Source of the DNA: a bacterium
GTDB taxonomy: Bacteria > Thermosulfidibacterota > Thermosulfidibacteria > Thermosulfidibacterales > JALWSI01
DNA: 9,224 nt
Assembly (NCBI GenBank): GCA_027080315.1
Contig: JALWSI010000018.1
Location: forward strand, 1-9,224
Reading direction: 5' to 3'
The notes beneath the pieces were generated by a model. The model was not told the DNA's origin and searched no databases. It saw only the letters and a list, made by a program, of their open reading frames with translations. The position numbers were made by a program, and so were the translations under genes. This document shows, in pieces, positions 1-9,224 of the stretch (within the stretch, counting starts at the first letter, position 1; each line of letters starts with the position of its first letter).

Positions 1-387
1 TACCATGGGCACTGCAAACCTTGAATGGGCCCTGTCAAGCTGAAGGGCCTTCATCACCGCAGCGGAGGTTGGGGTTCGGGTGGGACCGATAATGGCCATA
101 ACCCTGTCTCTTGTAACCAGTTGACGAGCCTTCAACACAGCCATCTGGGGAGCACCTTTGGTGTCGTAGATAACCACCTTCACCGGATGACCCAATATGC
201 CGCCCTCTTTATTCACCTTCTCAACAGCCATCTCCACAGCCTTCTTCTCTGGATCCCCAAGCCAAGCAGCTGGACCGGTAACTGCAAATATGCACCCAAT
301 CTTGTAAACCTGCTCACCGGCCATTGAAGCACCAGAAGCCACCATCACAAAGAACACCGCACATACAGCCAATGCTAACTTTCTCAT
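1..387 (-). CDS. ABC transporter substrate-binding protein, LivK type (partial, C-terminus beyond window)
   Basis: The 129 visible residues are the start of a periplasmic binding protein of the branched-chain amino acid (LivK, Peripla_BP_6) family, which captures a small organic ligand outside the cytoplasmic membrane and delivers it to an ABC importer. Seen in the sequence: a signal peptide (MRK, hydrophobic core about residues 4-19, probable cleavage after SMA at residue 23), then KIGCIFAVTGPAAWLG (29-44), the family's first beta strand and glycine-rich ligand loop, then VNKEGGILGHPVKVVIYDTK (58-77) and AIIGPTRTPTSAAV (98-111), the typical IGP-S/T loop. The ATG at 385-387 has AAGGAG eight bases upstream (complement of 396-401). 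Full family members are about 370-400 residues, so roughly two thirds lies outside the window. It is transcribed away from the CoA-transferase operon. LivK-type proteins also bind aromatic and other carboxylic acids, so the ligand is open. A cysteine at residue 9 is not in a good lipobox. Confidence 0.9.
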   Translation of the reverse strand, partial: MRKLALAVCAVFFVMVASGASMAGEQVYKIGCIFAVTGPAAWLGDPEKKAVEMAVEKVNKEGGILGHPVKVVIYDTKGAPQMAVLKARQLVTRDRVMAIIGPTRTPTSAAVMKALQLDRAHSRFAVPMV

Positions 388-690
388 AAACTTTTCTCCT
401 TTCTCTGAACTTTGATCGCTATAACCAATACCCAACCAGCAGAATTTTTCGCTTAAATAGACTTAGAACCCTATACAGAATTATCTACTCCCATCTCTCC
501 CCCCAAGGGGGAGTAACCCACAGAAACCAGAAAGAGCACCCGCACAACCACCTCTACGCGGCGCTTCACCCTGCATCCTCCTCTCTCTAATGCTGTTGCC
601 AAGACCTCTTAATCATTTGAAGGACCAAAATCAAGCAAACCGCTGTTTTTTAATCACATCTAACCTTCTTAAGCCCAACCGAAATTTTTA
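388..690. other. Divergent intergenic region, no gene seen
   Basis: This AT-rich stretch separates the binding-protein gene on the minus strand from the CoA-transferase operon promoter on the plus strand. I see no reading frame with a credible ribosome site. The only visible structure is a 7-bp inverted repeat with a 3-base loop, CTCCCCC/GGGGGAG at 497-513, not followed by a T-run. I found no convincing -35/-10 pair for the minus-strand gene, although TATA-like words occur near 418-424 and 472-477 on that strand. Confidence 0.5.
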
Positions 691-719
691 TTGACACCCC
701 TCTCTCCCTATCCTATACT
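691..719 (+). promoter_or_regulatory. Near-consensus sigma70 promoter for the CoA-transferase operon
   Basis: TTGACA at 691-696 and TATACT at 714-719 are separated by exactly 17 bp: a perfect -35 box and a -10 box with one mismatch. Transcription would begin near 726, leaving a leader of about 160 nt before the ATG at 885. No operator is obvious over the core elements. Such a strong core suggests high expression unless a repressor or a leader mechanism acts on it. Confidence 0.8.
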
Positions 720-750
720 TTGTGTCATCCTCAGGTAGAAAGGTGGTACT

Positions 751-834
751 GTGCATGAGCGGATTTGTCTGAGGCTGGTCGTTTACAAAAAACAACAGAA
801 ACGATGTTTTATTTACAACCATTGTGATCTTTAG
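751..834 (+). CDS. Possible 27-residue leader ORF in the operon 5' leader
   Basis: Downstream of the promoter, a GTG at 751 opens a 27-codon frame ending with TAG at 832-834. It is preceded by AAAGG at 739-743, seven bases from the GTG. The predicted peptide is basic and contains VVYKKQQKRC. A competing ATG at 755, in another frame, gives only MSGFV (755-772) and could use the same ribosome site. No attenuator hairpin is visible between this frame and the ATG at 885. I do not recognise the peptide. It may be chance, and it is listed because promoter, Shine-Dalgarno sequence and frame are in the right order. Confidence 0.18.
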   Translation: MHERICLRLVVYKKQQKRCFIYNHCDL

Positions 835-884
835 GCGGTGTAGAGGGCTGTTAGTAGGCACTTTTAGAGTAGAAGGGGGATTGT

Positions 885-2216
885 ATGGACAGAAAAGAGT
901 ATTTTGAGAGAACCAAGGAGCTGTTTGTAGGAGGAGGCATCTTCGGAAAGGGCGAGGCTCTGAAGGGAGTTCGGGTTCTTGACGTCACCGCAGTGGTCCT
1001 CGGCCCCTCGGCAACAGACTACCTGGCAGAGTTTGGAGCTGAGGTGATCAAATTTGAAGCATCCCATGGCGACCAGATGCGCGCCGTTACACCTTACGCC
1101 TACTTCTGGAAAAACATGTCTCCAGGTCTGTGGGAACAACAGCATAACAAGTACTGGGTGGGCATGCACCTTGGAAATCCCAAGGCCAAAGAGCTCTTCC
1201 TTGAGTTTGTGAAGAAGGCCGACGTGGTTGTGGACAACCTGACCCCGGGAAGACTGACAGAATGGGGCGTGGACTATAAGGTGCTCAAAGAGATAAACCC
1301 CAAGATCATCCAGCTCCACGTGTCTGGGTTCGGCAGCTGGGGTCCCTGGACAGGAAGAACCTCTTACGATGCCATTGCCCAGTCCATGGGGTGTCTGGCC
1401 CACATTACAGGGTTTGAAGACAGAGGGCCTCTCAAATCTGGAGTGTGGATAGCTGACTGGATAAATGGATTGATGTGTGCAGTCTCCATTGCTGCAGCCC
1501 TCAACTACCGGGAGCGCACAGGAGAAGGACAGTTTATTGACCAGCAGCAGGTTGAGAACGTTATCAGGATGCTTGATTGGACCTGGATCTACACCTACCT
1601 CACAGGCGAGAACAGGCACAGAGCAGGAAACAGAGACTTAGCCATCTGCCCCTCTAATCTCTTTGACTGCCTTGACGGCTGGATAGCAATAACGGCTTTC
1701 ACAGAGGAAGAGTTCAAAGGTCTATGTCAGGCCATGGGTCGTTTAGACCTCTTTGAGAAGTACAGAGATCCCCTTGAAAGGCTGAAAGACGAAAACGCCA
1801 GGGCTCTTTTAGACGAGATCGCCCAGTGGACAAAAGAGAAGCACGTGGCTGAGGTGGAGAAGCTGGGAGACAAATACGGCTTCGCTGCCACCCGGGTGTT
1901 AGAGGTGGACGACGTTTACGATGGAGAGGCATACCAAGAGCGTGGCTCCATTCAGGAGTACGAAGACGAGATGTACGGTCCCTTCAAAGAGCAGTGTTAT
2001 CCTCCGAGGATGAGCGAGACCCCCAGCCGTTTGAGATGGGGAGCCCGCCCCATAGGCATAGACAACGAGTACGTCTTCAACAAGGTGTTGGGGCTCTCTC
2101 TGGAAGAGATTGAAAAGCTTCACGAAGAGGGTGTCATCTACAAGTGGAATCCCGATATGCCTTCCACCTGTCCTCCACCTGATTGGGATGGAAAATCTGG
2201 AATTAAGTTTCCTTGA
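885..2216 (+). CDS. CaiB/BaiF class III CoA-transferase, catalytic type (A1)
   Basis: A cytoplasmic 443-residue enzyme of the class III (formyl-CoA transferase/CaiB) family, which moves CoA from an acyl-CoA donor to a free carboxylate through an aspartyl-CoA thioester. Evidence: the N-terminal Rossmann-type opening ([20 protein letters not shown], 29-48, then GAEVIKFE, 51-58), [12 protein letters not shown] (111-122), SYDAIAQS (160-167), [12 protein letters not shown] (185-196) with D191 at the nucleophile position, and RTGEGQFID (211-219). Length fits the family (about 400-450). The ATG has AAGGGGG at 873-879, five bases upstream. First gene of a four-gene operon; it pairs by resemblance with the third gene (3598-4938), including the unusual C-terminal tail DWDGKSGI (433-440). 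It differs from its three sisters at the CoA-side RNKYH motif, which reads HNKYW here (88-92), so its donor or acceptor may differ. The substrate cannot be assigned; a succinyl-CoA-dependent activator of an organic acid is the nearest known type. Confidence 0.93.
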
Positions 2217-2221
2217 TTGTT

Positions 2222-2227
2222 AGGGGG
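2222..2227 (+). promoter_or_regulatory. Ribosome binding site fixing the start of gene B1
   Basis: AGGGGG lies six bases before the ATG at 2234. It decides against an in-frame TTG at 2213 that would overlap the stop codon of the preceding gene. Confidence 0.75.
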
Positions 2228-2233
2228 TGTATT

Positions 2234-3586
2234 ATGGACGAGAAAAAGATAGTTGGAATGGCCATCAACGCAGAGTACGCGAAGTCAATTTACGAGGAGA
2301 CAAAACCAGAGGACATACCGAAAAAGCCCGAGGCCTTAGACGACCTCGTGGTGCTTGACCTCAGCTATGGCAACTTTGCAGGGCTTTATGCTTCATCGCT
2401 GCTCTCAGAATTGGGAGCAGAGGTGATCAGAATAGAGCCCCCTGGAGGAGACATTGCCCGCAAGATGACCCCCTACGGTAAGATGATCAAGGATTCGGGC
2501 CTGCCCTACATAGTTGAGGCGAGAAACAAGTACCACGTCACCCTTGATATAACCACCGAAGAGGGCGCAGAGGTCCTGAAAGGGCTGGCTAAACACGCAG
2601 ACGTCCTCATTGAGACCTTCAGGCCCGGATACATGGCCTCGTTGGGTCTGGGTTACGAGGATCTAAAAGAGTTGAATCCACGGCTCATCTACTGCTCTAT
2701 CCACACCTACGGCCAGTTTGGAGGCGAGGCAGAAAAGCACTACAACCAGCCAGACTACGACCTGAACAACCAGGCCAGGGGTGTGGTCATGTCTGTAACA
2801 GGAGAGCCTGACCTGGATCCGGAGGTGCCCAAAGAGTACAAAAGGCCTCTAAGACAGGGCAACTGGATGGGATGGTATGTAGGCGGAGGATGGGCAGCCT
2901 ACGGAATCAACTTGGCCATCTTCCATCGCTACAAAACCGGAAAAGGGCAGTTCATAGACTGCTCACCACCAGAGGGGTTGTTCTCCATAGCCAACTACCT
3001 CTTCCAGTACTACCACATGCGTGGAGACAAGATGGTTAGGGCCGGTAACTACGACTACGCAGTCTTCCCCTACTCCTACTTCAAGTGCAAAGACGGCTAT
3101 GCTTTCATTTCAGGTTTCACCGATCCCAATTGGGCTGCAATCTGTGATCTTATGAATCGTCCTGACCTGCAAGATCAATTCCCCACCATTAAAGAGAGAC
3201 TGACTCCAGAGAACCAGCCGAAGATTCAGCACGAGATTGAGAAGTGGACCCAGAACTACACCTCAGAAGAGCTGCTTGAGATGATCACCGAGTACAGCCG
3301 CAAGCCTGACAAAAAGGGCACTGTGGTCACGGGAAGGTTGGAGGAACCCAAAGACACCCTTGAAAGAGAACACTGGCAGATGAGAAAGACCTTCGTGATC
3401 ATTAACGATCCTTATTACGGAAAGCTACTGGTTCAAGACTCGTCTCTGCACGGAATGTCACGCACTCCAGGCAGGATCAAGTGGCTATGCAGACCCATTG
3501 GAGCAGATAACGTGTTAATCTACAAGAAATATCTGGGCTACGGACCGTCCAAGATAGAGGAACTTAAATCAAAAGGTGTAATGTGA
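2234..3586 (+). CDS. CaiB/BaiF family protein lacking the catalytic Asp, probable partner subunit (B1)
   Basis: A 450-residue class III CoA-transferase fold protein. The family frame is clear: [20 protein letters not shown] (38-57), [13 protein letters not shown] (61-73), [11 protein letters not shown] (95-105), [11 protein letters not shown] (122-132), [14 protein letters not shown] (141-154) and [10 protein letters not shown] (233-242). At the nucleophile position, where sister A1 has WIAD, this protein has WMGW (211-214), so W214 replaces the aspartate. The SYDAIAQ motif of the A type is also altered (DYDLNNQ, 174-180). Alone it should not form the aspartyl-CoA intermediate. I infer that it is the non-catalytic subunit of a heteromer with the product of 885-2216, whose stop lies 17 bases before this ATG. 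I recall a similar division of labour for the BbsE/BbsF benzylsuccinate CoA-transferase, but that needs checking. The C-terminal third has a short charged insertion (about 355-361) before TVVTGRL, seen in B2 but not in the A type. Confidence 0.9.
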
Positions 3587-3591
3587 GGAGG
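3586..3591 (+). promoter_or_regulatory. Ribosome binding site fixing the start of gene A2
   Basis: A perfect AGGAGG begins on the last base of the upstream stop codon (TGA 3584-3586) and lies six bases before the ATG at 3598. It rules out the in-frame GTG at 3583. Confidence 0.85.
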
Positions 3592-3597
3592 AGAGAT

Positions 3598-4938
3598 ATG
3601 GACAAGACCAACTACTTCCAGTGGAGCAGCGAAACATTCTCTACCGAAGATATCTTCAGAAAAGGCGAAGCCCTGAAAGATATTAAGATCGTAGAGCTCT
3701 GTACCCTCATCTTGGGACCGGCGACCCCTGCCTACCTGGCGGAGTTTGGTGCAACGGTCTTCAAGGTTGAGCTTCCTGGAATGGGAGACACTATGCGCTC
3801 TCTCACCCCGTGGGGCCACTTTTACAAAAACCAGGCCCTTGGGTGGTTAAAAGAGGCGCGCAACAAGTACCACGTGACCATCGACGTCCACCACGAAGAG
3901 GGCAAAGAGCTGTTCAAGAGACTTGTGGCAGAGTCTGATGTGGTTGTAGAGAACCTGAGAGCAGGAACCATGGACAGATGGGGCATTGGCTACAGAGACT
4001 TGGTAGAAGTTAACCCCAAACTCATCTACATCGCAAACAACGGCTTTGGACAATGGGGCCCCTACGTTGAGCGTCCCAGCTACGACGCCATTGCCCAGTC
4101 TGAGTCAGGAGAGGCCTGGATCTCCGGATTCCCCGGCAGGCTGCCCATGAAAAGCGGCATATGGCTATGTGACTACTACGGCGCCTTAATGGCTGCTGTG
4201 GGAATACTGGCAGCCCTTCACTACAGAGATCGCACTGGCAAGGGGCAGTACCTCGAGTTCTCCCAAACCGAAAACATCATGAGAGCAATGGACTGGACCT
4301 GGATCTACCAGGGGCTCACTGGCAAGGGAAGAGAAAGGTACGGGAACAGAGACGTGGCGATATGCCCATCTGAGATCTTCAAGAGCAAAGACGGAGAGCT
4401 CGTTGCAGTGGCAGCGGTTAACAACGATCAGTTCAAGGCCCTATGCCAGGCCATGGAGAGACCTGAGCTTGCAGAAGAGCCCCGCTTCGCCACAAACCTT
4501 GAGAGGACAAAAGAAGAGAACGCTCCTGTAATCTTAAAGGTGGTGAAAGACTGGGTGGCCTCAAAGACCTGGGGTGAGATAGACAAGCTCGCCAAGGAGT
4601 ACGGGTTTGCAGCAGAGAAGGTTTACAGCGGCAAAGACCACTACTACGATAAGCACTTTGAGGAGAGAGGATTCAAATGGCACATTGACGATCCCATCCT
4701 GGGAGAGTGCGTGGAAGAGGGAATCGCTCCCAAACTCTCAGAGACCCCTGGTAGAATAAAGTGGATGGGCAAACCCGTGGGCTTTGACAACGAATACGTC
4801 TTCACCAAGTATCTCGGTCTCTCCTTAGAACAGTTGAAGGCTTTGGAAGAGAAAGGCGTTATCGGCAAATGGACCGACTATCCGGGCAGAAAGCCACCTG
4901 AAGATTGGGACGGCAAATCTGGAATCATCTATCCATAG
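3598..4938 (+). CDS. CaiB/BaiF class III CoA-transferase, catalytic type (A2)
   Basis: A 446-residue class III CoA-transferase that closely resembles A1 (885-2216); about half the residues agree by eye in the N-terminal region. The start is supported by the matching N-termini (MDKTNYF here, MDRKEYF in A1) and by the AGGAGG site. Visible elements: [20 protein letters not shown] (30-49), [11 protein letters not shown] (86-96), [11 protein letters not shown] (113-123), [14 protein letters not shown] (161-174), [12 protein letters not shown] (186-197) with the presumed nucleophile D192, RTGKGQYLE (212-220) and the shared tail DWDGKSGI (436-443). Unlike A1 it has the usual RNKYH CoA-side motif (88-92). 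It lies 11 bases after B1 and 11 bases before B2, and most simply forms the catalytic half of a second enzyme with B2. Cross-pairing with B1 is possible. Substrate unknown; oxalate or carnitine roles are not favoured by the two-subunit layout. Confidence 0.93.
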
Positions 4939-4942
4939 GAGG
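4937..4942 (+). promoter_or_regulatory. Ribosome binding site fixing the start of gene B2
   Basis: A perfect AGGAGG overlaps the upstream stop codon (TAG 4936-4938) and sits seven bases before the ATG at 4950. This excludes the longer in-frame TTG start at 4905, which would run 34 bases back into the preceding gene. Confidence 0.85.
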
Positions 4943-4949
4943 TACAAAG

Positions 4950-6284
4950 ATGGCAGACAAGAGCATACCTTGGGATCAGTGGATAAGAGAGCACGACGAC
5001 CCCAAATACGCCAGAAACAAACCTGAAGCCCTTGACGATATATGGGTGATAGACCTCAGTTACTCAAACATGGGAGGCTGCTTTGCCTCATCCATTCTGT
5101 CTGAGCTGGGGGCCAATGTTATCAGAATAGAGCCAAGCAGCGGAGATCCGGCAAGAGAGTACGCTCCTTTTGGTATCACAAAGGGAGGGGTAGGCTTGGG
5201 ATACCTCAACGAAGGCCGCAACAAGTACCACATCACCCTCAATCTGGATACCGAGAAAGGAAGAGAGATCCTGAAGAGCCTGGTTGATAGCAGAATGGAT
5301 GTGGTGATTGAAACCTTCAAACCAGGCCAGATGGATGAGTGGGGCATAGGATACCGCCAGCTCAAAGAGCTGAAACCGGATCTCATCTACTGCGCAGTGA
5401 CCACCTACGGACAGTTTGGTGAAAAGGCCAACTGCGGCAAAGGGTGCGCAGACGTGGTTGATCAGGCCATGTCTGGAGTCACCTATGTTTCTGGAGAGTA
5501 CATTGAAGACCCCAACAATCCCCAGGAGTGGGAGGTTCCCACCAAGCAAGGCAACTGGATGGGATGGTACTGTGGTGGAGCATATGCAGCCTTCTCCATC
5601 CTCGTGGCGCTGCACTATCGTCACCTCACTGGCAAAGGACAGATGATTGACGTCTCGTGCGCAGAAGCCTTGGGAAGGATGATAAACTACAGTCTAACAT
5701 ACTACCACGACACCGGAGAAACCGTTGAACGGGTGGGCAACCTTGACGCCGGAGTCTTCTGTTACACCTACTTCAAGTGTAAAGACGGATTCTGCTTCCT
5801 GTCAGGATTCTCAGACCCCAACTGGTATCTGCTAACCGAGGTTATTGAGAGACCAGATCTTAGGGAACAATACCCTACCATCTTTGAGCGTCTAAAATTC
5901 GAGAACATGAAAAAGGCGTACAAAGAGATAGAAAAGTGGACCCTACAGCACACCTACCAAGAGATCTACGAAAGATGCATGGAGGCCAACCGCAAAGCCA
6001 AAGAGAGCGGTCAAGGCGGAGTGGTGGTTCCCGGTAAAGTCTGCTCCTCTTGGGAGACCATGAACACCGACAACTGGTGGGAGAGAGGAAGCTTAGAGAA
6101 GATAAACGATCCCGTTTACGGAGAGCTCACCATCTGCAACCAGCCTTGGAAGATGACCGAGACTCCACCAAGGGTGAAATGGGTATGCCGCCCCGTGGGA
6201 GCAGACAACAGCTTCATTTACGGAACCCTGCTTGGCCTGGGCAAGAAAAAGCTTGAAGAACTAAAGTCTGAGGGCGTGATCTAA
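4950..6284 (+). CDS. CaiB/BaiF family protein lacking the catalytic Asp, probable partner subunit (B2)
   Basis: A 444-residue paralogue of B1 (2234-3586) and last gene of the operon. Shared with B1: KPEALDD (24-30), IDLSYSN (34-40), SELGANVIRIEP (51-62), RNKYHITL (90-97), [11 protein letters not shown] (200-210), TGKGQMID (227-234), YFKCKDGF (274-281), CRPVGADN (413-420) and a C-terminal LEELKSEGVI (435-444). W206 stands where the catalytic aspartate of the A type would be, and the local SYDAIAQ motif has become DVVDQAMSG (168-176). I therefore read it as a fold-conserved, non-catalytic subunit for A2. It is rich in cysteine for the family, including C44, C148, C162, C166, C208 and C236, which would be compatible with an anaerobic cytoplasm but is not diagnostic. 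A short charged insertion (about 347-356) precedes GVVVPGKV, as in B1. Function beyond membership of a CoA-transferase complex is not visible. Confidence 0.9.
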   Translation: MADKSIPWDQWIREHDDPKYARNKPEALDDIWVIDLSYSNMGGCFASSILSELGANVIRIEPSSGDPAREYAPFGITKGGVGLGYLNEGRNKYHITLNLDTEKGREILKSLVDSRMDVVIETFKPGQMDEWGIGYRQLKELKPDLIYCAVTTYGQFGEKANCGKGCADVVDQAMSGVTYVSGEYIEDPNNPQEWEVPTKQGNWMGWYCGGAYAAFSILVALHYRHLTGKGQMIDVSCAEALGRMINYSLTYYHDTGETVERVGNLDAGVFCYTYFKCKDGFCFLSGFSDPNWYLLTEVIERPDLREQYPTIFERLKFENMKKAYKEIEKWTLQHTYQEIYERCMEANRKAKESGQGGVVVPGKVCSSWETMNTDNWWERGSLEKINDPVYGELTICNQPWKMTETPPRVKWVCRPVGADNSFIYGTLLGLGKKKLEELKSEGVI

Positions 6285-6296
6285 TCAAATCAAACC

Positions 6297-6331
6297 AAGG
6301 GGAGGTGGAAATCCACCACCTCCCCTTCTTT
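6297..6331 (+). terminator. Rho-independent terminator after the CoA-transferase operon
   Basis: Perfect 12-bp arms AAGGGGAGGTGG (6297-6308) and CCACCTCCCCTT (6316-6327) enclose a 7-base loop and are followed by CTTTCC, so the T-tract is short and interrupted. It starts 12 bases after the stop of B2. The opposite strand forms the same stem followed by GGTTTGATTTG, so it may also stop transcription of the converging histidine kinase gene, whose stop codon lies 128 bases away. No other terminator or gene is visible in 6332-6455. Confidence 0.85.
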
Positions 6332-6455
6332 CCACAATTCTCATAAGCCCCCTTAATCCAAGGTACCGCACCAAGAAAAAATAATATTCCCACAAATCAA
6401 ACAAGAACCGACAATAATCACCAAAAACCTTGGAATAAACTTTTAGGAACCTCCC

Positions 6456-7997
6456 TCAACTCAACAGAGGCAACCTGATAACCGCCTTTGTGCCTATGCC
6501 CACAGTGGACTCCAAGGTGAGGGTGCCGGAGTTCTCATCAATAAGGCGACGGCAGATGGCAAGACCCAAGCCAGTGCCATCCTCTTTGGTGGTGAAAAAG
6601 GGCTCTTCTACCTGCTTCAGTATTGATTCCGGTATTCCTTCCCCCTGATCCTCAACCACAATCACCGCCTCATCACCCTCTTTGAAGAGGCTCACTGTCA
6701 CCGTTCCACCCCTGGGCATGGCCTCTATGCCGTTCTCTACCAGATGGCAAAGCACGGTCTTTATGTGCTTAGGATCAACATTAACCATAAGCACCTCGTC
6801 AGGAAGGTACTCAACCACATTGTATCCTTCAGGAAGGTCGCTTTGGAGGTGTGGAATGGTTCTCTTCACCACCCTGACCAGATCAAAATGCCCCTTTGAT
6901 GGGTAGAGGTCCTCAGCAAGGGTGTGCACCTGATTCACCAAGGTCTCAAGCTTCTCAGCCTCCTTTGCAATGGCCTCAACGATCTCCCTGTGGGGATGGT
7001 GATCCATTTTGCTCAATAGATACCTTGCCAGTCCCCCTATTGCCGTCACGGGGTTTCGGATCTCGTGGGCTATTTTAGAGGTTAGCTGATTAACCGCTTC
7101 AACCTTCTCTATCTTTATCTCTGCCCTCTTCTCTGCGTATTGGTAGGCATCTGCCTTGGCCTTCTCCCTCATGAGATCCCCAACCCTCTGGTAAAGGTGC
7201 ACCCTCTCCATGGCCAAAGAGGCCTTTGAGACAAAGCTGGCAATGGCCCTGAGGTCGCTCTGGGCAAGCTCACGATCCCCGTTATCCAGAAGCACCATAC
7301 CCAACGGCCCTTTCTTGCCCCAGAGGGGCAGAAAGATGCATGATTCCGTTGAGAGTAGCCGGAGGATCCTCTCTAAGACAGGATCCTGGACGGAGCCATC
7401 AACATGCTGGATCTCCCTTGAGAGCATTATTCCCGTCACAGGGTGATTCTTGTCTAAGGGGAAGATGAGCTTCTCAATGATGGGGGCCAGCCTGTAGGTT
7501 CCCTGCTCAAGTAGCTCGTACTCTTTCAAGTGGCTCAACACCTTCCCACCGTTCTCTCCCAAATGCTCCATACCCCAAGTGGCCTTCAAGGCTCCTTGAA
7601 GCTGATTAACCAATAAGAGTATGGCCTTGTTAAAACCGAAGCCCTCTTCAGCAGCCAGAATGGTAAGCAGCGAATGGTAGATATCACGCTGATCCTGAGA
7701 GTTGGAGAAGGTGTTGAACACCTCAGAAAAGGCTTTAAGAGACCACTCCTGCTCTTTCAACCTGCTGATGATCTCCTGAGAGATCTTCTTGCCGAGAATC
7801 TGGGGGAAGATGTCCATACCTTCCTGTGGATTGATGAAGGCAGAGAGTTCAACCAAAAACTGCTTGCAGCCCACGCATTTCTGATACAGCCTTTTGCGGA
7901 GGTTGGTGAGAAGAATCCCCTCGTTTACCGCATCAATGTTGGGACACTCCCCTTTGGCCAGCATCGGCCGTATCCAGCAGTTCTCTATATCCTTCAT
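6456..7997 (-). CDS. Soluble GAF-domain sensor histidine kinase with an N-terminal four-Cys motif
   Basis: A 513-residue cytoplasmic histidine kinase without membrane segments. Order of parts: a cysteine motif (C7, C18, C41, C44: NCW, GECPN, KCVGCKQF), a GAF-like region (about 85-265), a charged helical linker (about 266-300), a dimerisation/phosphoacceptor helix with IAHEIRNPVTAIGG (309-322, H311), and an HATPase domain with N422 (VENGIEAMPRGG, 420-431), D450 (VEDQGEGIP, 448-456), EPFFTT (465-470) and GTGLGLA (474-480). All catalytic boxes are intact. The frame is open up to an ATG at 8142-8144, but that start has no ribosome site. The ATG at 7995-7997 has GGGAGG three bases upstream (a short spacing) and a promoter at 8026-8054. 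The longer form would add 49 residues. No response regulator is adjacent in the window. It converges on the CoA-transferase operon and diverges from the biotin carboxylase gene; regulating either is an inference from position only. Confidence 0.88.
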   Translation of the reverse strand: MKDIENCWIRPMLAKGECPNIDAVNEGILLTNLRKRLYQKCVGCKQFLVELSAFINPQEGMDIFPQILGKKISQEIISRLKEQEWSLKAFSEVFNTFSNSQDQRDIYHSLLTILAAEEGFGFNKAILLLVNQLQGALKATWGMEHLGENGGKVLSHLKEYELLEQGTYRLAPIIEKLIFPLDKNHPVTGIMLSREIQHVDGSVQDPVLERILRLLSTESCIFLPLWGKKGPLGMVLLDNGDRELAQSDLRAIASFVSKASLAMERVHLYQRVGDLMREKAKADAYQYAEKRAEIKIEKVEAVNQLTSKIAHEIRNPVTAIGGLARYLLSKMDHHPHREIVEAIAKEAEKLETLVNQVHTLAEDLYPSKGHFDLVRVVKRTIPHLQSDLPEGYNVVEYLPDEVLMVNVDPKHIKTVLCHLVENGIEAMPRGGTVTVSLFKEGDEAVIVVEDQGEGIPESILKQVEEPFFTTKEDGTGLGLAICRRLIDENSGTLTLESTVGIGTKAVIRLPLLS

Positions 7998-8025
7998 CAG
8001 CCTCCCTTTATCCCACCCCTTAGCT

Positions 8026-8054
8026 TCTATGGCTCCAAACAAATTGGGTGTCAA
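8026..8054 (-). promoter_or_regulatory. Candidate sigma70 promoter for the histidine kinase gene
   Basis: On the minus strand TTGACA (complement of 8049-8054) is followed after 17 bp by CATAGA (complement of 8026-8031): a perfect -35 and a weak -10 with three of six matches. It would start transcription near 8019, just ahead of the GGGAGG site and the ATG at 7997, which supports the shorter start. Its -35 lies in one arm of the dyad at 8047-8075. Confidence 0.45.
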
Positions 8055-8075
8055 GGAGATTTTGTTGTTGACACC
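8047..8075. repeat. Perfect dyad overlapping divergent -35 boxes
   Basis: GGTGTCAA (8047-8054) and TTGACACC (8068-8075) are exact reverse complements around a 13-base spacer. Each arm contains a TTGACA, one facing each way. A second, overlapping pair, TTGGGTGT (8044-8051) and ACACCCAA (8079-8086), is also exactly inverted. The element lies between the histidine kinase and biotin carboxylase genes. It could be a regulator-binding operator or simply two back-to-back promoters. Confidence 0.5.
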
Positions 8076-8096
8076 TTTACACCCAAAGAATAAGTA
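8068..8096 (+). promoter_or_regulatory. Weak candidate promoter for the biotin carboxylase gene
   Basis: TTGACA at 8068-8073 is a perfect -35, but at 17-bp spacing the -10 reads TAAGTA (8091-8096), a poor match. It would need an activator or a different sigma factor, or the true promoter may lie elsewhere. Transcription would begin near 8103, about 45 bases before the ATG. Confidence 0.3.
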
Positions 8097-8134
8097 GGTT
8101 TTAGGGAAGCCGAAAAAGTTTGACCACAGCAAAC

Positions 8135-8141
8135 AAGGAGG
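8135..8141 (+). promoter_or_regulatory. Ribosome binding site of the biotin carboxylase gene
   Basis: AAGGAGG sits six bases before the ATG at 8148, an ideal arrangement. It leaves no room for an initiation region of the opposing frame beginning at 8144. Confidence 0.85.
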
Positions 8142-8147
8142 CATTGG

Positions 8148-9224
8148 ATGTTCAAAAAGGTTCTGATCGCCAACAGAGGGGAGATTGCATGCAGGGTTAT
8201 CAAAGCATGCAAAGAGATGGGGATAGCCACCGTTGCGGTCTATTCAGAGGCGGACAAAAACGCCCTGCACGTTGAGATGGCAGACGAGGCAGCTCTCATC
8301 GGACCACCTCCAGTTGCCCAAAGTTATCTCAATATGGCCAAGATAATAGAGGTGGCAAAGGAGAAAGGGGCAGAGGCAGTCCATCCCGGATACGGTCTTC
8401 TCGCCGAAAATCCCACCTTTGCGAAAAGCTGCGCTGACGCAGGAATAACCTTCATTGGTCCATCCCCAGAGGCAATGTCTGCTATGGGGCTAAAGGTTGA
8501 AGCCAGACGTCTTATGAAAGAGGCTGGGGTCCCTGTCGTTCCGGGAACCGAGGGTCTGAAAGACGCAGAAGAGGCAAAGGCGGTTGCAAAAGAGATAGGA
8601 TACCCTGTGATGCTCAAGGCCTCCGCTGGAGGTGGGGGTATAGGCATGCAGGTGGTGAAGGAAGAGAAAGAGATGGAGAACGCCTTCAAGATGTGTCAGA
8701 CCCGCGCCAAGGCCTACTTTGCCAATCCCACTGTTTACGTTGAGAAGTTCATTGAGAACCCAAGACACGTTGAGGTTCAGATCCTGGCAGATGGATCCGG
8801 CAAGACCGTCTATCTCAACGAGAGGGAGTGCTCTGTGCAAAGGCGGCATCAGAAGGTGATTGAAGAGGCACCATCCCCAGCAGTGGACTCTGAGCTCAGA
8901 AAGAGAATGGGAGAGGCGGCAGTGGCAGCAGCCAAGGCCATCAACTACGTGAACGCGGGAACCGTTGAGTTTCTCATGGACTTCCAAAAGAACTTCTACT
9001 TCTTAGAGATGAACACCAGGATCCAGGTGGAGCATCCCGTCACCGAGATGACCACAGGGGAGGATCTGGTGCAGTGGCAGATCCGCATAGCCGCTGGGGA
9101 ACCCCTAACACTTGAGCAGGATAGCATTCCCTTGAAAGGACACTCCATTGAGTGTCGTATCTACGCAGAGGATCCAGACAAGAACTTCATGCCCTCTCCA
9201 GGAAAGCTCACCAAATGGATAGTG
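8148..9224 (+). CDS. accC: Biotin carboxylase subunit of an acyl-CoA or pyruvate carboxylase (partial, C-terminus beyond window)
   Basis: The 359 visible residues are an ATP-grasp biotin carboxylase, which uses ATP and bicarbonate to carboxylate biotin on a carrier protein in the cytoplasm. Domain order: the N-terminal domain ([18 protein letters not shown], 4-21; [13 protein letters not shown], 77-89), the ATP-grasp with K116 and K157, the glycine-rich loop AGGGGIGM (160-167), [18 protein letters not shown] (227-244, with H234 and K236), E274, and [14 protein letters not shown] (287-300, with E287, N289, R291, E295), then the C-terminal domain start with R337 (ECRIYAEDP, 335-343) and MPSPGKL. 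All catalytic residues of E. coli AccC have counterparts. Whether biotin carrier and carboxyltransferase domains follow in the same chain cannot be seen, so the partner enzyme (acetyl-, propionyl-, other acyl-CoA or pyruvate carboxylase) is undecided; the symbol denotes family only. It is transcribed away from the histidine kinase. Confidence 0.93.

Follow-up and report, generated by a model that had tools for sequence, protein, structure and literature searches.

The window, which is the whole 9,224-base stretch of DNA analysed here and the entirety of contig G000:C18 of a 1.84-Mb draft genome, contains four class III CoA-transferase genes in the order A-B-A-B. On balance, these genes probably encode two separate heteromeric class III CoA-transferases, A1-B1 and A2-B2, that act on short- or branched-chain acids.

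Organization and conservation of the four-gene locus

The four genes and the codons of their catalytic-type aspartates are located as follows.

885 to 2216, plus strand: A1, 443 amino acids, A-type subunit of pair 1 (PF02515, E 4e-111); clade 1, with Archaeoglobi and deltaproteobacteria
1368 to 1370, plus strand: codon of A1 Asp162
2234 to 3586, plus strand: B1, 450 amino acids, B-type subunit of pair 1 (PF02515, E 2e-99); clade 1 in the B tree
2759 to 2761, plus strand: codon of B1 Asp176
3598 to 4938, plus strand: A2, 446 amino acids, A-type subunit of pair 2 (PF02515, E 5e-109); clade 2, with Desulfacinum and Syntrophobacteraceae
4084 to 4086, plus strand: codon of A2 Asp163
4950 to 6284, plus strand: B2, 444 amino acids, B-type subunit of pair 2 (PF02515, E 5e-90); clade 2 in the B tree
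5451 to 5453, plus strand: codon of B2 Asp168

The coordinates and the Pfam matches bear out the initial annotation, which had described four class III genes in A-B-A-B order with gaps of 17, 11, and 11 bases. PF02515 covers the full domain in all four proteins (E 5e-90 or better), and the N-termini and tails shared within A1/A2 and within B1/B2 are as that annotation described. A1 and A2 are 47% identical and B1 and B2 49%, as compared with roughly 28–38% for any A against any B. A purine-rich, Shine-Dalgarno-like stretch lies upstream of the ATG in each of the four genes, and A1-B1 and A2-B2 are probably transcribed together.

The A-B-A-B order occurs in matching orientation in five relatives from the same order (G001, G003, G005, G006, and G007). 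A sixth, G002, with A1-B1 at the edge of one contig and B2 at that of a second, probably has the same cluster split by assembly. The genome containing the window has nine PF02515 genes (four at the locus, A3B3 on contig C62, A4B4 on contig C194, and one single gene). With nine such genes in the genome and the order repeated in five other genomes, a chance arrangement was set aside. No tandem of two A-B pairs was found outside this order among the loci examined. In G006, an opposite-strand thioesterase-like gene sits between pair 1 and pair 2, which indicates that the pairs are modules and that a single transcript is not universal. As judged from a dN/dS of about 0.04–0.05 against G005, at a dS near saturation, A2 and B2 are under purifying selection.

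Pairing of A and B subunits and their active sites

A scan of genome contigs with the A alignment yielded 69 loci, and every A-type locus whose contig continues has an adjoining B gene. The distances among A subunits and among B subunits are correlated at 0.90 (68 pairs, clade 4 excluded), a value reached by none of 2000 permutations (best permutation, 0.21), although co-inheritance of neighboring genes also yields some correlation between A and B trees. At the six four-gene loci, the correlation was 0.93 for adjacent pairing and 0.66 for fully crossed pairing, with adjacent pairing ranking first among all 64 assignments. In addition, contig L063 of a Ca. Methylomirabilota genome carries an A-B fusion, a single uninterrupted frame of 902 amino acids at positions 8001–10706. 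The mirror trees and this fusion make an A-B heteromer very likely, and each adjacent A and B very probably forms one heteromeric enzyme. The two parallel heteromeric enzymes predicted in the initial annotation are thus favored by the fusion and by the evolution of adjacent A and B as a unit; its other suggestion, mixed A1-B2 and A2-B1 complexes, fits worse, given the difference between crossed and adjacent pairing.

Class III enzymes are usually homodimers (CaiB, YfdE, and Mct; PMC5592240), and each of the four proteins has an Asp of its own, as would suit four independent homodimeric CoA-transferases merely co-located in one operon. This arrangement is nevertheless improbable in view of the strict A-B pairing at about 70 loci in several phyla, the mirror trees, the fusion, and the change of slot 1 as a unit (described below). 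AlphaFold monomer models of A2 (pLDDT 59, pTM 0.52; input alignment of 13 rows) and B2 (pLDDT 70, pTM 0.61; 19 rows) were of low confidence.

The catalytic-type Asp belongs to a D-x-x-x-Q-type motif found in A1, B1, A2, and B2. Across the alignment, this Asp is kept in 77 of 77 A subunits and in 72 of 73 B subunits, the remaining B having Glu. We envisage A-B as an interlocked dimer or higher oligomer in which the Asp of both subunits would form an acyl-anhydride/thioester intermediate, giving an A-B dimer two non-identical active sites. Such two-site chemistry is suggested by the retention of Asp in both subunits. If it is correct, one site may load CoA from the donor and the other suit the acceptor, or each enzyme may serve two acceptors.

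We consider it unlikely, though not strongly so, that catalysis is confined to one subunit of each pair, with its partner serving a structural or donor-binding role, as sequence suggests for BbsEF. The precedent for this arrangement is the benzylsuccinate CoA-transferase 9fn0, the only heteromeric class III entry in our PDB searches, in which chain A has Asp and chain B has Gly; a Variovorax pair splits alike. Within the proteins studied here, B-type subunits have Thr where A-type subunits have the Asn of a VENL/VENF motif, which might also signal a division of roles. However, the Gly that 9fn0 and the Variovorax pair each have in one subunit is absent from A and B, and the Asp persists in nearly all A and B subunits despite their great sequence distance. 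These observations argue for two catalytic subunits per pair.

Ancestry, genomic context, and candidate substrates

Clades 1, 1', 2, 3, and 4 were recovered alike in the A tree and the B tree. Pair 1 of the window is 80–81% identical to that of G002; its identity to stand-alone pairs from Archaeoglobi and from deltaproteobacterial and Desulfobacterales genomes is 65–74%. For pair 2, identity to stand-alone pairs from Desulfacinum, Desulfosoma, and Syntrophobacteraceae is 61–72%. Desulfacinum infernum has clade-1, clade-2, and clade-4-like pairs and one further pair, on four separate contigs. Because the pairs are closer to stand-alone pairs in other phyla than to each other, and are unlinked in Desulfacinum infernum, the tandem appears to be a juxtaposition and not a recent local duplication. 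As read from the sequences, pairs 1 and 2 are ancient paralogues that split before the sampled lineages and were put in tandem in the order to which the window belongs.

Duplication of a two-gene unit, which the initial annotation had taken the alternation to imply, is not supported by these relationships as a simple local event. In its recent form, a local duplication of one A-B unit would have left two near-redundant or mixed complexes. The alternating order, with A1 and A2 both A-type and B1 and B2 both B-type, is what such an event would produce, but identities of 47–49% between the pairs against 61–74% to stand-alone pairs elsewhere, the placement of pairs 1 and 2 in separate starred clades, their separation in Desulfacinum infernum, and the poorer fit of crossed pairing render it very improbable.

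Juxtaposition of ancient paralogues is also consistent with the composition of slot 1, which holds a pair of clade 1', not clade 1, in five relatives. Monophyly of the slot-1 genes of the order was rejected for both A (p-AU 6e-8) and B (p-AU 0.002), in a test for which the group was defined after the tree was seen and quick trees were used. By these phylogenies, slot 1 is occupied by different pairs in different relatives, with A and B changing together.

The remaining features of the window lie on either side of the four genes.

1 to 435, minus strand: substrate-binding protein of a Liv-type ABC transporter (branched-chain amino acid family), first part of the gene (PF13458, E 8e-22)
6456 to 8144, minus strand: sensor histidine kinase (HisKA and HATPase_c), outside the operon
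8148 to 9224, plus strand: biotin carboxylase subunit of an acetyl/propionyl-type CoA carboxylase, cut by the contig end
9100 to 9218, no strand assigned: 119 bases identical to those at the start of contig C135, from the same genome

The Liv-type gene is divergent from A1 and is cut by the contig end. Contig C135 is the probable physical continuation of the right end of the window, although the last six bases of the window disagree with it, and given the exact overlap the biotin carboxylase gene probably continues into C135. This contig has genes for a biotin carrier, an enoyl-CoA hydratase (nearest PRK07657), a carboxyltransferase, HMG-CoA synthase, and thiolase, a set that recalls leucine/3-methylcrotonyl-CoA clusters. 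The genome also has two methylmalonyl-CoA mutases, one adjoining a propionyl-CoA-carboxylase-like set, and a methylmalonyl-CoA mutase occurs in every genome of the order searched.

Short- or branched-chain acyl-CoA metabolism is the theme that these genes share with those adjoining the pairs elsewhere. The methylmalonyl-CoA mutase large subunit, B12 subunit, and MeaB adjoin six of ten stand-alone A2B2 pairs, and some of these pairs have an SSS monocarboxylate-type symporter, a DUF294-like protein, and an exonuclease alongside (the mutase and symporter assignments were checked; the DUF294-like and exonuclease names were assigned by eye). The symporter, DUF294-like, and exonuclease genes recur beside Archaeoglobus A1B1 pairs, together with two AMP-ligases, and at locus L074 a mutase lies beside an Archaeoglobus A1B1 pair. 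The mutase linkage is found mostly within Syntrophobacteraceae, and no mutase lies beside the window's own pairs. The pair at L103 and the fusion at L063 have an AtoE-like transporter nearby, together with class I CoA-transferase subunits. Genes of Liv-type ABC transporters border pairs in the window, at L042, L063, L069, L104, and L108, and in Desulfacinum (L135).

The mutase, the monocarboxylate and Liv-type transporters, and the biotin-dependent carboxylase as neighbors suggest that the substrates are short- or branched-chain carboxylic acids. The enzymes would move CoA to these acids from an available acyl-CoA, either succinyl-CoA or acetyl-CoA. Pair 2 might feed propionate into the methylmalonyl-CoA pathway and pair 1 might activate another small acid; propionate as the acceptor of pair 2 is our best guess from the gene neighbors.

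Aromatic or dicarboxylic acids (benzylsuccinate-, mesaconate-, or methylsuccinate-like) in place of short-chain monocarboxylic acids would accord with the class III enzymes characterized and compared in PMC5592240, which use dicarboxylic and not propionate-like acids. Such substrates would likewise accord with the top NCBIfam match, succinyl-CoA:mesaconate CoA-transferase, though the score is far below its cut-off, and with indolepyruvate-oxidoreductase-like and phenylacetate-CoA-ligase-like genes, read by eye, near the pairs in G006. The methylmalonyl-CoA mutase module and the SSS, AtoE-like, and Liv-type transporters that recur beside the pairs point away from these acids, which we regard as the less likely substrates by a considerable degree. 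A toluene-type role was set aside, as no bss- or bbs-like genes were found near the four genes within the window.

Comparison with known class III CoA-transferases

In a combined tree, types 1–3 formed an A clade (100/99) and a B clade (100/100), with the divergent type-4 pairs unresolved. A1/A2 and B1/B2 thereby fall in two separate clades, in line with the tree test proposed in the initial annotation. A and B together form one group, apart from the BbsEF, SUGCT (9br6), 4ed9, and 10uh chains. Frc/YfdW, YfdE, CaiB, SUGCT, and Mct share with A and B the PF02515 fold family, a catalytic Asp, and comparable length, but are single-gene homodimers; in addition, YfdE and Mct have GNxH where A and B have GNxD. 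Both A and B score far below the cut-off of every NCBIfam equivalog considered (Mct, FRC, CaiB, SucGlut, YfdE, and mesaconyl isomerase), with a top score, among the succinyl-CoA:mesaconate CoA-transferase matches, of 224 bits against a cut-off of 700.

No description of this A/B family turned up in the searchable literature, most subscription journals being outside its coverage. It appears that a heteromeric family with Asp in both subunits and with parallel pairs is undescribed there, although its fold and chemistry class are ordinary. A broader and more tentative proposal, which we hold to be possible but doubtful as a whole, is that the pairs constitute a distinct, uncharacterized heteromeric class III family. 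Its A-B dimer would have two unlike sites, both active, and at least four parallel paralogous pairs would be distributed over Archaea and Bacteria, activating propionate or branched-chain acids in anaerobes, a role presumed to belong there to class I enzymes or ligases. The family itself is of more interest than its tandem order. Strictly paired two-Asp subunits, of which a genome can have as many as four parallel pairs, may provide a test system for the transition from homodimer to obligate heterodimer, and the parallel paralogous pairs a system for studying how cross-assembly is avoided. In thermophilic sulfate reducers and Archaeoglobi, the genes are also candidates for activating acids.

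Syntrophobacter Sfum_0809–0812 was considered as an A-B-A-B twin of the locus and rejected. We took a single contig of 4,990,251 bases to be the S. fumaroxidans genome and estimated from gene number that Sfum_0809–0812 would fall at 0.9–1.02 Mb; this presumed genome has no PF02515 gene there, one A1B1 pair lying at 1.66 Mb and a second pair at 3.67 Mb. Sfum_0809–0812 are Syntrophobacter CoA-transferases detected by proteomics (PMC8691401).

The closest known counterparts are the uncharacterized stand-alone A-B pairs of Archaeoglobi, Desulfacinum, Desulfosoma, Syntrophobacteraceae, and Rokubacteria, which belong to the same A/B family (about 45–74% identical) but have one pair per locus instead of two. 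Among characterized enzymes, BbsEF is the only heteromeric class III CoA-transferase from our structure searches. The likeness to BbsEF, which the initial annotation cited as a known heteromeric member using one pair, applies to architecture, both systems being of the class III fold family and having two paralogous subunits encoded by side-by-side genes. The likeness does not extend further: in the tree, the BbsEF chains make up a clade with the Variovorax pair outside A and B, and Gly replaces Asp in one BbsEF subunit, whereas A and B both have Asp. Judged on these grounds, the A-B pairs resemble BbsEF in their predicted heteromeric nature, yet are not members of the BbsEF group.

Right end of the window and a mutase cluster

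The end of the window (9100-9224) has an exact 119-base overlap with contig C135 of the same genome, the final 6 window bases differing; the contig break falls within a biotin carboxylase gene. On contig C12 of this genome (G000:C12, L125:1486-6863), a single cluster holds methylmalonyl-CoA mutase interleaved with subunits of the class I CoA-transferase type, MeaB, and an enoyl-CoA hydratase.

Neighbors of the CoA-transferase pairs

A predicted membrane protein of ~428 amino acids lies immediately 5' of A2 in five A2B2 loci (L052, L053, L055, L058, and L060). It has no Pfam match and may be an unrecognized carboxylate transporter; an SSS symporter occupies this position in other A2B2 loci.

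L052:6508-7791, ~428-amino acid predicted membrane protein

The region 5' of A1 in genome G002 (L041:4158-6089) encodes a protein of the HpaB/4-hydroxybutyryl-CoA-dehydratase type as well as a 4HBT thioesterase. The G006 thioesterase (L039:7707-8219), 67% identical to the latter, lies between the two pairs on the opposite strand.

A conserved protein of ~162 amino acids bearing Cys pairs, without a Pfam match, occurs 3' of the divergent A4B4 pair.

L012:316-804, (-), ~162-amino acid Cys-pair protein
L036:11998-12489, (+), ~162-amino acid Cys-pair protein
L136:8571-9050, (+), ~162-amino acid Cys-pair protein

Fusion of the A and B subunits

A Ca. Methylomirabilota MAG (L063:8001-10706, JACQHM010000273.1) carries the A and B subunits as a fusion, within a single open frame of 902 amino acids.
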